A stretch of DNA of 64,000 nucleotides from Lachnospiraceae bacterium. GTDB lineage: Bacteria > Bacillota > Clostridia > Lachnospirales > Lachnospiraceae. Below the pieces are notes generated by a model. The model made no database searches and was not told the origin of the DNA. It saw nothing but the letters and a program-made list of their open reading frames with translations. Made by a program: the position numbers and the translations under genes. The stretch is from assembly GCA_017467805.1 (NCBI GenBank), contig JAFUKJ010000017.1, forward strand, positions 1 through 64,000. The letters are read 5' to 3'. This document shows positions 1-64,000 of this stretch, one piece after another. The stretch's first letter is position 1; each line of letters starts with the position of its first letter.

Positions 1-2
1 AC

Positions 3-77
3 AATGAACAACGAATCAAAGAAAAACTAGGATGGATGAGTCCAGTGCAATACAGACTCAACCTCTTGGCTGCATAA
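3..77 (+). CDS. C-terminal end of IS3-family transposase (partial)
   Basis: The first 25 codons of the window, in frame 3, read NEQRIKEKLGWMSPVQYRLN and then a short tail ending in TAA at 75-77. The motif RIKEKLGWMSPVQYR is the familiar C-terminus of IS150/IS3-type orfB integrases (DDE recombinases). The rest of the element lies left of the window. The sequence after the stop (about 78-150) should be the right end of the insertion sequence, but the terminal inverted repeat cannot be confirmed without the left end. Confidence 0.75.
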   Translation, partial: NEQRIKEKLGWMSPVQYRLNLLAA

Positions 78-82
78 AAAAT

Positions 83-110
83 GCGTAACAGACATTAAAA
101 TCTGTTACGC
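83..110 (+). terminator. Hairpin after the IS3 transposase
   Basis: GCGTAACAGA (83-92) and TCTGTTACGC (101-110) form a perfect 10-bp stem with an 8-nt loop just after the transposase stop. No strong T-run follows, so it may end transposase transcription or be part of the insertion-sequence end. Confidence 0.45.
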
Positions 111-177
111 AATAAAAGTCTAACTTTTTGGGGTCACATCAGATGAAAGCACTGGCGGTTTTTTCGTTGGAAAAATA

Positions 178-735
178 TTAAAAAATAAAATCCTTGTCAA
201 ACTGTTGTAAAAGCAGCTCTGCAACCTCTTTGGGAGTCTTTTTCATGCCTTCATTTAACCATTCAGACATAAGAAAAAAGATACCGCCAATACAATAAGA
301 GGAAAGCAGCTTATAGCTTTCGTCATCAAGCTTTTGAACGCCTCGAAGGTCTTTTTTTAAGTCGAGAAACATTTGATACATTTCATTGAAAGTATGGGTA
401 AGCCCCTCACTGGTTTTATTGCGAATCAGAACACGAATCAAATCAGCGTTATGATAAATATGAATAAAAACCTTTTCGATATATTGCTGAAATTCCTGCA
501 TATTATTAGGCTTGGTATAAAGAGAGCGAATACTATGATTTAATTCATGCTCTATCTCTGTCAGAATATCTCTAGGGATGTCGTAGTGACGATAAAAGGT
601 AGCGCGGTTGATGCCTGATTCCACGCAAAGCTCCTTCACTGTAATCTTATCTATAGATTTTCCTTCTAATAAATGTAGAAGTCCTTCTCTTAAAAGTCGT
701 TTGGTTAATTTTATTCTTTGATTGTCATTTGGCAT
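178..735 (-). CDS. TetR/AcrR-family transcriptional regulator
   Basis: 185-residue TetR-type repressor. The N-terminal helix-turn-helix is clear at about residues 10-55 (ITVKELCVESGINRATFYRHY), followed by an all-helical ligand/dimer domain ending in a segment with GGIFFLMSEWLNEGMKKTP, as in many Firmicute regulators of the TetR_C_33 kind. An AGGAG site lies upstream of the ATG at 735. The gene is divergent from the acyltransferase/glycosyltransferase operon, and two related inverted-repeat sites in the shared 192-bp region overlap both promoters. It therefore probably represses itself and the envelope operon. The inducer cannot be predicted. Confidence 0.88.
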   Translation of the reverse strand: MPNDNQRIKLTKRLLREGLLHLLEGKSIDKITVKELCVESGINRATFYRHYDIPRDILTEIEHELNHSIRSLYTKPNNMQEFQQYIEKVFIHIYHNADLIRVLIRNKTSEGLTHTFNEMYQMFLDLKKDLRGVQKLDDESYKLLSSYCIGGIFFLMSEWLNEGMKKTPKEVAELLLQQFDKDFIF

Positions 736-765
736 ATCTTCAGACTCCTTTGCATATAATTATAC

Positions 766-793
766 ATTATAACCCGAAATGTCGCATTTGCAA
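766..793 (-). promoter_or_regulatory. Promoter of the TetR gene
   Basis: On the minus strand, TTGCAA (788-793) and TATAAT (766-771) are separated by 16 bp. The left operator-like site (779-798) covers the spacer and -35 box, as expected for autoregulation. Confidence 0.55.
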
Positions 794-838
794 CACATTT
801 GGTTAAACTGATTGTTGTAGATGCGACATGTGTTGCGG
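779..838. promoter_or_regulatory. Paired inverted-repeat operators in divergent promoter region
   Basis: Site 1 (779-798) contains ATGTCGCA and GCAACACAT; site 2 (819-838) contains ATGCGACAT and ATGTGTTGC. Each site is an imperfect palindrome of a TGTCGCA-like half, and the two sites are inverted copies of each other: 779-787 pairs with 821-829 and 790-798 pairs with 828-836. Site 2 lies just upstream of TATAAT at 853-858, over the expected -35 region of the rightward operon. These are the best candidates for binding of the adjacent TetR protein. Confidence 0.55.
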
Positions 839-927
839 TAAAATAATAGCATTATAATAAAGAGAATATGTTAACGAAGAATTAGTAATAAATGCTGTGG
901 CAGGCTTGTCCATGAGGTGAAGTTAAG

Positions 928-1701
928 GTGAGTAAGGAAAAAGTAATATACTACGAGAATGAGCTTGAGGATGAATTTTCAGATTCCAATATCACGCCAA
1001 GAAAGATAGATGGAAGCTATGATTATCGAGGTGGTATCGGACGTTTCTTTGGAAGGTCAGTTTTGTATGATGTCTTTGCATTTCCCATAGCATATACATT
1101 CTTAAAATTGAAATATCATCATAGGATTGTAAATAAGGAATGCTTAAAGAAAGCCAAAAGCACAGGCTTCTTTCTCTATGGAAATCATACGAATGCAATT
1201 GCGGACGCGATGATGCCAATGAGGCTTTGCTATCCGAATAGTGCATATGTAATTGTGCATCCCGATAATGTGTCCATGCCGTTTCTTGGAAAGCTGACAC
1301 CAAGTCTGGGCGCAATTCCACTGCCCGATGATAAGGATGCAATGAGGAATTTTAGTGAGATATTGGAGCATCATGTGAAAAAGAAACGCTGCATTGCAAT
1401 TTACCCAGAGGCACATATATGGCCGTATTACACAAAGATTAGAGAATTCAAAGATAATTCCTTCCGCTATCCTGTGCAGTTTGATGTGCCAGTGTATTGC
1501 TTTACGAATACCTATCAGAGGCGAAAGTATGGGAAAACACCAAGACTTGTTACATATGTGGAAGGACCATTTTATGCAGACAAGACTTTACCTATACGCA
1601 GACAAAGAGAGCAGTTGCGCAATCAGGTACTGGAGACGATGAAGAAATATGCCAAACATAGCAATGTGGAAGTGATTCAGTATAGGAAAAAAGAGGAGTA
1701 G
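928..1701 (+). CDS. Lysophospholipid acyltransferase-like (PlsC fold) protein
   Basis: 257-residue acyltransferase of the PlsC/LPLAT superfamily, expected at the inner face of the membrane and transferring an acyl chain to a hydroxyl of a lipid or glycolipid. The catalytic-type motif is GNHTNAIAD (about 85-93); here the His and Asp are five residues apart rather than the usual four. A second conserved block is IYPEAHIWPY (about 158-167). The start is GTG at 928, chosen because GAGGTGA lies 7 nt upstream. It is first in an operon with two glycosyltransferase genes, and the third gene carries another acyltransferase domain, so a shared glycolipid or cell-envelope polymer is likely. The exact substrate is unknown. 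Confidence 0.8.
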   Translation: MSKEKVIYYENELEDEFSDSNITPRKIDGSYDYRGGIGRFFGRSVLYDVFAFPIAYTFLKLKYHHRIVNKECLKKAKSTGFFLYGNHTNAIADAMMPMRLCYPNSAYVIVHPDNVSMPFLGKLTPSLGAIPLPDDKDAMRNFSEILEHHVKKKRCIAIYPEAHIWPYYTKIREFKDNSFRYPVQFDVPVYCFTNTYQRRKYGKTPRLVTYVEGPFYADKTLPIRRQREQLRNQVLETMKKYAKHSNVEVIQYRKKEE

Positions 1702-1704
1702 AGC

Positions 1705-2556
1705 ATGAATATTTTATTTTCAGGAAATGATAATGTATTTGATGGAATATTAACATGCCTGCTCTCTGTGTTTAAGCGGACAAAGGCGCAGGAGGCATTT
1801 ACAGTTTATGTATTGACTATGGATGTATCTCGAATCAAGCCAGAATATATTCCGATTAGTGATGAGAAAATTGCATTTCTGGAGAGTGTAGCAAAACAGT
1901 ATCATCCTCAAAATCGTATTATTAAGATAGATGTTACGACGCTTTACGAAGAAGAGTTTGGCAATTGCCCGAATGAACAATGCTATTGTTCGCCATATAC
2001 ACTGCTTCGATTGTTCATAGACAAGATTTCCGAGATACCCGATAAGATTTTATATCTTGATGTGGATATCATGTTTAATAGAGAAATAGAACTGTTATAT
2101 GATACGGATATTACGGGCTATGAGTATGCAGCAGCACGGGACCATTACGGTAAGTATCTGATTCATCCGAATTACATCAATGCGGGTGTATTGCTGTTTA
2201 ATATGAAAATGGCAAGGGAGACGGGCTTGTTTGAAAAGGCAAGAAAGCTGATTAAGACAAAAAAGCTTTTATTTGCCGACCAAAGTGCAATTTACAGAAG
2301 TACAACGCGCAAGAAGATGCTGCCGCAAAGATTTAATGACCAGAAGTTTTTACATATCCATACAGTGGTTAGGCATTTTTCAAAGAGGTTATTTTATTTG
2401 CCATATCCACATACGGATAATATTAAACAATGGCATGTAAGTAAGATACATTCGGTATTTCATTATGAGCAGTTTGATGATGTGTTATATGAATATATTT
2501 ATTTGAGGGAGAAGTATCGTCATGAAAGCAAAGCTAAGTTTGAGAAAAAATCATAG
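1705..2556 (+). CDS. Glycosyltransferase family 8 protein
   Basis: 283-residue GT8-type sugar transferase (retaining, GT-A fold), likely using a UDP-sugar with Mn2+. It shows the N-terminal fold entry and the metal-binding DxD in ILYLDVDIMFN (about residues 117-125), then NYINAGVLLFN, typical of the family, and a C-terminal HYEQF segment. Its ribosome binding site is inside the end of the acyltransferase gene, 3 bp upstream, and its 3' end overlaps the next gene by 35 bp, so the three genes are translationally coupled. Acceptor and donor are unknown. Confidence 0.88.
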   Translation: MNILFSGNDNVFDGILTCLLSVFKRTKAQEAFTVYVLTMDVSRIKPEYIPISDEKIAFLESVAKQYHPQNRIIKIDVTTLYEEEFGNCPNEQCYCSPYTLLRLFIDKISEIPDKILYLDVDIMFNREIELLYDTDITGYEYAAARDHYGKYLIHPNYINAGVLLFNMKMARETGLFEKARKLIKTKKLLFADQSAIYRSTTRKKMLPQRFNDQKFLHIHTVVRHFSKRLFYLPYPHTDNIKQWHVSKIHSVFHYEQFDDVLYEYIYLREKYRHESKAKFEKKS

Positions 2557-4315
2557 GATAATTCCCATTTTTCTGGCAGCAGATGATAAGTATGTTAAGT
2601 ATATGATGGTAACGATGAAGTCTATCATAGAGAATACAGATATGAAGCATGAGTATAGATTATATGTGCTTCATATGGATATTACGTTGGAAAATCAGAT
2701 AAGAGTTAAGAAGCTGGAAACTGCCAATTGTAAAATCTTTTTTGTAGATGTTTCAGATGAGATGAAAAAGATTTCCAAGAAGATAGCACTTAGAGATTAC
2801 TATACATCGACCACATATTATCGTCTCTTTATTGCAGATATGTTTCCAGAGTATAGTAAGGTAGTTTATGTGGATAGTGACACAATTATTCGTGATAATA
2901 TTGCAAATCTATATCAGTATACGTTAGGAGATAACTTTATTGGTGCAGTCAGAGACCAGCTGGTAGTGCAGACAGATATCTATGGCGATTATGTAGAAAA
3001 GGTTTTGGGGATTTCGCGCGGTGCTTATTTCAATGCGGGTGTAGTGCTGATTAATTGTGATAAGTTTAGACGTGAAGGAATGCTGAAGCAATTTATAGAG
3101 CTATTAAATACCTATACCTTTGTAGTGGCTCAGGACCAGGACTATCTGAATATTCTCTGTAAGGGAAGTGTCCTTTGGCTGGACCCAAGATGGAATGTAC
3201 AGATGACAGGAAAGCTTATGTTTGAAGAAGATAAAGCAAAGCTTGTACATTACAATCTTGCCGCAAAGCCTTGGCATTATAAGAATTGCAGACTGGGTGA
3301 GTATTTCTGGCAGTATGCGAAGCAGACACAATCGTATGAGGAGCTTCTGGAGGTTTTGCAGAATTATACTGCGGAGGATGAAGCAAGAGATAAGGCATAC
3401 GGAGATAATCTGTATAATCTTGCGATTGCAGAGATTCAAAAGAGTAACAATTATTATAATATGTTTGGAAATAATGAAGCACCTAAGCTTACCCGTGTAG
3501 AGGTATTAAGACGAATAGAAAAGCTTGAAAGGGCAGGAATCTTTGATAAGGATGTGGAGGATGACCCGCCAGGAAGAGAGCTGCTGCCTCATGAGATTGA
3601 TTATCTGAAACGTAATCTGAATAACAGGCTTCGTGCCAGATATGCTTTCAAGATTGCGCACTGGTTTGCAGATGTGCTGATTCGTAAGAAGCAGTTTGTA
3701 GTAAAGGACATGATAGGGCTGGAGCATTTTGTAGAATTAGAGGGCGGCGCAATTATCACCTGTAATCACTTTAATGCCTTTGACAGCTTTGCAACACAGC
3801 TTGCTTTTGAAAAGGCGAATACGGGAAGACGTAAGCTGTTCCGTGTGATTAGCGAGGCGAATTATACGGCGTTTCCAGGCTTTTATGGATTCCTAATGAG
3901 AAATTGTAATACCCTGCCGCTTAGCTCCAATAAGCTTACGATGAAGAAGTTTATGATGGCGATAAATATGATATTGCAGAAGGGACATTTTATTTTAATC
4001 TATCCTGAGCAGAGCATGTGGTGGAATTATAAAAAGCCAAAGCCATTGAAGAAGGGCGCTTATAACTTTGCAGTATCTAATAAGGTTCCCGTATTACCGT
4101 GCTTTATTACTATGGAGGATACGGATGTCATGGATGCGGATGGTTATCCTGTTCAGGCGTATACCGTGCATGTGGAGACGCCGATTTATCCTGACCCGAA
4201 TAAGAGTAAGGCAGAGAATATAGAGATGATGATGCAGATGAATTATGAGGTGTGGAAGGAGATTTACGAAGAAGTTTATCAGATACCGCTTAAATATTTA
4301 TGTGATGAAAAGTGA
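2522..4315 (+). CDS. Fused GT8 glycosyltransferase and PlsC-type acyltransferase
   Basis: 597-residue two-domain protein. Residues about 12-300 are a second GT8 domain with DxD in VVYVDSDTIIRDN (DSD about 118-120) and YFNAGVVLINCD. Residues about 370-590 are an acyltransferase domain with the regular H-x4-D motif NHFNAFD (about 414-420) and IYPEQSMWWNYKKP near 495. The two halves are joined by a charged linker. The fusion implies that glycosyl transfer and acylation act on the same lipid-linked product. It overlaps the preceding GT8 gene and is followed by a hairpin terminator overlapping its stop. No signal peptide is seen, so it should be cytoplasmic or membrane-peripheral. Confidence 0.88.
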   Translation: MKAKLSLRKNHRIIPIFLAADDKYVKYMMVTMKSIIENTDMKHEYRLYVLHMDITLENQIRVKKLETANCKIFFVDVSDEMKKISKKIALRDYYTSTTYYRLFIADMFPEYSKVVYVDSDTIIRDNIANLYQYTLGDNFIGAVRDQLVVQTDIYGDYVEKVLGISRGAYFNAGVVLINCDKFRREGMLKQFIELLNTYTFVVAQDQDYLNILCKGSVLWLDPRWNVQMTGKLMFEEDKAKLVHYNLAAKPWHYKNCRLGEYFWQYAKQTQSYEELLEVLQNYTAEDEARDKAYGDNLYNLAIAEIQKSNNYYNMFGNNEAPKLTRVEVLRRIEKLERAGIFDKDVEDDPPGRELLPHEIDYLKRNLNNRLRARYAFKIAHWFADVLIRKKQFVVKDMIGLEHFVELEGGAIITCNHFNAFDSFATQLAFEKANTGRRKLFRVISEANYTAFPGFYGFLMRNCNTLPLSSNKLTMKKFMMAINMILQKGHFILIYPEQSMWWNYKKPKPLKKGAYNFAVSNKVPVLPCFITMEDTDVMDADGYPVQAYTVHVETPIYPDPNKSKAENIEMMMQMNYEVWKEIYEEVYQIPLKYLCDEK

Positions 4316-4337
4316 TTGCCGTAAGGTAATCACTTTT
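4311..4337 (+). terminator. Terminator of the acyltransferase/glycosyltransferase operon
   Basis: AGTGATTGCC (4311-4320) pairs with GGTAATCACT (4325-4334) through one G-U pair around a GTAA loop and runs into TTTT. The stop codon of the fusion gene is inside the stem. A TTGACA follows at 4341-4346, but the nearest TATAAT (4376-4381) is 29 bp away, so a promoter for the next gene is not clearly defined. Confidence 0.7.
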
Positions 4338-4411
4338 CTGTTGACAAGGACGAATTAGAGTGTTAAGAACAATACTATAATGTATTTTCTGGGGAAAATT
4401 AGGAGGAGATT

Positions 4412-6244
4412 ATGGAGACACTAAAGTTTGGCTTTCGGTATTGGAAGCGTAATATACCGTTGGCGATATTGACACAGCTTATCAGCTTTGTGGCGATTAT
4501 TGCTGACCTAATGATACCGATGCTTGCAGGTATCCTGCTAAATTATATTATTAAGGGTGAGAAAGTCGAAGAGGGCGCAGGTGGTGTATTTTCCTTTCTG
4601 CTGACAGGAAAATACGGACAGGTACAGACCTTTGAGCTGTTCTATAGTGTGGCGATAACCTATGGTATTTTTGTGTTGGTTCGCATTATTTTGATTTATA
4701 TCAAGAATACCACTAATCAGCACCTTGGACTGAATCTGGAGACCGATTTAAGAGTAGTGACCTTTCATAAGCTGATGGAGTTAGACAGCATGACGGTGTC
4801 TGAGTACAATTCAGGAGAGCTTTTGCAGATTATAGGTAATGATACGATTATGTTTAAGGAAATGTTCTGCCGTATGATTCCGAATATCTGCGATAGTGTT
4901 TTTGTTTTAATCATTACAATCTATCTGCTGTCCACTATTAATCTTTGGTTTATACTGATTCCAATAGCATTGATGCCGTTTTTGATTGTGGCATTGGTAA
5001 GTTTTCGTAAGAAAGCAAAGGAGAATTTTAGAAGGATTCGTGAGTGTGATAGCCGCATGAATCTTACTGTGCAGGAAAATATTGAGGCGGTACGAATTGT
5101 AAGATCATTTACTAATGAAGAGATAGAGCGGGAAAAGTTCAATGCGACCAATCATATGGTGAGAGATACGCATATTAATCAGATTTGGCTGTCGTCTAAA
5201 TTTGAGGTGGTATTTCAGTCCATTAAGCAGATTGCATATATCGGAACGATTGCCATTGGTGCGGTACTGGTAATGCAGGGAAATATGCTGGTGGGCTATA
5301 TTGCAACCTGTTCAGCATATGTTATGAAGATTATGGATCACATTACACAGATTAATAATACGCTGTTCCAGATGCAGCAGCAGATAGTAGCAGGACAGAA
5401 GATGAAGAGCTTTATGGAATATGAGCCAAGGATTCCTGATAATGCATCAAGTGAAATAGTAGCAGAAAACCCTGATATCAGACTGGAGAATGCGTCAGTA
5501 GCCATTGACGGGCAGAAGGTATTAGACAAGATATCTATTGATATTCCGTATGGTAAGAAGCTTGGTATTGTGGGCGGTACGGGAAGCGGCAAGAGTGTAT
5601 TGTTAAAGAGCCTTGTGCGAATTCATGATTTGAGTGAGGGGTTAATTACCATTGATGGTAAAGATATTAAGGATTATAGCTTGAAGAATCTTAGGAACCT
5701 GTATTCTTATGTATTTCAGGATGTGTTCCTGTTTTCCAATACTGTGGATTCCAATATTGCCTATGGAGACCCTGAGGTGGATGAAGAATATGTGATGAAG
5801 GCGGCAATGGACGCACAGGCGCATAATTTTATCACGGCGCTCAGTGATGGATATAAGACAGTAGTTGGTGAACGGGGACTTGGTATTTCGGGCGGCCAGA
5901 AGCAAAGAGTTTCCATAGCGAGGGCACTACTTAAGAATGCTCCTGTTCTGGTGTTCGATGATTCCACCAGCGCATTGAATGTGAATACGGAGAAGAAGCT
6001 ATTAGAAACTGTATATAGCGAATATTCGGAAAAGACAGTTATCATTACCGCACATAGATTGTCATCTGTTGTGGATTGTGACGAGATTATTTATATGAAG
6101 GATGGTGCGATTACAGAGAGAGGAACCTTTGAGCAGCTCATGTCGTTAAATGGGGACTTTGCGCAGGTTTATCGCATTCAGCAGGCACAGCGGCAGCAGG
6201 TGGTTGACTTTGATGCACTGGCAGAGGAAGGTGGGGTGATATAA
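4412..6244 (+). CDS. ABC exporter subunit A (membrane domain plus ATPase, degenerate site)
   Basis: 610-residue half-exporter with an N-terminal six-helix transmembrane domain (about 1-320) and a C-terminal ATPase. Visible motifs are Walker A GGTGSGKS (about 388), an intact signature SGGQ in GLGISGGQKQR (about 493), and Walker B with FDDS in place of DE (about 515), so its catalytic glutamate is replaced by Asp. An H-loop His follows in TAHRLSS. This pattern marks the degenerate-site partner of a heterodimeric type IV exporter (compare YheI/YheH, BmrC/BmrD). Its TAA shares one base with the ATG of the partner. Substrate unknown. Confidence 0.88.
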   Translation: METLKFGFRYWKRNIPLAILTQLISFVAIIADLMIPMLAGILLNYIIKGEKVEEGAGGVFSFLLTGKYGQVQTFELFYSVAITYGIFVLVRIILIYIKNTTNQHLGLNLETDLRVVTFHKLMELDSMTVSEYNSGELLQIIGNDTIMFKEMFCRMIPNICDSVFVLIITIYLLSTINLWFILIPIALMPFLIVALVSFRKKAKENFRRIRECDSRMNLTVQENIEAVRIVRSFTNEEIEREKFNATNHMVRDTHINQIWLSSKFEVVFQSIKQIAYIGTIAIGAVLVMQGNMLVGYIATCSAYVMKIMDHITQINNTLFQMQQQIVAGQKMKSFMEYEPRIPDNASSEIVAENPDIRLENASVAIDGQKVLDKISIDIPYGKKLGIVGGTGSGKSVLLKSLVRIHDLSEGLITIDGKDIKDYSLKNLRNLYSYVFQDVFLFSNTVDSNIAYGDPEVDEEYVMKAAMDAQAHNFITALSDGYKTVVGERGLGISGGQKQRVSIARALLKNAPVLVFDDSTSALNVNTEKKLLETVYSEYSEKTVIITAHRLSSVVDCDEIIYMKDGAITERGTFEQLMSLNGDFAQVYRIQQAQRQQVVDFDALAEEGGVI

Positions 6245-8010
6245 TGGCAAAGAGAAATACATATTTTCAGGATGAGGTAATCGAAAGAAAGATTGATATT
6301 AGGCAGCTAGGAAGAACCTTGCGTTATGTCTTACCTTATAAGCGTGTATTTATGTTGGTGGGCGTACTGATGGTAGTGTCATCTCTTGCGGCGTTAATCC
6401 CTTCGTTGATATTGAAGCGTATTACGGATGTGATAATACCGAAACAGGATTATGCAGGGTTGGTTTATATGGTGCTTAGCATGGTGTTGCTTGCGGTGCT
6501 TGAGATTGGCATCACCTTTGCACATTCAAGACTAATGGGAAAGACAGGGCATTCCATTATTGCAAAGCTTCGTCAGGATATTTTTTATAAGCTGCAGGAG
6601 CTGCCCTTTGATTATTTTGATAACAGACCAAATGGAAAGATAGTAGTTCGTGTTACGGAGTATGTAAATGGTCTGGCGAATTTCTTTACAAACTTTGTCA
6701 TGATGCTGGTTATTTACATTATTAAGATTGTTGTCGTTACGGTGCTGATGCTTACTTTAAGTCCGACACTTACCTTAGTGGTGTTTGCAACAGTAATTCC
6801 TATGATGATTTGTGTATTTGTATTGAGATATACGATTAGGAAGCTCTTTGGTCTTCATAGAGCAAAGGTTTCTAACAGAACAGCTTTTTTAGTAGAATCT
6901 ATTATGGGCGAGAAGATTGTTAAGAATTATAACAGGACGGAGCTGAATGAGGAGATTTACAGAGAAGTTCATAATGCAAGTCTAAAGCATTGGAGGAAGA
7001 TATATCTTAGAAACGAGTTGAATACGCCGATTGTAGAGTTCTTCTGGAATACAGGAACCATATGTCTGTATGGCGTTGCTCTTTCCATGCTATTAAATGG
7101 TGACCCACTGATTAATGTAGGTTTGATGACTACATTTACTGCATATATGTCTCAATTTAGCGGTCCATTGACACAGATTGCTTTTATTATACAGAATCTG
7201 GCGCAGGTAAGCTCTAATTTGGAGCAGGTATTTGATACTATTGATTATCCTGTGACAATTCATGACAATGAGGGAAGTCAGGAGCTTAAGGACGTAGAAG
7301 GAAAGATTGATTTCAACAATGTGACCTTTGCCTATGAGGATGGCGTGAATATCCTTGAAAACTTTAATCTGCATGTAAGAAACGGTGAGACTATAGCGTT
7401 GGTCGGTCCTACTGGAGCAGGTAAGACAACGGTAATTAATATGCTGACCCGATTCTATGATGTACAGGAAGGCTCTGTTATGATAGATGATAAGGATGTG
7501 CGGGATTTGACACTTGCATCATTGCGCCGCGAAGTAGGTGTTCTGATGCAGGATCCATTTATTTTCAAGGGAACGGTTATGGAAAATATCAGATATGGCC
7601 GCCCCGATGCAACAGATGAGGAATGCATTGCAGCAGCGAAGGCGATTTATGCAGACCGTTGTATTGACAGACTTGCCAATGGTTATCAGCATATGCTGGA
7701 TGAACGTGGCGAGGGCTTGTCAGCTGGTGAGAAGCAGCTGATTAGTTTTGCAAGAATTATTTTGAAGAATCCGTCCGTGATTATTCTGGATGAGGCGACC
7801 AGCTCCATTGATACAGAGACAGAGAATCTGATAAAACAGGCATTGGATGTTATCATAAAGGATAAGACTGCATTTATTGTAGCTCACAGACTATCGACCA
7901 TTCGAAACGCTGACAGGATTCTTTATATTGCAGACAAGGGAATTGCCGAGCAGGGAACGCATGAGGAGCTTATGGCTTTAAAGGGTCTCTATTATGCGTT
8001 GAATGTGTAA
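6244..8010 (+). CDS. ABC exporter subunit B (membrane domain plus ATPase)
   Basis: 588-residue partner of the preceding exporter. It has six predicted membrane helices in the first 320 residues and an ATPase with Walker A GPTGAGKTT (about 388), a variant signature LSAGEKQ (about 491) instead of LSGGQ, and canonical Walker B ILDEATSSID (about 514). Together with subunit A this gives one consensus ATP site (subunit B Walker motifs with subunit A SGGQ) and one degenerate site. Whether it exports a lipid precursor made by the upstream operon or an unrelated compound is not shown. Confidence 0.88.
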   Translation: MAKRNTYFQDEVIERKIDIRQLGRTLRYVLPYKRVFMLVGVLMVVSSLAALIPSLILKRITDVIIPKQDYAGLVYMVLSMVLLAVLEIGITFAHSRLMGKTGHSIIAKLRQDIFYKLQELPFDYFDNRPNGKIVVRVTEYVNGLANFFTNFVMMLVIYIIKIVVVTVLMLTLSPTLTLVVFATVIPMMICVFVLRYTIRKLFGLHRAKVSNRTAFLVESIMGEKIVKNYNRTELNEEIYREVHNASLKHWRKIYLRNELNTPIVEFFWNTGTICLYGVALSMLLNGDPLINVGLMTTFTAYMSQFSGPLTQIAFIIQNLAQVSSNLEQVFDTIDYPVTIHDNEGSQELKDVEGKIDFNNVTFAYEDGVNILENFNLHVRNGETIALVGPTGAGKTTVINMLTRFYDVQEGSVMIDDKDVRDLTLASLRREVGVLMQDPFIFKGTVMENIRYGRPDATDEECIAAAKAIYADRCIDRLANGYQHMLDERGEGLSAGEKQLISFARIILKNPSVIILDEATSSIDTETENLIKQALDVIIKDKTAFIVAHRLSTIRNADRILYIADKGIAEQGTHEELMALKGLYYALNV

Positions 8011-8042
8011 TGTTTTAACAGATTTTCGTTAATACTATTCCT

Positions 8043-8570
8043 ATGAGAAGAGGAATAGACTATTATATATTATTGTTTTTTGTCACCTCCTTTATCGGTT
8101 GGATATGGGAGGTGTTACTTTATCTGTTTTGGATGGGAGAATTTATTAATCGGGGTGTATATCATGGCCCATATCTGCCCATCTATGGCTTTGCCTGCGT
8201 AGGAATGTGCCTTTGGCTGAAGAAGTATCGTGGAAGGTGGTTGGCGTCTTTTTTGATTGCGTTAGTGTTCTGTACGATATTGGAGTATATAAGCAGCTGG
8301 TATCTGGAATGGATGTGGGGGTGCCGCTGGTGGGATTATACAGAATATTTTTGCAATATCAATGGAAGAGTGTGCCTTGCGGCATCCCTTGGCTTTGGTA
8401 TTGGCGGTATGCTGTTTAATTGCGTATTCATGAAGTGTTATAACGAGGTGTACGCTCGAATACCGTCAAAGAGCGCAGTGATAAGCAGTGTTGTATTGGT
8501 TTTGATACTTACGATTGATGCTGTTTATAGTGGAATGTATCCCCATATTGGTTATGGAATAGGAGGCTAA
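8043..8570 (+). CDS. PF06541-type putative ABC transporter membrane protein
   Basis: 175-residue integral membrane protein with about five hydrophobic segments. It carries the conserved block NINGRVCLAASLGFGIGG, and an early GWIWEVLLYLF region, seen in the ABC_trans_CmpB / putative ABC-transporter type IV family common in Clostridia. It begins 32 bp after the exporter pair on the same strand and could be cotranscribed. The family has no firm biochemical role. Confidence 0.75.
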   Translation: MRRGIDYYILLFFVTSFIGWIWEVLLYLFWMGEFINRGVYHGPYLPIYGFACVGMCLWLKKYRGRWLASFLIALVFCTILEYISSWYLEWMWGCRWWDYTEYFCNINGRVCLAASLGFGIGGMLFNCVFMKCYNEVYARIPSKSAVISSVVLVLILTIDAVYSGMYPHIGYGIGG

Positions 8571-8624
8571 ATGACAAAAGTTTAGTATCATTAAAATTTT
8601 TGTTTAGAATATGTGAAAAAAGTA

Positions 8625-8653
8625 TTGCATTATGGGTGAACATAACATATAAT
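8625..8653 (+). promoter_or_regulatory. Sigma-A promoter of the hairpin-rich RNA
   Basis: TTGCAT (8625-8630), a 17-bp spacer and TATAAT (8648-8653). Transcription would start near 8660, at the first bases of the structured stretch. No protein-coding gene starts within 500 bp downstream. Confidence 0.75.
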
Positions 8654-8659
8654 AAACAC

Positions 8660-9085
8660 CGTTAAGAGGAAACTCTTGGAAGTAATGTTAAGGCGGTTAG
8701 AGCCTTATTGATAGGATGTAGGAGCATCCGAATTTTATAAGTTGGTAACTTGATAACCATAGTCACAGATAGCTGTGATTACGTTTAATTTATGACCATA
8801 TGGTCAGGTTTGGTGTCTTAGGACACTGTATTGTACACAGGATTGTGTACGACCCACTTGTGAAAATCAATAAGAGTAGTAAAAGTAAAGTTTTTTGCTA
8901 TATAGACTCTAATCATCTAGGTATTTCGACTATGTCGTGTTGTAATATGCTATGCGATAGCAGATTGTTATGTGGCAGGGAGAGGCGGCAGGAACTGTTG
9001 TTATATAGTTTCCAATATAGGCTGGCGAATAAGGTGAATTTGACAAGTGGCGATAGAACCCTTTGGGTTTTGTAGCCACTTTTAT
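8660..9085 (+). ncRNA. Large hairpin-rich noncoding RNA of unassigned family
   Basis: About 425 nt between a good promoter and a terminator with no credible reading frame. Successive local stems are visible: AAGAG-GAAA-CTCTT (8664-8677, GNRA loop), TAAGGC/GCCTTA (8689-8707), GGATG/CATCC (8714-8729), AAGTT/AACTT (8739-8751), CACAG/CTGTG (8764-8777), GACC-ATAT-GGTC (8794-8805), GTGTC/GACAC (8813-8826), GTACACA/TGTGTAC (8833-8850), AGAGT/ACTCT (8873-8910), CGAC/GTCG (8927-8937), GCTAT/ATAGC (8949-8961), then the terminator. It lacks recognisable tmRNA, RNase P, SRP or 6S landmarks. The style recalls ornate large bacterial RNAs such as ROOL, GOLLD or OLE, but I cannot assign it. It precedes the polyamine operon by 127 nt, so a long attenuating leader is the alternative. 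Confidence 0.7.
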
Positions 9086-9090
9086 ATTTT
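9045..9090 (+). terminator. Terminator of the hairpin-rich RNA
   Basis: AAGTGGC (9045-9051) pairs with GCCACTT (9075-9081), with an inner stem AACCC/GGGTT (9057-9061/9065-9069), followed by TTTATATTTT. It separates the RNA from speD. Confidence 0.75.
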
Positions 9091-9211
9091 ATGTAAAACG
9101 CTTTAATGCACTAACACGACTAAGTGACAATGTGATATTAGGACAATGCTTTAATTTAATAAAGTTACTGTGTGAATGTGAAAAGATAATAAGAGAAGGT
9201 AGGGCAAGAAA

Positions 9212-10033
9212 ATGGAAGGAAAGTTGAAATTATACGGCTTTAACAATTTAACAAAATCATTAAGCTTTAATATCTATGATGTTTGTTATGCAAAGAGTGC
9301 CAGAGAGCAGAAGGATTATATTGCGTATATTGATGAGCAGTATAATTCCGAACGTTTGACCAAGATATTATTCCATGTAACCGAAATGATAGGCGCCCAT
9401 GTATTGAATGTATCCAAGCAGGATTATGAGCCGCAGGGGGCAAGCGTAACCTTTTTGATTGCTGAGGAGAATATGATTCCCACTGGACAGACCAGTGCGG
9501 CAAGTGCAGCCATGGCGTATGAGGATACGCTTAATCTTACGAATCATAATGATGAGATTGTGGCGCATTTGGATAAGAGCCATATTACTGTACATACCTA
9601 TCCTGAGTATCATCCTGAGACCAATATTGCGACCTTCCGTGTAGATATTGATGTAGCAACCTGTGGTGAGATTACACCGCTTAGTGTGTTGGATTTCCTG
9701 ATTGGAAGCTTTGATTCAGATATTATTACCATGGATTACCGAGTTCGAGGCTTTACCAGAAACGTTGAGGGCAAGAAGATTTTTATGGACCATCCGATGA
9801 CCTCCATACAGGATTACATAGATAAGGCAACCTTGGAGAAATATGATGCCATAGATATTAATATGTATCAGTCCAATATTTTCCACACAAAGATGTTGAT
9901 TAAGGAGCTTGATTTGCAGAACTATTTGTTTAACTCAGATATTTACGAGATTGCACCAAGAACCAGATTGCAGATTAGTAATAATCTTCGTCAGGAAATG
10001 ATAGAGATTTTCAGTGGAACCAATATTTATTAA
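9212..10033 (+). CDS. speD: S-adenosylmethionine decarboxylase proenzyme
   Basis: 273 residues, close to the length of the E. coli-type (class 1A) enzyme. It makes decarboxylated AdoMet, the aminopropyl donor for spermidine. The pyruvoyl-forming self-cleavage site is plain: HLDKSHITVHTYPEYHPE, with cleavage expected between Lys122 and Ser123, leaving Ser123 as the pyruvoyl group. A conserved Cys lies in VATCGEITPLSVLD. AAGGTAGGG precedes the ATG. First gene of a six-gene polyamine operon; no clear promoter was found in the 127 bp between the upstream terminator and this gene, so read-through may matter. Confidence 0.93.
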   Translation: MEGKLKLYGFNNLTKSLSFNIYDVCYAKSAREQKDYIAYIDEQYNSERLTKILFHVTEMIGAHVLNVSKQDYEPQGASVTFLIAEENMIPTGQTSAASAAMAYEDTLNLTNHNDEIVAHLDKSHITVHTYPEYHPETNIATFRVDIDVATCGEITPLSVLDFLIGSFDSDIITMDYRVRGFTRNVEGKKIFMDHPMTSIQDYIDKATLEKYDAIDINMYQSNIFHTKMLIKELDLQNYLFNSDIYEIAPRTRLQISNNLRQEMIEIFSGTNIY

Positions 10034-10048
10034 GTTTGGAGTAAAGCG

Positions 10049-11524
10049 ATGAAGAGTAATCAGGAAAAAGCCCCGATTATGGAGGCTTTGGAGGAATTAA
10101 AAAGTATGAGGATTGTTCCCTTTGATGTTCCTGGACATAAGAGGGGCAAGGGCAATCCTGATTTAACCAATTTTCTTGGAGAGAAATGTCTTAGTGTGGA
10201 TGCTAATTCCATGAAGATGCTGGATAATCTCTGCCACCCCGTGTCTGTGATAAAGGAAGCGGAGGAGCTGGCAGCAGAGGCGTTTGGTGCAGCGCACGCA
10301 TTTTTTATGGTGGGTGGAACTACATCGGCAGTGCAGAGCATGGTGTTATCTGTCTGCAAGCGTGGTGAGAAAATTATTCTGCCAAGAAATGTACATAGAA
10401 GTGTTATTAATATAATGGTACTGTCTGGTGCAGTTCCTGTATATGTGAATCCAGACACCAATCATGAGCTTGGAATTGCCCTTGGAATGAGAGTTTCCGA
10501 GGTGGAGAAGGCGATTAGAGAGAATCCTGACGCAAAGGCTGTATTTGTGAATAATCCGACCTACTACGGTATTTGTTCTAATCTTAAGGCGATTACGGAG
10601 CTGGCACATGCTAACGGTATGAAGGTGCTGGTAGATGAAGCACATGGAACGCATTTTTATTTTGGAAAGGGACTTCCAATGACTGCCATGGAGGCGGGCG
10701 CGGACATGGCATCGGTAAGTATGCATAAGTCTGGCGGTTCTCTGACACAGTCGTCATTTTTGCTGGCAGGACCTTCCATGAGTGAAGGACATATTAGACA
10801 GGTCATCAATCTGACGCAGACTACCAGTGGCTCTTATTTGTTAATGTCCAGTCTTGATATTTCCAGAAGAAATCTTGCACTTCGTGGTGAGGAGATTTTT
10901 GAGAAGGTCAAGGAAATGGTCGAGTATGCCAGAGCAGAGATTAATAAGATTGGTGATTATTATGCCTATTCCAAAGAGCTTGTAAATGGTGATTCCATCT
11001 ATGATTTTGATATGACAAAGCTGTCTGTAAACACCTTAAATGTTGGACTTGCGGGAATCGAGGTTTATGATTTGCTCCGAGATGAATATGATATTCAGAC
11101 AGAGTTTGGAGATATTGGAAATATATTGGCTTATGTATCGGTAGGTGACAGACCAAGAGATATTGAACGACTGGTCGGGGCGCTTTCTGAGATTCGAAGA
11201 CTTCATAAGCGTGACAGAGCAGGACAGATGACGGCAGAGTATATTAACCCGAAGGTAATCTATTCGCCGCAGGAGGCTTTTTATTCAGAGAAGGAGTCAC
11301 TGCCGCTTGCACAGTGTAAGGATATGATTTGTGCGGAGTTTGTGATGTGTTATCCGCCAGGAATTCCGATTCTTGCGCCTGGCGAGCTGATTACGCAGGA
11401 GATACTGGACTATATCGTATATGCCAAGGAGAAGGGCTGTTCCATGACAGGCCCTGAGGATATGGAAATCAATCATTTGAACGTAATGAAGGGAATTCGT
11501 TCGGCAAAAGGAGTTGAAGAATAA
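10049..11524 (+). CDS. speA: Orn/Lys/Arg decarboxylase-family protein, probable arginine decarboxylase
   Basis: 491-residue fold-type I PLP enzyme of the SpeA/LdcC family. The Lys that binds PLP is in ASVSMHKSGGSLTQSS, the PLP-ring residues are in VLVDEAHGTHFYF, and substrate-phosphate residues are near GGTTSAVQS. Length fits the short Bacillus/Clostridium type without an N-terminal wing domain. The neighbouring ureohydrolase and aminopropyltransferase genes favour arginine as substrate (agmatine product) over lysine or ornithine, but sequence alone does not prove this. Its TAA overlaps the ATG of speE by one base. Confidence 0.88.
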   Translation: MKSNQEKAPIMEALEELKSMRIVPFDVPGHKRGKGNPDLTNFLGEKCLSVDANSMKMLDNLCHPVSVIKEAEELAAEAFGAAHAFFMVGGTTSAVQSMVLSVCKRGEKIILPRNVHRSVINIMVLSGAVPVYVNPDTNHELGIALGMRVSEVEKAIRENPDAKAVFVNNPTYYGICSNLKAITELAHANGMKVLVDEAHGTHFYFGKGLPMTAMEAGADMASVSMHKSGGSLTQSSFLLAGPSMSEGHIRQVINLTQTTSGSYLLMSSLDISRRNLALRGEEIFEKVKEMVEYARAEINKIGDYYAYSKELVNGDSIYDFDMTKLSVNTLNVGLAGIEVYDLLRDEYDIQTEFGDIGNILAYVSVGDRPRDIERLVGALSEIRRLHKRDRAGQMTAEYINPKVIYSPQEAFYSEKESLPLAQCKDMICAEFVMCYPPGIPILAPGELITQEILDYIVYAKEKGCSMTGPEDMEINHLNVMKGIRSAKGVEE

Positions 11525-12375
11525 TGGAATTATGGTTTACGGAGAAGCACACGGAGAATGTGCAGCTTTCGATTAAGGTAGATAAGCAGCTTTACAGCAG
11601 CCAGTCAGAGTTTCAGAGGATAGATATCTTTGATTCCAAGGAGTTTGGAAGATTTTTAACCTTGGACGGCTATATGATGCTGACCCAGAAGGATGAATTT
11701 ATTTACCATGAGATGATGGTTCATGTGCCAATGGCAGTACATCCTAATGTTCGTAGAGTACTGGTAATTGGCGGTGGTGACGGCGGTACAGTAAGAGAGC
11801 TGATACGTTATCCGTTTATAGAGCAGATTGATTTGGTAGAGATAGACGAAGAGGTTGTTGAGGCCTGTAAGCAGCATTTGCAGCAGACAGCATGCGGTTT
11901 TGACGATGCGAGAGTAAAGTGCTTTTATGAGGATGGTCTGAAATATGTCAGACGCTTTGAGGATACCTATGATTTGATATTGGTGGATTCTACAGACCCT
12001 TTTGGGCCTGGAGAGGGCTTATTCACAAAGGAGTTCTACGGAAATTGCTACAAGGCGTTGAAGGAGGACGGTATCATGGTGAATCAGCACGAGAGTCCTT
12101 TTTATCCTGCTGATGCGGTGGCGATGCAAAGAGCGCATAAGCGTATTGTGGAGTCCTTCCCGATTAGCAAGGTATATCAGGCACATATTCCGACCTATCC
12201 GTCAGGCCACTGGCTGTTTGGATTTGCTTCTAAGAAGTATCATCCACTTGCAGACCAGCGTGTAGAGGCGTGGAAGGCATACGGCTTGAAGACAAAATAT
12301 TATAACGAACAGCTTCATGCAGGGGCTTTTGCATTACCAAATTATGTGGAGGAGATGTTAGAGCATGTTGAATAG
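11524..12375 (+). CDS. speE: Aminopropyltransferase (spermidine synthase family)
   Basis: 283 residues with the Rossmann-type nucleotide motif VIGGGDGGTVRELIRYP, the acidic VEIDEEVVEACK that binds decarboxylated AdoMet, and the active-site loop LVDSTDPFGPGEGLFTKEFY. It transfers an aminopropyl group from decarboxylated AdoMet to putrescine or, as in Thermus, to agmatine. The presence of speA and a ureohydrolase but no ornithine decarboxylase makes agmatine a real possibility. Coupled to both neighbours: 1-bp overlap with speA and 11-bp overlap with speB. Confidence 0.92.
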   Translation: MELWFTEKHTENVQLSIKVDKQLYSSQSEFQRIDIFDSKEFGRFLTLDGYMMLTQKDEFIYHEMMVHVPMAVHPNVRRVLVIGGGDGGTVRELIRYPFIEQIDLVEIDEEVVEACKQHLQQTACGFDDARVKCFYEDGLKYVRRFEDTYDLILVDSTDPFGPGEGLFTKEFYGNCYKALKEDGIMVNQHESPFYPADAVAMQRAHKRIVESFPISKVYQAHIPTYPSGHWLFGFASKKYHPLADQRVEAWKAYGLKTKYYNEQLHAGAFALPNYVEEMLEHVE

Positions 12376-13228
12376 AAATATAGAGACCTTTTTAGGCTGC
12401 GATAAAGAATTTGATGAGGCAAGAATCGTGGTGTTTGGCGCACCCTTTGATTCGACAACATCATACAGACCAGGTACACGCTTTGCCAGCAAGACCATGC
12501 GTGCAGAGTCTTATGGCTTAGAGACCTATAGTCCATATCAGGATTTGGATTTAGAGGATGCGGCAGTTTTTGATGGTGGTGACTTGGAGCTTTGCTTTGG
12601 TGATACGGGAAAGGCTTTGGATGCTATACAAGAGTATACGGATAAGATATTGGATGGCGGCAAACTGCCACTGATGATAGGTGGAGAGCATCTGGTAACA
12701 CTTGGTGCGGTACGAAGTGTTGCAAAAAAGTATCCTGATTTGCATGTGATTCATTTTGATGCTCATGCGGATTTACGAGAGGATTATTTAGGGGCAACAT
12801 TGTCCCATGCAACAGTACTACACAGAGTATGGGATATTGTAGGCGATGGTAAGATTTATCAGTTTGGTATCCGTAGTGGTGAAAGAGCCGAGTTTGCATG
12901 GGGTAAGGAGCATGTAGAGACTCATAAGTTTAGCTTCGAGGGCTTGGAAGAGGTGATTGAGAAGCTAAAGGGTAAGCCTGTGTATTTTACCTTGGATTTG
13001 GATGTATTGGACCCTTCGGTATTCCCTGGAACAGGTACTCCTGAGGCAGGCGGTGTAAGCTTTTTACAGTTATTGGATGCCATTTTGAAGGTAGGCGAGC
13101 TTGATATTGTTGGATGTGATATTAACGAGCTGTCGCCATTATTAGATGCCAGCGGTGCATCGACAGCAGTAGCATTAAAGGTGTTAAGAGAGCTTTTGTT
13201 GAAGCTTGAAGAGAAGCATATTAGATAG
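12365..13228 (+). CDS. speB: Ureohydrolase (agmatinase or aminopropylagmatine ureohydrolase)
   Basis: 287 residues of the arginase/agmatinase family with the binuclear Mn2+ motifs GGEHLVTLGAV, HFDAHADLRE and FTLDLDVLDPSVFPGTG. It releases urea from a guanidino group: agmatine to putrescine, or N1-aminopropylagmatine to spermidine. Which reaction it performs decides the route used by this operon. The ATG at 12365 lies within the end of speE. Conserved metal ligands appear complete. Confidence 0.9.
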   Translation: MLNRNIETFLGCDKEFDEARIVVFGAPFDSTTSYRPGTRFASKTMRAESYGLETYSPYQDLDLEDAAVFDGGDLELCFGDTGKALDAIQEYTDKILDGGKLPLMIGGEHLVTLGAVRSVAKKYPDLHVIHFDAHADLREDYLGATLSHATVLHRVWDIVGDGKIYQFGIRSGERAEFAWGKEHVETHKFSFEGLEEVIEKLKGKPVYFTLDLDVLDPSVFPGTGTPEAGGVSFLQLLDAILKVGELDIVGCDINELSPLLDASGASTAVALKVLRELLLKLEEKHIR

Positions 13229-13259
13229 AGATTTTGATTATAGAAAGGATAGAGGAACT

Positions 13260-14516
13260 ATGGGAAAAGCGTTGATTATCGGATGTGGCGGTGTAGCAAG
13301 TGTTGCAATTCATAAGTGCTGCCAGAACAGTGAAGTATTTGAGGAGATTATGATTGCAAGCCGTACAAAGTCAAAGTGTGATGCATTGAAGGCAAAGCTT
13401 GACGGTGGAAAGACAATCATTCATACAGCACAGGTGGATGCGGATAATAAGGATGAGCTTGTGGCATTGATTAACAGCTTCAAGCCAGATTTGGTTATGA
13501 ACATTGCACTTCCTTATCAGGATTTGACTATTATGGATGCCTGCTTAGAGTGCAGTGTTAACTATATGGATACAGCAAATTATGAGCCTGAGAACTTAGA
13601 TGACCCTGAGTGGAAGGCAATTTATGAGAAGCGTTGCAAGGAAGAGGGCTTTTCAGCTTACTTTGATTATTCTTGGCAGTGGGCATATAAGAAGAAGTTT
13701 GAGGAGGCTGGCTTAACAGCGCTTCTTGGTTCAGGCTTTGACCCAGGTGTAACACAGGCATATTGTGCATATGCGTTAAAGCATGAGTTTGATGAGATTG
13801 ATACCATTGATATCTTGGATTGCAACGGTGGCGACCATGGTTATCCATTTGCGACAAATTTCAATCCAGAGATTAATCTTCGTGAGGTATCAGCTCCTGG
13901 TAGCTACTGGGAGAATGGTCACTGGGTAGAGATTCCTGCTATGAGCATTAAGCGTGAGTATAACTTCGACCAGGTTGGTATGAAGGATATGTATTTATTA
14001 CATCATGAGGAGATTGAGTCATTGGCAAAGAATATTCCTGGCGTAAAGAGAATCCGTTTCTTTATGACCTTTGGACAGAGCTATCTCACTCATATGAATT
14101 GTCTTGAGAATGTTGGAATGCTTTCAACTACACCAATTAACTATGAAGGTAAGGAGATTGTTCCAATTCAGTTTTTAAAGGCACTTTTGCCTGACCCTGC
14201 AAGTCTTGGACCTCGTACAAAGGGTAAGACAAATATTGGCTGTATCTTTACAGGTAAGAAGGATGGTAAGGAGAAGACTTACTATTTATATAATGTATGC
14301 GATCATCAGGAGTGTTATCAGGAGGTTGGTTCACAGGCAATCTCTTATACAACTGGAGTGCCTGCCATGATTGGTGCGATGATGTTGCTTACAGGTACAT
14401 GGAACAAGCCAGGTGTATATACTGTAGAGGAGTTTGACCCAGACCCATATATGGAAGCACTGAATAAGTGGGGACTTCCTTGGCAGGAGAGTTTTGAACC
14501 AGTGTTGGTGGATTAA
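13260..14516 (+). CDS. Carboxy(nor)spermidine dehydrogenase (saccharopine dehydrogenase family)
   Basis: 418 residues from ATG 13260, chosen over an upstream in-frame ATG at 13206 because AAAGGAT at 13244-13250 precedes it and the conserved N-terminus GKALIIGCGGVASVAIHKCC starts here. The Rossmann glycine motif is followed by the saccharopine-dehydrogenase-like fold and motifs such as LLGSGFDPGVTQAYCAYALK. It should reductively condense aspartate semialdehyde with putrescine (carboxyspermidine), 1,3-diaminopropane, or agmatine (the carboxyaminopropylagmatine route). The decarboxylase follows 3 bp downstream. Confidence 0.9.
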   Translation: MGKALIIGCGGVASVAIHKCCQNSEVFEEIMIASRTKSKCDALKAKLDGGKTIIHTAQVDADNKDELVALINSFKPDLVMNIALPYQDLTIMDACLECSVNYMDTANYEPENLDDPEWKAIYEKRCKEEGFSAYFDYSWQWAYKKKFEEAGLTALLGSGFDPGVTQAYCAYALKHEFDEIDTIDILDCNGGDHGYPFATNFNPEINLREVSAPGSYWENGHWVEIPAMSIKREYNFDQVGMKDMYLLHHEEIESLAKNIPGVKRIRFFMTFGQSYLTHMNCLENVGMLSTTPINYEGKEIVPIQFLKALLPDPASLGPRTKGKTNIGCIFTGKKDGKEKTYYLYNVCDHQECYQEVGSQAISYTTGVPAMIGAMMLLTGTWNKPGVYTVEEFDPDPYMEALNKWGLPWQESFEPVLVD

Positions 14517-14519
14517 TCT

Positions 14520-15692
14520 ATGAATAAGACAAGTATTAATAAGGATGTTCCAACACCATGCTATGTGGTGGAGGAGCGTCTGTTGCGACATAATTTAGAG
14601 ATTTTAAGGCATGTATGTGATGAAACGGGCTGTAAGATATTGTTGGCTCAAAAGGCATTCTCTATGTATCATTACTATCCGTTGATAGGAAAGTACTTAA
14701 ATGGTATGACAGCCAGCGGCTTGTACGAGGCAAAGCTTGCCTACGAGGAGCTTTGCTCTAAGGAAATTGTGGATATTACAGGTTCGAAAAAGAAATGTGA
14801 GAATCATGTGTTTTCACCTGCATTTCCAGAGAAGGATATGTCAGAGCTTTTGGAAATCTGTGACCATATTGTATTCAATTCCTTTGCACAATGGAGGAAA
14901 TATAAGGCGCAGGCGCTGGCAGCAGGAGTAGAGTGTGGAATCCGTATTAATCCTGAGTGTTCTACACAGGAGCATTCTATATATGACCCTTGTTCAGTAG
15001 GCTCACGATTGGGAGTAACATTGGCAAACTTTGAGCCGCAGGAGCTTGAAGGAATCACAGGACTTCATTTTCACTGTTTATGTGAGCAGAATGTGGATGC
15101 ACTGGAGCAGACACTGGCAGCAGTTGAGGAAAAGTTTGGCAAATATTTGTATCAGATGAAGTGGCTGAACTTTGGCGGTGGACATCATATCACAAGAGAC
15201 GATTACGATGTGGATAAACTGATTGAAATCATTAAGTACGTGCAGGAAAAATATGATTTGCAGGTTTATTTAGAGCCAGGAGAAGCCATTGCCTTGAATG
15301 CGGGCTTTCTGGTAACAGAAGTGCTGGAAATCATTGATAATGGTATGCAGGTGGCAATATTGGATACCTCCGCGGCTTGCCATATGCCTGATGTTATCGA
15401 GATGCCGTATCGTCCGCCGTTATGCGATTCAGGCGAGGCTGGTGAGAAGGCATACACCTATCGTCTGGGCGGACCAACCTGTCTTGCAGGAGATATTATC
15501 GGAGATTATTCCTTTGATAAGCCATTGCAGGTAGGAGACAGACTGGTATTTGGAGACATGGCGATTTACTCCATGGTGAAGAACAACACCTTTAATGGTA
15601 TGCCATTACCTGATATTATTGCTTTGCATGAGGATGGTAATTGGCAGGTAGTGAAGCACTTTGGATATGAAGACTTTAAGGTGAGGGTGTAA
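14520..15692 (+). CDS. nspC: Carboxy(nor)spermidine decarboxylase
   Basis: 390-residue fold-type III (alanine-racemase-like) PLP enzyme, close to NspC/CASDC length. The PLP Lys is in the N-terminal ILLAQKAFSMYHYYP block, a glycine-rich stretch WLNFGGGHHITRDDYD binds the PLP phosphate, and GGPTCLAGDIIGDY carries the active-site Cys of the diaminopimelate/ornithine decarboxylase superfamily. It removes the carboxyl group from the product of the preceding dehydrogenase. Starts 3 bp after that gene and ends the operon; the following 59 bp show no strong terminator. Confidence 0.91.
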   Translation: MNKTSINKDVPTPCYVVEERLLRHNLEILRHVCDETGCKILLAQKAFSMYHYYPLIGKYLNGMTASGLYEAKLAYEELCSKEIVDITGSKKKCENHVFSPAFPEKDMSELLEICDHIVFNSFAQWRKYKAQALAAGVECGIRINPECSTQEHSIYDPCSVGSRLGVTLANFEPQELEGITGLHFHCLCEQNVDALEQTLAAVEEKFGKYLYQMKWLNFGGGHHITRDDYDVDKLIEIIKYVQEKYDLQVYLEPGEAIALNAGFLVTEVLEIIDNGMQVAILDTSAACHMPDVIEMPYRPPLCDSGEAGEKAYTYRLGGPTCLAGDIIGDYSFDKPLQVGDRLVFGDMAIYSMVKNNTFNGMPLPDIIALHEDGNWQVVKHFGYEDFKVRV

Positions 15693-15751
15693 AAAACCTG
15701 TGCAGCTATAAGAATTAGTTTTTACTAGCGAGAAAGGGAGGATAAGGAAGC

Positions 15752-16114
15752 ATGGGATGTTTAGGTAATGTATTATGGTTTATATTCGGTGGATTGATTA
15801 GCGGGCTGAGCTGGTGCTTGGTTGGTTGTTTATGGTGCATTACAATTGTAGGTATTCCAATTGGTGTACAATGCTTTAAATTTGCGGGACTCTCATTCTT
15901 CCCTTTTGGAAAAGAGGTAGAGTACGGTGGCGGTGCAGGCTCGTTGATTGTAAATATATTATGGCTTGTGTTATCAGGCTTGCCACTGGCAATTGAACAT
16001 GCGGTTATGGGATGCATACTGTGTGTAACAATTATCGGAATTCCGTTTGGATTACAGCAGTTCAAGATTGCCAAGCTTGCATTAATGCCATTTGGAGCAA
16101 GGATTGTTGGGTAA
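15752..16114 (+). CDS. YccF (DUF307) family membrane protein
   Basis: 120 residues with two related halves, each with a hydrophobic segment followed by a CITIVGIPIGVQCFKFAGLSFFPFG-like block (second copy CVTIIGIPFGLQQFKIAKLALMPFG). This internal duplication and the PFG motifs define the YccF domain. Inner-membrane protein of unknown function. GGGAGGATAAGGAAGC precedes the ATG. Not obviously functionally tied to the polyamine operon, though on the same strand. Confidence 0.87.
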   Translation: MGCLGNVLWFIFGGLISGLSWCLVGCLWCITIVGIPIGVQCFKFAGLSFFPFGKEVEYGGGAGSLIVNILWLVLSGLPLAIEHAVMGCILCVTIIGIPFGLQQFKIAKLALMPFGARIVG

Positions 16115-16121
16115 AAAAGAT

Positions 16122-16158
16122 AAATGCCTATCTGAGAGTAATTCTCAGTAGGCATTTT
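16122..16158. terminator. Bidirectional terminator between YccF and CYTH genes
   Basis: AAATGCCTA (16122-16130) and CTGAGA (16132-16137) pair with TCTCAG (16143-16148) and TAGGCATTT (16149-16157). T-runs on both strands serve the two convergent genes. Confidence 0.85.
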
Positions 16159-16163
16159 TAGTT

Positions 16164-16652
16164 TTATATTTTTCGCTGACTCATCGCAGAGTTGTGATAC
16201 TCGGGATTAAGTGTGACATCCTCATCGAACCAATCAGGTGCGATGAAGGCATTTGCCATCTCGATACTAGGAAACTCTACCTCTGCCATAATCAATGGAG
16301 CAAAAGGTGCGGCAAACACATCAAGCTCAATAATAAGCTCAGGAGTGTCCATAGGAACAAAGTCATCCTTGAATTTAGGGTTTTCAATTGGCAGAACATA
16401 TCTTTTCTTAGAGATGATATTTCCGTCTGCTTTTTCTAAGAGATGTTCATAGCTTTCCTTATTTAATGGAAGGTTATATTCCTCTCTGGCCATCATACCT
16501 GAACCTTTGTAGGTCAGATAATAGTCATCATTATCTCTGCGTACACGCATGACAGGATTCACATTCAGATAAGCCTGCTCTATGATGCGGCAAGGATAGC
16601 TCTCAAGATTTTCAGGGAGCTTTTTTAATGTATATTTACGTTCAATTTCCAT
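16164..16652 (-). CDS. CYTH domain protein
   Basis: 162 residues beginning MEIERKYTL, the EXEXK-like signature of CYTH (CyaB/thiamine triphosphatase) proteins. Alternating charged strands of the triphosphate tunnel are visible: MRVRRDNDDYYLTYKG, EEYNLPL, ISKKRYVLP and ELIIELDVF, then MAEVEFPS. Probably a metal-dependent inorganic triphosphatase or related phosphohydrolase in the cytoplasm; adenylate cyclase activity is less likely. Single gene, convergent with YccF and sharing its terminator. Confidence 0.88.
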   Translation of the reverse strand: MEIERKYTLKKLPENLESYPCRIIEQAYLNVNPVMRVRRDNDDYYLTYKGSGMMAREEYNLPLNKESYEHLLEKADGNIISKKRYVLPIENPKFKDDFVPMDTPELIIELDVFAAPFAPLIMAEVEFPSIEMANAFIAPDWFDEDVTLNPEYHNSAMSQRKI

Positions 16653-16731
16653 ATTTGCTTCCTTTCTTTTTAGGATATTTTCAGTAGCTATAAGCCTTTA
16701 TATGTTTCAACAATAATATTCAAATTCTTAC

Positions 16732-17115
16732 TTACGTTTCATCCATATAAATATCTATTTTGACATAATCGTCATTTCTTGTATTCGCAAAAACTTCAGA
16801 CTTTCGAATATAATCAAAGATATTTTCGCTTAAATCTTCGTTCCATACTGCCGCTTCGAACTGTTCGTTTTTGTGAGTTGGTTTGTATAAAACATCTACA
16901 TGAAGCTGATAATATTCCTCGTCTTCGTTCGGAAATTGTCTTACCAATGAGAAATAAAACAATGGTTCTCCAGTAAAAGAAAATGTTCCTGTTTCAAATA
17001 ATATCATGTCGTCTTCAATTGGTATCTGACACATTTGCTCGAATATATCAACGATATTCTCTAAGGGTGTTTTGTTAGTGATTTTTTGCATTAAATATTC
17101 TAATAAATCATTCAT
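16732..17115 (-). CDS. Hypothetical acidic protein
   Basis: 127 residues, acidic, with no signal peptide or membrane segment and no domain I can name. It starts MNDLLEYLMQKITNKTPLEN and contains strand-like stretches (FYFSLVRQF, YYQLHVDVLYKP, YVKIDIYMDE), suggesting a small alpha/beta fold. AGGGATAACTATG upstream is a reasonable start context. The size and acidity recall immunity or SMI1/KNR4-like proteins, but nothing nearby supports a toxin partner. Base composition is more AT-rich than the neighbours. Confidence 0.6.
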   Translation of the reverse strand: MNDLLEYLMQKITNKTPLENIVDIFEQMCQIPIEDDMILFETGTFSFTGEPLFYFSLVRQFPNEDEEYYQLHVDVLYKPTHKNEQFEAAVWNEDLSENIFDYIRKSEVFANTRNDDYVKIDIYMDET

Positions 17116-17366
17116 AGTTATCCCTCCGCAATCTCAATTTGAAATTCAGTTGTTTTGTGCTAGACACGATAAAAGTGTATCTATATTTATACTAACAGAG
17201 CTGCAGCATTTCGGGAAGATTAGATTTGAATAAACCGAAAAAATTCTGTTTAGCATAAATCTGCTTGAAAATATAGGTTTGAGATAATATGATAAAGAAT
17301 ATAGACTTTGGATTATGCATATGAATGTGGTTGCGTTTAACTGGAAGAAGAATGCTATATAGCTTT

Positions 17367-17535
17367 CGGGGTACAGAGACGAAAAATTTTCTGTGGTACC
17401 CCGAGAAGATGAAATTTAGAGAGATTTTTGGCGATTTTGAGCTTGCGCGGGGTACAGGGAGAAAAAATTTTATCCAGTACCCCTGAAAATGAGAAAATCG
17501 GGGTACAGGAGCAAAAAAATCCTTGTAGTACCCCC
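17367..17535. repeat. Three tandem GGGGTAC/GTACCCC palindromes
   Basis: Three hairpin units of 35-37 bp lie at 17367-17403, 17449-17483 and 17500-17535, each with GGGGTAC at one end and GTACCCC at the other around an A-rich then T-rich loop. The spacers share GAGAAAATG-like words. The 557-bp gap between the hypothetical gene and the DJ-1 gene otherwise holds no supported gene; two overlapping minus-strand frames across the array only mirror the repeats. Confidence 0.85.
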
Positions 17536-17672
17536 GATAGCGAGAAAATGCAGGATTCTGCCATGAAAGTAACTGAAAGCAGAAAACGCAAAAGCGCACA
17601 TATGTAAAACTTTCCAAGCAAAAACAGGTTACATATCATAGAATATCAACATCAACGAAAGGAAGGATTTAC

Positions 17673-18221
17673 ATGAAAAAGGTAGGTATATTTTTTGTAG
17701 ACAGATTTGAGGAGATAGAGGCATTAACAGTAGTAGATTTGTTAAGACGAGCAGGAATTGAGATTACAATGGCGTCTGTAGAGGGCAAAAGTAAAGTGAC
17801 AGGCTCTCATAATATCAGTGTAGAGATGGACGCAACCATAGATGATATTGACTTTGACAGCTTGGATATGATTGTATGTCCTGGCGGACCTGGTACAAAG
17901 AATCTTGAGAAATGTGAGAAGCTGATGGAGCAGGTAAAGAGCTTCCATGATAATGGAAAATATATTGCAGCAATCTGCGCGGCTCCGATGATTTTCGGAC
18001 ATATGGGACTTTTAAAGGGCAAGAAAGCTTGTATCTTCCCAGGAATGGAAGAGGAACTTATTGGTGCCGAAGTATGCTTTGACGATGTAGTACAGTCAGA
18101 TAACATGATTATGAGCCGAGGCATGGGAACAGCTATGGCATTTGGCTTAAAGATTGTAGAAGTATTACTTGGTAGGGAAGAAGAGCAGAAGCTTGGAAAG
18201 CAGGTTGTATATTACAAGTAG
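17673..18221 (+). CDS. DJ-1/PfpI family protein
   Basis: 182 residues of the DJ-1/ThiJ/PfpI superfamily. The nucleophile-elbow Cys is in YIAAICAAPMIFG (about residue 100), the conserved acidic residue in DRFEEIEALT (about 14-20), and GGPGTKNL is also typical. Likely a cytoplasmic glyoxalase, deglycase or redox-sensing chaperone; the family does not allow a firm choice. ACGAAAGGAAGG lies upstream of the ATG. Downstream, a 15-bp inverted repeat carries the promoter of the chemosensory operon. Confidence 0.88.
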   Translation: MKKVGIFFVDRFEEIEALTVVDLLRRAGIEITMASVEGKSKVTGSHNISVEMDATIDDIDFDSLDMIVCPGGPGTKNLEKCEKLMEQVKSFHDNGKYIAAICAAPMIFGHMGLLKGKKACIFPGMEEELIGAEVCFDDVVQSDNMIMSRGMGTAMAFGLKIVEVLLGREEEQKLGKQVVYYK

Positions 18222-18268
18222 GAACAAAAGCTTCGTAGAAAACAGATAGAGATGTAATGATGAATAAT

Positions 18269-18318
18269 ATAGCACCAACCCTGAATGGTATTTTGACAAT
18301 GACAGGGTATGGTGCTAT
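18269..18318. terminator. Long inverted repeat after the DJ-1 gene
   Basis: ATAGCACCAACCCTG (18269-18283) pairs with CAGGGT and TGGTGCTAT (18303-18318) apart from one bulged A, around a 19-nt loop. It can form a terminator-like hairpin for the DJ-1 gene, although only a weak T-run follows. The loop and right arm contain a consensus promoter. Confidence 0.55.
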
Positions 18319-18321
18319 AAT
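18293..18321 (+). promoter_or_regulatory. Consensus sigma-A promoter of the cheR operon
   Basis: TTGACA (18293-18298), 17-bp spacer, TATAAT (18316-18321): a perfect match. The -35 box sits in the loop and the -10 box in the right arm of the inverted repeat 18269-18318. Transcription would start near 18328, 56 bp before cheR. Confidence 0.85.
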
Positions 18322-18383
18322 TGTTTAATAAGATAGTAAAATTGTGGTAAATATACAGAAAACTCAAAAAGAAGGTTCAAAAG

Positions 18384-19187
18384 ATGATAACCAATGAAGA
18401 GTTTCAGAGAATAGTTCTATATATGAAGAAAAAGGCAGGGATTAACCTGCAGGAGAAAAGGGTACTGGTTAGTGGAAGACTGGATAACTACATGATTCGT
18501 AAGGGTTATCAGTCGTATTCGGAATTTATGGATATTGTGGAGAAGTTCCCAGCGGGACAGGAAGCGCAGTATCTTGTAAATGCGTTGACTACAAATCATA
18601 CCTATTTTTGGCGTGAATACGAACAATTTCTCTACTTCAAACAGGTTGTATTGCCAAAGCTCAAGACGCGTGAAGCGAAGAGTAGAGATTGGCGAATATG
18701 GTGCGCTGCCTCTTCCACAGGAGAAGAGCCGTATACATTGGCAATGCTGTGTATGGATTATCTGGGGCTTGATTATTCTAACTGGGATACTAAGATTCTG
18801 GCGACGGATATTGATACACATGTATTGGAGAAGGCGGTTAAGGGTGTTTATTCCAAGGAGTCGGTGGAGCAGCTGCCAAAGCAATATGTGCGAAGATTTT
18901 TTAAAGAGACGAGTGATGGTCAATATAGAGTAACGGACGAACTAAAGGAACAGGTAATCTTCAGACAGTTTAATCTGATGAATGTATTACCCTTCAAGAA
19001 ACCGTTACATGTAGTGTTTTTACGAAATGTCATGATTTATTTCGAGGAGGAGACGAAGGCGAAGCTGTTGGACCAGATTTATGATGCGATGGTACCAGGA
19101 GGCTATTTGTTTATAGGCTCTACAGAGTCCATTGGACAGGGAAAGAGCAGATTTCGCTATATTCAGCCTTCTATATATAGGAAGTAG
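18384..19187 (+). CDS. cheR: Chemotaxis protein methyltransferase CheR
   Basis: 267-residue SAM-dependent glutamate methyltransferase for chemoreceptors. N-terminal helical domain (about 1-75), then TTNHTYFWREYEQF (normally TTNxTxFFRE), the SAM-binding AASSTGEEPYTLAM, ILATDIDTHVLEKA and LRNVMIYF. AGAAGG precedes the ATG. First gene of a six-gene operon cheR-cheB-cheY-cheW-kinase-HD-GYP regulator. There is no cheA or receptor gene in the window, so the operon may feed a receptor array encoded elsewhere. Confidence 0.93.
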   Translation: MITNEEFQRIVLYMKKKAGINLQEKRVLVSGRLDNYMIRKGYQSYSEFMDIVEKFPAGQEAQYLVNALTTNHTYFWREYEQFLYFKQVVLPKLKTREAKSRDWRIWCAASSTGEEPYTLAMLCMDYLGLDYSNWDTKILATDIDTHVLEKAVKGVYSKESVEQLPKQYVRRFFKETSDGQYRVTDELKEQVIFRQFNLMNVLPFKKPLHVVFLRNVMIYFEEETKAKLLDQIYDAMVPGGYLFIGSTESIGQGKSRFRYIQPSIYRK

Positions 19188-19204
19188 GAAGTGAGAGGAA
19201 GCTT

Positions 19205-20215
19205 ATGAGACGAGTTAAGGTATTGCTAGTGTCAGGCAATTATGAGTTGTCCTCAGCCCTTAAAAAGATTGTAACAGAGGACCGAAGACTGATGCTGGTG
19301 GCGCAGACACAGGACGCTTATGCAGCAAGAGATGCAATCATAGAGTATGAGCCTGATGTAATGCTATTGTGTAACAGTCTTCCAAGAATGGATGGGATTA
19401 CCTTTCTAAGAAAGCTGATGCCGCAGTATCCTATGCCAACAGTTGTGCTTGCAGCAGCTGGCTTAGAGGAAGACGCATATGATGCGGGAGCAGCAGATTT
19501 TATTGGTTTTAATGAGGAGCATATGAATCCTTATACGGTATTAGCCTATGAAATGCTTGGAGAACGACTGATTCGCGCAGTATATCCGCAGTGGAAGGGA
19601 GATAATGCGGAGGAAGCAAATAGAAAGCAGGGAAAGCCCAGTGATTTTGTAATTGCAATTGGTGCATCAACAGGAGGAACCGATGCGATTGAACAGGTGG
19701 TGCGTCACTTAAAGCCTAATGTTCCAGGTGTGGTAGCTGTGATACATATGCCAGAGGGGTTCACGAATCTATATGCACAAAGGCTCAATGACGAGTGCGA
19801 TGTTATGGTAAAGGAAGCCAAATCAGGAGATGTTGTAAGAGACGGTCAGGCACTGTTAGCACCCGCAGGCGATAAGCATATGAGAGTGATTAAAGTAAAC
19901 GGCATTTATCAGGTGGAATGCCGAATGGGACCTAAGGTAAGCGGTCATTGTCCATCTGTAGATGTACTCTTTGATTCGGTTGCAAGAGCGGCAGGAAAGG
20001 ATTCGCTTGGAGTCATTCTGACAGGTATGGGTAGAGATGGTGCAGATGGATTGCTAACAATGCGCAAAGCAGGAGCGATGACAATAGGTCAGGATGAACA
20101 AAGCTGTGTAGTTTATGGAATGCCAAAGGCGGCTTTTGATATAGGTGCGGTAACAAGACAGGCTCCGCTAAGCCAAATCGCACATAAGATTCATTATTTT
20201 TTAGATTTGAAATAG
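19205..20215 (+). CDS. cheB: CheB methylesterase with degenerate receiver domain
   Basis: 336 residues: an N-terminal receiver-like domain (about 1-120) and a C-terminal methylesterase. The esterase triad context is intact: Ser in AIGASTGGTDAIEQ (about 157), His in VIHMPEGFTNLYAQRL, Asp in GMGRDGADGL. In the receiver, the acidic pair is replaced (VLLVSGNYEL), the phospho-acceptor Asp position reads Cys56 (MLLCNSLPRMDG) and the conserved Lys is Gly (FIGF). It therefore should not be activated by CheA phosphorylation in the usual way. Located 17 bp after cheR. Confidence 0.92.
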   Translation: MRRVKVLLVSGNYELSSALKKIVTEDRRLMLVAQTQDAYAARDAIIEYEPDVMLLCNSLPRMDGITFLRKLMPQYPMPTVVLAAAGLEEDAYDAGAADFIGFNEEHMNPYTVLAYEMLGERLIRAVYPQWKGDNAEEANRKQGKPSDFVIAIGASTGGTDAIEQVVRHLKPNVPGVVAVIHMPEGFTNLYAQRLNDECDVMVKEAKSGDVVRDGQALLAPAGDKHMRVIKVNGIYQVECRMGPKVSGHCPSVDVLFDSVARAAGKDSLGVILTGMGRDGADGLLTMRKAGAMTIGQDEQSCVVYGMPKAAFDIGAVTRQAPLSQIAHKIHYFLDLK

Positions 20216-20242
20216 AAGGGAATTAGAAAGGAAGGAATGGGT

Positions 20243-20635
20243 ATGAGAATATTAATCGCAGAGGATGATTTTACAAGTAGAAAGGTGTTATTAAAATTCT
20301 TATCAGAATACGGTGAATGTGATGTTACTGTAGATGGTATGGAGGCAATTGATGCTTATTTGATGGCTCTTGAAGAGGATGCTCCTTATGATTTGGTGTG
20401 CCTTGATGTTATGATGCCTGTTCTGGATGGATATCAGGCGTTAAAAAATATTCGTGATATAGAGCGTGAAAAGAAAATCCCAGAGGAGAAAACGGCAAAG
20501 ATTATCATGACAACAGCTTTAAATGAGGAAAAGAATGTCAAAAAAGCATTTGAACTTGGCTGTACGGTATATTGTGCAAAGCCGATTGATATGGTGAAGC
20601 TAAGAAGTACATTGGAGATGCTGGGATTAATCTAA
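20243..20635 (+). CDS. cheY: CheY-like single-domain response regulator
   Basis: 130 residues from ATG 20243. An in-frame ATG at 20237 is only 1-2 nt after GGAAGG and is less likely. All receiver residues are present: acidic pair in IAEDDFTS, phospho-acceptor Asp in LVCLDVMMPVLDG (about 54), Thr in IIMTTALN and Lys in YCAKPID. A phosphoacceptor in the chemosensory pathway or for the downstream hybrid-like kinase. It has intact residues where the adjacent CheB receiver has lost them. Confidence 0.9.
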   Translation: MRILIAEDDFTSRKVLLKFLSEYGECDVTVDGMEAIDAYLMALEEDAPYDLVCLDVMMPVLDGYQALKNIRDIEREKKIPEEKTAKIIMTTALNEEKNVKKAFELGCTVYCAKPIDMVKLRSTLEMLGLI

Positions 20636-20690
20636 TAAAGGATTTTCAAAATAGAAAGTCCTTGGGAAATGTGTAGAAAGGTGGAGCACA

Positions 20691-21221
20691 ATGGAAGAAT
20701 TATTGGAAGAAGTTGTAGTAGAAAACAGCGAAGATGAAGAACTGGGTGACGTCAGACAGGGGAAATATATGACGTTTCGTGTGGGTAAGAATGTATATGG
20801 TATAGCGTTAAAATTTGTAAATGAAATTATTCAGATGCAGACGATAGCACCGATACCTGAAGTGGAGCATTATATCAAAGGTCTGGTGAATTTGAGAGGA
20901 AAAATCATTCCTGTTATCGATGTTGCAGACCGTTTTGGAATGGAGCCTTTTGAATATACAGACAGAACCTGCATTATTGTAATCGAAGTAAAGGGCATAG
21001 AGGTTGGGCTTATTATTGAAAATATTGCAGAGGTTGTGTCGATTGAAGAGGATGAGATTTTGCCACCGCCTAATAAAGTACATGGAGGTCTTCAGGACAA
21101 ATTTATTCATGGAATCAGTCAGATGGAGGATGGCTTAAAGCTATTGCTTGACCCTGTAAAGCTATTAAGTGATGATGCGTTAAACTTTGTTGATAAGACA
21201 GAGGATGAAGACGAGGAGTAA
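20691..21221 (+). CDS. cheW: CheW-like coupling protein
   Basis: 176 residues with one CheW domain (about 22-165): YMTFRVGKNVYGIALKFVNEI, IAPIPEVEHYIKGLVNLRGKI, PVIDVADRFG and GLIIENIAEVVSIEEDEI. It links receptors to a CheA-type kinase. Highly acidic N- and C-terminal tails flank the domain. AAAGGTGGAG precedes the ATG. The GTG of the kinase gene begins 4 bp after its stop. Confidence 0.9.
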   Translation: MEELLEEVVVENSEDEELGDVRQGKYMTFRVGKNVYGIALKFVNEIIQMQTIAPIPEVEHYIKGLVNLRGKIIPVIDVADRFGMEPFEYTDRTCIIVIEVKGIEVGLIIENIAEVVSIEEDEILPPPNKVHGGLQDKFIHGISQMEDGLKLLLDPVKLLSDDALNFVDKTEDEDEE

Positions 21222-21224
21222 GCT

Positions 21225-22709
21225 GTGAATAATCATAATGAAGAGATGTTATGCTATATTTTAGGAAATTGCCGCGAGCTGATTATAAGATTCGATGAAA
21301 AGGGCTGTATTAACTATGCAAATGACAGTATGCTTAGGCTGACTGGCTATGAAGCGGATGATTTAAGAGGCACTTATGTTGGTGAGCATTTCAGCGATGT
21401 TTTCTGTACAAAAGATGGCAAGGTTTGTCTTGCAGAAGAATATGAAAAGGAAAAGTTTGTGGAAACGGTCTTATATCGTAAGAATAAGACCTGTTTTCCT
21501 GTGGAATTAAATGTGATTTCTGTTTCGGACGAGGAGCAGGAGGCATACCTTTGCATAGCGCTGGATGTAACCTTATATAAGGATAGTCTGCAAAAAAATA
21601 AAGAGATTATGCAGATGGCAAAGGATTCTATGAAGGCAAGGGATGAATTTGTAGCTAATGTAACACATGAGCTTCGAACCCCCGTGAATGGAATCAAAGG
21701 TCATGCGGACCTGTTAATGGAAGATGAAAGAGACATTCAGAAGCTTGGTTATCTGAAATTAATTCATAACTGTTGTATCACGATGGAAGGTATTATTAAT
21801 AATATTTTGGATTTTTCCAAGCTGGAGTCAGGAAAATTTCAGATTGAGGAAGCTCCTTTTTCGTTCCGTATGCTAATGGAGCAGCAGCAGGCTCTGTTTA
21901 CAACGCTGGCGGCAGGAAAAGGCTTAAAGTTTTCTATGAATATAGCTCCTAATGTGCCAGACCATGTAGTCGGAGATTCACTGCGTATCACACAGGTATT
22001 AAATAATTTGGTTTCCAATGCCGTAAAGTTTACGGAGCAGGGGCATATTGGAATTGAGATAGTAAAAAATGCGCAGCTGGATGGAGAGGTTGAGCTTTTC
22101 TTTGTGGTAGCTGATACAGGTATCGGATTGTCGGCAGAGGATAAGGATAAGATATTCAATAGCTTTACACAGGCAGATGCCTCTATTACTAGACGCTTTG
22201 GCGGCACGGGACTTGGACTTTCCATTACAAAGGATTTGGTTCAGCTTATGAACGGTAATATTTGGGTAGAGGGTGAAAAAGGCAAAGGTTCTACATTTTC
22301 ATTCACAATTCGTTTGAAAATAGAGGAAGAGGAAACAGAACAGGAAGAGGTACAGGCAAATATTGTTTGGAAAAATCCTGAGATTAGAAAAGAGAAACAG
22401 GCAGAGCAGATGCCTGAGTATGTATTTGGAACTGCATTGAATGAATTTGAAATTCGAAGAAATTTCGAAAAGGTCAATATTGCAATGGATATGCAGTGCT
22501 GGCAGAAGGCAGAGGCATCAATGGATGTTTTAAAGCAGCTGCTTTCAGGTGGTTCGGATGAGCTTAGACGACAGACCTTTAAGATGGCAATGGCAGTCAG
22601 AAAGGCTGATTATGAAAAGTTTAGAACAGAGGCGGATGCAGTGAAGAACCTGATGACGCAGGAGTGGTATCAGATAAATCCTGATGCAAAGCCTAATCAG
22701 GTGGTGTAA
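21225..22709 (+). CDS. PAS-domain sensor histidine kinase
   Basis: 494 residues from GTG 21225, with GAGGAG 6 nt upstream. It has an N-terminal PAS domain (about 5-125), HisKA with FVANVTHELRTPVNG (His about 148) and an HATPase with NNLVSNAVKFT, DTGIGLS and RRFGGTGLGLSI. It lacks membrane helices, so it is a soluble kinase. A C-terminal extension of about 110 residues is helical and resembles a degenerate Hpt-like region, without a clear phosphorylatable His. Likely partners are the CheY-like protein or the following HD-GYP regulator. Confidence 0.9.
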   Translation: MNNHNEEMLCYILGNCRELIIRFDEKGCINYANDSMLRLTGYEADDLRGTYVGEHFSDVFCTKDGKVCLAEEYEKEKFVETVLYRKNKTCFPVELNVISVSDEEQEAYLCIALDVTLYKDSLQKNKEIMQMAKDSMKARDEFVANVTHELRTPVNGIKGHADLLMEDERDIQKLGYLKLIHNCCITMEGIINNILDFSKLESGKFQIEEAPFSFRMLMEQQQALFTTLAAGKGLKFSMNIAPNVPDHVVGDSLRITQVLNNLVSNAVKFTEQGHIGIEIVKNAQLDGEVELFFVVADTGIGLSAEDKDKIFNSFTQADASITRRFGGTGLGLSITKDLVQLMNGNIWVEGEKGKGSTFSFTIRLKIEEEETEQEEVQANIVWKNPEIRKEKQAEQMPEYVFGTALNEFEIRRNFEKVNIAMDMQCWQKAEASMDVLKQLLSGGSDELRRQTFKMAMAVRKADYEKFRTEADAVKNLMTQEWYQINPDAKPNQVV

Positions 22710-22722
22710 ATGGAGGAGCGGC

Positions 22723-23817
22723 ATGAATGTCAAGCATAAAGTAAAAATCTTAATCGTTGATGATGTAGATATTAATCTTGATATATTGGAAGAAATCATA
22801 AAGTCAATGGGGCATGAGACGATTACTGCATTGAGCGTAAAGGAAGCGGTTGCGCTGATTGAAGACTTGGAGGAACTGCCACAGCTGATTTTGTCTGATA
22901 TTTCCATGCCTGAAATAGATGGCTATGCTTTTTGTGCGATGCTGAAGAAAAATCCACATACAAGACATATTCCTGTTATCTTTATTTCGGCGATGGACTC
23001 CATGTCTGATTTGGAGAAGGGTTTTGCGCTTGGCGCAGTTGATTATATTCCAAAGCCCTTTGAGCCAGCAGAGGTACAGATGCGTATTAATACACATTTG
23101 AAGATGTATCAGATGCAGGTAGAGCTGGCAGAGAATAATAAACGCCTGAATCAGGTGGTTGCCAATCAGATAGAAAAGCTTCATGCAGAACAGAAAAATA
23201 TTATGTCCGCGATGGCGAAACTGGTGGAAAGCAGAGAAAGCGTGTCGGGCAGACATTATCTGAATATCTCCTATAATAGTAAGGTTCTGGCGCAGGGGTT
23301 GCAGTTTCATCCATTGTACGAAGACAGGATAACGGATAATTTTATTGACACGATAGAGTCGTCTGCATATCTGCATGACATTGGAAAGATAAAGATTCCT
23401 GATGCAATTTTATTAAAAAAAGGTTCGCTGACACCAGAAGAGATTACAGTCATGAAAACACATGCGCAGGTTGGTGCGGAGACTTTACTTGATATATATG
23501 AAGGAAAAGAGAAAAATGATTTTATCAATATGGCGGTGGATATTGCGTACTATCATCATGAAAACTGGGATGGAACAGGTTATCCGAAGGGATTAAAGGG
23601 AGAAGAGATTCCCCTGCCGGCAAGAATCGTGCATGTTGTAGATGTTTTTGATGCGTTAAATGGAGAAAGAATCTATAAGCAGTCTGGTACGATTGAGGAC
23701 TGCCTTAAGATTATGGAGGCGGAGTCAGGAAAAGCCTTTGACCCTGATATTGTTCAGGTACTTTTAAAGATATATCGCAATTTTGTCAGAGATAATAAGC
23801 CAGTACATTGGCTCTAA
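22723..23817 (+). CDS. Response regulator with HD-GYP phosphodiesterase domain
   Basis: 364 residues from ATG 22723 with GGAGGAG 4 nt upstream; an earlier frame start at 22684 would overlap the kinase. Receiver domain intact: ILIVDDVDIN, Asp in LILSDISMPEIDG (about 58), Lys in YIPKPF. A coiled linker (about 125-165) leads to HD-GYP: SGRHYLNI, LHDIGKIKIP (about 217), THAQVG, YYHHENWDGTGYP (about 285), VVDVFDAL. It should hydrolyse cyclic di-GMP when phosphorylated, connecting the chemosensory operon to second-messenger signalling. Confidence 0.92.
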   Translation: MNVKHKVKILIVDDVDINLDILEEIIKSMGHETITALSVKEAVALIEDLEELPQLILSDISMPEIDGYAFCAMLKKNPHTRHIPVIFISAMDSMSDLEKGFALGAVDYIPKPFEPAEVQMRINTHLKMYQMQVELAENNKRLNQVVANQIEKLHAEQKNIMSAMAKLVESRESVSGRHYLNISYNSKVLAQGLQFHPLYEDRITDNFIDTIESSAYLHDIGKIKIPDAILLKKGSLTPEEITVMKTHAQVGAETLLDIYEGKEKNDFINMAVDIAYYHHENWDGTGYPKGLKGEEIPLPARIVHVVDVFDALNGERIYKQSGTIEDCLKIMEAESGKAFDPDIVQVLLKIYRNFVRDNKPVHWL

Positions 23818-23841
23818 AATAATTGTAGAAAAAATTTCCAC

Positions 23842-23870
23842 TTATATTTTAATTACAGCCGTTCATACTA
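23842..23870 (+). promoter_or_regulatory. Candidate sigma-G/sigma-F promoter of the spore protein gene
   Basis: CATACTA (23864-23870) matches the forespore sigma-G -10 consensus; TTATA at 23842-23846 gives a weaker -35 at 17-bp spacing. It sits 77 bp before a spore protein gene, the regulon expected for sigma-G. Confidence 0.5.
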
Positions 23871-23946
23871 TGAGTAAGATAAGTGATGAGCTTATCTTTG
23901 AAAATAGATGTGAAAACAAAAATAGTATTTACGGAGGTAATTAATT

Positions 23947-24150
23947 ATGAGTTCAAACAACAAATCTAATAGTATGGAAGTACCAGAGGCAAAGGCAGCA
24001 ATGGACAGATTTAAGACAGAGGTTGCTTCTGAGTTAGGCGTTAACTTAAAGGAAGGTTACAATGGTGACTTAACTTCTAAGGAAGCAGGAAGCATTGGCG
24101 GCGAGATGGTTCGTCGTATGATTAAGAGCTATGAGGAATCAATGAAATAA
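23947..24150 (+). CDS. Alpha/beta-type small acid-soluble spore protein
   Basis: 67-residue DNA-binding spore-core protein that saturates and protects forespore DNA and is degraded by the GPR protease at germination. The family signatures are present: a first helix AKAAMDRFKTEVASELGV containing the GPR cleavage context EVASELG, and YNGDLTSKEAGSIGGEMVRRMI in the second. TACGGAGGTAATTAATT precedes the ATG. It shows that the organism is, or descends from, an endospore former. Terminated by the hairpin at 24228-24250. Confidence 0.94.
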   Translation: MSSNNKSNSMEVPEAKAAMDRFKTEVASELGVNLKEGYNGDLTSKEAGSIGGEMVRRMIKSYEESMK

Positions 24151-24152
24151 AT

Positions 24153-24192
24153 TTCATCGAAGTAAAACTTCATCGAAATAAATTTCATCGAA
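24153..24192 (+). repeat. Three direct copies of TTCATCGAA
   Basis: TTCATCGAA occurs at 24153-24161, 24169-24177 and 24184-24192 (periods 16 and 15 bp), immediately after the spore-protein stop codon. No function is known. Confidence 0.7.
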
Positions 24193-24227
24193 ATAGCGAA
24201 AACTGAATAGTTAATCATAAAACAATG

Positions 24228-24254
24228 GGGATGCTTATAATGGGCATCCCTTTG
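24228..24254 (+). terminator. Terminator of the spore protein gene
   Basis: GGGATGC (24228-24234) pairs with GCATCCC (24244-24250), followed by TTTG. The next promoter starts 1 bp later. Confidence 0.8.
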
Positions 24255-24283
24255 TTGACATTATGGTAAACCCCTTATATAAT
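24255..24283 (+). promoter_or_regulatory. Consensus sigma-A promoter of the lipoprotein/permease operon
   Basis: TTGACA (24255-24260), 17-bp spacer, TATAAT (24278-24283): perfect consensus. It implies a leader of about 118 nt before the lipoprotein start. Confidence 0.85.
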
Positions 24284-24407
24284 GGGTTTCGAAACCGAAA
24301 AGCGGGAAGGTGCAGACAGTATTTTACGGCTGATTGGAATCGCAATATTTTTATCTGATGACAAAGAGCCTGATATGACAACAGGTTCTGAGGAGAAAGG
24401 AAGTAAC

Positions 24408-25445
24408 ATGAAAAAGACAAGTAAGACACAGGTTAACAGGAACACAAAGCGCGTGCGTATCAGCACACGAATCCTCACGATGGTATTAACATTCGTGATG
24501 GCAGCAGGCGTACTGGCTGGTTGCGGTAAGCAGGACGCTAATGTACAGGACACACTGATTCGAATCGGTTCTATGAAGGGACCAACCTCTATGGGATTGT
24601 TATCGCTTAAGGAGAAGAGTGAGAACGGTGAGGCAGCAGGACAGTATGAGTTTAATATGTACACAGCAGCAGACGAGATTCTTCCATTAATGATTAAGGG
24701 AGAGCTTGATATTGCATTAGTACCTGCCAATGTAGCAAGCATTTTATATAATAAGACAGAGGGGGCAATCACTGTAATTGATATTAATACGCTTGGCGTG
24801 CTTTATATGGTATCAGGTAACAGTGAGATTGCTTCAATGGAAGATTTGAAGGGTAAGACTATCTATCTGACAGGTAAGGGAACAACACCTGACTATGTTT
24901 TGAATTATTTATTAGATGCAAATGGTCTTGCGGCAGACTGTACACTTGAGTATAAGTCAGAGGCAACAGAGGTAGCAGCAGTATTAGCGGAGAATCCTGA
25001 TGCAATCGGCTTATTACCACAGCCTTTCGTAACAGCAGCATGTGCGCAGAATGAAGCTTTATCCGTTGTATTAGATATGAACGAGGAATGGGAAAAGGTT
25101 CAGGGTGAAGGCGGCAGCCGTATGGTGACAGGTGTAACTGTTGTAAGAGATGAGTTCCTTGAGGCAAATCAGGCAGCTGTGCAGAACTTTATGAAGGAAC
25201 ACGAGGAGAGTGCGGCAGCAATCAATGCAGATGTGGAGACGGGCGCACAGCTTGTAGTTGCAGCAGAGATTATTGCAAAGGAGCCAATTGCAAAGAAGGC
25301 AATTCCAGAGTGTAATATTACATATATTGATGGAGAAGATATGAAGCAGGCACTTTCAGGATATCTTGATGTATTGGCACAGCAGAGTCCTGAGGCTGTA
25401 GGCGGTTCTCTTCCAGGAGATGATTTCTATTATGTTTCTAAATAA
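24408..25445 (+). CDS. ABC transporter substrate-binding lipoprotein (SsuA/THI5-like)
   Basis: 345 residues from ATG 24408. The frame is open from 24282, but that first ATG lies inside the -10 box and so cannot be the start; GGAGAAAGGAAG sits upstream of 24408. A basic N-terminus and hydrophobic core lead to the lipobox VLAGC, for lipid attachment to the outer membrane face. The mature part is an NMT1/SsuA/THI5-like binding fold (IRIGSMKGPTSMGLL, DIALVPANVASILYNK, MEDLKGKTIYLTGKG). Substrates of this family are organic sulfonates, pyrimidine precursors of thiamine and similar compounds; here it is unknown. Overlaps the permease gene by 14 bp. Confidence 0.88.
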   Translation: MKKTSKTQVNRNTKRVRISTRILTMVLTFVMAAGVLAGCGKQDANVQDTLIRIGSMKGPTSMGLLSLKEKSENGEAAGQYEFNMYTAADEILPLMIKGELDIALVPANVASILYNKTEGAITVIDINTLGVLYMVSGNSEIASMEDLKGKTIYLTGKGTTPDYVLNYLLDANGLAADCTLEYKSEATEVAAVLAENPDAIGLLPQPFVTAACAQNEALSVVLDMNEEWEKVQGEGGSRMVTGVTVVRDEFLEANQAAVQNFMKEHEESAAAINADVETGAQLVVAAEIIAKEPIAKKAIPECNITYIDGEDMKQALSGYLDVLAQQSPEAVGGSLPGDDFYYVSK

Positions 25446-26748
25446 TCAAAAGCTTAGAAAAGCGATAATATTGGCGGGCTGGCTGCTCTTGTGGCAGCTG
25501 CTCTGCCTTTGGGTAGACAATGATATATTGTTAGTAGGACCAGTTGCAACCTGTAAGGCGTTGCTTGCACAAGGGGTAACTATGTCCTTTTGGGTAACGA
25601 TATTTTGGTCGTTGCTTCGTATTGCAGTTGGATTTTTTGCGGGCGTTTTCATGGGGCTGGTGCTGGCTTTTTTGAGCGCCCGCTTTTTGATAATAGAGGA
25701 GATTCTTTCTCCGATTATGACATTAATGAAGGCAATTCCTGTAGCATCCTTTGTGGTTTTATTTCTGATATGGTGGAGTTCATCTGTTTTATCAATCGCT
25801 ATCAGCTTTATGGTGGTGCTTCCTAATATCTATCTGAATACGGTAGCAGGCATAAAGAGTGCGGATAAGCGTTTATTGGAAATGAGCCGTGTACACAGAA
25901 TGTCTGGCAGGGATGTTTTCTTCTATATTTATAGAGATGCACTGCGTCCTTTTTGGGACAGTGCGATTAAGCTTTCCGTAGGTATGAGCTGGAAGTCGGG
26001 AGTGGCAGCAGAGGTAATTGGTACACCTGATTTTTCTATAGGTGAAGCTCTGTATATGTCAAAGATTCATCTGGATACGGCAGGGGTACTGGCGTGGACG
26101 ATTGTTACGGTTTTAATGAGTCTTGCCTTTGAAAAGGCGGTGCTTGCAGGCTGGGAAGCATTTGCGAAGTGGCAGCCCAAGTGTCGTGGAGCGAAGTATG
26201 TGATTGCAGATAAAAAGGTAGCGGGAGTGTTGGTGCAGCTGGAGCAGATAGGTAAGTCATATGCAGGTAAGACGGTTCTGACGGATATTTCGCAGGAATA
26301 TGAATACGGCAAGACCTACTATTTCAGAACGCCTTCGGGAAGTGGTAAGAGTACATTATTTAGAATGATAGCAGGCTTAGAATGTCAGGACATGGGAATA
26401 CTTAAGAGACAGACAGAGGCGGTCAGCATGGCATTTCAGGAGGATAGACTGTGTGAGAACTACAATGCACTGGTGAATGTTTCCATGGTAACTGGAGAAG
26501 AAGCAAGGGCAAGAGAGCATTTGCTTGAGCTTCTTATGCCTGAGGATATAGAGAAGCCTTGCAGAGAGCTGAGCGGCGGTATGAAGCGCCGTGTGGCAAT
26601 AGCAAGGGCAATGGCGGCACGAAGTGATTTGGTGATTCTTGACGAGCCTTTTGTGGCACTGGATGAAGAGAATAGGAGAAGGGTGCAGCATTATATTGAG
26701 CAGTATAAAGCAGGCAGAACACTTTTGATTGCGACGCATATAGAATAA
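25432..26748 (+). CDS. ABC importer permease fused to ATPase
   Basis: 438 residues from ATG 25432, 12 nt after GGAG; an in-frame ATG at 25420 directly abuts that site. Residues about 1-250 are a BPD-type permease of the SsuC/TauC kind (MKAIPVASFVVLFLIWW, EMSRVHRMSGRDVFFYIYRDALRPF). Residues about 265-438 are an ABC ATPase: Walker A TPSGSGKSTLF, Q-loop AFQEDRLCEN, signature LSGGMKRR, Walker B LVILDEPFVALD and ATH. In homologous systems these are separate subunits. The ATPase half is short, ending just after the H-loop. With the lipoprotein it makes a two-gene importer. Confidence 0.88.
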   Translation: MFLNNQKLRKAIILAGWLLLWQLLCLWVDNDILLVGPVATCKALLAQGVTMSFWVTIFWSLLRIAVGFFAGVFMGLVLAFLSARFLIIEEILSPIMTLMKAIPVASFVVLFLIWWSSSVLSIAISFMVVLPNIYLNTVAGIKSADKRLLEMSRVHRMSGRDVFFYIYRDALRPFWDSAIKLSVGMSWKSGVAAEVIGTPDFSIGEALYMSKIHLDTAGVLAWTIVTVLMSLAFEKAVLAGWEAFAKWQPKCRGAKYVIADKKVAGVLVQLEQIGKSYAGKTVLTDISQEYEYGKTYYFRTPSGSGKSTLFRMIAGLECQDMGILKRQTEAVSMAFQEDRLCENYNALVNVSMVTGEEARAREHLLELLMPEDIEKPCRELSGGMKRRVAIARAMAARSDLVILDEPFVALDEENRRRVQHYIEQYKAGRTLLIATHIE

Positions 26749-26818
26749 ATAGTTTAAAATCTTGCATTTTGGGCTTTTGGAGCATGAAGAAATGCTTTTA
26801 ATTTGGAAAATGTTGTGT

Positions 26819-26824
26819 TATAAT
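26819..26824 (+). promoter_or_regulatory. -10 box upstream of tig
   Basis: TATAAT at 26819-26824 with only a weak TTTTAA at 26796-26801 as -35. It probably drives tig and perhaps clpP and clpX. Confidence 0.45.
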
Positions 26825-26933
26825 TGTAGAATGACTGTGAGTATGGGCAATTTTAAGTAAACCCGTTTAAGATAAATAACCACAGAATAATCGCAAGCGC
26901 GAGTGTAATAATTCTCAAGGAGGAAGAAGACAA

Positions 26934-28223
26934 ATGAGTTTAAAGGTTGAAAAGTTAGAAGGAAACATGGCGAAGCTTACAATTGAAGCATCAGCAGAAG
27001 ATTTCGAGAAGGCACTTGATGGTGCATTCCAGAAGAATAAAGGAAAGTTAAGTGTTCCTGGATTCCGTAAAGGTAAGGTACCTCGTAAGATGATCGAGCA
27101 GATGTACGGTAAGGAAGTATTTTATGAGGATGCAGCTAATGCATTAATTCCTTATGCATACGCTAAGGCATTAGAGGAGTGCGAGGAGGAAATCGTTTCT
27201 CAGCCTAAGATTGATGTAGTACAGGTAGAGGCTGGTAAGCCTTTCATCTTTACAGCAGAGGTTGCTCTTAAGCCAGAGGTAACTCTTGGTAAGTATAAGG
27301 GAGTATCTGTAAAGAAGGCTGACTTAACAGTTACAGATGAGGAAGTAGATGCAGCTCTTGACAGAGAAAGAGAGAGCAACGCAAGAACAATTACAGTAGA
27401 AGACAGAGCAGTTAAGGATGGCGATATGACAGTTCTTGACTTCGAAGGCTTCGTTGATGGTGTTGCATTCGAAGGCGGTAAGGGAGAGAACTATCCTCTT
27501 ACAATCGGTTCTAACTCATTCATTCCAGGCTTCGAGGCACAGTTAGTTGGTGCTGAGCTTAACAAGGAAGTAGAAGTTAATGTAACATTCCCAGAGGATT
27601 ACCATGCAGCAGACCTTGCAGGTAAGCCAGCTGTATTCAAGTGTACAATTAAGGAGATTAAGGAGAAGGAGCTTCCAGCATTAGATGACGAGTTTGCAAG
27701 TGAAGTTTCTGAGTTCGATACATTAGCTGAGTACAAGGAGGATATTAAGAAGAACCTTGCAGCTAAGAAGGAAGAAGCAGCTAAGAGAGAGAAGGAAGAT
27801 GCTGTAATCGAAGCAATCATTGCTGATGCTAAGATGGATATTCCAGAAGCTATGATTCAGACACAGCAGAGACAGATTGTTGACGATTTCGCACAGAGAC
27901 TTCAGATGCAGGGTCTTTCTATTGAGCAGTACTTCCAGTTCACAGGTCTTACAGCAGAAGCTTTCTTAGAGCAGGCTAAGCCACAGGCTGAGAAGAGAAT
28001 CCAGTCAAGACTTGTATTAGAGGCAATTGTTGCAGCTGAGAAGATTGAATCTACAGAGGAAGAGTACAAGGAAGAAATCGCTAAGATGGCTGAAATGTAC
28101 AAGATGGAAGTAGCTAAGGTTGAGGAAATCGTAGGCGAATATGAGAAGAAGCAGATTATTTCTGATATGAATGTTAGAAAAGCTGTTGAATTAGTAGTTG
28201 CATCTGCGAAAGAAAAGAAATAA
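26934..28223 (+). CDS. tig: Trigger factor
   Basis: 429-residue ribosome-associated chaperone and peptidyl-prolyl isomerase. The N-terminal ribosome-binding domain carries VPGFRKGKVPRKMIEQMYG (GFRxGxxP signature, about 41-60), followed by the FKBP-like domain (about 150-245: VKDGDMTVLDFEGFVDG, FIPGFEAQLVGA) and the long helical C-terminal arms. AAGGAGG lies 9 nt before the ATG. Classic first gene of tig-clpP-clpX-lon-engB. Confidence 0.97.
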   Translation: MSLKVEKLEGNMAKLTIEASAEDFEKALDGAFQKNKGKLSVPGFRKGKVPRKMIEQMYGKEVFYEDAANALIPYAYAKALEECEEEIVSQPKIDVVQVEAGKPFIFTAEVALKPEVTLGKYKGVSVKKADLTVTDEEVDAALDRERESNARTITVEDRAVKDGDMTVLDFEGFVDGVAFEGGKGENYPLTIGSNSFIPGFEAQLVGAELNKEVEVNVTFPEDYHAADLAGKPAVFKCTIKEIKEKELPALDDEFASEVSEFDTLAEYKEDIKKNLAAKKEEAAKREKEDAVIEAIIADAKMDIPEAMIQTQQRQIVDDFAQRLQMQGLSIEQYFQFTGLTAEAFLEQAKPQAEKRIQSRLVLEAIVAAEKIESTEEEYKEEIAKMAEMYKMEVAKVEEIVGEYEKKQIISDMNVRKAVELVVASAKEKK

Positions 28224-28283
28224 AATATATATATAGTCTAAATTTTTAGAACAATTAAAACAATTCAACTGGAGGTAGTTCGT

Positions 28284-28880
28284 ATGAGTTTAGTACCTTA
28301 TGTCGTTGAACAAACGAGCAGAGGAGAGCGTTCCTATGACATTTATTCGAGACTTTTAAAAGAGCGCATCATTTTCCTTGGTGAGGAAGTAAATGAGGTT
28401 ACAGCAAGTCTTGTTGTTGCACAGTTGTTATTCCTTGAGGCGGAAGATCCTGATAAGGATATTCAGTTATATATAAACAGTCCTGGTGGTTCTGTTACAG
28501 CAGGAATGGCTATATACGATACCATGCAGTATATCAAATGTGATGTGTCTACAATCTGTATAGGAATGGCTGCCAGCATGGGCGCATTCTTATTAGCAGG
28601 TGGTACGAAGGGGAAGAGAATTGCACTTCCAAACGCTGAGATTATGATTCATCAGCCACTTGGAGGAGCACAGGGGCAGGCAACAGAGATTGAGATTGCA
28701 GCAAAGCATATTTTGCATACTAAAGAGAAATTGAATCGCATGTTAGCTGAGAACTGCGGACAGCCATACGAGGTTGTTGCAGCAGATACAGAGCGTGACA
28801 ATTGGAAGACAGCAGAAGAGGCAAAGGCTTATGGCCTTATTGACCTGGTAATCACCGACAGATTAGATAGAAAAGAATAA
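28284..28880 (+). CDS. clpP: ATP-dependent Clp protease proteolytic subunit
   Basis: 198-residue serine protease that forms the ClpP barrel. The catalytic triad is visible: Ser in [15 protein letters not shown], His in [13 protein letters not shown] and Asp in ADTERDNW. The N-terminal processing region [16 protein letters not shown] is typical. CTGGAGG precedes the ATG. Immediately followed by clpX, its unfoldase partner. Confidence 0.97.
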
Positions 28881-28909
28881 GTCTAAATCATATGTAAGGG
28901 AGAAGAGGA

Positions 28910-30175
28910 ATGGCTGGTAAAACCACTGATGGAAAGGTAAGATGTTCTTTCTGCAATAAAACACAGGATCAGGTTAGAAAACTGATTGCAGGTCCTGCAG
29001 GTGTATATATCTGCGACGAATGTGTTGACATCTGTTCCGATATTATTGATGAGGAATATGATGACGAACCGGTAGGCGACAGCATAGACATTAATCTCTT
29101 AAAGCCGGTAGAAATTAAAGAGTTTCTTGACGATTATGTAATCGGTCAGGAGGAAGCAAAGAAAGTGTTGTCCGTAGCAGTTTATAATCACTATAAGCGT
29201 GTTATGGCACAGAAGAATCTGGATGTAGAATTACAGAAGAGTAATATTATTATGGTAGGACCAACAGGTTCGGGTAAGACATATCTTGCACAGACACTTG
29301 CTAAGATTATCAATGTTCCATTTGCAATTGCTGATGCGACTACATTGACAGAGGCAGGTTATGTAGGTGAGGATGTTGAGAATATTTTACTCAAGCTGAT
29401 TCAGGCAGCAGATTATGATATCGAGCGTGCGCAGTATGGTATTATCTATATCGATGAGATTGATAAGATTACCAAGAAGAGTGAGAACGTATCTATTACT
29501 CGAGATGTATCGGGTGAAGGTGTTCAGCAGGCATTGCTTAAGATTATCGAGGGTACCACGGCAAGTGTTCCGCCGCAGGGTGGAAGAAAGCATCCTCATC
29601 AGGAGCTTTTGCAGATTGATACAACGAATATTTTGTTTATCTGCGGAGGCGCTTTTGAGGGCTTGGATAAGATTGTTGAGACAAGACTTGACCGTAAGTC
29701 CATTGGTTTTAATAAGGAAATCGCCCAGAAGAAGGAAAGAGATATCGGCGAGGTTCTCAAGGAGGTTACTCCTCAGGATTTAGTGAAGTTTGGTCTTATT
29801 CCTGAGTTCGTAGGTCGAGTTCCGATTAATGTGTCCTTAAAGGGACTTGATAAGGAAGCACTTGTTAGAATCCTTAAGGAGCCTAAGAGTGCGTTAATCA
29901 AACAGTATCAGAAGCTGTTTGAGTTCGATGATGTGAAGCTGAGCTTTGAGCCTGAGGCGATTGAAAGCATTGCTCAGAAGGCATTAGAGAGAAACACAGG
30001 AGCTAGAGGACTCCGCTCCATCATGGAAAGTGTTATGATGGATGTTATGTATGAGATTCCTTCTGATGAAACAATCGAAAGCTGCGTAATCACAAAGGAA
30101 GCAGTTGAAGGAACAAGTCAGCCTTTCATTGTTCATCGCGAGGCAAATCGTGTTGAGCAGAAAAAGGCGAGATAG
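28910..30175 (+). CDS. clpX: ATP-dependent Clp protease ATP-binding subunit ClpX
   Basis: 421 residues. The N-terminal zinc-binding domain has CSFCNK and CDECVDIC (about 12-40). The AAA+ module has Walker [13 protein letters not shown], Walker [11 protein letters not shown], and the IGF loop for ClpP docking in [11 protein letters not shown]. Sensor and Arg-finger region [14 protein letters not shown] is intact. Unfolds substrates and feeds them to ClpP. Followed by a strong terminator, so lon is a separate unit or read-through product. Confidence 0.97.
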
Positions 30176-30191
30176 TGAATGAAGTAGAAAG

Positions 30192-30216
30192 CGCCGCCTG
30201 TTACAGGCGGCGTTTT
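30192..30216 (+). terminator. Terminator of tig-clpP-clpX
   Basis: CGCCGCCTG (30192-30200) pairs perfectly with CAGGCGGCG (30204-30212) around TTA, followed by TTTT. Confidence 0.9.
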
Positions 30217-30256
30217 GTGTTCGTTACACATTCACCAATATGAGGAGAAACAGTAG

Positions 30257-32617
30257 ATGGAAAACTTGAAGATAGAGTTACCTGTAGTGGCATTACGCGG
30301 ACTTACGGTTTTACCTGAGATGATAATTCATTTTGATTTGAGCCGCGATAAATCAAAGGCAGCAGTAGAGTATGCCATGCAGGATGGACAACAGATATTT
30401 CTTGTAGCACAGAGGAATCCACAGGCAGAGAATCCTGATTTGAATGCTTTGTACGAGATTGGTACGATTGCCCGTGTGAAGCAGATTACCAGGTTACCTA
30501 ACCAGTTGAACAGAGTATTGGTAGAGGGCGTTGCCAAAGCAAGACTGGTAGAGCTACAGACTGACAGAGAATTTTTGTGGGGTACCTTGGAACAGGTAGA
30601 AGAGGAACCGTTAGAGATAGATGAGTATGAAGAAGAGGCATTAATTCGCTCTTTGAGGGATGTGTTTGATACATATGTGAAATACTATCCTAAGGTAGGG
30701 AAAACAGTAGGAAGATATTTTCAGTCGAAGCATCCGTTGCGATTTATATTGAATCAGATGGCGATTAATATTCCTTTTACCTATGAACAGAAGCAGAGCC
30801 TGTTAGAGGAAACAGATATTCGTTCGGCAAGCGAGAGGATGCTGGCATTGTTAATTAATGAGGCTCAGATTGCGTCTATTCGCGCGCAGCTTGCGGGTAA
30901 GGTAAAGGAAAAGATAGATAAGAATCAGAAGGAATATATTCTTCGTGAGCAGATGAACTGTATTCGCGCAGAGCTTGGAGATAAGGATTCAGCCTCTGAT
31001 GCAGACCAGTTTGAGGAAGCACTTAGTAAGCTTAAGGCAGATAAAGAGGTTAAGGAGAAGCTTAAGAAAGAGATTAGTCGTTTTAAGCATTTGTCTCCTG
31101 CAAGCTCTGAGAGTGCTGTAGAGCGTATGTATATAGAGACTTTGCTGGAGCTTCCGTGGAAGCATTCGACAAAGGATACTAATGATTTGAATAAGGCTGA
31201 GATGACGCTTAATAGAGACCATTACGGTCTGACTAAGGTAAAGGAAAGAATCCTGGAATTTCTTGCGGTAAGGAGTCTGACCAGTAAAGGTGAGGCGCCA
31301 ATCCTTTGTCTTGTGGGACCTCCAGGAACAGGTAAGACTTCCATTGCAAGGTCTGTTGCAGAGGCGTTGAATAAGAAGTATGTTCGTATTTGTCTTGGCG
31401 GTGTCAGAGATGAAGCGGAGATTCGAGGACATAGAAAGACCTATGTAGGAGCGATGCCAGGACGTATTATTGAAGGAATCCAGCAGGCAGGAGTGAATAA
31501 CCCACTCATGCTTTTGGATGAGATTGATAAGGTAAGCTCAGACCATAAGGGAGATACCTCGTCTGCATTGTTAGAGGTATTAGATCCTGAGCAGAATTGC
31601 AGATTTAGAGACCATTATATAGAGCTGCCATTTGATTTGTCAGAGGTGCTTTTTATAGCAACTGCAAATGATGCAGGCAGCATTCCCAAGCCGCTTTTAG
31701 ACAGAATGGAGATTATTGAGGTTACAAGCTACACTGCTAATGAAAAGTTCCATATTGCAAAGGAGCATTTGGTGGCAAAGCAGCTTACAAAGAACGGTAT
31801 TAAGGCAGAGCAGCTGACAATCAGTGATTCTGCATTAAAAGAGATAATTACCTCTTATACCAGAGAAGCGGGCGTGCGTAATCTGGAACGTCAGATAGGA
31901 GCTATTTGCCGTAAGGCAGCCCGTTCTATTGTGGGGGCAGAGAAGAAGGCAGTTAAGCCAATCAAGGTAACGACACAGAATCTTGAGAAGTATCTTGGTA
32001 AGCCAAAGTATAGAGCAGATAAGGCGAATGAGACAAATGAGGCAGGTATTGTCAGAGGTCTGGCATGGACCAGTGTTGGTGGCGATACACTTCAGATAGA
32101 AGTCAATGTTATGCCTGGTAAGGGCGAGATTGAACTTACTGGTAAGCTTGGAGATGTGATGAAGGAGTCTGCTAAGACAGGTATCAGCTATATCAGGTCT
32201 GTTGCTGACAGATATAGCATTGCACCAGAGTATTTTAAGGAGCATGATTTTCATATTCATATTCCAGAGGGAGCAGTCCCTAAGGATGGACCTTCCGCAG
32301 GTATTACCATGGCAACAGCGGTGCTGTCAGCTATTACAGGGACTCCTGTAGATTGTAAGGTGGCTATGACAGGAGAGATTACCTTAAGAGGCAGAGTGCT
32401 TGCAATTGGCGGTTTGAAGGAGAAGTTGCTTGCAGCTAAGATGGCTGGAATCACGAAGGTTTTGGTGCCTTTGGAGAATGAGAAGGATATCGAAGAGATT
32501 GACAAGGAAATCAAGTCAGGAATGGAGATTTGCTTTGTAGAGCGCATGGATGAGGTAATTGCGCATTCGTTCGTCATGAAGCTGGCTGCAGGAAAGACAC
32601 GTCGAAAAAAGGCTTAA
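30257..32617 (+). CDS. lon: ATP-dependent protease La (Lon)
   Basis: 786-residue LonA. N-terminal substrate-binding domain (about 8-200), AAA+ module with GPPGTGKTSIARSVAEAL and MLLDEIDKV, and C-terminal protease domain with the Ser-Lys dyad in PKDGPSAGITMATAVLS and GGLKEKLLAAKMAGI. Degrades misfolded and regulatory proteins in the cytoplasm. Length is normal. No CIRCE or CtsR-like operator was noticed upstream. Confidence 0.97.
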   Translation: MENLKIELPVVALRGLTVLPEMIIHFDLSRDKSKAAVEYAMQDGQQIFLVAQRNPQAENPDLNALYEIGTIARVKQITRLPNQLNRVLVEGVAKARLVELQTDREFLWGTLEQVEEEPLEIDEYEEEALIRSLRDVFDTYVKYYPKVGKTVGRYFQSKHPLRFILNQMAINIPFTYEQKQSLLEETDIRSASERMLALLINEAQIASIRAQLAGKVKEKIDKNQKEYILREQMNCIRAELGDKDSASDADQFEEALSKLKADKEVKEKLKKEISRFKHLSPASSESAVERMYIETLLELPWKHSTKDTNDLNKAEMTLNRDHYGLTKVKERILEFLAVRSLTSKGEAPILCLVGPPGTGKTSIARSVAEALNKKYVRICLGGVRDEAEIRGHRKTYVGAMPGRIIEGIQQAGVNNPLMLLDEIDKVSSDHKGDTSSALLEVLDPEQNCRFRDHYIELPFDLSEVLFIATANDAGSIPKPLLDRMEIIEVTSYTANEKFHIAKEHLVAKQLTKNGIKAEQLTISDSALKEIITSYTREAGVRNLERQIGAICRKAARSIVGAEKKAVKPIKVTTQNLEKYLGKPKYRADKANETNEAGIVRGLAWTSVGGDTLQIEVNVMPGKGEIELTGKLGDVMKESAKTGISYIRSVADRYSIAPEYFKEHDFHIHIPEGAVPKDGPSAGITMATAVLSAITGTPVDCKVAMTGEITLRGRVLAIGGLKEKLLAAKMAGITKVLVPLENEKDIEEIDKEIKSGMEICFVERMDEVIAHSFVMKLAAGKTRRKKA

Positions 32618-32629
32618 AGAGGTGAAGAA

Positions 32630-33244
32630 ATGGTAATAAAAAATGTCAGTTTGGAAACAGTAATCGGTGTAACCAGTAAAATACCTGAGAATGACAAGAT
32701 GGAAATTGCGTTTGCGGGTAAGAGTAATGTAGGAAAGTCATCATTGATTAATGCGTTGATGAACCGCAAGTCTTTGGCGAGAACCAGTGCGCAGCCAGGT
32801 AAGACACAGACGATTAACTTTTATAACATAAATGATGAGTTGTATTTTGCAGATTTACCAGGATATGGCTATGCCAAGGTAAGTCAGGCAGAGAAGGAAA
32901 AGTGGGGCAAGATGATTGAAAAGTATCTGAACCAGTCTAAGATGCTGAGAGCAGTTTTCCTTTTAATTGATATCAGACATGAGCCATCTGCGAATGATAA
33001 ACAGATGTATGACTGGATTATGTCCAATGGATTTCATCCGATTATTATTGCTACCAAGCTGGATAAAATTAACAGAAGCCAGATACAGAAGCATGTAAAG
33101 ATGGTAAAGCAGGGGCTTGGCGTAGATAAGGATACAATCGTAATTCCATTTTCTGCTGAGACAAAGCAGGGAAGGGAAGAAATCTATGCATTAATTGATG
33201 ATATGTTAGCAGAAGTAAATGCGTTAGGAAATGAAGAAGAATAA
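32630..33244 (+). CDS. engB: Ribosome biogenesis GTP-binding protein EngB/YsxC
   Basis: 204-residue GTPase needed for late 50S assembly. G1 GKSNVGKSSLINALM, G3 DLPGYGYAKV, G4 TKLDKI and G5 FSAETKQG are all present. AGAGGTGAAGAA precedes the ATG, 12 bp after lon, the usual partner arrangement. Confidence 0.96.
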   Translation: MVIKNVSLETVIGVTSKIPENDKMEIAFAGKSNVGKSSLINALMNRKSLARTSAQPGKTQTINFYNINDELYFADLPGYGYAKVSQAEKEKWGKMIEKYLNQSKMLRAVFLLIDIRHEPSANDKQMYDWIMSNGFHPIIIATKLDKINRSQIQKHVKMVKQGLGVDKDTIVIPFSAETKQGREEIYALIDDMLAEVNALGNEEE

Positions 33245-33302
33245 GATAGTTGTAAGTCGTAGTTAGACAGAATTTGAGAGCAGCGGAAAGGCTAGGTTAT
33301 TG

Positions 33303-34502
33303 ATGAAGACGAGATATCGACGAAACTTAAAAATGGTTACGAATATTGCAATTTATATTGTAGCAATACTTGCTTGTATTTTTTGGTTGCCTAAGGCGAT
33401 TGTATATTTCATGCCATTCATTGTAGGATGGATTATTTCATGTATTGCGAATCCTTTGGTACATTTTCTTGAGAAGAGAATCAAGATAAAGCGTAAGGCA
33501 GGAACGGTAGTGGTAATTGTGCTGGTTATTGCGGCAATTATCGGAGTTGGATACCTTGCAGGATACTTCATTGTAAAGCAGTTATCAGGCTTTATCATTG
33601 AGCTTCCTGAGATGTGGAATAATTTTGCGAAGGATTTGGAGCATGTAGGTAATCTGATTAACCGTTTTTACATTAAGCTTCCAAAGAGCACGGTTGATAT
33701 ACTGAATACAGTTGGTGATGCGTTAACTGCAGCTGTTGGTAGTATATCAGGAAAAGTAAGTGATATTTCCTTTTCAGGAATGGGGTCTGTGGTGGAAAAT
33801 GTAGCTAATATGATTATTGCAGTTATTATGGCAATGCTGTCAGCTTATTTCTTTATTGCAGACAGAGAGTATCTGAACCAGCTTTATCAGAAGCATATAC
33901 CTGAGTCTGTTAAGAGTAAGGTAGCTATTTTTAATCGTAGTATTTTACGTGCGGTAGGCGGATATTTTAAGGCACAGTTCTTTATCGAGATATGGATTTA
34001 TTTCCTGATATGGATTGGCTTGTGGATAATCGGTGTAGAGTATGCGTTTATCATTGCATTTGGTATTGCTGTGCTGGACTTCTTCCCTGTATTCGGAAGT
34101 GGTGCTGTATTTCTGCCATGGGCGATTTTAAAAATTATTAGCGGCGATTACTTTATGGCAGTAGGAATGTTAGTGCTATGGGGACTTTGTCAGCTGGTAA
34201 GACAGCTGATTCAGCCAAAGATTATGGGGGATTCGATAGGTCTTGCACCGATACCTACTTTGATTCTTCTTTATATTGGTTATAAGGTAGCTGGAGTAGT
34301 AGGTATGATTTTTGCGGTGCCAATCGGTATAATTCTGATTAATATGAATGATGCGGGGCTGTTTGATACACCAAAGCTAAGTGTACAGATATTGGTCGCA
34401 AGTATTAATAATTTCAGGAGATTGGATGAAGAGGACCTTGCGGTGTTAAATAAACACAACAGGGAAAATCACAGACCAAGAAGAGAAACAGAAGAGGATT
34501 AA
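33303..34502 (+). CDS. AI-2E family transporter
   Basis: 399-residue membrane protein of the AI-2E/PerM family (PF01594) with about eight hydrophobic segments and the conserved C-terminal region LDFFPVFGSGAVFLPWAILKI and LIQPKIMGDSIGLAPIPTLIL. Members have been linked to Na+/H+ antiport or autoinducer export; the substrate here is unknown. Start ATG 33303; a TTG one codon earlier is equally compatible with GGAAAGG at 33285-33291. Ends 4 bp before truA. Confidence 0.9.
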   Translation: MKTRYRRNLKMVTNIAIYIVAILACIFWLPKAIVYFMPFIVGWIISCIANPLVHFLEKRIKIKRKAGTVVVIVLVIAAIIGVGYLAGYFIVKQLSGFIIELPEMWNNFAKDLEHVGNLINRFYIKLPKSTVDILNTVGDALTAAVGSISGKVSDISFSGMGSVVENVANMIIAVIMAMLSAYFFIADREYLNQLYQKHIPESVKSKVAIFNRSILRAVGGYFKAQFFIEIWIYFLIWIGLWIIGVEYAFIIAFGIAVLDFFPVFGSGAVFLPWAILKIISGDYFMAVGMLVLWGLCQLVRQLIQPKIMGDSIGLAPIPTLILLYIGYKVAGVVGMIFAVPIGIILINMNDAGLFDTPKLSVQILVASINNFRRLDEEDLAVLNKHNRENHRPRRETEED

Positions 34503-34506
34503 CAAA

Positions 34507-35244
34507 TTGCGTAATTTTAAGATTGTTTTGCAATACGAAGGAACAAGATTCCAGGGCTGGCAAAGGCAGGATTCTACTGATAATACGATTCAGGGAAAGC
34601 TGGAAGCCATTCTTAGTAAGATGACAGGACATCAGGTGCAGGTAGATGGTTCGGGAAGAACGGATGCAGGTGTCCATGCTTATGGGCAGGTTGCGAATTT
34701 TCATATTGAAACTGAGAAGAGTGCGGCAGAAGTAATGGACTATTTGAACCAGTTCCTGCCAGAGGATATTCGTGTGATTCAAATTAATGAAGCCTCAGAA
34801 CGTTTTCATAGCCGTCTGAATGCAGTAGGAAAGACTTACCGTTATCGTATTTGGAATTCGACAACGCCTACAGTATTTGAGAGAAGATATGTGTATGAGG
34901 TGGCAGAGAAACTGAATCTTGAGGAGATGAAGCGTGCGGCGTCATATTTGATTGGAAAGCATGATTTCAAGGCGTTTACTTCGAATAAGCGGAGTAAGAA
35001 GTCAACAGTAAGAACGATAGAAGAGATTAGGATTGAACAGCAGGGTAACGAAGTGGTTCTGCATTATGTCGGAGACGGATTCCTGTATCATATGGTTAGA
35101 ATATTGACTGGCACGTTGATAGAGGTTGGCTTGGGGCAGCGAAGCGCTGACAGCATGGAACGCCTCTTACAATCAGGTAAGCGCGAGGATGCAGGAATGC
35201 TTGTGCCAGCCAAGGGGCTTGCGCTTATGGAGGTTAGATACTAA
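34507..35244 (+). CDS. truA: tRNA pseudouridine(38-40) synthase TruA
   Basis: 245 residues starting with TTG at 34507, supported by GAGG 9 nt upstream and by the conserved start RNFKIVLQYEGTRFQGWQRQ. Catalytic Asp is in VDGSGRTDAGVHAYGQVANF; KTYRYRIW and FLYHMVRILTGTLIEVG are family motifs. Modifies uridines in the tRNA anticodon stem-loop. Translationally close to the AI-2E gene. Confidence 0.95.
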   Translation: MRNFKIVLQYEGTRFQGWQRQDSTDNTIQGKLEAILSKMTGHQVQVDGSGRTDAGVHAYGQVANFHIETEKSAAEVMDYLNQFLPEDIRVIQINEASERFHSRLNAVGKTYRYRIWNSTTPTVFERRYVYEVAEKLNLEEMKRAASYLIGKHDFKAFTSNKRSKKSTVRTIEEIRIEQQGNEVVLHYVGDGFLYHMVRILTGTLIEVGLGQRSADSMERLLQSGKREDAGMLVPAKGLALMEVRY

Positions 35245-35259
35245 TCGGGGGGAAACTCT

Positions 35260-35288
35260 TTACAAAGGGTACAATAATAAATTATAAT
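35260..35288 (+). promoter_or_regulatory. Promoter of glnS
   Basis: TTACAA (35260-35265), 17-bp spacer, TATAAT (35283-35288), 38 bp before the glnS start. The short leader leaves no room for a T-box. Confidence 0.65.
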
Positions 35289-35325
35289 ATAGTTTATGGA
35301 AACTTTACACTTGGAGGAAATAGGA

Positions 35326-37032
35326 ATGAGTGATATGGAAAAGAATATCGAAGATATCAACAATACAGAGGAAAAGGAAGTTGTATCTCGTAATTTCATT
35401 CAGCAGATTATAGATAAAGACCTTGCAGAAGGTGTGTATGACACGGTGCATACAAGATTCCCACCTGAGCCTAATGGTTATTTACACATTGGTCATGCAA
35501 AGGCTATTTTAGTCAATTACGGACTTGCACAGGAGTTTGGTGGTAAGTTCAATATGCGTTTTGATGATACTAACCCTACTAAGGAAAAGGTAGAGTTCGT
35601 AGAGTCTATTATGGCTGATATTAAGTGGTTAGGAGCTGATTGGGAAGATAGATTATTCTTTGCTTCTGATTATTTTGAGCAGATGTATGAGGCAGCAGTG
35701 AAGCTGATTAAAAAGGGTAAGGCTTATGTATCTGATTTGACAGCTGAGGAGATTCGTGAGTATCGTGGTACTTTAACAGAGCCTGGTAAGGAAGATCCAT
35801 ATGCAGGCAGAAGCATCGAGGAGAATCTTGCTTTATTCGAAGAGATGAAGGAAGGTAAGATTGAGGATGGTAAGAGAGTACTTCGTGCGAATATTGATAT
35901 GGCATCACCTAATATTAATATGAGAGACCCTGTTATCTATCGTGTTGCGCATATGTCACATCACAGAACAGGTGATAAGTGGTGCATTTATCCTATGTAT
36001 GACTTTGCACATCCAATCGAGGATGCTATTGAGGGGATTACACACTCTTGCTGTACCTTGGAGTTTGAGGACCACAGACCTCTTTATGACTGGGTTGTCA
36101 GAGAGTTAGAGTATCCACAGCCTCCTAAGCAGATTGAGTTTGCTAAGATGTACCTGACTAATGTAGTAACAGGTAAGAGATATATTAAGAGATTGGTAGA
36201 GGAAGGTATCGTAGACGGTTGGGATGACCCAAGACTGGTATCTATCGCAGCGTTGAGAAGAAGAGGATTTACACCTGAGTCTATTAAGAAGTTCGTTGAG
36301 CTTTGCGGTGTCAGCAAGGCACAGTCATCAGCAGATTATGCGATGCTTGAGTACTGTATCCGTGAGGATTTGAAGCTCAAGAGGCCTCGTATGATGGCAG
36401 CTCTTGACCCGATTAAGCTTGTGATTGATAATTACCCTGAAGGTGAAGTTGAGTACCTTGAGGTACCTAATAACTTAGAGAATGAGTCACTTGGTTCAAG
36501 ACAGGTTCCTTTCTGTAGAGAGCTTTATATTGATAGAGATGACTTTATGATTGAGCCTCCTAAGAAGTATTTCAGATTGTTCCCAGGCAATGAGGTGCGT
36601 CTGATGAGTGCATATTTTGTAACATGTACAAGCTATGAGACAGATGTGAATGGTAATGTTACAGTGGTTCATTGTACTTATGATCCAGAGACAAAGCAGG
36701 GTTCAGGCTTTACAGGCAGAAAGGTAAAGGGAACTATTCATTGGGTACCAGCACCATTCGCAGTAAAGGCAGAGGTTCGTCTGTATGAGAACTTAATTGA
36801 TGAGGAGAAGGGTGTATACAATGAAGACGGAAGTCTTAATTTGAATCCTAATTCTCTTACGGTATTAAAGGAGTGCTATTTAGAGCCTGCATTAAAGGAT
36901 GCTAAGGCATTTGAGAGCTTCCAGTTTGTAAGACAAGGCTTCTTTAATGTGGATTACAAGGATTCTACACCTGAAGCACCAGTATTTAACCGTATTGTTT
37001 CACTTAAGAGTTCGTTTGTATTGCCGAAATAA
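35326..37032 (+). CDS. glnS: Glutaminyl-tRNA synthetase
   Basis: 568 residues from ATG 35326, preferred over an in-frame ATG at 35296 because GGAGG ends 8 nt before it. Class I signature [16 protein letters not shown] and a KMSKR-equivalent region [25 protein letters not shown], then GlnRS-type [14 protein letters not shown] and the beta-barrel anticodon domains (to about 560). Charges tRNA-Gln directly. Ends with a strong terminator. Confidence 0.95.
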
Positions 37033-37045
37033 TGTATCGTAATAA

Positions 37046-37073
37046 AGAAGAATCGCATTGCGATTCTTCTTTT
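37046..37073 (+). terminator. Terminator of glnS
   Basis: AGAAGAATCGC (37046-37056) pairs perfectly with GCGATTCTTCT (37060-37070) around ATT, followed by TTT. Confidence 0.9.
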
Positions 37074-37097
37074 CTATAAGGGAGGAAAGAAAAGTAA

Positions 37098-37751
37098 ATG
37101 AAATATAAATGTTTAGTATTAGACCATGACGATACAGTAGTAGATAGTACTGCACAGATTCATTATCCAGCTTTTTTGGAAATATTAGAGGAGATGCGTC
37201 CAGGAGTGTGGATGTCACTGGAGGATTATTTCAGATTTAACTTTGAACCAGGATTTCAGGAGTATTGCATGGAAACACTGCATATGACTGAGGAAGAGAT
37301 GAAATACGAAGTGGAGCTGTGGCTTAAGTATGTGGAGAATCATATTCCGACGGTTTATTCTGGAATGAAGGAGATTATTATGCGGCATAAGGCTGAAGGC
37401 GGAATTGTCTGTGTAGTATCGCATTCGTATGGCTTTAATATACTGAGAGACTATGAGGTAAATGGTCTGCCAAAGCCTGATATGGTGTTTGGATGGGAGT
37501 ATCCTGCCGAGCAGAGAAAGCCTCACAAATATCCGTTAGAGCAGATTATGAAGGAATATGATTTAGAACCTAAGGATTTAATTATGGTAGATGATTTAAA
37601 GCCAGGTTTTGATATGGCAAAGGCGTGTGGAGTAACCTTTGTAGGTGCAGGCTGGTGCAATGAGATTCCTGAGATTAGAGATTTTATGAAGCAGAATAGT
37701 GATATTTATCTTACAAAGGTGTCTGAATTAGAAAAGCTGTTGTTCGAGTAA
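37098..37751 (+). CDS. HAD-superfamily hydrolase
   Basis: 217 residues. Motif I is LVLDHDDTVVDS (catalytic DxD within DHDDT, about residues 9-13), the cap domain is helical, motif II is VVSHSYG, and motif III/IV is MVDDLKPGFDMAKACG. Probably a phosphatase or phosphoglycolate-type phosphatase of unknown substrate. GGGAGGAAAGAAAAGTAA precedes the ATG. Confidence 0.85.
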   Translation: MKYKCLVLDHDDTVVDSTAQIHYPAFLEILEEMRPGVWMSLEDYFRFNFEPGFQEYCMETLHMTEEEMKYEVELWLKYVENHIPTVYSGMKEIIMRHKAEGGIVCVVSHSYGFNILRDYEVNGLPKPDMVFGWEYPAEQRKPHKYPLEQIMKEYDLEPKDLIMVDDLKPGFDMAKACGVTFVGAGWCNEIPEIRDFMKQNSDIYLTKVSELEKLLFE

Positions 37752-37777
37752 ACTTCGACAACCCCGAATTGGTGTAC

Positions 37778-37805
37778 AAAAAAGCTTACGCGGATGCGTA
37801 AGCTT
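37778..37805 (-). terminator. Terminator of the second TetR gene
   Basis: AAGCTTACGC (37782-37791) and GCGTAAGCTT (37796-37805) form a perfect 10-bp stem with loop GGAT. The T-run lies on the minus-strand side, so it mainly serves the leftward TetR gene and may also stop the HAD gene. Confidence 0.8.
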
Positions 37806-37825
37806 GAATGTTTGGGTATTAATGA

Positions 37826-38479
37826 TTAGGAAGCTGCAGTTTCTAATGTTAGTCCCATGCCTTCCGTGGAGGTCTGTACCTTGCCTCCTGTTAACTGGCT
37901 TACCATGTCGAGTAAGCTTTTGATTTCGCGGTAAATTGCCTCAGGCTCTGCGCCTTCAGATGATTTGTCGTGTACAATTCCTTCGATTGTATACTGCACA
38001 ATCTTCTTAATCTTATCCTTATGAGCTTTCTCCGTAATGTTAGGAATATCGCCTGCCTTCAGTATAAGGCTCAGCTTATCTCTGTAGATGCGGCGGTCTT
38101 CTGCAATCTTAGAAATGATATCCGGGTCAGTTTCCTTGGCGGACTGCTCCAGAAACAGCGTCATATAAGGATATGTCTTGCTTACCTTCATCTTTGCAAA
38201 TTCCATTTGCTTCACGATTTCAAAATAGTTCTGCTCGTTCATATCGACCATTGTAGACAATTCAAGAAGTAAATACTTCACACTGTAACCGTATACAAAG
38301 GTGTACAATCCCTGCTTAGAACCAAAATAATGAAACCATAATCCTTTGCTAACATCCACTGCCTTAACCATGTCGTCTGTACTCGCATGCTTAAATCCAC
38401 ACTTTGAAAAAACTTCTAAAGCACCATTAATCATACGGTCCTGTTTCTCTCTGGATAAGTCAAAGAATTTTTCATTCAT
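37826..38479 (-). CDS. TetR/AcrR-family transcriptional regulator
   Basis: 217 residues from the ATG at 38479, which lies 7 nt after GGAGGAG; in-frame ATGs at 38485 and 38503 have poorer spacing. Helix-turn-helix at about 12-55 (INGALEVFSKCGFKHASTDDMVKAVDVSKGLWFHYF), then a helical ligand domain. No obvious target operon is adjacent on the divergent side except the membrane-anchored protein at 38712, which may be its target. An imperfect inverted repeat TTGACT/AGTCGAA (38504-38521) sits between its promoter and start. Confidence 0.88.
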   Translation of the reverse strand: MNEKFFDLSREKQDRMINGALEVFSKCGFKHASTDDMVKAVDVSKGLWFHYFGSKQGLYTFVYGYSVKYLLLELSTMVDMNEQNYFEIVKQMEFAKMKVSKTYPYMTLFLEQSAKETDPDIISKIAEDRRIYRDKLSLILKAGDIPNITEKAHKDKIKKIVQYTIEGIVHDKSSEGAEPEAIYREIKSLLDMVSQLTGGKVQTSTEGMGLTLETAAS

Positions 38480-38503
38480 TGCCATTCTCCTCCCCTTTAG
38501 CAA

Positions 38504-38553
38504 TTGACTTTTCTAGTCGAATTTATATTAACATAATATTTCTAAGGAATCAA
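38504..38553 (-). promoter_or_regulatory. Promoter and putative operator of the second TetR gene
   Basis: On the minus strand TTGATT (38548-38553), 17-bp spacer, TAATAT (38525-38530), followed by an imperfect inverted repeat at 38504-38521 (TTGACT...AGTCGAA) placed for autorepression. Confidence 0.45.
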
Positions 38554-38711
38554 TGAATTTTATACATAATCTCTTTTCTTTTTCATACACTAGAATTAAA
38601 CTAAAATCATGAAGAATTAATAAAAGAGTTTGATGAACGCTTGCATACAGACGGGTTCTTTTATATAATTGTGATAACTAAGTTCGGTCTATTTGGAAAG
38701 GAGTTTGCTTT

Positions 38712-39197
38712 ATGGCAAAGAAGTTTGGAAAGTTTATGTTGTTCAGCGCGCTTGCAGGAGCGGCAGCAGCTGGTACCTATTATTATTTACAGAAAAAGCA
38801 GGATGGTCAGAAACAGTACTATGATGATGTAGATGATTTTGACATTTTTGATGAGGATTTAGATGATGATACAAGTACATCGTCGACAAAGAACCGTTCT
38901 TATGTTTCGCTTGAGTTTGAGAATGCAAAGGAGAAGCTTGGTGAGAAGGTAATCGAGGCGATTGATAAGACAAAGGAAAAGGTAGAACAGTTCAATGTAT
39001 CTGAGAAGCTTGATAAGGCTAAGGAGTTTGTGGAGGGTATGACTGCTGCACCAGCAGCGGCATCTGAAGAAGCGGCTGAGACACCAAGCGGTGGTTCGGA
39101 GTCACAGACTACTACATCACAGACTTATATGACAGAGCCACAGGCTTCGGTTGTAGAAGAGTTTTATGATGATGAAAACGGATATTCAGAAGATTAA
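38712..39197 (+). CDS. Membrane-anchored acidic hypothetical protein
   Basis: 161 residues. An N-terminal hydrophobic segment KFMLFSALAGAAAAGTYYYL (about 7-26), then an acidic stretch rich in Asp (DDVDDFDIFDEDLDDD), a predicted amphipathic helical region (about 62-110, ENAKEKLGEKVIEAIDKTKE) and a low-complexity Ala/Ser/Thr tail. The layout resembles YtxH-like or DUF-type anchored proteins, but I cannot name a family. AAGGAGTTTGCTTT precedes the ATG. Bidirectional terminator downstream. Confidence 0.75.
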   Translation: MAKKFGKFMLFSALAGAAAAGTYYYLQKKQDGQKQYYDDVDDFDIFDEDLDDDTSTSSTKNRSYVSLEFENAKEKLGEKVIEAIDKTKEKVEQFNVSEKLDKAKEFVEGMTAAPAAASEEAAETPSGGSESQTTTSQTYMTEPQASVVEEFYDDENGYSED

Positions 39198-39200
39198 TAG

Positions 39201-39230
39201 GAAAGCGTAGGAGATTTCTCCTACGCTTTC
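39201..39230. terminator. Bidirectional terminator
   Basis: GAAAGCGTAGGAGA (39201-39214) and TCTCCTACGCTTTC (39217-39230) form a perfect 14-bp stem between two convergent genes. There is little T-run beyond the stem. Confidence 0.8.
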
Positions 39231-39251
39231 TGGCTTTATGAAACACATATT

Positions 39252-40013
39252 CTATTTCTTTGATTGATATACAGGGTCGGCAGGGTAGCCTCCCTTTAAT
39301 TTTTGCATACCGCGCTGAATGGCATCCTTGGAGTTCTTCCAGTCAGCATCTGCGTTGCGGTAATCAAATTTCTCAACCATCCAGCTGACATCCTCTTCAA
39401 GACGTTCCATATTCTTCTGCATAAGCGGAAATAAGGTTGAAAAGAAGTCATCCTTTTGCTTGTCGGAAAGCTTTTCGCAGGCACATTGGCAGATATCTCC
39501 AAAGTGAGAGATGCAAAAGCCTTTGCTTTCTTCAAAGGTTTTGCGAAAATCTTTGTCATTCTTATACATATGAAAAAATGTATCTAAGTATCTGGCATAG
39601 GTGTCCTTGTACTGATTGCAGATGAAGCAGGAGGCTTCCTTTTCATACACCCAGGCAGTCATTGTATTGTTAATATCTGTTGAACGCTTTAAACGGTCTA
39701 AGAAGGAAATCTTTGCAGGTTTAAACTTCTTAGTCTGCTCAGCCAGCTCCTGATTCATTTTCTTATAGTGGGTTTTTAGAATCCATGCATTTCCCAAAGT
39801 ATTACCATACTGGTACATCTTCTTGAAATGATAGCGGCAAAAGCCAGCCTTGTCTGTCATATCACGAATATCACTTTCCATATAAGAAGAGCCTGAACCC
39901 AGAGTGAAATCCAATAAATCCTGTTCTACCTTGCGTTCGATAAAACAGAAGGGACATTCATCATGAGCCTGAAATGCATCATTCAGTGGAATGGTATATA
40001 ATTGTTCCTTCAT
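39252..40013 (-). CDS. DUF6062-like cysteine-rich protein
   Basis: 253 residues, cytoplasmic, with paired Cys/His motifs: CPFC (about 20-23), CRYH (about 59), CFIC (about 129), and CISHFGDICQC (about 168). The spacing suggests one or two metal sites. The start MKEQLYTIPLNDAF and overall motif order match the DUF6062 family common in Lachnospiraceae. Function unknown. AAAGGATGACTC precedes the ATG. Confidence 0.78.
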   Translation of the reverse strand: MKEQLYTIPLNDAFQAHDECPFCFIERKVEQDLLDFTLGSGSSYMESDIRDMTDKAGFCRYHFKKMYQYGNTLGNAWILKTHYKKMNQELAEQTKKFKPAKISFLDRLKRSTDINNTMTAWVYEKEASCFICNQYKDTYARYLDTFFHMYKNDKDFRKTFEESKGFCISHFGDICQCACEKLSDKQKDDFFSTLFPLMQKNMERLEEDVSWMVEKFDYRNADADWKNSKDAIQRGMQKLKGGYPADPVYQSKK

Positions 40014-40114
40014 GTTGTCGAGTCATCCTTTCTTATGCTATCTTATATTATTTTAACGTATTTGCAAAAGGTCTTCAATGAGAAAACGTAGTGATAAAAT
40101 AATCTGACAAAAGA

Positions 40115-40143
40115 TTGAAAAAACTGAAAAAATAAGCTATACT
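40115..40143 (+). promoter_or_regulatory. Promoter of the PfkB kinase transcript
   Basis: TTGAAA (40115-40120), 17-bp spacer, TATACT (40138-40143). Predicted start near 40150 gives a leader of about 120 nt. Confidence 0.7.
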
Positions 40144-40166
40144 GAAATTACATGAAGAGGAGAAAT

Positions 40167-40235
40167 GTGAAAAATAAAATTTTTATATACAAACGAAGTT
40201 TGTATTGCAAATATTGTACCTGCACAAGATGCTAA
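40167..40235 (+). CDS. Putative 22-residue Cys-rich leader peptide
   Basis: GTG at 40167 is preceded by GAGGAG (40157-40162) at 4 nt and opens a 22-codon frame ending TAA at 40233-40235. Four of the last nine codons are Cys (CKYCTCTRC). The frame runs through stem-loop 1 and into stem-loop 2 of the PfkB leader, with its stop in the loop of the inner stem. This is the geometry of a translational attenuator, but the frame is too short to be proven coding. Confidence 0.4.
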   Translation: MKNKIFIYKRSLYCKYCTCTRC

Positions 40236-40257
40236 AGCATCTGAAAGTTTGCAGGTA
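40188..40257 (+). promoter_or_regulatory. Structured leader of the PfkB kinase gene
   Basis: Stem 1: TACAAAC/GTTTGTA (40188-40194/40198-40204). Stem 2: TACCTGCA/TGCAGGTA (40217-40224/40250-40257), enclosing AGATGC/GCATCT (40227-40232/40237-40242). Stem 2 ends 1 bp before the AGGAAGGG ribosome binding site at 40259-40266. Confidence 0.65.
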
Positions 40258-40267
40258 TAGGAAGGGC

Positions 40268-41188
40268 ATGGTTATTAGAATGGGAAAATTCATGGTAGCA
40301 GGTTTTGTTCAGATAGAAACCATAGTAAAAGTAGAGGCGTTGCCTTTGCCTTATAATAAATTTGTCAGTGTTCCTGGCATGGTACATACCAATGTTGGCG
40401 GTGATGGCTACAGTCAGTCGATTGCGCTTCGTTGGCTTGGTAATGATGTAGATTTTATGAGTATGATTGGTAAAAATGGTCATGACCAGCTGGCACGTTT
40501 GAATAGTAGTGGTGTGGATTTGAAGATGGATTATGTATTACCGATTTTGGAGGCAATGCCTTCAGCGGTTATTTTATATAACAAGGGCGAGAGGCAGATT
40601 CTTGAGGATGTAAAGGATGCCAGAAATGTAACCTATGATGAGTCGATATTTGAGGAACGTATCCGTGATAAGGATATGGTGGTTATATCGGATGCAAATT
40701 TCTGTAGACCATTATTAGGACTTGCTAAGAAATATAATAAGCCAATTGCGGTAAATGTAAGAAGAATCAATGAGGAGAAGCAGCGTACAAAGGGAGATTT
40801 CCTGAAAGCAGCGGATATTATATATGTAAGTGAGGGCGATATTGAGGGCGACCCATATGAGTGTTTATGGGATTGTTGTGAGAAGTATGAGCCTGAGATT
40901 TTTATTCTCGGATTGGGAAGAAAGGGAGTTCTGCTCTACACTAGGGAGGAGAACAATGTAATAAAGTATCAGAGAGTAAAGACAAATGAGATTGTGAATA
41001 CTGTTGGCGAGGGTGATGCCTTGTTTTCAGCATTTTTGCATTACTATGTAAAGACAGGTAATCCAAAGGAAGCAATCAAGAATGCTTTGTTATTCTCTTC
41101 TTATAAAATAGGATTTGTTGGAACCTCTAACGGCTTTATGACAGAGGAGCAGATTGAGCAGTGGAAGAGCCTGATTTGGCATCAGTAA
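40268..41188 (+). CDS. PfkB-family carbohydrate kinase
   Basis: 306 residues from ATG 40268; ATG 40280 (MGKFMVAGFVQIET) is an alternative with 13-nt spacing from AGGAAGGG. Ribokinase-like fold with the N-terminal GG motif in HTNVGGDGYSQSIALRWLGNDVDF, and the C-terminal nucleotide/anion-hole motif TVGEGDALFSAFLHYYV, where the catalytic Asp is GEGDA rather than the common GAGDA. Likely phosphorylates a sugar or nucleoside; substrate unknown. Preceded by a structured leader with a candidate Cys-rich leader peptide. Confidence 0.87.
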   Translation: MVIRMGKFMVAGFVQIETIVKVEALPLPYNKFVSVPGMVHTNVGGDGYSQSIALRWLGNDVDFMSMIGKNGHDQLARLNSSGVDLKMDYVLPILEAMPSAVILYNKGERQILEDVKDARNVTYDESIFEERIRDKDMVVISDANFCRPLLGLAKKYNKPIAVNVRRINEEKQRTKGDFLKAADIIYVSEGDIEGDPYECLWDCCEKYEPEIFILGLGRKGVLLYTREENNVIKYQRVKTNEIVNTVGEGDALFSAFLHYYVKTGNPKEAIKNALLFSSYKIGFVGTSNGFMTEEQIEQWKSLIWHQ

Positions 41189-41200
41189 GTAAATAGAAAG

Positions 41201-41223
41201 GGGCGACGCAAAACGCGTCGCCC
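41201..41223. terminator. Bidirectional terminator
   Basis: GGGCGACGC (41201-41209) and GCGTCGCCC (41215-41223) around AAAAC, between the PfkB gene and a convergent gene; the T-rich side faces the minus-strand transcript. Confidence 0.85.
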
Positions 41224-41230
41224 TTAAGCA

Positions 41231-41932
41231 TTATTCCTCGTAGATAAATCTTAAGAAGGTAATGACATTATCAATGTTCTGTGAATTAGATACTACAGAG
41301 AAATAGGCATCCTTGCCGTCATAATAATGATATTGCTGAAGCTTAGGAGCATCAGTTACGATAATCGCGCTTGGAATCTCTTCACCTGTTTCTTCCAAGG
41401 TAGAATAGACAATCTTGTCCTTAAACTTTTCCATCAAATCCTCAGGAAGAATCGTAGTAATATCTAAGAAGATTTCACTGGTTGCAAAGTGCTCGTATGC
41501 TAACTGGTCACAGAGCATTACGTCCAAATCCTCTCCTGCGATATTAGCCATGCATCGCTGGATAGAAGTGTAATCTTCATAAGTACCAGCCTCGCTATAG
41601 GTAGGAGTGGCATCAATATAGACTTCGTATTCGCGGGTATCAACACCTAAATGCTCTGCAAAGGTATCCTGCAGGCTGCTGTCGGCACTATAGCCTGTGT
41701 CATTGAAGAAGAAAGCAGCGAAAGCTGTCTCGTCAGGTGCAGTAATCATCGTGTAACCAATAGAAACTACAAAAGCGATAATAGCAATAACTACTAATGT
41801 CATTTTTAAATAATATTCTTTAAAATAGGCGAGCTTCTCGCGTAAAGGAGCGCCCTTGAGCTTAGCATTCTGTTCGCGGATTTCGTCATGCATGTTGCGA
41901 TTTTTGTCTCGATTTTTGTTATAAACTTCCAT
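41231..41932 (-). CDS. Membrane-anchored hypothetical protein
   Basis: 233 residues from ATG 41932, which has AAAGG 10 nt upstream; an in-frame ATG at 41956 lacks a site. A charged cytoplasmic N-terminus (about 1-34), one membrane segment (MTLVVIAIIAFVVSIGYTMI, about 36-55) and an extracytoplasmic domain of about 175 residues with DLDVMLCDQLAYEHFATSEIFLD, faintly like the hinge region of solute-binding proteins. No family name. Convergent with the PfkB gene. Confidence 0.75.
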   Translation of the reverse strand: MEVYNKNRDKNRNMHDEIREQNAKLKGAPLREKLAYFKEYYLKMTLVVIAIIAFVVSIGYTMITAPDETAFAAFFFNDTGYSADSSLQDTFAEHLGVDTREYEVYIDATPTYSEAGTYEDYTSIQRCMANIAGEDLDVMLCDQLAYEHFATSEIFLDITTILPEDLMEKFKDKIVYSTLEETGEEIPSAIIVTDAPKLQQYHYYDGKDAYFSVVSNSQNIDNVITFLRFIYEE

Positions 41933-42135
41933 AAAATTAAAACCTTTCATTTGCAAGTGTTAGTAACTAGGATTATGATAAAAGGTATCGGAATAAAAAG
42001 CAATGGAAAGAGTTATTAATTTTTTCTAAACCTTGAATAATGCGTTGATTTGTAATAAGATATGAGATATATTTGAAATAATTTCTCTTTGTAAAAAAGA
42101 GATATACTATATACGAATCAGGAAGGGATTTTAAT

Positions 42136-42632
42136 ATGAACGAGAGTTATAAGGAATTACTTGTAAAGAAAGAACGAACAATGAAAGATAAGATTTTATA
42201 CAACATTTGCTTTGCGCTTGCAGTTTTTGCAGGAATCATGACATTTTTAACGATGAGTGCTATCTTTCTTGCAGCAGCAGTTGTATTTGGTGTATTGACA
42301 TACTTTGTGAATCAGTGGACCAATATTGAGTATGAGTATTTATATTTAGATAGAGAGATTACAGTTGATAAGATTATGGCGCAGACTAAGAGAAAGCGTC
42401 TTGCAACTTTTCAGGTGGATAAGATTGAGATTCTTGCACCTGAGAAGTCTTACCAGTTGGATTCCTATAGGCATAGAGATGTTAAGACAACTGATTATAG
42501 TGCAGGTCATGATCTTGAAGATCAGAAGCTCTATGTTATGTATTACGAGGGCAGTCAGAAGTACTTATTAAATCTCACAGAGGATTTTGCCAAAACAGTT
42601 AAGGGAATGGCACCAAGAAAAGTATTTTTAGA

Positions 42633-42636
<4 letters not shown>
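42136..42636 (+). CDS. DUF6106-like membrane protein
   Basis: 166 residues. Two close hydrophobic segments (about 20-60: ICFALAVFAGIMTFLTMSA and IFLAAAVVFGVLTYFV) followed by a soluble domain NIEYEYLYLDREITVDKIMAQTKRKRLATF. The arrangement matches DUF6106-type Lachnospiraceae proteins with a small PH-like module after the hairpin. Function unknown. CAGGAAGGGATTTTAAT precedes the ATG. The guaB promoter overlaps its stop codon. Confidence 0.75.
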
Positions 42637-44174
<1,538 letters not shown>

Positions 44175-44191
44175 TTAATAAATAATAGAAG

Positions 44192-44222
44192 TGCCGCTTT
44201 GAATAAATCAAAGCGGCATTTT
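44192..44222 (+). terminator. Terminator of guaB
   Basis: TGCCGCTTTGA (44192-44202) and TCAAAGCGGCA (44208-44218) around ATAAA, followed by TTTT. Confidence 0.9.
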
Positions 44223-44223
44223 A

Positions 44224-44250
44224 CTGTGTAAAAACAAATGGGTTACACAG
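44224..44250. repeat. 8-bp inverted repeat upstream of the DHH gene
   Basis: CTGTGTAA (44224-44231) and TTACACAG (44243-44250), perfect, 34 bp before the DHH start. It could be an operator or a small leader hairpin. Confidence 0.5.
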
Positions 44251-44283
44251 TAACGCAGAATGCGTGAACAAGAGGAGAGAGAA

Positions 44284-45786
44284 ATGCAGTTAAGGGAGTT
44301 GGAGTCATACGACTCTATTACGATACAGACACACGACAATCCTGATGCGGATGCAATTGGCTCGGGATATGCTTTATATAAATATTTTAAGTCCAAGGGG
44401 AAGGAAGTATCCCTGATATACAGTGGAAGATATCGTATTCAGAAGACGAATCTGAAGCTAATGATTGAGAAGATGAATATTCCCATCACTTACCGTGATA
44501 AGGACGCAGGTAAGGTAGATGGTTTATTGATAACGGTGGACTGTCAGTATGGATCGGGTAATGTATATCCGATAGAGGCTGATTATGTGGCAGTCATTGA
44601 CCACCATCAGCCTGAGATTTCGACAGCGAATCTAGTTGGCTGGGAGATTGCAACCAATCTCGGAAGCTGTTCTACATTGGTATGGAGGATGCTGATGGAG
44701 GAGGGCTATCCTGTTAATGAGGACATGAATCTGGGTACAGCTCTTTATTATGGTTTGTACTGTGATACTAATCAGTTCTCAGAGACTATTAACCCGCTCG
44801 ACATGGATATGCGGGAAATGGTGGCATTTGATAATAGTATCGTGTTGTTACTGCGTAATTCCAACCTGTCATTAAAAGAGTTGGAGATTGCGGGAATTGC
44901 GCTGATTCGTTACATTTATAATAATGATTTTCATTATGCCATTATTCAGGCACAGCCGTGTGACCCGAATATATTAGGCTTGATTAGTGATTTTGTGTTA
45001 CAGGTTGATGAGATTTACACCTGTGTGGTATTTAATACATCGGACGAGGGCTATAAGTTTTCTGTGCGAAGCTGTATTAAGGAAGTGAATGCCAGTGAAC
45101 TGGCATGGTATCTTGCGCAGGACTTAGGCTCAGGCGGAGGACATCTGGAGAAGGCAGGCGGCTTTATCAGTATGAGAAAGTATGGTAAGGTATACCCGAC
45201 TCTGCATCCTGAGGCTTATTTTGGTAATAAGCTCAATGAATATTTTGAGAGCTTTGATGTGATAGATGCAAGACATTATGAGGTTACACCAGATGCTCAG
45301 CAGTATAGTCGTAAGAAAGTAATCATGGGATATGTGAAGACAGATACTTTATTCCCTGTTGGTAATAGAGTGACTATCAGAACGATAGAAGGCGATACGG
45401 ATATTTTGATTCAGGAGGAGCAGTATCTATTGATTGAAGATACAGGTAAGGTTCTTATGTTGTCAGGACAGCAGTTAGCAGATGCATATAAGCTGTCGCA
45501 GGTTGGATGTCCGATGAAGCTGGAGTATATGCCCAAGGTAAAGAATGCATTGACAGGTGAGACGCTGGATTTGATGTCCTATGCGCATTCATGTACGAAT
45601 AAGAGTAAGTTTTTGGTATATGCCAGACAGCTTGAGAGAGGTATTAAGCTATTTACGGAATTTTACAAGGATACTTATATGCTTGGAATGCCTGGAGATT
45701 ATCTGGTAGCAGCCTGTGATAATCCTAAGATGATGCAAGTGGTACAGAAGGATGTGTTCATGGAGACTTATCAGAAGGCGGATTAA
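44284..45786 (+). CDS. DHH-family phosphoesterase
   Basis: 500 residues from ATG 44284, with GAGGAG 6 nt upstream. DHH domain: THDNPDADAIGSGYALY, TVDCQYGSGN, VIDHHQPEIS (about 104-113), and DHHA1 motif GSGGGHLEKAGGFIS (about 290). These suggest an oligoribonuclease (NrnA) or pAp phosphatase-like Mn2+ enzyme. It is about 150 residues longer than NrnA; the C-terminal extension (about 345-500) has YDVI...MGYVKTDTLFPVG and no domain I recognise. Monocistronic in appearance. Confidence 0.87.
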   Translation: MQLRELESYDSITIQTHDNPDADAIGSGYALYKYFKSKGKEVSLIYSGRYRIQKTNLKLMIEKMNIPITYRDKDAGKVDGLLITVDCQYGSGNVYPIEADYVAVIDHHQPEISTANLVGWEIATNLGSCSTLVWRMLMEEGYPVNEDMNLGTALYYGLYCDTNQFSETINPLDMDMREMVAFDNSIVLLLRNSNLSLKELEIAGIALIRYIYNNDFHYAIIQAQPCDPNILGLISDFVLQVDEIYTCVVFNTSDEGYKFSVRSCIKEVNASELAWYLAQDLGSGGGHLEKAGGFISMRKYGKVYPTLHPEAYFGNKLNEYFESFDVIDARHYEVTPDAQQYSRKKVIMGYVKTDTLFPVGNRVTIRTIEGDTDILIQEEQYLLIEDTGKVLMLSGQQLADAYKLSQVGCPMKLEYMPKVKNALTGETLDLMSYAHSCTNKSKFLVYARQLERGIKLFTEFYKDTYMLGMPGDYLVAACDNPKMMQVVQKDVFMETYQKAD

Positions 45787-45912
45787 TTTCATAATTGAGA
45801 ATAAATAATCATTATATTGAATTATTATGCAAAAAATAGTAAGCTAATAAGGTGTGTGAAGTGTTGCCATAGGCAGCGCTTTGTGATAGAGAAGGAAAGG
45901 TATGGTATTGAG

Positions 45913-46482
45913 ATGGAGAAGACAGTAGAGATCAGATGGCACGGACGCGGTGGTCAGGGTGCAAAGACTGCAGCGCTGTTACTGGCAGACGTGGCATTTA
46001 AGACAGGAAAGTATGTACAGGGATTCCCAGAGTATGGTCCTGAGAGAATGGGGGCGCCGATTACAGCATATAATCGAATCAGCGCTGAGCCTATTACAGT
46101 GCATTCTAATATATATAACCCTGATTATGTAGTTGTGGTAGATGAGACGCTTTTAGAGAGTATTCATGTAACAAACGGCTTGAAGAAAGAGGGCGCTATT
46201 ATTGTGAATACAGAGCGTAGTGCAGACGAGATTAAGCCATTGCTTCGTGGATATGAGGGAGCGGTATATACAGTAGATGCGAAGAAGATTTCTATCGAAG
46301 CTTTGGGAAAGAACTTCCCGAACTCACCAATGCTTGCAGCAACAGTTGCTGTATCAAAGGTTATGGACAAGGAGGAGTTCTTAACAGAGATGAGAGCTTC
46401 CTTCCAGCATAAGTTTGCCAAGAAGCCTGAGGTTATTGATGGTAACATGAAAGCACTTGAGATGGCATTTATTGAAGCATAA
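45913..46482 (+). CDS. porG: 2-oxoacid:ferredoxin oxidoreductase gamma subunit
   Basis: 189 residues from ATG 45913 (EIRWHGRGGQGAKTAALLLAD), preferred over an open stretch beginning 45817 that lacks a ribosome site. The RGGQG motif and FPEYGPERMGAP are characteristic of the gamma/PorC domain. Gene order gamma-delta-alpha-beta follows the four-subunit pyruvate enzymes of thermophilic and gut anaerobes. Oxidises a 2-oxoacid (probably pyruvate, possibly 2-ketoisovalerate) to acyl-CoA with ferredoxin. Confidence 0.9.
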   Translation: MEKTVEIRWHGRGGQGAKTAALLLADVAFKTGKYVQGFPEYGPERMGAPITAYNRISAEPITVHSNIYNPDYVVVVDETLLESIHVTNGLKKEGAIIVNTERSADEIKPLLRGYEGAVYTVDAKKISIEALGKNFPNSPMLAATVAVSKVMDKEEFLTEMRASFQHKFAKKPEVIDGNMKALEMAFIEA

Positions 46483-46500
46483 GGAAAGGTCGGTAGAGAT

Positions 46501-46797
46501 ATGATTAAGGATAGAATTAATGAAACAAGCCCTTGGCAGGATATTACCGAGGGAAATAAGATATTTGAGCCTGCAACTTCAAGAGAGTTCTGTACAGGCG
46601 AGTGGAGAACAGCAACTCCTGTATTTGTAAAGGAAAAGTGTAAGCAGTGTTTACTGTGCGCACCAGTTTGTCCTGACTGCTCTATTCCTGTTGCGAATGG
46701 AGAGCGTGGAGAGTTTGATTATGACCATTGCAAGGGCTGCGGCATTTGTGCCAAGGTATGCCCGTTTGGAGCAATCGAGATGCGTGAGGGCAAATAA
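46501..46797 (+). CDS. porD: 2-oxoacid:ferredoxin oxidoreductase delta (ferredoxin) subunit
   Basis: 98 residues with two [4Fe-4S] motifs: CKQCLLCAPVCPD (about 41-53) and CKGCGICAKVCPF (about 76-88). Electron conduit from the alpha/beta site to ferredoxin. A GGAAAGGTCGG site lies 7 nt before the ATG. Two strong hairpins lie between this gene and the alpha gene. Confidence 0.93.
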   Translation: MIKDRINETSPWQDITEGNKIFEPATSREFCTGEWRTATPVFVKEKCKQCLLCAPVCPDCSIPVANGERGEFDYDHCKGCGICAKVCPFGAIEMREGK

Positions 46798-46848
46798 TTC
46801 GCATCTTAGGGATGCGAATTATTGGAAGTTTGCACGAGTGCAAACTTC
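46795..46848 (+). promoter_or_regulatory. Two adjacent intercistronic hairpins in the por operon
   Basis: Hairpin 1: TAATTCGCATC/GATGCGAATTA (46795-46805/46811-46821). Hairpin 2: GAAGTTTGCA/TGCAAACTTC (46825-46834/46839-46848) with loop CGAG. They fill the 86-bp porD-porA gap; no T-run follows, so they look like processing or stability elements rather than terminators. Confidence 0.7.
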
Positions 46849-46883
46849 GAGACAGAGAAGACAGAAAGGTAAGGTTTAGATAT

Positions 46884-48071
46884 ATGGCAATCAGAGAACG
46901 TTTATCGGGAAATGAAGCAGTAGCATATGCGATTAAGCAGATTAATCCAGATGTTATGCCAGCATTCCCTATTACACCATCAACAGAGATTCCACAGTAT
47001 GTGGCGAATTATATCGCAAATGGCGAGATTGATACAGAGTTTATTCATGTAGAGAGTGAGCATAGTGCAATGAGTGCAACTATCGGAGCCTCAGCAGCAG
47101 GAGCAAGAGCATTAACAGCAACATCTTCCTGTGGTATGGCTTTAATGTGGGAGGAGCTTTATGTAGCTGCTTCTGACAGATTACCAATCGTACTTGCACT
47201 TGTTAACAGAGCTTTGACAGGTCCGATAAATATTAATGCAGACCATTCAGATAGTATGGGAGCAAGAGACACAGGCTGGATTCAGATTTATGCAGAGTCT
47301 AATCAGGAGGTTTATGATAATTTCTTACAGGCATTCCCTATCGCTGAGCATAAGGATGTTAAGCTTCCTGTTATGATTTGTCAGGATGGATTCATTACAA
47401 GCCACGGTGTTGAGAATATTCTTTTGGTAGAGGATGGCCCAGTGAAGAAGTTTGTAGGAGAGTATGAGCCAGAGCATTATCTATTGAATCCGACAGAGAA
47501 GATGGCAGTTGGACCATATGCAGTATCTAACTACTATATGGAGACAAAGCGCGCCCAGAGAGAGGCTATGATTCAGGCGAAGAAGGTTATCTTAGATGTA
47601 GCGGCTAAGTTTGAAGAGATGACAGGTAGAAAGTACGGCTTCTTTGAGGAGTATCGTATGGAGGATGCGGAGTACGCTATCGTAATTATCGGCTCGGCAG
47701 CAGGTACCTGTAAGGCAGCGATTGAGAAGATTCGCAAAGAGACAGGCAAGAAGGTTGGTTTGTTAAAGATTCGTGTATTCCGTCCATTCCCAGAGGAGGA
47801 GATTGCAAAGGCACTTTCTCATGTGAAGGCAATCGCAATTATGGACCGTTCCGAGATGTTTGCTGCAAGCTGTGGTCCATTAGGTGCAGAGGTAAGAGCA
47901 GCTCTTTTCCAGGCTAAGTGCGAGGCAGAGGTTGTGAACTACTTCTATGGCTTAGGTGGAAGAGATATTACAGTTGAGGATTTTGAGAAGGTATATGATA
48001 ATCTGGAGACTATGGCAAAGACACATGTAGTCACAGGCATGTATGATTACATTGGATTGAGGGAGCGTTAA
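46884..48071 (+). CDS. porA: 2-oxoacid:ferredoxin oxidoreductase alpha subunit
   Basis: 395 residues from ATG 46884, with AAAGGTAAGG upstream; the open frame from 46812 runs through the hairpins and is not used. Pyrimidine-binding domain with FPITPSTEIPQYV, HVESEHSAMSATIGASAAGARA (catalytic Glu for TPP activation), and the C-terminal transketolase-like domain GLLKIRVFRPFPEEEI, MDRSEMFAA. Partner of the beta subunit that starts 3 bp later. Confidence 0.93.
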   Translation: MAIRERLSGNEAVAYAIKQINPDVMPAFPITPSTEIPQYVANYIANGEIDTEFIHVESEHSAMSATIGASAAGARALTATSSCGMALMWEELYVAASDRLPIVLALVNRALTGPININADHSDSMGARDTGWIQIYAESNQEVYDNFLQAFPIAEHKDVKLPVMICQDGFITSHGVENILLVEDGPVKKFVGEYEPEHYLLNPTEKMAVGPYAVSNYYMETKRAQREAMIQAKKVILDVAAKFEEMTGRKYGFFEEYRMEDAEYAIVIIGSAAGTCKAAIEKIRKETGKKVGLLKIRVFRPFPEEEIAKALSHVKAIAIMDRSEMFAASCGPLGAEVRAALFQAKCEAEVVNYFYGLGGRDITVEDFEKVYDNLETMAKTHVVTGMYDYIGLRER

Positions 48072-48074
48072 GAG

Positions 48075-49010
48075 ATGGAGAATACATATAATTTTAAAGA
48101 GGTTATGAATAAGCCTGAGCGCCTTGCGCCAGGACATAGAATGTGTGCAGGCTGTGGCGGTACAATTGCAGTAAGAACAGTTTTACGAGCATTACATGAG
48201 GGTGATAAGGCTGTTATCGGTAATGCAACAGGATGTCTTGAGGTATCTTCCTTCATGTATCCTTATACAGCATATGAAGACAGCTATATTCACAATGCAT
48301 TTGAGAATGCTGGCGCGACACTTTCAGGTGTTGAGACTGCATATAGAGTATTAAAGAAAAAGGGAAAGATTAAGGACGACTATAAGTTCATTACCTTTGG
48401 TGGTGACGGCGGTACTTATGATATCGGCTTCCAGTCCTTATCAGGAGCTATGGAGCGTGGACATGATATGGTATATGTGTGTTATGATAACGGCGCATAT
48501 ATGAATACAGGTACACAGCGTTCCTCTGCAACACCTCACTTTGCCGATACTACTACAACACCAGCAGGTAAGGTATCTAACGGTAAGGTACAGGTAAGAA
48601 AGGACCTTGCAGCTATTATTGCTGAGCATCATGTTCCTTATGTAGGTCAGAGTACATATATTGGCAATTTCAAAGATTTGTATACTAAGGCTGAGAAGGC
48701 TATTTATACACCAGGAGCTGCATTTTTAAACGTTATGTCTCCATGTCCAAGAGGCTGGGGTTATGATGCATCTGAGCTTATGAATATCTGTAAGCTTGCA
48801 GTAGAGACCTGCTACTGGCCATTATTCGAAGTAATCGAGGGCAAGTGGGTATTAAGCTATGCACCTAAGAATAAGCTGCCAATCGAGGATTTCCTGCGCC
48901 CACAGAGACGTTTCAAACATCTCTTCAAGCCAGGCAATGAGGAACTATTAGTTGAGTTCCAGGCTGAGATTGACAAGAGATGGGAAGAGCTTCGTAATAG
49001 ATGTGAGTAA
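48075..49010 (+). CDS. porB: 2-oxoacid:ferredoxin oxidoreductase beta subunit
   Basis: 311 residues. TPP- and Mg2+-binding block FITFGGDGGTYDIGFQSLSGAMERG and YVCYDNGAYMNTG; a Cys pair in HRMCAGCGGTIA plus later Cys residues (NATGCLEVS, NVMSPCPRG) provide the fourth cluster ligands. Completes the four-subunit enzyme. Terminator immediately downstream. Confidence 0.94.
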   Translation: MENTYNFKEVMNKPERLAPGHRMCAGCGGTIAVRTVLRALHEGDKAVIGNATGCLEVSSFMYPYTAYEDSYIHNAFENAGATLSGVETAYRVLKKKGKIKDDYKFITFGGDGGTYDIGFQSLSGAMERGHDMVYVCYDNGAYMNTGTQRSSATPHFADTTTTPAGKVSNGKVQVRKDLAAIIAEHHVPYVGQSTYIGNFKDLYTKAEKAIYTPGAAFLNVMSPCPRGWGYDASELMNICKLAVETCYWPLFEVIEGKWVLSYAPKNKLPIEDFLRPQRRFKHLFKPGNEELLVEFQAEIDKRWEELRNRCE

Positions 49011-49011
49011 G

Positions 49012-49047
49012 AAAAAGGATTATTACCTTCGGGTGATAATCCTTTTT
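49012..49047 (+). terminator. Terminator of the por operon
   Basis: AAAAAGGATTATTACC (49012-49027) pairs with GGTGATAATCCTTTTT (49032-49047) around a TTCG tetraloop, ending in T5. Confidence 0.9.
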
Positions 49048-49157
49048 GTGTGCAAATTCGGGTTTGTCGACTTGTTACGACGTCGAATAGAAGTGGAGTT
49101 GTCATCCACATGGGATTTAGCTGATTTTTAATTCAGTTGAAGAAGCGAATTACTTTT

Positions 49158-49444
49158 TGTTGTGGCAAGGACATTCCTTTATATTTCTATTGCCACAGTC
49201 GGTATCTATGTTGTGGCATAGAGCACTCTCTTTGTTCCTATTGCCACAGTTAGTATCTTTGCTTTGGCAAAGAGCATTCTCTTAAGTACTATTGCTCATT
49301 TTGTAGATTGAACTTGGTATAGAATGCTTCTCAATACCAATTTCCCCATTCTAACTTGGTCATGAGAGATATTTGGCAAGTCAAAGGCCAAGTGAATCCT
49401 AGAAACTTGGTCACAGGAGGCATTTAACAAGCAAAAGACCAAGT
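49158..49444. repeat. Tandem array of six co-varying hairpins, mostly 51-bp period
   Basis: Repeat starts at 49158, 49209, 49260, 49311, 49353 and 49404 (51, 51, 51, 42, 51 bp). Each unit has a 7-8-bp inverted repeat whose sequence changes in concert: TGTGGCAA/TTGCCACA (49161/49190), TGTGGCA/TGCCACA (49212/49242), a decayed TTTGGCAA copy, TTGGTAT/ATACCAA (49314/49334), ACTTGGTC/GGCCAAGT (49354/49386), ACTTGGTC/GACCAAGT (49405/49437). Units share AAGAGCATTCTCTT-like interiors. The array ends exactly where RHS reading-frame homology begins. The 49048-49157 stretch before it holds nothing recognisable. Confidence 0.85.
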
Positions 49445-49511
49445 AACGAATGAAAATGGAAACATCAGCTGCACCTACAATGCAGCAGGACTGTTAACAG
49501 AGATAAAGGAT

Positions 49512-51284
49512 GTGAAGGGCGAAGAAGTCCTGAACCACTACACCTATACCTATGACGGCTATGGAAACATAACCGCAGTAGAAGGAACTGAGACTACAGA
49601 TACTAAGGAAGGTATCAGTAAGCTAATCAGTGCAGCAATGACCTATGACGCAGATAATCGTCTACTGACTTACAATGGCGAGGCACTTAAATACGATGCT
49701 GACGGCAACATGACCTACGGTCCTGTAAAGGGTATTATGAGTGAACTGACCTATGACTGTCGCAATCGACTTGTCAGCGCAGGCGGCATCACTTACACCT
49801 ATGATGCAGAGAATAACCGCATCAGTGCTGAGACAGATACCTATAAGGAAGAGTATGTTACCGATACGGTATCGTCATCGTTAAGCAGAGTAATGACAGT
49901 AACACGCTATAATAAGGGAGTAACCACAGGAACAGAAACACTTTACCTGTATGGTAACGGTCTGATTAGTGAGAAAAAGGGAGATATCGTCCTCTATCAT
50001 CACTACAACCACTTAGGAAGTACCACCAAGCTGACAGACAGTGAGGGTGGTGTAGTAGAAACCTATACCTACGGAACGTATGGAGAGCTTCTAAGCGGAG
50101 ACATGAGCCTGACACGCTTCCTATATAACGGACGCTATGGTGTCAGCACAGACGACAATGGTCTTTACTACATGCGTCAGCGTTACTATAATCCAGAGAT
50201 TAAGCGTTTTATAAATCAGGATATCTTAAGCGGAAGTCTTGACAATAGCCAGAGTCTTAACCGATACTGTTATGTACAGGGTAATCCTTTGAGTTACACA
50301 GACCCGTTTGGATTATCTCCGATGTCATCCTTTAGTGATATAGGACATTCGATACTTGGTTTGATTGGATGTATCCCTGGACCAGTCGGAATGGTAGCCA
50401 ATGCAGCAGACGCAATATGGTACTTTGCAGAGGGAAATACTTCGATGGGAGTCCTGTCTCTTGTATCGTTGGTAAGCTGTGGAACCGCAGGTATTGCAAG
50501 CAAGGGAATTAAGGGATTATCTAATGCATCGAAGGTATCTAAGCTGACGAAGAGTGCAACCTATGTGCATTATGGTTGTGAGCTGATAACCAACTCAGCA
50601 AGCTTCCTGATGAACGGTTCGATGCTTATCGAAAACGGTGTGAGCATCTACAACAAGTACCAAAATGGCGAAGAGGTCACAGGAGCAGACTGGTTAAATG
50701 TAGGTCTGAATTTATTCGGAACAGTGGCATCAGGAGCTGGAGCAGCAAGCAATGTAAAGGCATTGAAGAATGCTGGTATTGTTGGTGACCTGAAGAACTT
50801 CTATAACGCTCATAAATTGGATAATAGAGGTTGTGTCGACTTGTCGGTATTTAAGAGTGGTAAAACTTCAAGTGGTTTACCAGATTGGCTTAAAGCAAGG
50901 TTTGAAGCGGGTAATAATTTTAACAAGGAGAATAGACCGAGGTATCCATATAATGAAGTGGAAGTATATGGTGATGGAAAGAACTATGTTGTAGATTCAT
51001 ATATTCCTGGGTCTGAAATTGTATCTCGGAAATTTACTCAACTTGCAAGTGTTCAAGAAAGTACAGGAATAGGGTATTTGAACGAATTACAAAAGAAGTA
51101 TCCATCTGGTGCAATAATTACTGATAGCCCATTTAATCCAAAAGTTTTAAGAGGAAAAACAATGACAGGAAACTTGATTTTGGAAATTCCAGAACAAAAG
51201 GGTTCGATTCCGCAAAGTGTGATTGATTATGCGAATAGTAAAGGAATAATAATTAGGGATGTTAACGGAAAGGAATATAATTAA
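49512..51284 (+). CDS. 5'-truncated RHS-repeat protein with C-terminal toxin domain
   Basis: 590 residues from GTG 49512. RHS/YD-type sequence continues in frame upstream to about 49449 (NENGNISCTYNAAGLLTEIKD) without a start codon, then breaks off at the hairpin array, so the front of a much larger gene is missing. YD repeats (YTYTYDGYGNITAVEG, MTYDADNRLLTY), then the RHS core end RYGVSTDDNGLYYMRQRYYNPEIKRFINQD and DPFGLS. After a hydrophobic linker region, the last ~140 residues (GLPDWLKARFEAG, YVVDSYIPGSEIVSRKFTQL) look like a polymorphic toxin, possibly a PD-(D/E)XK-type nuclease. Coupled by 1 bp to a putative immunity gene. Confidence 0.82.
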   Translation: MKGEEVLNHYTYTYDGYGNITAVEGTETTDTKEGISKLISAAMTYDADNRLLTYNGEALKYDADGNMTYGPVKGIMSELTYDCRNRLVSAGGITYTYDAENNRISAETDTYKEEYVTDTVSSSLSRVMTVTRYNKGVTTGTETLYLYGNGLISEKKGDIVLYHHYNHLGSTTKLTDSEGGVVETYTYGTYGELLSGDMSLTRFLYNGRYGVSTDDNGLYYMRQRYYNPEIKRFINQDILSGSLDNSQSLNRYCYVQGNPLSYTDPFGLSPMSSFSDIGHSILGLIGCIPGPVGMVANAADAIWYFAEGNTSMGVLSLVSLVSCGTAGIASKGIKGLSNASKVSKLTKSATYVHYGCELITNSASFLMNGSMLIENGVSIYNKYQNGEEVTGADWLNVGLNLFGTVASGAGAASNVKALKNAGIVGDLKNFYNAHKLDNRGCVDLSVFKSGKTSSGLPDWLKARFEAGNNFNKENRPRYPYNEVEVYGDGKNYVVDSYIPGSEIVSRKFTQLASVQESTGIGYLNELQKKYPSGAIITDSPFNPKVLRGKTMTGNLILEIPEQKGSIPQSVIDYANSKGIIIRDVNGKEYN

Positions 51285-51754
51285 TGGAAATGATTTATTG
51301 TAAGAAATGGTGGTTTCCAAGAAAGAAACCCATTGAAATTTTGAATGAAGAAATCGCAAGAAACAATCATTTAAATGGTGAAGACTATACTGTTGTTTTG
51401 AAACAGAATGATATGGTAAGCTATGTAGTGGAAATGGCAAAAAATGATGTGTTTGTTCATTTTATGAATGATAACGAGGTGAATTATATTACATATGCCT
51501 TTCACAAAGAACACGATAAACTATTTTTAAATGCAGCATATTATCACAATTATGAGGAAGAAAAAGAGATTGAGTTAATGGTTTTTGGTTTTAAAGAAAA
51601 TGGCGAGTTGTGTATGGAAAAAAGGGATTTGCTAAGCGGAAAAATAGAAGAGAGAGAAGCATTAGTTGATGTATCTTGTAACTGGGAGGATTTTCCAGAG
51701 TTTGGAAATTATACTAAGTTGCTTATTTTAGAAAGAGAAAAAACATGTAAATAA
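51284..51754 (+). CDS. Putative immunity protein for the RHS toxin
   Basis: 156 residues, acidic, no membrane segment. Its ATG shares one base with the RHS stop, the usual layout of a toxin-immunity pair. It is AT-richer than the core genes. Contains strand-like YTVVLKQNDMVSYVVEMAK and YITYAFHKEHDKLFLNAAYY; no family recognised. Immunity function is inferred only from position. Confidence 0.6.
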   Translation: MEMIYCKKWWFPRKKPIEILNEEIARNNHLNGEDYTVVLKQNDMVSYVVEMAKNDVFVHFMNDNEVNYITYAFHKEHDKLFLNAAYYHNYEEEKEIELMVFGFKENGELCMEKRDLLSGKIEEREALVDVSCNWEDFPEFGNYTKLLILEREKTCK

Positions 51755-51803
51755 TTTAAGAGCCAGCTGTGTATGTGAGTACCAGCTGGCTCTTAAATTA
51801 TTT
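51749..51803. terminator. Bidirectional terminator with 21-bp stem
   Basis: 51749-51769 pairs perfectly with 51783-51803 (core GAGCCAGCTG/CAGCTGGCTC flanked by AT-rich ends), between the immunity gene and the convergent methyltransferase. Confidence 0.9.
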
Positions 51804-53045
51804 AATATTCTCATCCATATTCGTCCACAGGAACTGCATTTCTGTGTCATACTGGCGATTGCTTACCATCAGTTCTGTATCATTATCAAGGCAGACTTTC
51901 TGGAAATAGTAGCCCTTATTCATAAAATGCTGAGATAGCTTCATTTTCATGATATGCTCAGCATCTGCTTTGTTAAATATGCTATTTGACTTTGGTGGGG
52001 TACTACGGCAATAATACAAAAATGGGTATTCTGCGTTTTGTAAGCAGTAAGCCACTTTTTTGTGAAACGGCTGGTATTTGTAGCCTGCAACAGAGCAAGT
52101 GTTTTCAGAGCCAATATAAGGAACATCCAACAGTACCAGTTTATCGGCATCATCATTGTTTAGATATTTGAGGCAGTCCTGCTGTGTGATAACAGTATTC
52201 TGTAACTTTAAGTGTGCTGGTAGAAAACGGAAGACACGTACCATGATTTTACCAGCTCTTTCTATCATGGCTTTATCGATGCACTGGAGAATGAACATCT
52301 GGTATGCAATCTCAACATTACAGTCTACTCGTTTATATTTGGCTCGTTTCTCAGCATAGCCAATGGTTGCTTTTTTATATGCAGACAAGACGGGGTTCTT
52401 GGTCTTTGCTTGCTCAATGAGTGAGAGGTCAGCTTCCAGAATTCTTTTTATCAGCTTCAGAGGTTCATGCTTAATCACATTCAAAAAATTAGTCCTAAGA
52501 GGGTTCAAGTCATTCAAAATCACTGACTTCCAAGGATGTGTTTTCAGTCCGAAGAACAGTGAGCCAGTAGCACAGCACCCATCAATCAGTGTAAGGGATT
52601 TATGAGGCAGTTTCATGGCATCTACAGCAGATGCAGTTGCTTTCTGCATTTTGTTGTTCTTAGAGCCTACGATGGTGTAAAGTGGCGAAATGCAGTCAGT
52701 GTAAAATGTCATGGGTAGCACCAGATAGTGTGCGATAGCAGATTCAATTAATTGGCTATATGTAAATTCTGGATGTAGTTCCTGCAACATATCGAGAAGC
52801 CCATCGTAAACAGCAATAGTCATAGATTTGTATGCAGATGGAGCAAGCTGGTCTGGTTGCTCAATTGCCAGATATAGATTGTCCGATGTTCTTAATCTGC
52901 TTTTTCTCTTATACAAAGTCAGTAACATGATGATGAGCAGACAATCTGTTTTAATATATCTTCTTTCAAAGTCTGATTTTATCTTTTCCTGTGCCATCTC
53001 CCATAGAATTGTGTTGATTCTAATTTTGATATCCTTTTTTACCAT
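51798..53045 (-). CDS. D12-class-like DNA adenine methyltransferase of a mobile element
   Basis: 415 residues. SAM-binding motif I is LIDGCCATGSLFFG (about 153-166), and motif IV reads LLDVPYIG (307-310) where D12 N6-adenine methyltransferases usually have DPPY. KSVILNDLNPLRTNFLN matches the D12 motif II region. About 110 N-terminal residues form a separate helical domain. Such solitary methyltransferases occur on Clostridial conjugative elements; here it sits among decayed mobile DNA. No cognate endonuclease gene is nearby. Activity is uncertain because of the Pro-to-Val change. Confidence 0.7.
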   Translation of the reverse strand: MVKKDIKIRINTILWEMAQEKIKSDFERRYIKTDCLLIIMLLTLYKRKSRLRTSDNLYLAIEQPDQLAPSAYKSMTIAVYDGLLDMLQELHPEFTYSQLIESAIAHYLVLPMTFYTDCISPLYTIVGSKNNKMQKATASAVDAMKLPHKSLTLIDGCCATGSLFFGLKTHPWKSVILNDLNPLRTNFLNVIKHEPLKLIKRILEADLSLIEQAKTKNPVLSAYKKATIGYAEKRAKYKRVDCNVEIAYQMFILQCIDKAMIERAGKIMVRVFRFLPAHLKLQNTVITQQDCLKYLNNDDADKLVLLDVPYIGSENTCSVAGYKYQPFHKKVAYCLQNAEYPFLYYCRSTPPKSNSIFNKADAEHIMKMKLSQHFMNKGYYFQKVCLDNDTELMVSNRQYDTEMQFLWTNMDENIK

Positions 53046-53216
53046 AATCTTTCCGTCTCCTTAAGGGTTTATTTGCCCTCAGAGGGAAAAAGGCGATTTC
53101 ATGTCATATCCAGCCTGCCTTGCGTAGAAAAATGAATTTACTATTACAGGCAGGGTAATGTGTTCCCCGAGGACGGAAAGAGTATGGCGATATCAGTGGT
53201 TGAAAAAAGAATATTG

Positions 53217-53325
53217 AAAAGCGGTAGATGGAGTAAATTTTTTGGAAAAAAAAGCGGTATTTCAGATATAAAAATTAGTCAAAAAAGCGGTATTTTAATC
53301 CAAGATTTCCTTCAAAAAGGCGGTA
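53217..53325 (+). repeat. Four direct repeats with 33-bp period
   Basis: AAAAGCGGTA at 53217-53226, 53250-53259 and 53283-53292, and the variant AAAAGGCGGTA at 53315-53325. The repeats lie in a GTG-initiated 83-codon frame (53160-53411) that would give an 11-residue KSGI-type repeat; coding is doubtful. They lie upstream of the divergent methyltransferase gene and could be iteron-like binding sites. Confidence 0.7.
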
Positions 53326-53411
53326 TGTACCAAGTAAATATTTCTGATTTCTTGCCATTATGGAAGGGCAGACTGGCTCTGAAAACCATAGAAGAACAAG
53401 TATTTTTTTAG

Positions 53412-54040
53412 ATTTATTCGCATCCAAGATTCACTTTAAGATGTTTTATGAGCATCAGATAAACAAAAACGCATAGGTCTCATAATTACAGAAAACTACA
53501 GATAATGCTGACAGTAACTACTATGCTGATAATCAAAACTGGATAATGGTAAGGGGAATAAGTATCCATGCACCCCTGCTGTCAGTAATAACCAAATCTT
53601 CCAGACAATTCCCCACCAGTGAAGTACCGTAGCCATAATCGGATATTTCCTGCTTGGTGCTGGTATGATGTAGAGACTGCTCCTGCCATAATCACAAGGT
53701 ATTGGCAGTCTCACTGGTTTATCCGTAGCTGTGTTTCTTCCACAAGTCCAGCCACTATGCCCAGACCGCCCAAATCCTGCAAGCTGACAGATATGTAAAG
53801 TTCCATAAATCCAGCCTTTTCGGGGTATTCTGTTTTTCCTTTGCTTTTTATTTTTTTCACACGGTGGCTGTTTTAGGGTACTTTTCAGAGAAAATAAGTG
53901 TGTGTTTGAAAAATGTGATTAACTTTAGGAGCAAAAGATGCACGCTTTTTTTAAACGCTGTTCCCTGCTCAATAGGAACTTGGGAAACTTCAGACCTTAC
54001 CCAGTATCCTCAAGATTGTTGTAAGTTTTAAAACAACGAA
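53412..54040. other. Mobile-element debris without a supported gene
   Basis: No intact gene. On the minus strand from about 53830 to 53500, broken frames with AGFMELYISVSLQDLGG and GLVEETQLRINQ followed by stops suggest a decayed coding region from an integrative element. I could not identify the ancestor. Confidence 0.4.
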
Positions 54041-54056
54041 GGAGGTTTTGAGTATT

Positions 54057-54518
54057 ATGGTTTACGGTATTATTTCTCATCTGGATGATGAAACAACAAG
54101 AGCATTCTTTAGAAACAAGAAAGTGCCAGACGCTAATGTAGTGTACAGCACCCAGCTGTCATCACTGGCTCAGGTGTTGAAGGCTGGTGACACTGTATTT
54201 GTAGTCAGCGTCAACCGGTTCGCAACAGTATCCCAGTTCCTGCAATTCGGAAAGTTCTGTATGGAAAATGGGGTATCCCTGCACCTGCTGGCACAGCCTT
54301 ATCTGGATATTTCCAGCGGTAAGCACTGGAAACCAGCTTTTGTAAACCAGATGATGCAGATGGTGGATGTGGAGAGAAGAGCACTTGGCAGTATGAGCAA
54401 AGGTTTCCGCATGACAAATGAGCAGTGGGAGTATGTGTATCGATGCTTTGAAGTCATGAACCTTGAAGTGCTGGGGGAGATATTTGCTTCAGATGGTGTG
54501 TTGAAACGTGGTGGCTGA
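54057..54518 (+). CDS. Resolvase-like protein lacking a catalytic serine
   Basis: 153 residues from ATG 54057, 11 nt after GGAGG (54041-54045). The middle (LAQVLKAGDTVFVVSVNRFATVSQFL) resembles the central strand and helix of serine recombinases (GDTVVVxxxDRLxRS), and VDVERRALGSMSKGFRM resembles the region preceding the DNA-binding tail. There is no N-terminal YxRVS motif with the catalytic Ser, so it is unlikely to recombine DNA by itself. It may be a remnant or a regulatory relative on a conjugative element. Confidence 0.55.
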   Translation: MVYGIISHLDDETTRAFFRNKKVPDANVVYSTQLSSLAQVLKAGDTVFVVSVNRFATVSQFLQFGKFCMENGVSLHLLAQPYLDISSGKHWKPAFVNQMMQMVDVERRALGSMSKGFRMTNEQWEYVYRCFEVMNLEVLGEIFASDGVLKRGG

Positions 54519-55158
54519 TTGGTAGTGGTAAGTTGAGCGGTGCGTATCGGTCTTGGGGTAAATGTGTGGGCGGTTCTTTCGCCCTGCTCCTGCCTTGAGG
54601 TATGGTCTTGTGCTTTCCTCTTGTCTTGCTCCTACGACCGTTTATTGTGCCCTTGCTTGCGTTTTATGGTCTTTGGTGCGGTACTCTGCCACTGTGGTGT
54701 AAAAATTGAAATTTGGGCTTTCTACGGCTTTGGAGTATAGTTCCTATTCGTATTGTTTTTGGAACGATGGCTGTACTGGTGGGGTTGCTATTACTGTAGT
54801 GAACTTTACTGGTGTAGTTATTGGAACTGGTTGTGTTTTAGCTGACTTTTTGTGGTCGGCTTCGGATAATAAATGGATGGCATCGGCTCTAAGGAACTGG
54901 AAGATGCCATCCAGAAGAATATCTGCCTTGGCTGAGAATAATCCGAAAATAAGAGACAATTCATTATGGCTGCATCCTACATGGCACTTTGCCAGCAGGG
55001 TGCAGTTTTTCTTTTATTCTGGCAGTAAGAATTGTGCGACTGATAAGATAGATTATTTGTTTCGTGAATGGGCAGTAACGGGAGTAACAGTATTAACTAT
55101 AGGAGTTGGTATCACAAATCCGTTAGCTGGAAATATGGTGTGCATAAAAAGCCTTTGA
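54519..55158. other. Intergenic mobile DNA, no supported gene
   Basis: G+T-rich plus strand with several small open frames, the longest at 54706-55158, but without a ribosome binding site, conserved motif or coding-like composition. It separates the resolvase-like gene from the IS110 element. It may contain the left boundary of the IS110 element, which I cannot place exactly. Confidence 0.4.
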
Positions 55159-55213
55159 AACCGCTCAGCTGGTAAATTGCAATCACTGAAAGTGTAAGGG
55201 ACTTGGTGTATGG

Positions 55214-55500
55214 TATAAAATGTCTTTTTCTTTAAAGCAGAATTAACTTGAATACCCTCGGTAGAAGAGTTAACATCACACACCACGGAAGCAATTCGTA
55301 AGCCTTTCGTGAAGCCTGCGTTCTGCAGGAAACATCCATCTCCATGAAAATCGGCGGTACTTGGATAATGGTTCCAAGAAGCCTTGAGTCCGATTAGAAG
55401 TGGATAGGCTATACCACTCATGCACACTTGGTTGCTGAAAGATGCGTAATTCCGAGAAAGATGCTTAACAGTTGAGATTGCCACTATTTTGCCAAACATT
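55214..55500 (+). ncRNA. Candidate IS110 bridge (guide) RNA region
   Basis: The noncoding stretch before the IS110 transposase holds an extended -10 promoter TGGTATAAA (55211-55219) without a good -35 and several stem-loops: CCTGC/GCAGG (55315-55329), CTTGGA/TCCAAG (55360-55378) with a 7-nt loop, and AGTGG/CCACT (55399-55418) with a 10-nt loop. In IS110/IS621 elements a structured RNA with target- and donor-binding loops is made from just this position, and its promoter is completed when the element circularises. Assignment is by position and structure; guide sequences are not verified. Confidence 0.45.
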
Positions 55501-55519
55501 GAGATAGGAGTTGATTTTT

Positions 55520-56755
55520 ATGATTAAAGAGAACTATGTTTATGTGGGTATCGACCTGCACAAGGAAACCCACACAGCGGTTGTTATTGATTGCTATAAC
55601 AACAAACTGGGCGAGATTACCTTCGCCAACAGACCAGCCGATTTTCCTAAGCTGGTTACTAAAGTAAAGAAGTGTAATACCGATGGAAAAGAAGTAGTTT
55701 ATGGGTTGGAGAATGCTTACGGGTACGGTAGAGCCTTAGCGGTTTGGCTCATCGATAAGGGGTATCTGGTAAAGGATGTAAATACGGCTATCTCACATCG
55801 TCAAGCGAAACACCGAGGTGCCATGTACCGCAAGAGCGACAGTGACGATGCAGAAGCCATTGCCCTTGCAACGTTAAATATGCTGGATAAACTTCCAGAT
55901 GCCTGCCCCAATGATGCGTACTGGTCACTTGGTCAGCTTGTGCATCGCAGGGACAACATCATGAAACAGAGAACCAGACTGGTTAATCAGTTGCATGAGC
56001 AGTTGTGTATTGCGTATCCGTCGTACAAGTCATTTTTTAATGATATCAGCAGACCTACTGCGTTGTACTTTTGGGAGCATTACCCGTCCAGAAAATATCT
56101 TAGGGGTAAGACTGTGGAGGATTTGAGAGCGGAACTTGTTCCTGTCAGTCATAATAAATGTTCCACAAAGACCTGCGAGAAAATCTTGGATGCGGTAGCC
56201 AGTGACAAGGTCAAGAAGGATGACTATCAGGATGCCAGAGATATGGTGACACTCAGCATTGTCAGCGATATACAGCATTATGATAAACAGCTTGCGGAAG
56301 TAGACAAGATGCTGGAACAGATGTATCAGATGTTTCATTGTACGCTTACAACCATCCCAGGGGTAAATGTCATCACAGCAGTAAAGATTTTGGCTGAAAT
56401 CGGTGACATCAAGCGTTTTGGTAATGCCAATAAGTTGGCACAGTTTGCTGGGATTGCACCGCTTCATTTATCCTCCAGCGGTAAGGGTAAGGAAGTAGCA
56501 ACCAAGCAGGGCAACAGACGATTACAGGCAATCATTTACTTTCTGGCGATTCAGATGGTACAGGTATCTTCAAAGGGTACACCACGAAATCCAGTAGTGC
56601 GTGCGTACTACGAGAAGCGTAAGTCTGAAGGAAAGACCAGCCAGCAGGCACTGATTTGTATTTCAAGACGGTTGATAAGCATCATTTATGGTATGCTTAA
56701 AAATGGTACTGAGTACCATATGCCAGTAGTGGAAAATGCTGGCGAAAATGTGTAG
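55520..56755 (+). CDS. IS110-family transposase
   Basis: 411 residues from ATG 55520, 9 nt after GGAG. DEDD/RuvC-like N-terminal domain: Asp12 in YVGIDLHKETH, Glu in VYGLENAYGYG, Asp pair in KSDSDDAEAIA. C-terminal Tnp20-type domain with TTIPGVNVITAVKILAEIGDI and the conserved serine region LSSSGKGKEVATKQGNRRLQ. Length is complete. It lies between two RHS toxin remnants, so it probably inserted in or beside that locus. The 56756-56880 stretch should contain the right end. Confidence 0.92.
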   Translation: MIKENYVYVGIDLHKETHTAVVIDCYNNKLGEITFANRPADFPKLVTKVKKCNTDGKEVVYGLENAYGYGRALAVWLIDKGYLVKDVNTAISHRQAKHRGAMYRKSDSDDAEAIALATLNMLDKLPDACPNDAYWSLGQLVHRRDNIMKQRTRLVNQLHEQLCIAYPSYKSFFNDISRPTALYFWEHYPSRKYLRGKTVEDLRAELVPVSHNKCSTKTCEKILDAVASDKVKKDDYQDARDMVTLSIVSDIQHYDKQLAEVDKMLEQMYQMFHCTLTTIPGVNVITAVKILAEIGDIKRFGNANKLAQFAGIAPLHLSSSGKGKEVATKQGNRRLQAIIYFLAIQMVQVSSKGTPRNPVVRAYYEKRKSEGKTSQQALICISRRLISIIYGMLKNGTEYHMPVVENAGENV

Positions 56756-56942
56756 AGAAAATGGCAAATATGTGATAGAATTTTAAGCAGATGTAACGGT
56801 CGGCTTTGGAGAGTGTACTCTTTTTTCGATAGTGGGGCATCGGCTTGGATTGTTATAAGGGCAAAGACTTTATGTCAAGAGTGGTAGTGGCTCTGTCAAG
56901 AATTGGAAGGGACAAGAAGTAAAAATTCCAGATGGACATATA

Positions 56943-57302
56943 ATGAGTCCAAGAGACCCGAGCTTTTCAACAAAACCAATTACAGAAGCAGGTCCGTATA
57001 CATCAGCTCAACGAGATGCATTTCTTGCTGGAAATTCAGCAGGAACGAAACTGGCTCCGCACCACAGACATCAAATACCAGTAAGAGATGGTGGTGTGAT
57101 AGATGAACTTCCAGGTCCAGGTCATCCTAGTGGAAATCAGCACACAGCGGGTTCGCCAAGTAGACATCCTGCAAAATCAATTTTTAATAGTGAGCCAGGT
57201 GGAAATGTATTAAGAGCCAATGAAATTACACAGCATTGGATTGATAAAGGAAATAGGTTGATAGAAGTTGAACCAGGAGTGTGGATTGACCCTGGATTTT
57301 AG
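56943..57302 (+). CDS. Orphan RHS C-terminal toxin cassette (HNH-like nuclease candidate)
   Basis: 119 residues from ATG 56943; the frame is open upstream for about 20 codons (KSGSGSVKNWKGQEVKIPDG) to a TAA, showing it was cut from a longer protein. The C-terminal part has KLAPHHRHQIPVRDGG, GHPSGNQHT, GSPSRHP and NEITQHWIDKGNRLIEVEPG: a His-rich nuclease-like arrangement seen in polymorphic toxins. It lacks an RHS core and any secretion signal. Followed 8 bp later by a small gene likely to be its immunity protein. Confidence 0.65.
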   Translation: MSPRDPSFSTKPITEAGPYTSAQRDAFLAGNSAGTKLAPHHRHQIPVRDGGVIDELPGPGHPSGNQHTAGSPSRHPAKSIFNSEPGGNVLRANEITQHWIDKGNRLIEVEPGVWIDPGF

Positions 57303-57310
57303 GAGGAAAA

Positions 57311-57646
57311 ATGAATATTAGTGATTTTATTGAGAAGAATGATATTGCAATATTAGCTAAAGCTGATTTAAGGAGCCAAAGATTTGAAATAATAAAAAAA
57401 GATGTTGAACTTGAATCATATGATTTGTTTGAGCAGTTAATTCTTTTTAATAGTGTAGAAAATATAGTGGAAAGTCTGAATGGACAGTTGTTACCTAGAA
57501 TTTGGACGCAAGGTAATACAAAATGTGTAATTTGTCAGCCAAATGATGAACAAATAGTGGCATTATTTTATGACAAGTGTATGGATGCAAAAGATAATTA
57601 CTTTTATGCAAAACAACTAGATTCACAACTGAAAGAATTGTTATAA
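57311..57646 (+). CDS. Putative immunity protein for the orphan cassette
   Basis: 111 residues, AT-rich, preceded by TAGGAGGAAAA. Starts MNISDFIEKNDIAILAKADL; no family recognised. Its place directly after the toxin-like cassette is the only evidence for an immunity role. Followed by a terminator at 57713-57759. Confidence 0.6.
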   Translation: MNISDFIEKNDIAILAKADLRSQRFEIIKKDVELESYDLFEQLILFNSVENIVESLNGQLLPRIWTQGNTKCVICQPNDEQIVALFYDKCMDAKDNYFYAKQLDSQLKELL

Positions 57647-57712
57647 TTAGCTCTCCATATAAGGACATCCTAAATAACAACTAAATATAATAGTTCCAAT
57701 ATGCTGATTTTG

Positions 57713-57759
57713 ACGCACTTCATTCAAAACAAATTTTGTTGCGAAAGAGGTGCGTTTTT
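57713..57759 (+). terminator. Terminator after the second toxin/immunity cassette
   Basis: ACGCACTT (57713-57720) pairs with AGGTGCGT (57748-57755) with one G-U, with an inner CAAAA/TTTTG stem (57725-57729/57734-57738), followed by TTTT. Confidence 0.7.
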
Positions 57760-57808
57760 ATCAATCAGGATATCTTAAACGGAAGTTTTGACAATAGCCA
57801 GAGCCTGT
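57752..57808 (+). pseudogene. Scrap of RHS core sequence
   Basis: A stretch beginning GCGTTTTTATCAATCAGG and reading INQDILNGSFDNSQSL, then a stop, is a near copy of 50206-50258 in the RHS gene (INQDILSGSLDNSQSL). It is a third, isolated fragment of the same core. Confidence 0.8.
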
Positions 57809-57829
57809 AAAATGCCCTTAAGCTTTTAA

Positions 57830-57858
57830 TTGACATGCCTGTGAACTTGTACTATTAT
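57830..57858 (+). promoter_or_regulatory. Promoter of the ABC-2 transporter operon
   Basis: TTGACA (57830-57835), 17-bp spacer, TATTAT (57853-57858), 50 bp before the ATPase start. Confidence 0.75.
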
Positions 57859-57907
57859 GTTAACAATCAATTTACATAAGAGCTGAGGGGAAGGCAGGTG
57901 TAGTACT

Positions 57908-58750
57908 ATGATTAAAATTGAAAACGTTTCCAAAGAATTTGTTTCGCCTAAGAAGTATCCAGGATTGAAGGGCGCAATAAGGGGATTGTTCTCTACAGAG
58001 AAGGTTGTTAAGAAGGCGGTAGATGACATTTCTTTCTCGATAGAGAAGGGAGAGATTGTAGGTTATATAGGAAGCAATGGTGCAGGTAAATCGACTACCA
58101 TTAAGATGATGACGGGAATACTGACGCCGACAAAGGGAACCTGCATGGTAAATGGTCTGGACCCGAGTAAGAACCGTAGGAAGAATGCGAAGAATATTGG
58201 TGTTGTATTCGGACAGCGTACACAGTTATGGTGGGATTTGCCATTGAGTGAATCCTTTACGGTTTTGAAGGAGATTTACGATGTTTCAGATGAAAATTAT
58301 GAACAACGAATGGAATTTCTGAATGAGGTGCTGGAGCTACAGGATTTCTTTGATAAGCCTGTTAGGACCTTATCTCTTGGTCAGCGTATGAGAGCGGACC
58401 TTGGAGCGGCACTATTACATAATCCTAAGGTGCTTTTTCTGGATGAGCCGACGATTGGACTCGACCTTGTTGTGAAGGACAATATGCGAAAGGCAATCAA
58501 GGAGATTAATGAGAAGTATCAGACAACAGTTATCCTGACTACACATGATATAGAGGATATAGAAGAGCTTTGTAGCCGTATCATTATTATTGATGAGGGT
58601 AAGAAGATTTATGATGGCTCCTTGCAGCAGCTTAAGGAGACTTATGGAGCTAAGCTTAAGCAGACGATGGCGGAGAGTCAGCCTGAGGAGTCCAAGGAGA
58701 TTAAGCTTGCGGATATCGTAAAGGAAATCTACAAGCATGGAATCGTATAA
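57908..58750 (+). CDS. ABC-2 type transporter ATP-binding protein
   Basis: 280-residue ATPase. Walker A GYIGSNGAGKSTTIKMM (about 57), Q-loop VVFGQRTQLWWDLP, variant signature LSLGQRMRADLGAAL, Walker B VLFLDEPTIGLD and H-loop TTHDIEDIEEL. The QLWWDLP and LSLGQ features match the COG4586 group, which occurs with two permeases of the COG4587 and COG3694 kind, exactly as here. Transports an unknown substrate, probably outward. First gene of a three-gene operon. Confidence 0.9.
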   Translation: MIKIENVSKEFVSPKKYPGLKGAIRGLFSTEKVVKKAVDDISFSIEKGEIVGYIGSNGAGKSTTIKMMTGILTPTKGTCMVNGLDPSKNRRKNAKNIGVVFGQRTQLWWDLPLSESFTVLKEIYDVSDENYEQRMEFLNEVLELQDFFDKPVRTLSLGQRMRADLGAALLHNPKVLFLDEPTIGLDLVVKDNMRKAIKEINEKYQTTVILTTHDIEDIEELCSRIIIIDEGKKIYDGSLQQLKETYGAKLKQTMAESQPEESKEIKLADIVKEIYKHGIV

Positions 58751-58761
58751 GGGGGAAGCAT

Positions 58762-59580
58762 ATGAAGAAGTTTGTAAGGACATATCTCCCTTTTATGGCA
58801 AATGAGTTTAAGCGTCAGTTGGCCTACAAGGGAGCGTTTTATTTATTCATTTTTATAAGCCTGTTTGGTTCCTTTATCAGCTATTATCTGTGGATGGCAA
58901 TTTATGGAAGTTCTAAAAGTGGTGTGATAGGTGGGCTGAATCAGCAGGAAATGGTCGTGTACATTTTTATGGTATATGTGACGACCTCTGTTGTTATGGT
59001 GTCAGTATCGAATTGGGTAAGTGATGATGTGGTAAAGGGAACAGTTGCCATGAATCTGATTAAACCTATAGATTACAGAATCAGTCTGATTTCTATGGCG
59101 ATGGGAAGAGCAGTGTATCAGTTTCTCGCACCGAGTATTTTTATATGGATAGGTGTAGAAGTGTATAAGGCAGTAGCTTTAGGACAGCCAATGGTATCGG
59201 TAACTACGGTTATCATTTATTTGTGTAGCTGTATGATGAGCTTTTTCATCTACACATTGTTTGATTTTTGCTTTGGAATGATAGCTTTTTTTACAACATA
59301 CATATTTGGCTTAAGAATGGCGAAGGAAGCATTGCTTAGTTTTCTGACAGGGCAGCTGATTCCGATTAGTTTGTTCCCTGCTGCTGTGCAGAGGGTGTTT
59401 GAATATCTGCCGTTTTCTTCAATGGTTTATACACCTGTAATGATTTATCTTGAAAAATATACGGGACAGGAGCTTGCTTTTGTGTTGCTTAGGCAGGCAG
59501 TTTGGGTAGTGATTCTGTATGCCCTGGGAAGCCTTATATGGCATAAGGTAACCAGGCGTTTGGTAGTACTGGGCGGCTGA
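58762..59580 (+). CDS. ABC-2 family transporter permease 1
   Basis: 272 residues, six hydrophobic segments, COG4587-like. The first segment is YKGAFYLFIFISLFGSFISYYLWMA, followed by VSDDVVKGTVAMNLIKPIDYR, a motif of this permease class. Begins 11 bp after the ATPase gene. Heterodimer partner of the next gene. Confidence 0.85.
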   Translation: MKKFVRTYLPFMANEFKRQLAYKGAFYLFIFISLFGSFISYYLWMAIYGSSKSGVIGGLNQQEMVVYIFMVYVTTSVVMVSVSNWVSDDVVKGTVAMNLIKPIDYRISLISMAMGRAVYQFLAPSIFIWIGVEVYKAVALGQPMVSVTTVIIYLCSCMMSFFIYTLFDFCFGMIAFFTTYIFGLRMAKEALLSFLTGQLIPISLFPAAVQRVFEYLPFSSMVYTPVMIYLEKYTGQELAFVLLRQAVWVVILYALGSLIWHKVTRRLVVLGG

Positions 59581-59608
59581 TGACTTGTATGAGGGAAAGG
59601 TGTGGACT

Positions 59609-60409
59609 ATGAAAAAGATAAAAAGATATTTACGTTTATATCGTGTATTTTCATCGCAGTTTTTTAAAACGATTATGCAGTCAAAGGTAGATTTTCTAAT
59701 GGGCTTGCTCGGATTCTTTTTGACACAGCTGTCGGGAATTGCATTTTTGTATCTGGTGTTTGAGCAGATACCTGATTTGAAGGGCTGGAGCTTGGAACAA
59801 CTGATGTTTATCTATGGATTTGCGCAGATTCCAAGAGGGATAGACCATCTGTTTACGGATAATATCTGGATGATTGCATGGCGCTGGGTAATTAATGGCG
59901 ACTTTGATAAATATATGCTTCGCCCGATGAATATATTTTTTCAGGTGATTGCAGAGAAACTGCAGCCTGATGCGTTGGGAGAATTGCTGGTAGGCAGTAT
60001 TTTGGTGATTTTATCAGTGTCTAAGGGAATTGTAATTGTAGACGCATGGCATATCCTATTGTTTATTGTGTCAATATTTGCGGGAGCATTGATTTATACA
60101 TCCATTAAGCTTTTCTTTGCATCGCTTGCATTTTGGATTAAGATTAGCGGTCCGTTCCTACAGGTGGCTTATGAAATGGCGGACTTTGCCAAGTATCCGA
60201 CAGAAATTTATAATAAGGCAATTCGTTTTCTAGTTACATGGGTAATTCCGTTTGCCTTTGTTGCATATCTTCCAGCCAGCTTTTTCCTAAAGGAAACAGT
60301 ATCGGCGGGAGTGATATTGATAGAATGTGTGATTGCGGTTGTGTTCTGGTGCATCGCATATGCGGTATTTAATAAGGGAACCCATAGCTATGAAAGTGCA
60401 GGGAATTAA
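59609..60409 (+). CDS. ABC-2 family transporter permease 2
   Basis: 266 residues from ATG 59609, which has GGAAAGG 8 nt upstream; an in-frame TTG at 59585 is less likely. Six hydrophobic segments; IMQSKVDFLMGLLGFFLTQ, FIYGFAQIPRGIDHLFTDN and DKYMLRPMNIFFQ are typical of the ABC2_membrane_6 (COG3694) group. Third gene of the operon, followed by a terminator. Confidence 0.85.
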   Translation: MKKIKRYLRLYRVFSSQFFKTIMQSKVDFLMGLLGFFLTQLSGIAFLYLVFEQIPDLKGWSLEQLMFIYGFAQIPRGIDHLFTDNIWMIAWRWVINGDFDKYMLRPMNIFFQVIAEKLQPDALGELLVGSILVILSVSKGIVIVDAWHILLFIVSIFAGALIYTSIKLFFASLAFWIKISGPFLQVAYEMADFAKYPTEIYNKAIRFLVTWVIPFAFVAYLPASFFLKETVSAGVILIECVIAVVFWCIAYAVFNKGTHSYESAGN

Positions 60410-60413
60410 TGAA

Positions 60414-60444
60414 AACAGGGAGGCGTGATTAACGCTTCCCTGTT
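60414..60444. terminator. Bidirectional terminator after the ABC-2 operon
   Basis: AACAGGGAGGCGT (60414-60426) pairs with ACGCTTCCCTGTT (60432-60444) with one G-U around GATTA, between convergent genes. Confidence 0.85.
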
Positions 60445-60450
60445 GTACTA

Positions 60451-60966
60451 TCAACTATTTTCCTGCAACTGCATATTCAGCTCGTATGCAGCAGCAGCGG
60501 CATCAATTTCAGCCTGCTTTTTTTGTCTGTCTTCCTCGGCTTCCTTTAGGAGACGTTCGTAGATTTGCTTTGCCTCTTCGATAACGGCTTTATCGGTATC
60601 GGAAAGCCTGGCAGGTGTCAGTGTGGATGCCACGATGTTATCAATTGAGTTCTGAGAGCTGGATAGCTTTAGGATTTCCTCTAAGGTATAGGTATCCTCT
60701 TGGGCTAACGGTTCCTTGCCATAACGCCCTGAGTAGGACTTTGTGGTTGCATTATAAGTGTCGTCATCAATAGGAGCCTCTTCGACTGCTTCGGTTTCTT
60801 CATCCTGATTTTCGGCAGATTCCATTTCTTCTTTGGCTAATGCCTGTTCTTCCTCTTCTTTGGTGGGCCAGATTTTTCTGGCGATAGGATTATATATGAC
60901 AAACCACCATTTAATGATATTTCGATAGAATTTCTTAAAAAAATACGCAATACGCGGATCTGACAT
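60451..60966 (-). CDS. Hypothetical acidic coiled-coil protein
   Basis: 171 residues. N-terminal basic and aromatic segment (FFKKFYRNIIKWWFVIYNP), a very acidic middle (KEEEEQALAKEEMESAENQDEETEAVEE written in parts), and a C-terminal helical region rich in Glu/Lys/Ala (about 125-165) that may form a coiled coil. No clear membrane segment or family. Upstream 253 bp are AT-rich and hold the divergent clpB promoter. Confidence 0.65.
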   Translation of the reverse strand: MSDPRIAYFFKKFYRNIIKWWFVIYNPIARKIWPTKEEEEQALAKEEMESAENQDEETEAVEEAPIDDDTYNATTKSYSGRYGKEPLAQEDTYTLEEILKLSSSQNSIDNIVASTLTPARLSDTDKAVIEEAKQIYERLLKEAEEDRQKKQAEIDAAAAAYELNMQLQENS

Positions 60967-61115
60967 ATTGTGTCACCAACCTTTTACATATTATAAATAC
61001 TTCTTCAATTCATTGTATCATACCATTTTCGAAAATAACAGAAAAAATATATACAAAACTGAAAATAACTGAAAATAAACAAACTATGTAAAGTCTTAAA
61101 AAAATATAAAGTCCA

Positions 61116-61143
61116 TTGACATAGAAAAACATGGTGTTATAGT
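61116..61143 (+). promoter_or_regulatory. Promoter of clpB
   Basis: TTGACA (61116-61121), 16-bp spacer, TATAGT (61138-61143), 77 bp before the start. No CIRCE inverted repeat is present. Confidence 0.65.
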
Positions 61144-61219
61144 AATGATAGAACAGATAAAACAAAAGGTATATTTCATTATAAGCTACCTATACTAATA
61201 GGAGGATTGGAGGGAGATT

Positions 61220-63817
61220 ATGAATATTCAGAAGTTTACACAGAAGTCTATTGAAGCAGTGAATCAGTGTGAGAAGCTGGCGTATGAGTATGGGAATCAG
61301 GAGCTTGAGCAGGAGCATCTGCTTTACGCATTACTGACTATAGAGGATAGCCTGATTCTGAAACTGATTGAGAAGATGGAGATTCATATGGAGCATTTTA
61401 TGAATCGTGTACAGACTGCGCTGGAGAAGCGTGTTAAGGTACAGGGCGGACAGCTTTATGTGGGGCAGCATCTGAATAAGGTGTTAATCTCTGCAGAAGA
61501 TGAAGCGAAGCGTATGGGAGATGAGTATGTTTCGGTAGAGCATTTATTTCTTTCCATGCTGAACAATCCGAACAAAGAGATTAAGGAAATTTTCAAGGAG
61601 TATGGCATTACCAAGGAGCGATTTTTACAGGCATTGTCCGAGGTGAGAGGCAATCAGCGTGTCACCAGTGATAATCCTGAGGCTACCTATGATACGCTTG
61701 AAAAGTATGGTCAGGATTTGGTGGAAAAGGCAAGACGACAGAAGCTTGACCCTGTTATCGGACGTGACCACGAGATTAGAAATATAGTTAGAATCCTTTC
61801 CAGAAAGACCAAGAATAATCCTGTTCTGATTGGTGAACCAGGTGTTGGTAAGACCGCGGTAGTGGAAGGTCTGGCACAGCGTATCGTCAGAGGTGATGTA
61901 CCGCAGGGGTTAAAGGATAAGAAGATATTTGCTTTGGACATGGGCGCACTGGTAGCAGGTGCAAAGTACAGAGGTGAGTTCGAGGAGAGACTTAAGGCTG
62001 TACTTGAGGATGTGAAGAACAGTGATGGACAGATTATCCTTTTCATTGATGAGCTGCATACGATAGTTGGTGCGGGGAAGACGGACGGAGCATTAGACGC
62101 AGGTAATATGCTAAAGCCTATGCTGGCACGAGGAGAGCTTCATTGTATAGGTGCGACGACCCTGGACGAGTATAGACAGTATATTGAGAAGGACCCTGCG
62201 TTAGAGAGACGTTTTCAGCCAGTTATGGTGGAAGAGCCTACAGTAGAGGATACGATTAGTATTCTGCGTGGCTTGAAGGAGCGTTATGAGGTCTTCCATG
62301 GCGTGAAGATTATGGATAATGCACTGGTAAGTGCAGCGACACTTTCTAATCGTTATATTTCGGACCGTTTCCTGCCTGATAAGGCGATTGACCTGGTGGA
62401 TGAAGCGTGTGCCATGATTAAGACAGAGCTTGATTCTATGCCTGCGGAGCTGGATGAGCTGCAGCGTAGGATGATGCAGATGGAGATTGAGGAGGCTGCT
62501 CTTAAGAAAGAGGAAGACCGTATTAGTAAGGAGCGACTGGAGAATCTTCAGAAGGAGCTTGCAGAACTGAAGGCAGACTTTAATAATCGAAAGGCACAGT
62601 GGGATAATGAGAAGGCATCTGTGGAGAAGCTTTCAAAGCTTCGTGAGGAGATTGAGGAAATCAATGCCCAGATACAGATAGCGCAGAGAGAAGGTAATCT
62701 TGAGAAGGCAGCAGAGCTTAGCTATGGTAAACTCCCGACCATGAAGCGTCAGCTGGAGATTGAGGAAGAGAAGGTTAAGGAGAAGGAAATGACCTTGGTA
62801 CATGAAAGTGTATCAGAGGAAGAGATTGCAAAGATTATTTCCCGCTGGACAGGTATTCCTGTTGCAAAGCTGAATGAAAGTGAGAGAAATAAGGCACTTC
62901 ATTTGGACGATGAGCTGCACAAGAGAGTTATTGGTCAGGATGAAGGTGTAACGAAGGTTACAGAAGCCATTATCCGTTCTAAGGCAGGCATTAAGGATCC
63001 GACGAAGCCGATTGGTTCCTTCCTGTTCCTTGGACCTACAGGTGTAGTGAAGACAGAGCTTGCCAAGGCACTGGCGGCTTACCTCTTTGATGATGAGATC
63101 AATATGGTGCGAATTGATTTGAGTGAGTACATGGAGAAGTACTCCGTATCTAGCTTGATTTGAGCGCCTCCAGGTTATGTAGGCTATGATGAGGGCGGAC
63201 AGCTGACAGAAGCAGTTCGTAGAAAGCCTTACTGTGTAGTTCTTTTTGATGAGGTAGAGAAGGCACATCCTGATGTATTTAATGTACTGCTGCAGGTATT
63301 GGATGACGGACGTATTACGGATTCTCAAGGAAGAACTGTAGACTTTAAGAATACAATATTGATTATGACCTCTAATATCGGTGCGCATTATCTGCTTGAG
63401 GGAATTGATGAGAACGGTGAGATTTCCGAGCAGGCACAGAGTATGGTAATGAATGACCTGAGGGCGCATTTTAGACCTGAGTTTCTGAATCGTTTGGATG
63501 AGACCATTTTATTTAAGCCTCTGACAAAGGATAATATCGGAGGAATTATCCACTTGATTATCAAGGATTTGAATAAGAGACTGGCAGACAAGGAACTGAC
63601 AATTGAATTAACGGATGAGGCAGAGCAATATATCGTTGAGAATGGCTATGACCCTGTATATGGTGCGCGTCCTTTGAAGCGTTATATACAGAAGTATGTA
63701 GAGACCTTGGCAGCAAAGCTTATTCTTGCGGACGAGGTGGCAGCAGGTAATACGATATTGTTTACCGTCCGTGACGGCGCTTTGGTAGCAGAAGCAAAGC
63801 AGGAGGTAAGAGGATAA
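61220..63817 (+). pseudogene. clpB: ClpB disaggregase interrupted by an in-frame stop
   Basis: 865 codons in one frame, the normal ClpB length, but codon TGA at 63161-63163 replaces the Gly of the conserved [13 protein letters not shown], leaving a 647-residue product. N domain (about 1-145), NBD1 with [13 protein letters not shown] and [11 protein letters not shown], middle coiled coil (about 400-520) and NBD2 up to the stop are present. NBD2 Walker A reads [11 protein letters not shown] (normally GVGKT), and the residue before LI is Ser where Arg is usual. Downstream of the stop the frame continues with [29 protein letters not shown] and [18 protein letters not shown] precedes the ATG. Probably non-functional unless these are sequencing errors. 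Confidence 0.88.
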
Positions 63818-63852
63818 CATAAGACTAGCCAATCGCGGCAGAAGAGGGTATA

Positions 63853-63967
63853 ATCAAGTGTATGCGAATATGCTTTGCATATTCGCATACACGCTACTTC
63901 TAAAAAACTTGTTTTTTTAGAAGGTTCCCGCGCGGGAATATGCTTTGCATATTCGCATACACTTGAT
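63853..63967. repeat. 115-bp nested palindromic element
   Basis: The outer ends, 63853-63873 and 63947-63967, are perfect 21-bp inverted repeats. The left end also pairs locally: 63858-63873 with 63877-63892 around TTT (16 bp). Inside lie CTTCTAAAAAAC/TTTTTTTAGAAG (about 63897-63922) and TTCCCGCGCGGGAA (63925-63938); the right end contains GAATATGC/GCATATTC around TTT. No coding potential. It follows clpB and may act partly as a terminator or be a dispersed repeat. Confidence 0.85.
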
Positions 63968-64000
63968 AACAGAAACGGAGTATACAATCTAATGAAGCGA

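Follow-up and report, generated by a model that had tools for sequence, protein, structure and literature searches.

The 64,000-nucleotide stretch of Lachnospiraceae DNA analysed here (the window) carries, just before speD, the 5' leader of the polyamine operon of which this is the first gene, not a stand-alone ornate RNA. The leader is almost certainly a cis-acting attenuator of the polyamine genes. As similar RNAs precede polyamine genes in many bacteria, it probably represents a polyamine-sensing RNA switch that has yet to be described. Our full proposal, held with good though not complete confidence, is that of a transcription-terminating RNA switch that acts in cis and belongs to a class outside Rfam 15, likely a riboswitch that binds a polyamine, with spermidine as the first choice, and turns the operon OFF. 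Computation supports each of the following, as laid out below: a conserved structure and its covariation, the association with polyamine genes, the terminator and the predicted exclusive pairings.

The terminator of the leader lies about 120 nt before speD, the first of six operon genes, four of which (speD, speE, speB and nspC) pass an NCBIfam cut-off:

9212 to 10033, forward strand: speD, S-adenosylmethionine decarboxylase (NCBIfam TIGR03331, 406.4 bits, cut-off 255.8)
10049 to 11524, forward strand: Orn/Lys/Arg decarboxylase (Pfam OKR_DC_1, 224.1 bits, cut-off 27; no NCBIfam cut-off reached among the matches listed)
11524 to 12375, forward strand: speE, spermidine synthase (TIGR00417 and PRK00811 over cut-off)
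12365 to 13228, forward strand: speB, agmatinase (TIGR01230, 259.6 bits, cut-off 174.3)
13206 to 14516, forward strand: carboxy(nor)spermidine dehydrogenase (Pfam Sacchrp_dh domains over cut-off; NF043000 at 410.3 bits, below its cut-off of 800)
14520 to 15692, forward strand: nspC, carboxy(nor)spermidine decarboxylase (TIGR01047, 495.3 bits, cut-off 409.05)

The leader is conserved within the genus, the order, the class and the class of Bacillus testis. BLAST located it in 13 of 39 genus genomes, all of them among the 14 that carry speD (PF02675). A first covariance model, R1, matched 46 of 392 order genomes, and the loci obtained with it displayed a variable P1, P2 (UAUUGA/UCAAUA) and P3, as well as a P5 arm and, in the P4 region, two small elements. 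Model R2, built from relatives, has 158 positions, many of them invariant. Under strict filters that lose weak matches in large searches, R2 matched 53 of 392 order genomes (26 of 173 genera), 48 of 391 class genomes (35 of 223 genera) and 28 of 284 genomes of Bacillus testis's class. A DNA pattern for P5 hit at least 119 stretches in named genomes, and 80 of these loci were fetched and read; Faecalibacterium, Blautia, Agathobaculum, Acetobacterium, Paenibacillus and Bacillus are among the matches listed. Several irregular copies were seen along the way. In L061 (G012, about 1870-1820) the core is lost before speD and a terminator of the family's sequence is kept, as judged by eye, which amounts to a natural deletion. 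In L032 (G036, 7645-8220) two tandem copies of the whole leader are present, and an ORF that by eye resembles a sugar O-acetyltransferase stands between the tandem leader and speD. In genome G001 the 5' part of the core is partially matched a second time (L043, contig C82 1786-1838; 79% identity, query 19-75, E 6e-4), on a contig other than that of its speD leader. Loci L389-L391 are divergent: their 5' part differs, yet they retain the CUUGUGAAA strand and a P5-like arm, and the same operon follows.

The association with polyamine genes extends well beyond the genus. We examined 190 out-of-genus loci from four overlapping sets (44, 52, 14 and 80 loci, some genomes being reached twice). The first downstream gene belongs to polyamine biosynthesis in 156 of them, potA of a potABCD-type importer lies downstream in 27, two loci (L137 and L237) precede neither gene set and five have less than 500 nt of DNA left. 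Genes of one pathway are thus found downstream across taxa in 183 of the 190 loci, as is typical of riboswitches. In Bacillus testis's class, 14 of the 28 genomes with a match were read, and polyamine biosynthesis genes come next in all 14. At L104, L188, L204, L392, L393 and L395-L397, only CASDH-nspC was found downstream. The PotA of L194 passes two curated cut-offs, and the other pot operons were assigned through their similarity to L194. Among six importer-type genomes tested for nspC, four of which are at least 90% complete and at most 5% contaminated, none had a match over the cut-off and five had weak matches below it. By eye, the ORFs downstream of L137, the weakest R1 match, and of L237 look secreted- or lipoprotein-like.

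The initial annotation had described an independently promoted RNA of no recognised family, pointed to large ornate RNAs such as ROOL, GOLLD and OLE, and offered a regulatory leader of the polyamine operon as a second possibility. What it observed is confirmed; of its interpretations, it is the latter that gene association, covariation and a shared terminator/antiterminator anatomy strongly support. No Rfam 15 family reached its gathering threshold anywhere in the window, in agreement with the earlier statement that landmarks of tmRNA, RNase P, SRP and 6S RNA are missing, and ROOL, GOLLD and OLE are likewise unmatched; three sub-threshold matches fell within 8500-9250, at E 2.2 to 9.4. The phrase "no recognised family" is true of the core domain in Rfam 15, yet a known family, RF02440, is its usual 5' neighbour in relatives. 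A stand-alone ornate RNA or a trans-acting sRNA would account for the leader's own promoter and strong terminator, and RF02440 is filed by Rfam as an sRNA; however, a terminated leader is expected to look like an sRNA anyway. The 183 loci that precede polyamine genes, the antiterminator complementarity and the lack of an Rfam match all argue against such an RNA, and the conserved part proves to be a compact leader core rather than a large ornate structure. We regard a stand-alone RNA as very improbable.

The polyamine leader itself is composed of the following features:

8625 to 8653, forward strand: promoter TTGCAT-17-TATAAT, by its letters in the sequence (TTGCAT 8625-8630, TATAAT 8648-8653)
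8664 to 8677, forward strand: 5' hairpin with a GAAA tetraloop, present in the sequence; peripheral, 5' of the common core
8690 to 8706, forward strand: P1 hairpin, AAGGC/GCCUU in the window with a stem that varies elsewhere; U8706 is common to P2
8706 to 8872, forward strand: P2, UAUUGA 8706-8711 with UCAAUA 8867-8872; closes the core
8714 to 8729, forward strand: P3 hairpin; both-sided changes in 5 of 5 pairs
8733 to 8865, forward strand: P4, UUUUAUAAGU 8733-8742 with ACUUGUGAAA 8856-8865
8739 to 8758, forward strand: P4a element, AAGUU/AACUU and GGU/ACC; possible small pseudoknot
8760 to 8829, forward strand: three extra hairpins, found in the window genome and G011 only among the 12 genus leaders aligned
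8833 to 8850, forward strand: P4b hairpin; both-sided changes in 4 of 4 pairs, 85.5% of cells paired
8854 to 8861, forward strand: putative antiterminator strand CCACUUGU, complementary to ACAAGUGG at 9043-9050
8873 to 8910, forward strand: P5 arm, AGAGU-AGUAAA/UUUGCU-AUAUAG-ACUCU; 98.5% and 93.2% of cells paired
8918 to 9042, forward strand: variable spacer from core to terminator, 42-59 nt in 10 of 13 genus leaders and longer in the window and G011
9043 to 9090, forward strand: intrinsic terminator, with 5' arm ACAAGUGGC 9043-9051, 3' arm GCCACUU 9075-9081 and a U tract

The promoter letters given by the initial annotation are in place, and all 13 genus leaders read have TTGNNN-17-TATAAT 5' of the core. 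TTGCAT matches TTGACA at three of six positions, the site is absent from the output of a generic promoter scan of the window, and promoter-like matches in the leader stretch are no commoner than in shuffles (9 against 10.3 expected); support for the promoter therefore comes from its conservation. The segment 8655-9095 folds at -140.2 kcal/mol (z -6.1, with none of 100 shuffles as low). The stem with a GNRA loop noticed earlier corresponds to the GAAA hairpin at 8664-8677. The dozen consecutive local stems held up in part: the named stems are present and the fold is unusually stable by its z score, but several stems are peripheral to the conserved core, the hairpins at 8760-8829 and the variable spacer at 8918-9042 being peripheral parts of the window leader.

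The view that no convincing protein is encoded also stands: each of the three frames of the consensus core contains stops, and no reading frame was found to be conserved. Attenuation by a leader peptide would draw on a 91-aa ORF at 8800-9075 in the window and on 57 of 195 loci in which some sense ORF covers at least 90 nt of the core. The remaining 138 loci have no such ORF, the stops of the consensus core interrupt every frame, and the sequence changes follow base pairs, which makes a leader peptide scarcely credible.

The conserved core occupies about 8690-8914 in the window. Of 14 leader copies measured, 13 have a core of 108-229 nt, and an insertion brings the other to 326 nt. Covariation was assessed on 100 chosen loci, near-duplicates being left out, all 100 of which matched R2; the alignment was fitted to the R2 model itself and the shuffles take no account of relatedness. 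On this alignment 94.4% of cells are paired, against 85.4% in shuffles, and 288 cells have changed on both sides, against 67.6 ± 12.6 (none of 500 shuffles as high), with both-sided change in 29 of 36 pairs. None of the outcomes that the initial annotation had listed as refuting was obtained: the RNA is conserved in relatives, pairs covary, no reading frame proved conserved and no Rfam family matches it. When the partner was slid by one column, pairing fell to 38% and double changes to at most 63. A MAFFT alignment of 20 loci yielded 12 double changes against 5.0 ± 1.7 in shuffles (0 of 500), and there a one-column slide reached 13 double changes, at 38% pairing against 93%. Within the genus no covariation signal was detected among 12 leaders, 151 of 500 shuffles being as good, because the core is nearly invariant there. 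A conserved structured RNA with covariation, weaker on 20 loci, thus resides in the 5' leader, as in riboswitches.

The stems differ in how they are supported. On the 100 loci, P1 has both-sided changes in all six pairs with 88.8% of cells paired, and P2 is paired in 99.2% of cells and nearly invariant. The GGUU/AACC-type pairs of P4a show both-sided changes in four of four pairs over the same loci, and its AAGU/ACUU pairs show none among 20 loci. P4 is a ten-base-pair helix outside the covariance model. At least nine of its ten pairs are kept in 88 of the 93 rows with letters there and 97.4% of cells are paired, with both-sided change in one pair of ten. Its strands are almost invariant, with few G-U/A-U exchanges (L204, L206, L216, L237), so that covariation contributes less to the case for the predicted helix than does the complementarity between its two conserved strands. 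The 5' strand of P4 is missing in 6 of the 12 aligned genus leaders (G021, G035, G033, G002, G034 and G023), all of which retain ACUUGUGAAA or nearly so. P5 is shortened, replaced or missing in several loci. In L042 (G024, 7809-8135) its apical loop holds well over 100 nt of extra sequence with ends that form inverted repeats by eye, possibly a small mobile element.

A nested long-range closing stem, GRUURGAG/CUCURRUC, came out of RNAalifold on the 12 genus leaders and entered model R1. It was dropped as a general fold, as relatives have a longer P1 hairpin at this place and the first two outgroup loci read, L094 and L095, lack the pairing by eye. In the window's genus, the P1 loop GGUUAGA (8695-8701) is complementary to UCUAAUC (8908-8914) and the pairing holds in 100% of cells of the 12 leaders; it may be a loop contact specific to the genus. 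Separately, 79 of 157 outgroup loci, L094, L095 and L392-L399 among them, have a GCARAU element upstream of the core, where shuffles give 16.9. The element is complementary to the P5 3' strand (AUUUGC) and could form an extra switch helix; the longest pairing run between them is at least nine in 82 of 157 loci, a modest difference from the 42.7 of shuffles. The same letters occur in 5 of 13 loci of the window's genus, where by eye they lie inside the promoter.

A terminator at 9045-9090 had been proposed and was found at 9043-9090, with a hairpin of -21.5 kcal/mol. Terminator-like hairpins occur within 420 nt in 191 of the 192 loci (of 195) that have at least 150 nt of downstream DNA, as compared to 77 of 192 shuffles, one for each locus, and 76 of 183 stretches located 700-1120 nt further down. 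The ACUUGUG strand of the core is nearly invariant; it pairs within the core and is also complementary to the terminator 5' arm, and many terminator 5' arms contain a CAAGU-like motif complementary to it. Among 183 loci with a terminator within 250 nt and an ACUUGUG anchor, one mismatch being allowed, a count that includes a few rows with a wrong anchor stretch (e.g. L104, L105, L270, L284), the ACUUGUG segment forms a run of at least six pairs with the 5' arm in 144; the number drops to 55.8 when the arms are shuffled and to 33 when 3' arms are taken instead. The run is shorter than six in the other 39.

The fit between antiterminator and arm is partly specific to the locus. For 160 loci with a terminator within 200 nt and an exact anchor, near-identical rows being removed, the duplex with the own arm has -15.1 kcal/mol; permuting the arms among loci gives -11.86 ± 0.19, and -12.57 at best in 2000 permutations; these loci mix genus and outgroup, the four outgroup sets overlap and the permutations take no account of relatedness. 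The 17 nt upstream of ACUUGUG alone fit their own arm modestly (-9.3 against -7.8 ± 0.17 kcal/mol), and the own arm, with these 17 nt and without ACUUGUG, has a median rank of 55 out of 160. Folded up to 9060, the window RNA has two alternative structures of -115.3 and -114.9 kcal/mol, 0.4 kcal/mol apart. Terminator and antiterminator are thus predicted to be mutually exclusive, as in many riboswitches: being complementary to both, ACUUGUG could sit either in P4, leaving the terminator free (OFF), or in the antiterminator (ON).

The following mechanism can be envisioned. Without ligand, the ACUUGUG strand would pair with the terminator 5' arm (8854-8861 with 9043-9050), so that the terminator could not form and the operon would be transcribed. 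With ligand, the core would be stabilised (P2, P3 and the P4 strands), ACUUGUG would be withheld, the terminator would form and a leader RNA of about 430 nt would be released. We infer direct sensing of a small molecule, spermidine as the ligand and the OFF direction. A structured leader with a terminator switch is common to synthesis and import operons, which suggests a polyamine OFF riboswitch, and a polyamine is the likely ligand because the end product is what these operons share.

Two other sensors have to be weighed. The RNA might respond to another metabolite of the pathway (putrescine, agmatine, SAM, decarboxylated SAM or MTA), these being substrates or products of enzymes in the same operon; putrescine is in addition a usual substrate of PotABCD. 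SAM, decarboxylated SAM and MTA would leave unexplained both the loci with only CASDH-nspC and the 27 loci with a pot importer, and no SAM riboswitch family matched at E up to 10 in 8500-9250 or at E up to 1 in 20 homologous loci. We consider a ligand other than spermidine unlikely, if worth keeping in mind. A protein that binds the leader and controls termination is a slightly less probable alternative still. The anatomy of an attenuator does not tell what is sensed, and conserved RNA hairpins can serve as protein sites. Yet a model of 158 positions, many invariant, would seem more than simple protein sites usually need, and this model is kept in 26 of 173 order genera, 35 of 223 class genera, and Bacillus and Paenibacillus. 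The polyamine riboswitch remains our preferred reading; against it stand the genus leaders without the P4 5' strand, the loci without P5, the short antiterminator runs and the neighbours of L137 and L237.

The domain RF02440 (SpF59_sRNA) is a 54-nt model filed as an sRNA, "ldcC RNA" being Rfam's own label. It matched 34 of 392 order genomes, and in all 34 its 3' end lies between 10 nt inside and 35 nt before the R2 match, as in L096, L097 and L104, for example. RF02440 also adjoins the core domain in 11 of 20 loci of a separate scan and in 6 of 11 loci of Bacillus testis's class, including L386, whose operon is cad-speE-CASDH-nspC. In the genome of L237, it lies 35 nt upstream of the model match. 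Of the R2-positive order genomes, 19 of 53 have no RF02440 match, and at its threshold of 37.2 bits there is none in the window; nor was one found in the genomes G000 and G036 or at the G035 locus (L006). Since it adjoins the core domain in 34 of 34 cases, this suggests that, in the sampled genomes at least, the RF02440 model covers only the 5' portion of a leader that extends further. The two have the same operons downstream, with RF02440 at the 5' end of the core domain, but its 54-nt model ends about where the core domain starts. We lean towards the view that the core domain and the 54-nt ldcC domain make up a single composite sensor, which would be the main natural polyamine riboswitch in Clostridia and many Bacilli and would have no structural relationship with the SAM-I-derived one. 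If so, the streptococcal "sRNA" SpF59 would correspond to the 5' portion of a riboswitch leader after termination, and the form in the window's genus would be a reduced one that lacks the ldcC half.

RNA sensors for polyamines have long been expected, because polyamines are abundant and bind RNA strongly. If our reading is true, a polyamine switch would be common, present in 48 of 391 class genomes and 28 of 284 in Bacillus testis's class, with a mechanism down to named bases and a directly testable ligand, and it would account for an RNA family that Rfam lists as an sRNA. Polyamines made by gut bacteria reach the host, and the switch would bear on this supply.

In the literature, no title or abstract among the papers listed describes the leader RNA; it may be mentioned earlier in surveys of candidate RNA motifs, and polyamine terms do not occur in three papers (PMC11109978, PMC2864571, PMC6429828). 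The speF leader, odc1 and potE motifs are, like the leader, RNA motifs before polyamine genes (PMC8632094, PMC11477304). They differ in genes and structures, speF and odc1 being described in alphaproteobacteria and potE in Veillonella, and are set apart by these descriptions and by the lack of an Rfam match here. The ABC-leader of potABCD in Haemophilus and Pasteurella shares a conserved structure and a premature terminator, but belongs to Gammaproteobacteria and is set apart by its description in PMC2965389. The closest parallel is the spermidine riboswitch, a SAM-I variant found before speD, speE, speB or ldcC that terminates transcription with spermidine (Salvail et al. 2023, PMC10853860). 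That paper lists 13 examples from seven Gram-positive genera and metagenomes, with a four-stem SAM-I fold, and its authors state that further classes seem certain to await discovery. The window leader is not a member of this class, lacking the SAM-I aptamer fold and sequence. It has no SAM-I match, has other conserved sequence and helices, and occurs in many more genomes. The two are alike in lying upstream of speD, speE, speB or a lysine decarboxylase and in a terminator/antiterminator platform, the OFF direction being proven there and proposed here. By analogy with PMC10853860, the leader is best explained as a polyamine OFF riboswitch that would parallel this class with another fold.
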